Part shown: in pieces, positions 1-7,390 of the stretch
Position numbering within the stretch: the stretch's first letter is position 1
Layout: every line of letters starts with the position of its first letter
Assembly: GCA_017525805.1 (NCBI GenBank)
Contig: JAFXSH010000072.1
Location: 1 to 7,390, forward strand
Reading direction: 5' to 3'
Source of the DNA: Clostridia bacterium
GTDB taxonomy: Bacteria; Bacillota_A; Clostridia; Christensenellales; Aristaeellaceae
Length of the DNA: 7,390 nt
Position numbers and translations under genes: made by a program
Notes under the pieces: model-generated
The model's input: only the letters and a program-made list of their open reading frames with translations
What the model was told of the DNA's origin: nothing
Databases searched by the model: none

Positions 1-1678
1 GGACGATGGCCAGGATCAGCTGCGGCAGCAGCGTTTCCAGCCAAGGATAAATACCAAAGATTTGGATCACGTCGTTTTCCGGGATGCCGGGCACATTCAG
101 CGTCAGATCGAACACGTTGCCTTCGGCCAGTTCCTTGATGCCGCTGCCCAGGAAGGAAACACACATCACAGCCATCAGGATGGAAGTGGCGGTAAAGAAC
201 ACCTTGATGGGCAGCTTAATGGACAGTTTGGTGATCGCCAGGTACACGAACACCAGCAGCACACAGCCCGCGCCGAAACCTGCCCATACCATGCCGGGAT
301 TGCCCTCTGAAAGCATCGGCTGATAGAACAGCACCACTTCCGCGCCTTCCCGGAATACGGAGAGGAAAGCGGTGAAAGCGAGGGCAAAGGCGCTGCCCTG
401 CTCCACAGAGCTTTGAACCTTCCCGTCGATATAACGGCTCCAGGAGGCGGCCTCCGCTTTGGAGATCATCCAGTTGCTCACATAGAACAGAACGCACACG
501 GCGATCAGGGCGGTGATGCCTTCGATGACTTCCTGCGCCAGTCCCGCGCCCACGAATGCCTGCTTGGCCCAGGCCAATACAGCAGCGGCGGCGAAGCTGG
601 CAATCACGCCGCATACCGCGCCGATGTAGACGTTTTTCAGGTTCCTGCCGTTGCCGCTCTTGGTCAGATAGGCGATGATCGCGGCAATGACCAGAATGGC
701 TTCCAGCCCTTCGCGCACGATGATGCCGAACGCGCCAAGGAACGTGAGCAGCCGGGGATCGCTTTGCTTGGTTTCTTCCACCGCTTCCGTATTTGCCGCG
801 TTTGTTTCCTCGGCAAGGGCGGCTTTTGCTTCCGCTTCCTGATTGTCCAGCGTCTTCGCCAGCTTCAGCACCAGGTTCTTCGCCCCGTCGGTGGTGGTGC
901 GGTATTTATTCTTCTGATACTTCGCCGACGCGGAAGCGATCAGGCTTCGCAGATCGGAGAAATACCCGTCCATCTTCTGCCGGTCTTTCAAGCCAAGATC
1001 GGTATATACCCTGTGATTCAGGCCGGATTCCTCATAAACGGAATAATAGGCCGTGTTCAGGTTATCCAGGGCGGCTTCAAAATCCTTGTCAAGATAACCC
1101 ATATAGGCGGTGTCCAGCAGTTCCTTCACCAGCGTGGCGGCTTCGTACCAATTCGCGTATTTGGCGGCTGCGCCGGGATCGGCGCTGTATTCGGGATACG
1201 GGTCGGCGGACACCAATTCGCCCCGCTTGTAATACTTGCTTTCGCTCTGCACGCCGCCCTGCATGGACGCCAGTTTGTTGCCGTCCTCCCGGATCATGGC
1301 TTTCAGCTTCAAAAGAGCGCTGCGCACGGACACGATGGTTTCCCGGTCGACATTGTCTTTCTTTACCGCGGCCTTGCAGGCGGAAAACTGCATTTCCACA
1401 GCGTTTTTGCGGTTGCCGGACACATAGCTCATGGTCTGCCGCTCAAAACCGGTGGTTTCATACACCCGGAAGTAGGCATTGCTCACATCGTTATAGGCAG
1501 TCTGAGCGTCACCGTCCAGGTAGGCTTCAAAGGCCGCGTCCAGGTATTTGTCGATCTCGTCCGCAGCGTCCGCCCAGCGGGTGGAGGCGCTCTCCTCCGC
1601 CAGAGAGGAACCTGCGGGCAGCAGCAGCATCAGCAGCAAAAAACAGCAAAGCAGCCGTTTCCATCCTTGTCTTTCCAT
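1..1678 (-). CDS. FTR1/EfeU-family iron permease with N-terminal extracytoplasmic domain (3' end beyond window)
   Basis: High-affinity iron permease of the FTR1/EfeU family, expected in the cytoplasmic membrane. 559 codons are visible and the frame is open to the left edge, so the C-terminus is missing. The start ATG (1678-1676) has AAAGGAAG 9 bases upstream. Residues 1-27 form a signal peptide (Arg/Lys, Leu-rich core, ending SSLA). Residues about 30-300 are a hydrophilic, mostly helical domain made of two related halves (about 35-80 and 177-222, both with a YLD-x-D and an AY(F/Y)-x-VYE motif). Membrane helices follow at roughly 312-338, 349-372, 384-405, 430-453, 463-483 and 490-512. The two REx(x)E iron-translocation motifs of the family are present: REGLE (322-326) and REGAE (443-447). 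It is divergent from the AraC/DtxR regulator pair and carries two TTAG-N6-CTAA boxes over its promoter, consistent with metal-repressed iron uptake. Family assignment is firm; Fe2+ versus Fe3+ and the partner proteins are unknown. Confidence 0.95.
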   Translation of the reverse strand, partial: MERQGWKRLLCCFLLLMLLLPAGSSLAEESASTRWADAADEIDKYLDAAFEAYLDGDAQTAYNDVSNAYFRVYETTGFERQTMSYVSGNRKNAVEMQFSACKAAVKKDNVDRETIVSVRSALLKLKAMIREDGNKLASMQGGVQSESKYYKRGELVSADPYPEYSADPGAAAKYANWYEAATLVKELLDTAYMGYLDKDFEAALDNLNTAYYSVYEESGLNHRVYTDLGLKDRQKMDGYFSDLRSLIASASAKYQKNKYRTTTDGAKNLVLKLAKTLDNQEAEAKAALAEETNAANTEAVEETKQSDPRLLTFLGAFGIIVREGLEAILVIAAIIAYLTKSGNGRNLKNVYIGAVCGVIASFAAAAVLAWAKQAFVGAGLAQEVIEGITALIAVCVLFYVSNWMISKAEAASWSRYIDGKVQSSVEQGSAFALAFTAFLSVFREGAEVVLFYQPMLSEGNPGMVWAGFGAGCVLLVFVYLAITKLSIKLPIKVFFTATSILMAVMCVSFLGSGIKELAEGNVFDLTLNVPGIPENDVIQIFGIYPWLETLLPQLILAIV

Positions 1679-1745
1679 CGCCAGGGACTTCCTTTCTGTT
1701 CTGACTAAACGCGCCTGCCAGGGTATCAGCGAATGACGGTCGGCA

Positions 1746-1759
1746 TTAGGCGCATCTAA
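1746..1759. promoter_or_regulatory. DtxR/IdeR-type operator box, downstream site of FTR1 promoter
   Basis: TTAG-GCGCAT-CTAA. Relative to the leftward FTR1 promoter it occupies about +5 to +18, starting 11 bases after the last base of the -10. The box at 2893-2906 has exactly the same offset from its own promoter. It is 27 bp from the second FTR1 box. The TTAG/CTAA arms match those of the DtxR/IdeR consensus. Confidence 0.6.
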
Positions 1760-1762
1760 CCC

Positions 1763-1798
1763 GGCATTTATATTAGCATAATCTAACTTCCTTCGCTA
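1763..1798 (-). promoter_or_regulatory. Predicted promoter of the FTR1 permease gene
   Basis: On the minus strand an extended -10 (TGC then TAATAT, 1775-1770) lies 17 bases downstream of a poor -35 (TAGCGA, 1798-1793, 3/6 matches). The expected transcript start is near 1763, giving a leader of about 85 bases. The weak -35 suggests that an activator is needed, and a 21-bp-spaced direct repeat sits immediately upstream. Two TTAG-N6-CTAA boxes overlap and follow the -10. Prediction from sequence only. Confidence 0.55.
1773..1786. promoter_or_regulatory. DtxR/IdeR-type operator box overlapping FTR1 -10
   Basis: TTAG-CATAAT-CTAA. Read on the minus strand, GTTAGATTATGCTAATA differs by one base from the corresponding stretch at the AraC promoter (GTTAGAATATGCTAATA). 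It overlaps the first three bases of the -10 and fills the spacer, so a bound repressor would block RNA polymerase. Confidence 0.7.
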
Positions 1799-1801
1799 TT
1801 C

Positions 1802-1832
1802 TGATATTGACCAGCTTTTGCTTGATATTGAC
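1802..1832. repeat. Direct repeat TGATATTGAC x2, 21-bp spacing (possible AraC-type activator site)
   Basis: Perfect 10-bp direct repeats at 1802-1811 and 1823-1832, spaced 21 bp (two helical turns), lie between the two divergent promoters. A third, degraded copy may begin at 1833. Tandem half-sites about 21 bp apart are the usual binding pattern of AraC-family activators, and such a regulator is encoded just downstream. Relative to the predicted FTR1 start the repeats centre near -43 and -64, the first directly abutting the weak -35. Relative to the AraC start they centre near -56 and -77. The repeat is plain to see; the binding protein is inferred. Confidence 0.55.
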
Positions 1833-1848
1833 TGATTTAAAAAAACCC

Positions 1849-1877
1849 TTGGCAACGGAGTTAGAATATGCTAATAT
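1849..1877 (+). promoter_or_regulatory. Predicted promoter of the AraC-dtxR unit
   Basis: TTGGCA (1849-1854), 17-base spacer, TAATAT (1872-1877) preceded by TGC, an extended -10. The start is expected near 1884, about 34 bases before the AraC-type start codon. A TTAG-N6-CTAA box lies in the spacer and overlaps the -10 in the same relative position as at the divergent FTR1 promoter. Confidence 0.6.
1861..1874. promoter_or_regulatory. DtxR/IdeR-type operator box in the AraC-dtxR promoter
   Basis: TTAG-AATATG-CTAA, covering the promoter spacer and the first three bases of the -10. It is nearly identical to the minus-strand reading of 1773-1786. If the DtxR-like product of this unit, or a paralogue elsewhere, binds here, the unit is autoregulated or iron-regulated. 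Confidence 0.7.
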
Positions 1878-1917
1878 ACAGTAAGTAATGACTAACCGCA
1901 GGAAAGAAGGGACATGA

Positions 1918-2313
1918 ATGGACGAAGGAGGAATGAAGCCTGCCTCCTCTTTTCACGCAGCACATACGGGAAAGAGACTTGTTTCCGCTGCTGAAAACTA
2001 TCTTGCCCAGCACAGCGCTGAAAAGTTTTCCCTTCAGGAAATCGCTAATGCCCTGTATATCAACGGCTGTTATCTGCTTCGCGTTTATAAAGCCCATACG
2101 GGCCATACCCTTTTATGGTATCACAGCCATCTTCGCTGCGAAAAAGCGAAAGGACTGCTGACGGAAAGCGACCTGAGCATTTCAGAAATCGGCGAAAAAG
2201 TGGGCTTCGTTTCTTCCGCCCATTTTTCCCACGTATTCAAAAAGCTGACAGGAATGACCCCGTCAGCCTATCGTCTTTCATCCAGCAATCTTCCGCCGAA
2301 GGAGAGAGAATAA
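1918..2313 (+). CDS. AraC/XylS-family regulator consisting of the HTH domain only (MarA/SoxS-sized)
   Basis: Transcriptional regulator of 131 residues. After about 15 unremarkable N-terminal residues it is one complete AraC-type DNA-binding domain: a first helix-turn-helix at about 38-62 (FSLQEIANALYINGCYLLRV), the linker helix with LRCEKAKGLL (about 82-91), and the second helix-turn-helix with the family signature ISEIGEKVGFVSSAHFSHVFKK followed by TGMTPSAYR. No ligand-binding or sensor domain is present, so activity is probably set by abundance, as with MarA or SoxS. The start at 1918 is chosen for GAAAGAAGG 7 bases upstream; the ATG at 1933 lies too close to its GGAGG. The TAA stop overlaps the next ATG by one base, implying translational coupling to the DtxR-like gene. 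A TTAG-N6-CTAA box covers the promoter. Activation of the divergent FTR1 gene is inferred. Confidence 0.9.
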   Translation: MDEGGMKPASSFHAAHTGKRLVSAAENYLAQHSAEKFSLQEIANALYINGCYLLRVYKAHTGHTLLWYHSHLRCEKAKGLLTESDLSISEIGEKVGFVSSAHFSHVFKKLTGMTPSAYRLSSSNLPPKERE

Positions 2314-2684
2314 TGATGGTCATCAGCGCCGCTATGGAGCGTTACCTGTACGCGATCCTGCTGCTGAAAAAGAAATATTGCTGCGTCCGTTCGGTGGATG
2401 TGGCGCATTATATGAAATGCTCCAAGCCCTCGGTCAGCGTTTCCGTCAATCGGCTGATCAAGGAAGGATTGCTGGTGATGGAGCAGGACGGCAATTTGGC
2501 AGTGACAGATCAGGGCAAAGCATACGTCCAGGCCCATCAGGATCGGAGCAGATACTTCCAACAGTTGCTTGAGGCGGCCGGAATCGATCCGGATATTGCG
2601 GAAGCTGAATCTTTTTCTCTGGCAAAAGCGATTCAGCCGGACACGTTTGAGGCGCTGAAAAAGTATTTATCAAACGCTCTATGA
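2313..2684 (+). CDS. DtxR/MntR-family regulator-like protein lacking canonical metal ligands
   Basis: 123 residues: an N-terminal winged helix (8-66; recognition region about SKPSVSVSVNRL, 37-48, wing to VTDQGK) and a short helical dimerization part (70-119). MntR is about 142 residues and DtxR/IdeR about 230; the SH3-like domain is absent. The start at 2313 overlaps the preceding stop (TAATG) with AAGGAG upstream; the frame is open further upstream but lies within the AraC gene. By-eye ungapped alignment with B. subtilis MntR (from memory) puts its ligands D8, E11, H77, E99, E102 and H103 at R10, Y13, S79, F101, A104 and K105, so none is kept. DNA binding is probable, but classical Mn/Fe sensing is doubtful. 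Cys23, Cys24, His32 and Cys36 in the HTH region could offer another sensing chemistry, which is speculative. It may autoregulate, act as an antagonist, or heterodimerize with a true sensor encoded elsewhere. Confidence 0.85.
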   Translation: MMVISAAMERYLYAILLLKKKYCCVRSVDVAHYMKCSKPSVSVSVNRLIKEGLLVMEQDGNLAVTDQGKAYVQAHQDRSRYFQQLLEAAGIDPDIAEAESFSLAKAIQPDTFEALKKYLSNAL

Positions 2685-2704
2685 GCTTTTTTTATGGAGA
2701 GCAA

Positions 2705-2738
2705 CTCCCGAAGTCCATAAAGGGTTTCGGGAGCTTTC
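2705..2738 (+). terminator. Possible terminator of the AraC-dtxR transcript
   Basis: Inverted repeat CTCCCGAA (2705-2712) / TTCGGGAG (2726-2733), 20 bases past the dtxR-like stop, followed only by CTTTC. The stem is good but the U-run is short, so this could be a weak terminator or a 3' stability hairpin. Confidence 0.45.
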
Positions 2739-2796
2739 ACATTGAGCAAGGTTTTATTCATGCGTGGTTCCGCAGAATGGACAGGATCATCTTCTG

Positions 2797-2836
2797 AAAC
2801 AAAAAGCGTGTGCCATGATGCCGCATAGCACACGCT
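2797..2836 (-). terminator. Rho-independent terminator, leftward
   Basis: Perfect 9-bp stem AGCGTGTGC / GCACACGCT (plus-strand arms 2805-2813 and 2828-2836), with extra ATG/CAT pairing inside the loop. On the minus strand it is followed by TTTTTGTTTC. The plus-strand side lacks a comparable T-run, so the orientation is leftward. It would end the candidate small RNA and any read-through from the methyltransferase operon. Confidence 0.7.
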
Positions 2837-2891
2837 CTTTGGGAGAAGAAAAGGAGGCGCATGATTTCTTTGGAAAAACATGCTTTTGAGT

Positions 2892-2907
2892 GTTAGATAT
2901 ATCTAAC
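2892..2907. promoter_or_regulatory. Perfect palindromic DtxR/IdeR-type operator at the small-RNA promoter
   Basis: GTTAGATATATCTAAC, a perfect 16-bp palindrome and the best copy of the TTAG-N6-CTAA box in the window. It starts 11 bases after the -10 of the leftward promoter (about +4 to +19), the same offset as the downstream FTR1 box. Confidence 0.75.
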
Positions 2908-2916
2908 CCTGCGTAT

Positions 2917-2945
2917 AGTATATAATGCCTCCAACTGATTGTCAA
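2917..2945 (-). promoter_or_regulatory. Consensus sigma-A promoter driving the candidate small RNA
   Basis: On the minus strand, TTGACA (2945-2940, 6/6) and TATACT (2922-2917, 5/6) with a 17-base spacer; the start is expected near A2910. It is the strongest promoter in the window, yet no protein start with a ribosome site follows it. Confidence 0.7.
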
Positions 2946-2988
2946 GAAGAAAAAGATTGGAAAAACAATTCGTGAACAATGATGTCTG

Positions 2989-3612
2989 TTACTTTACGCA
3001 CCGGAAAATCCCTTCCGCCCGGACGACGTGTACTGCCGCTTCCTGGTAAAGGCCATTCAACCTGCTTTCCAGGCTCTCCTTCGTTTCAAAGGGCGGGGTA
3101 AAGAAGCCCTTGGGCACATACATCTTCTTCACAAAGAAATCCGTCCGGGCAAATTCTCCCGCGATATAGAAGCAGCCGCAGAAGACGCCGCCCTTTTTGA
3201 GCACACGGCAGGTTTCCCGATAGGCTGCTTCTTTATCGGGAAAGGCGTGAAAACCGTTCAGGGAGAGTACGATATCGAAGCTCTCGTCTGCGAATGGCAA
3301 AGCGCCCACATCTCCCTGCTGAAAGCGGACGTTTCCGACAACCATGACCGCTGCCCGCTTTTCGGCACGCGCCATCATCTCCGCGGAATAGTCCAGGCAG
3401 GTGATGTCCGCATCCGGCAGGCTTTTGTACAGCGGCATGGTCAGCACGCCTGTCCCTATCGGTACTTCCAGCAGCTTTCCCGCGAAATCTCCGGGGATCG
3501 GGGACAGCGCGTCATTCAGCCATTGCGCCGCCTTTTCCGCGTCCAAACCCCAGACCAGACTGTCCAACAGCTTCCCCAGGAAGGTCGAGCGGGTGACAAT
3601 GCCATCGTACAT
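2989..3612 (-). CDS. Class I SAM-dependent methyltransferase, third copy, last gene of the operon
   Basis: 207 residues from ATG 3612. A TTG two codons earlier (3618) is possible, but AAAGGG lies about 9 bases before the ATG and an in-frame TAG at 3639-3637 bounds the frame. It has the Rossmann-fold methyltransferase order: motif I LEVPIGTG (49-55), acidic ribose contact at LDYS (73-76), QQGDV (98-102), SFDIVLSLNGFHAFPD (111-126) and VLKKGG (137-142). Motif I has VPIGTG in place of the usual IGCGTG but keeps GxG spacing. The C-terminal half, which would select substrate, carries no motif I recognise. A 93-base gap separates it from the previous methyltransferase, the only loose junction in the operon. 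Substrate is unknown; related small methyltransferases act on quinones, small metabolites or metals. Confidence 0.88.
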   Translation of the reverse strand: MYDGIVTRSTFLGKLLDSLVWGLDAEKAAQWLNDALSPIPGDFAGKLLEVPIGTGVLTMPLYKSLPDADITCLDYSAEMMARAEKRAAVMVVGNVRFQQGDVGALPFADESFDIVLSLNGFHAFPDKEAAYRETCRVLKKGGVFCGCFYIAGEFARTDFFVKKMYVPKGFFTPPFETKESLESRLNGLYQEAAVHVVRAEGIFRCVK

Positions 3613-3705
3613 GGGCAAGCCCTTTGAACTCTCGTTCTACGGTCTGCGGATAAGCCTTTTGTGTATATGCAGATACCTCCAGCGAGATAGATGATTTCGG
3701 AAGGA

Positions 3706-4329
3706 TCATTTCTTTGCCAACACTCTGATCCAGGGCTTGGATGTATGGTGGTCGAGTCGCACTTCGGAGAAACCAGCTTTCCGTAGCTCCACTTCAAGCT
3801 GTTCCGCCGTGTAGCACTTCATCCCATCGATGATCTTTTCAAACTTCTGGCCGGTCTGATCCTTGCCGTCCGACTCATTGCAGATCAAGAAAAGTCCGCC
3901 TGGTTTAAGTACGTTCGCCACCTGTGCAAAGCATTTTTCAAGCCCAGGCCAGAAATAGACGGTTTCAAAGGCGGTAGCCAGATCATAGGTTCCTGCCGGG
4001 AGCGTCAGCCTTGACACGTCACCCTGCTGAACGTTGCATCGGCCAGCCGATATCATCTGCTGATTGTAGGCTGTTGCTTTTTCCACTGACAGTGGAGAGT
4101 AGTCGATAGCCGTCACATAGGCTGTAGGATACCGCTTCAGTAATTCCCCGGCATTTCGCCCAGCGCCGCAGCCAAGATCCACCGCTTTCTGCGGCGTGAT
4201 GGAAGGCAAATACGAAAGCCCCCAGTCCGCAAGTTTGGCGTGTCCTGAGTTCATCCCATTCAGCATCATCTTTCCAAGAAAGCCCTCCGGTTTCCGCGTC
4301 TGGCTCACGAAATCTTTGAACAGTCCCAT
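3706..4329 (-). CDS. Class I SAM-dependent methyltransferase, second copy
   Basis: 207 residues. Motif I is canonical (VDLGCGAGRNA, 50-60), followed by AIDYS (74-78), QQGDV (101-105), a motif IV region TYDLATAFETVYFWPGLE (114-131) and VLKPGG (140-145). The ATG at 4329 is preceded by AAAGGAG, which overlaps the stop of the upstream hydrolase gene (15-base gap), so the two are co-transcribed and probably coupled. The C-terminus (about 165-207) has the CYTAEQLEVELRKAGF element seen in many small methyltransferases. It is clearly divergent from the other two copies in this operon outside the SAM motifs, so it is not a recent duplicate. Substrate unknown. Confidence 0.92.
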   Translation of the reverse strand: MGLFKDFVSQTRKPEGFLGKMMLNGMNSGHAKLADWGLSYLPSITPQKAVDLGCGAGRNAGELLKRYPTAYVTAIDYSPLSVEKATAYNQQMISAGRCNVQQGDVSRLTLPAGTYDLATAFETVYFWPGLEKCFAQVANVLKPGGLFLICNESDGKDQTGQKFEKIIDGMKCYTAEQLEVELRKAGFSEVRLDHHTSKPWIRVLAKK

Positions 4330-4344
4330 TCTGGTTTGCTCCTT

Positions 4345-4987
4345 TCAGATACTTTCGCTGCGTTTCCATCCGTCTCCGGCGTCAGTCTTGTGCCGAACGA
4401 AATCGAAGTCGCAGCAATCTCCGCCCTGGCAGAGGGTTTTTGTGCGCTTAAAGTCGGTGTAAGGCAGGCTGCCAAAGGCGATCACATCCGAATGGCAGAA
4501 CATGGCTCCCAGCTTCATCAGGTTTCGTTTGCCAAAGATGTGTTTGTATAGACATTCGTGGCACTCGAAATGGAAACGGTCTTCGGGGTCTTCGCCCAGG
4601 TGCCAGGTATACTGCCAGCCCGCCCCGGAGCCGTGCCGGAAACCGAAGGGCAGGACCTTCTTCATCAGTGATAGGCAAAAGGGCAACCGGGCCAGCCGCT
4701 GAAAAAACGCCTTCCGGGGTTTCAGTGCCCCCCCACATGGATTCGGAAATGATTTTGAATGTCTCGGGTTCGCTTTTTCCATGCTGTTGCAATACCTCAT
4801 ACAGTGCGATGGTGGTCAGAATTTGCGCCAGATGCTTGTAGTTGCCCTGATCGCAATACTGTTTTTCTTCTTCGATCAGCACCCGCATCCGGCTATACAC
4901 GTCCCGCTGAATCTCCGGGGACAGCGTAGGAAACAGCACTTTATAACGGCTGACAGCTACCAGCTTTTCGGGCGTATATTGCTTCAT
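4345..4987 (-). pseudogene. L-2-amino-thiazoline-4-carboxylate (ATC) hydrolase family gene, frameshifted at a G7 run
   Basis: Two minus-strand frames together make one protein. The first frame (from ATG 4987) gives about 86 helical residues ending at ESMWG. The second frame then continues ALKPRKAFFQRL to the TGA at 4347-4345, with the cysteine-rich end typical of the ATC hydrolase family (PF14196, from memory): FHFECHECLY, MFCHSD and RTKTLCQGGDCCDF. The shift falls in seven consecutive G (plus-strand C 4728-4734). With six G the junction reads MWGALKPRKAF and the gene becomes exactly 214 codons. In the Pseudomonas ATC pathway this enzyme opens a thiazoline ring on the way to L-cysteine; the role of the Firmicute members is uncertain. 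Its start overlaps the preceding methyltransferase stop by 4 bases (ATGA). It may be a true mutation, a slippage-switched gene, or a sequencing error. Confidence 0.8.
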
Positions 4988-5595
4988 TCCCCGTCATTCC
5001 TTTCGCATTCCGCGTACATCATGGCGATACGCGCCGCCATTTCTTTGCTGAAGGTCACGCGCCAACCGTAATTCCCCAGGAAACTCAAGTATTGCTGTGC
5101 CGTCCATTGATGTTCAAAACGAATACCCGCAACGCGCAGGATGCCTGACCAGATACGGCTTCCCAGCGTCCCTTTATGCTCCACAAAGTTAGGGGCGATG
5201 AGCAGCCCGCCGGGCCGCAGCACCCGTTTGATTTCATTCAGCACTTTCCCGGGATCGGGAACGATGTGCAAAGCATTGGCGATGATCACAGCGTCGAAAG
5301 AACCGTCGGCATAGGGCAGGTTCATGGCATCCGCCACCTCAAAGGTCAGGTTGGAGATGAGTTCGCCCTTTTTCGCCTGGGCGATCATGCCGTCGGAATA
5401 GTCCGTGGCAATCATCTTTTTCGCCGCCGGAGCCACGTGCCTGGCAAGCAATCCGGGGCCTGTAGCGATCTCCAGCACTTCCATGCCCCGTATCTTTTCC
5501 GGGATGCGCTGATACATAAAATCGTAGATGTGCTGATCGGCTTTCATGGCCTGCTTGTAGATCGGCGCGTATAAGTCCCATATCTTTTTCGTCAA
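4984..5595 (-). CDS. Class I SAM-dependent methyltransferase, first copy (UbiE-like)
   Basis: 203 residues, starting at TTG 5595 with GGAGGGG about 9 bases upstream and no better start nearby. The N-terminus WDLYAPIYKQAM resembles that of UbiE-type small methyltransferases. Motif I is LEIATGPG (41-48); then TDYSDGMI (64-71), VADAMNLPYADGSFD (87-101) and VLRPGG (125-130). It lies 22 bases after the ZIP transporter gene, and its stop overlaps the hydrolase start by 4 bases, so these are one transcript. UbiE proper methylates quinones, but nothing else here points to quinone synthesis, so the substrate is left open. Confidence 0.92.
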   Translation of the reverse strand: MTKKIWDLYAPIYKQAMKADQHIYDFMYQRIPEKIRGMEVLEIATGPGLLARHVAPAAKKMIATDYSDGMIAQAKKGELISNLTFEVADAMNLPYADGSFDAVIIANALHIVPDPGKVLNEIKRVLRPGGLLIAPNFVEHKGTLGSRIWSGILRVAGIRFEHQWTAQQYLSFLGNYGWRVTFSKEMAARIAMMYAECERNDGE

Positions 5596-5617
5596 AGAAT
5601 ACCCCTCCGTTTCCAGA

Positions 5618-6400
5618 TCATCCCAGCGCCACGTCCAGCGCCATCATCAGCGTGAAGCCCGCCGCAAACATCAACACGCCGATATTGGAGTGCTCGCCCT
5701 CGCTCATCTCCGGGATCAATTCTTCCACCACCACATACATCATGGCCCCCGCAGCAAAGCTCAGCAGATACGGCATCGCGGGCACGATCAGGGAGGACAA
5801 AAGGATGGTCAGCACCGCCGCGATAGGCTCCACCGCGCCGGACAGCACCCCGTCCCGGAACGCCCTGCCCTTGCGCTTTCCCTCCGCGTGGAGCGGCATG
5901 GAAATGATAGCCCCTTCCGGGAAGTTTTGAATGGCGATACCCAGGGAAAGGGCCAGTGCCCCGCCTGCGGTGATTTCCGCTGATCCGGACAAAAAGCCGG
6001 CATACACAACGCCCACCGCCATGCCCTCCGGGATGTTGTGAAGCGTAACGGCCAAAACCATCATGGTGGTTCGGGCCAGCCTGCTTTTCGGGCCTTCCGC
6101 TTGATTCGCGTTCATGTGCAGATGCGGGATGACGGAATCCAGAAGCAAGAGAAACAGGATGCCGCACCTGAAGCCGATCACAGCGGGCAGAAAGGAGAGC
6201 TTGCCCATGGGCTCTGCCTGCTGCATGGCGGGGATAAGCAGGCTCCAGATAGAGGCCGCCACCATCACGCCGCTGGCAAAACCGGTCAAAGCCCGCTGAA
6301 CGCTCTGGGAAAGCGACTTTTTCATGAAGAATACGCAGGCAGCCCCGGCGGACGTGCCGATAAATGGGATCAGAAGACCGATTCCTGTGTCCATGTTCAT
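5618..6400 (-). CDS. ZIP-family divalent metal transporter (ZupT/GufA-like)
   Basis: 260-residue inner-membrane protein, expected to import divalent metal (zinc, iron or manganese). About eight hydrophobic segments are visible. The two signature helices carry the metal-binding motifs HNIPEG (121-126) and QNFPEG (158-163), with further conserved acidic sites at EP (191-192) and EELIPE (226-231). A His-containing loop, PHLHM (92-96), lies between helices 3 and 4 as in other family members. The start at 6400 has GAGGTG about 8 bases upstream, and the gene begins 17 bases after the hydrolase stop. The family is certain, the metal is not. Its presence ties the methyltransferase operon to metal homeostasis, matching the iron theme on the left, though no TTAG-N6-CTAA box is seen next to it. 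Confidence 0.93.
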   Translation of the reverse strand: MNMDTGIGLLIPFIGTSAGAACVFFMKKSLSQSVQRALTGFASGVMVAASIWSLLIPAMQQAEPMGKLSFLPAVIGFRCGILFLLLLDSVIPHLHMNANQAEGPKSRLARTTMMVLAVTLHNIPEGMAVGVVYAGFLSGSAEITAGGALALSLGIAIQNFPEGAIISMPLHAEGKRKGRAFRDGVLSGAVEPIAAVLTILLSSLIVPAMPYLLSFAAGAMMYVVVEELIPEMSEGEHSNIGVLMFAAGFTLMMALDVALG

Positions 6401-6417
6401 TGCACGTCACCTCGTTT

Positions 6418-7245
6418 TCAGTGGTTTTTCTTTTCCAGCCTGATGGTTCTGGCCTTTTCTTCTGTGTCGTCATCCTCGATGTAGCCATCGTAGGGAGCTT
6501 GGGGATCAGAATAATGCCTGGTGAAGGGCTTGCAAATTTCTGCCCGGTGGGCAAAGGTAAAATCCAGATCGTCTGTCCATCCGGTATGTCCGGTAATGAC
6601 CGCAATCCGGCGATTCCGGGCGCGAATGTTTTCTTCCAGCTTCTGAAGGGACTGAACAGCCAGCCTGTTATCCTCTGCCAGGGTGCTGATGAAGCTGTAC
6701 CCGCCGTCCGCCCCGAACCAGATCGTGTCGCCGGTGAAAAGATAGGTATCGTCGATCAGATAGACCATGTGCCCCCAGGTGTGGCCCGGCACTAAGATAC
6801 ATTCGATCTTGATATCACCAATAAAGAAGATTTGTCCATCTTTCAACAGCGTTTTTTTGTTGTCCATCTTCACCATCGGCAGCTTGTACAGCCCATGAAA
6901 GACCTTCCGACGCTTTTCTCCGGTCAGATAGCGGTTTTCAATCTCGCCGATATAGACCGTTGCGTTTTTGAACAATAATTCACTGTCCGTTTCCAGCGCG
7001 CCTACGTGATCGGTATCCTGATGGGTGATGAGGATATCCCGGATGGAGGCCGGATCGATGTCCAGCCAGCCCATCTTCTCCCTGAGACGCTCATAGTTGT
7101 ATCCGGCGTCGATCATAATGGTTTTCCCGTTCTTCATGTAGAAGAAGATGTTGGCGATCCATTCCCGCACGCAGGCCACATGCCCGTCGATCCAGCCCGT
7201 GTTCAGGGGCTTGAAGATCGCCCTGCCCCGGAACAAGGCGCTCAT
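6418..7245 (-). CDS. Metallo-beta-lactamase-fold hydrolase
   Basis: 275 residues with the MBL-fold metal ligands in order: H75-Q-D-T-D79-H80 (motif THQDTDH), H155 (PGHTWGH), D173 (FTGDTIW) and H220 (ITGHTG). The usual HxHxDH has Asp at its second ligand here (D77). This THQDxDH variant occurs in a good number of MBL-fold proteins, so the enzyme is probably active on two metals or one. No signal peptide, so cytoplasmic; lactonase, thioesterase or glyoxalase-II-like chemistry are all possible. It is the first gene of the leftward operon. The start at ATG 7245 has no convincing ribosome site, and the frame stays open upstream into the IS end at 7256, so the native leader and possibly a few N-terminal residues have been lost. 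Confidence 0.9.
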   Translation of the reverse strand: MSALFRGRAIFKPLNTGWIDGHVACVREWIANIFFYMKNGKTIMIDAGYNYERLREKMGWLDIDPASIRDILITHQDTDHVGALETDSELLFKNATVYIGEIENRYLTGEKRRKVFHGLYKLPMVKMDNKKTLLKDGQIFFIGDIKIECILVPGHTWGHMVYLIDDTYLFTGDTIWFGADGGYSFISTLAEDNRLAVQSLQKLEENIRARNRRIAVITGHTGWTDDLDFTFAHRAEICKPFTRHYSDPQAPYDGYIEDDDTEEKARTIRLEKKNH

Positions 7246-7255
7246 GGATTTATAA

Positions 7256-7390
7256 TGTCCCCGTGAAACTGGACCAGCAGTAGCGAAAAAAAGGTGAACA
7301 TGGTAGAATAAAAGACGAGGGAGAGGATACCATGAATTACCAGCACTACAGTCCAGAATTCAAAGCGAAGATTGTCCTGCAGGTTCTGCA
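7256..7390 (+). mobile_element. Left end of an insertion sequence, probably IS3 family (truncated by window)
   Basis: A candidate terminal inverted repeat begins at 7256 (TGTCCCCGTGAAACTGGACC), 76 bases upstream of an ATG with a good ribosome site that opens a transposase-like frame. TG-starting ends and a short leader before OrfA fit IS3-family elements. The other end and the target duplication are outside the window, so the exact boundary is an estimate. Confidence 0.6.
7332..7390 (+). CDS. Transposase OrfA-like N-terminus (partial)
   Basis: 19 codons are visible, reading MNYQHYSPEFKAKIVLQVL. The Y-S-P-E-F-K-A-K-I-V pattern is the usual beginning of IS3/IS911-type OrfA proteins (HTH_Tnp_1 domain). 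GAGGGAGAGG lies 5 bases before the ATG. Cut by the right edge. Confidence 0.75.
   Translation, partial: MNYQHYSPEFKAKIVLQVL

Follow-up and report, generated by a model that had tools for sequence, protein, structure and literature searches.

The locus and its features

The window, by which we mean the whole stretch of 7,390 nucleotides analysed here, comes from a Clostridia bacterium and contains a short unit that appears to lack a protein. Its features are listed below; counts of loci refer to 13 homologous loci, namely the window and those in 12 genomes of one Clostridia genus (numbered with a G).

2..1678 (minus): FTR1/EfeU-type iron permease gene, running off the window; Pfam matches above cut-off, NCBIfam matches below theirs
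1746-1759 and 1773-1786 (span 1746..1786): two TTAG-N6-CTAA sites in the divergent region between the FTR1 and AraC-type genes
1861..1874: TTAGAATATGCTAA site, upstream of the AraC-type and DtxR-like genes
1918..2313 (plus): AraC-type HTH protein gene, overlapping the start of the DtxR-like gene
2313..2684 (plus): short DtxR-like protein of 123 aa, convergent neighbour of the RNA, usual metal ligands absent
2797..2910 (minus): predicted small RNA of about 110-115 nt, from fold, promoter position and homologues
2800..2841 (minus): terminator hairpin with the invariant loop TGCGGCATC, then T-rich bases to 2797
2841..2857 (minus): unpaired C/U-rich segment CCTCCTTTTCTTCTCCC, the presumed seed, containing the anti-Shine-Dalgarno sequence CCTCCTTT
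2859..2883 (minus): hairpin 1 (GCATG...CATGC), sequence kept only in the window, G001 and G011
2892..2907 (minus): operator GTTAGATATATCTAAC, a GTTAG-N6-CTAAC palindrome at the predicted RNA start
2917..2922 (minus): -10 element TATACT, spacer 17; TATANT with spacer 17 in 13/13 loci
2940..2945 (minus): -35 element TTGACA, identical in 13/13 loci
2961..2980 (minus): box ATTGTTCACGAATTGTTTTT upstream of the -35 element, in 5/13 loci (window, G001, G011, G002, G025), a possible activator or UP element

Genes for methyltransferases, a ZIP transporter and a metallo-beta-lactamase-fold protein lie on the other side of the RNA. A preliminary description, made from the letters of the DNA alone, had read the region as a full transcription unit without a protein, and most of its elements were borne out. 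The promoter TTGACA-17-TATACT (2945-2917 on the minus strand, scoring 11/12) is the best of seven promoter-like sites in the window, against 4.9 (sd 2.2) of that class expected from shuffled sequence. From a predicted start at about 2910, the RNA would be some 110-115 nt long. The fold of 2910-2787 has an energy of -46.1 kcal/mol (z -6.13), equalled by none of 200 shuffles, and in this predicted structure the C/U segment, described earlier as an unpaired stretch complementary to ribosome sites, has an unpaired probability of 0.97. The strong terminator also proposed there was located with its arms at 2841-2824 and 2817-2800 and T-rich bases behind them to 2797; a simple terminator scan of the window did not list it.

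Distribution among relatives

When the DtxR-like protein was used as query, four loci with named genomes were found, including RGIG6889 (G001), which originates from sheep rumen, and RUG10975 (G002). When 181 bases of the unit were compared by BLAST with 29 genomes of the genus, it was found in G001 (88% identity), G011 (89%) and, over 47 bases only, G002. These three sequences and the window were used to build a covariance model (R1), which detected 12 genomes with E below 1e-6 among 308 genomes of the family, all of them in the genus; three of the 12 had gone into the model and nine were new. A core model built from the 13 sequences (R2) returned the same 12 of the 29 genus genomes at E <= 2.1e-12, with the next match at 2.4e-4. 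The other 17 gave no RNA match at the sensitivity of R2, in assemblies whose completeness is not stated.

Beyond the genus, R2 was run with stricter filters on 396 genomes drawn from the larger group of the order, and nothing convincing appeared among the weak matches examined; the R1 search of the 308 family genomes was also run with stricter filters. Among 15 weak R2 loci from the genus and order searches (E 8e-5 to 0.04), none had a TTAG-N6-CTAA site in the fetched stretch and none had the full seed. Four weak R1 loci were inspected by eye (L064, L066, L067 and L073), of which L067 had a similar pyrimidine run with no operator in view. The weak matches of all these searches, part of which were inspected, are taken as chance terminators. 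The covariance search suggested in the preliminary description recovered conserved folding for the terminator, but not the expected synteny with FTR1: linkage of the RNA to FTR1 or DtxR genes is confined to the window and G001.

Conservation of an RNA rather than a peptide

All 13 loci have TTGACA, a spacer of 17 and TATANT, and in all of them the palindromic box lies 7-10 nt past the -10 element, as the earlier reading of a box just after the start implied. The operator arms are conserved apart from a single base each in G011 and G019, and the inner six bases are variable. In a core alignment of the 13 sequences, built by sequence and not fitted to structure, 97.5% of 197 cells of the terminator stem are paired, and 11 of its 16 pairs have changed on both sides, i.e. 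by compensation. The covariation score of the stem is 0.524, compared with 0.296 (sd 0.028) in shuffled alignments, none of 500 of which reaches it, and with at most 0.306 for slid versions of the structure; one of the five covariation measures, that of further pair types, does not exceed the shuffles (171/500). The loop TGCGGCATC is unchanged in every locus, and the C/U segment reads CCTCCTTTTCTTCTCC in 10 of them; G025 departs from this by one change, G011 and G005 by more. Hairpin 1 (2883-2859) keeps its sequence in only 3/13 loci. In G002, another sequence takes the place of hairpin 1, the terminator stem is altered by compensation, and the C/U segment is identical over 18 bases. Identity between the window and G001, measured on short pieces, is 98% in the RNA body, 96% in the terminator, 93% in the coding end of dtxR, 89% in the stretch past the terminator, 83% in the promoter and 64% between the -10 element and the operator.

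Two frames are open on the minus strand here, one of 82 codons (2881-2633) and one of 52 codons (2945-2787), and either might in principle encode a small peptide. However, the distance from CCTCC to the loop varies from 28 to 34 nt, and all three frame classes occur (in 7, 4 and 2 of the 13 loci). The 82-codon frame, which was the one scanned, has no Pfam match. It can be deduced from the three frame classes and the compensatory changes in the stem that the element is an RNA gene, so that its reading as peptide-coding was ruled out and we consider a peptide product of the transcript exceedingly improbable. The comparison of sequences supports a putative non-coding transcription unit with its own promoter, operator, unpaired anti-Shine-Dalgarno segment and terminator. 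A predicted promoter and terminator of its own, without a conserved coding frame, are features that it would have in common with the class of iron-sparing RNAs.

The operator and its probable regulon

GTTAG-N6-CTAAC sites number 9, 8, 9 and 2 in G001, G002, G011 and G003, compared with 2, 1, 1 and 2 for a control in which the pattern is read backwards. The 12 genomes with the RNA have 72 operator sites against 18 control sites, 10 of the 72 being the RNA's own, and the 17 genus genomes without it have 43 against 20; G008, G009 and G010 have no site at all in the genome-wide count. The sites are found at promoters of FeoA-FeoB, FTR1, ZIP and DUF3793 genes, and also at those of LolD/MacB-like and other ABC transporters; a gene for an FMN-binding protein lies behind a DUF3793 gene with the operator. 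To assign these gene families, a single member of each was searched and the others were judged by the similarity of their translations. The enrichment and the company of the sites agree with the metal-regulated operator that had been postulated. Because FeoAB and FTR1 carry it, the metal is most likely iron, as far as gene content can indicate. By the consensus sequences of the two families, TTAG-N6-CTAA is presumably a DtxR-like rather than a Fur-like site.

Two proteins of the DtxR family could be considered as its regulator. The short protein encoded in the window aligns with MntR and IdeR, and the residues R10, Y13, S79, F101, A104 and K105 were read by eye from the alignments at positions where the ligands of Bacillus MntR are D8, E11, H77, E99, E102 and H103. 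Substitutions at these positions make it unlikely that the protein senses metal in the usual way; it is possibly a metal-free or thiol-based regulator. Its KYCCVRSVDVAHY motif is kept in most close relatives. In the window its gene sits behind that of the AraC-type protein, with TTAG-N6-CTAA sites there, opposite FTR1.

A second family member, found in G001, has the ligands D, E and H and a C-x-x-E-H motif. Its orthologue is present in 25 of the 29 genus genomes (E <= 2.2e-44), the ligand residues having been read in 23 of those 25, and the best PDB matches of this ligand-bearing regulator are MntR. The orthologue is absent from the assemblies of G021, G025 and G027, all of which have the RNA, and is present in G008-G010, where the operator is not.

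Two architectures of the RNA element

At 10 loci the element stands alone, with a gap of 9 to 37 nt between the operator and CCTCC. A second form was found in G004, G005 and G018, in which the operator is followed by a leader, an open reading frame (58, 41 and 54 codons, respectively), and then CCTCC and the terminator. The stop codon lies 3 to 10 nt from CCTCC, and the RNA element is thus the 3' UTR of a small mRNA. The preliminary description had set against an RNA any homologous locus in which a conserved peptide replaced the hairpins. That case was not encountered: in these three genomes the peptide gene precedes the element and the terminator hairpin is kept.

The peptides (L155, L156 and L157) are small, operator-controlled membrane peptides of 41-58 aa, Cys-rich in G004 and G018. 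The latter two have a common membrane stretch and the sequence LR-KCLGKCA-CP, and one cysteine is left in the G005 peptide. None of the three has a Pfam match and the two larger ones have no NCBIfam match; a search of 5.8 billion proteins gave four relatives of the G018 peptide. The Cys-rich forms are somewhat like the Cys-rich proteins associated with FeoB.

A weak tree (294 positions, 28 of the 29 genus genomes, without the window, several support values low) scatters the forms with a reading frame over two or more positions, among genomes with a stand-alone RNA or with none. This scatter suggests repeated loss or gain of the frame, and the cysteine-poor peptide of G005 favours loss. A tentative reading, to which we give somewhat less than an even chance, is that this genus-specific RNA is between two states: a bifunctional mRNA in some species, specifying a membrane peptide and a regulatory RNA in its 3' UTR, and a stand-alone RNA in most, with promoter and operator unchanged and a seed that copies the anti-Shine-Dalgarno end of 16S rRNA. 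By such copying, a DtxR-type iron repressor would control a set of ribosome sites directly. If true, this would be the birth of a stand-alone small RNA from the end of an mRNA through loss of a reading frame. With both architectures in one genus, the passage from an mRNA 3' end to an independent RNA gene can be compared between species.

The same 3' UTR placement in G004, G005 and G018, and the fact that the terminator hairpin is the most conserved structure of the element, could also mean that the element is mainly a terminator or stability element of an mRNA 3' end, its stand-alone copies being leftovers without a trans function. We find this improbable, as the ten loci without the reading frame retain the unpaired C/U segment, the 9-nt loop, the promoter and the operator, which is unlikely for a leftover.

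The presumed seed and candidate targets

The C/U segment contains CCUCCUUU, complementary to Shine-Dalgarno sites. Its computed unpaired probability is 0.56-1.00 across the 10 stand-alone RNAs; for the long forms it is 0.97 in G005, 0.55 in G004 and 0.26 in G018, where the segment is predicted to be mostly paired. A segment predicted to be unpaired and complementary to ribosome sites is a further trait that the element would have in common with iron-sparing RNAs. Alternatively, the loop TGCGGCATC or the pyrimidine run might serve to titrate some other RNA or a protein that binds RNA, which could account for a loop unchanged in 13/13 loci where the loop bases of a plain terminator could vary freely. 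We give this little credence, since the seed is also conserved and mostly exposed and the binding protein is hypothetical.

No Hfq was found in the 29 genus genomes, which do not include that of the window, by a search that in a control gave a match in 5 of 14 known genomes.

The 17-nt complement of the seed shows no clear enrichment, occurring at 54 sites (10 the RNA gene itself and 44 others) compared with 36 in the control, and no gene recurred between genomes among the 20 of the 44 sites that were inspected. The short complement, GAAAAGGAGG-N4-9-ATG, occurs at 172 sites in the 12 genomes against 34 in the control, an excess to be expected because it is a common form of the Shine-Dalgarno sequence. 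Of these sites, 150 were read, and the 140 proteins of 50 aa or more were clustered. For the two families seen most often (7 and 5 genomes), inspection by eye suggests an overlap with coding sequence upstream. An ABC ATPase was found with the short complement in three genomes, as was a 4Fe-4S aldo/keto reductase; rubrerythrin and five other families were found in two each. From this recurrence the aldo/keto reductase is a candidate target, only a lead. Rubrerythrin was rejected as a target: its mean duplex energy is -20.2 across nine RNA-bearing genomes and -17.6 across 14 others (26 of 35 listed matches tried, leaving aside second copies and distant matches in G013 and G014; three starts unfound), but G012 and G026, which lack the RNA, pair about as well as the best RNA-bearing genomes.

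A proposed function

The computed results comprise the unit itself, its conservation and covariation, the operator shared with other genes, the 3' UTR form and a search that found no Hfq gene. On this basis we think it probable that the element acts in trans as a regulatory RNA within a DtxR-type iron regulon. With sufficient iron, a DtxR-family repressor loaded with metal would occupy GTTAG-N6-CTAAC at the start site and shut the promoter. Under iron scarcity the RNA would be transcribed as far as its own terminator, and the CCUCCUUUUCUUCUCCC segment, left exposed, would pair with the purine-rich ribosome-binding sites of certain mRNAs. Pairing by the seed would block their translation, presumably with no requirement for Hfq. 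In some species the RNA element would form the 3' end of an mRNA that specifies a small membrane peptide and is governed by this operator.

The unit might be metal-regulated and have a job other than iron sparing, for example in a response that extends to manganese or zinc, in the repression of one dedicated mRNA, or in changes of export or the envelope. In favour of this are the ZIP and ABC-transporter genes that carry the operator, the ligand-bearing regulator with its best PDB matches to MntR, and the functional mixture of the candidate mRNAs. However, FeoA-FeoB and FTR1 under the same operator speak for iron, and we judge such other roles unlikely, at about one third the weight of the iron-regulon RNA.

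Comparison with known RNAs

An Rfam search of the window up to E 10 gave three matches, all of them away from the unit and short of the gathering score, and at gathering score five of the 12 relatives (L149, L150, L153, L156 and L157) gave only tRNAs. Membership of a known Rfam family was thus rejected for the unit in the window and these five, and targeted literature searches returned known RNAs only, with nothing relevant to the present one. MrsI, with its IdeR box, and RsaC, under MntR, qualify the earlier remark that no described RNA was known at such a locus.

The RNAs nearest in type to the present one are FsrA, IsrR, MrsI and RsaC. RyhB of Enterobacteria is Fur-controlled and Hfq-assisted; FsrA of Bacillus subtilis is Fur-controlled, works with FbpABC and binds Shine-Dalgarno sequences by a C-rich segment; and IsrR of Staphylococcus aureus is Fur-controlled and Hfq-independent, with unpaired C-rich regions (PMC9410917). 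The present RNA resembles RyhB as a small RNA under a metal repressor at its own promoter that presumably represses translation, but it has a TTAG-N6-CTAA operator, in a genus where Hfq was not found, in place of Fur and Hfq. With FsrA it shares a C-rich anti-Shine-Dalgarno segment and a Gram-positive host, but not the Fur control and FbpABC partner, nor any apparent sequence kinship. An unpaired C-rich part and action without Hfq would link it to IsrR, which differs by its Fur boxes, three C-rich regions and length of 174 nt.

Two RNAs are associated with DtxR-family proteins. MrsI of Mycobacterium tuberculosis is described as an RNA of iron starvation that carries an IdeR box, IdeR being a functional homologue of DtxR (PMC8628891). 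The operator class and the apparent regulon found here would fit that description; MrsI differs in its six-nucleotide seed and its phylum, and has no apparent sequence kinship with the present RNA. We know of no 3' UTR form of MrsI. RsaC of S. aureus derives from the 3' UTR of a metal operon that is controlled by MntR, a repressor of the DtxR family (PMC9438474, PMC9294342). Its likeness lies in being the 3' UTR of an operator-controlled mRNA, a layout found by sequence in G004, G005 and G018 but not in the window or nine other loci; RsaC differs in its length of 584-1116 nt, its release from mntABC by RNase III and its response to manganese. In a 2022 review, a table gives RyhB and its analogues for Fur, RsaC for MntR and 'none reported' for the iron sensor DtxR (PMC9294342). 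Through its IdeR box, MrsI is in part an exception to that entry.

We file the element, on its sequence features, as a putative new RNA family of a known kind, with the DtxR-type operator and the double architecture as variant features. It would represent an iron RNA of DtxR type in Clostridia that seem to have no Hfq and of which at least one comes from sheep rumen.

Additional observations

Paired operators 65-77 bp apart, mostly 68-69, occur before DUF3793-like genes in six genomes (twice in G011) and before an FMN-binding-like gene in G002, one operator being at the start site and one in the leader. The pairs are at L043 4969/5037, L044 3449/3518, L047 9226/9295, L048 942/1011, L164 3006/3075, L174 2649/2726, L175 2715/2780 and L049 420/489; they perhaps serve cooperative or looping repression. 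At FeoA-FeoB of G001 one operator fills the spacer between the -35 and -10 elements and a second lies just downstream (L042 3081-3131), and a like site in G011 has the same layout (L046 4388-4435). In G002, a second operator-bearing promoter lies within about 180 bp past the RNA gene (L049 420-700) and precedes a gene like the FMN-binding one of G001.

Within the window, 4345-4987 holds two overlapping frames, one matching ATC_hydrolase (PF14196), which look like one frameshifted gene (assembly error or decay). At 7333-7390 a plus-strand frame begins with MNYQHYSPEFKAKIVLQVL, which looks like the start of an IS3-type transposase.
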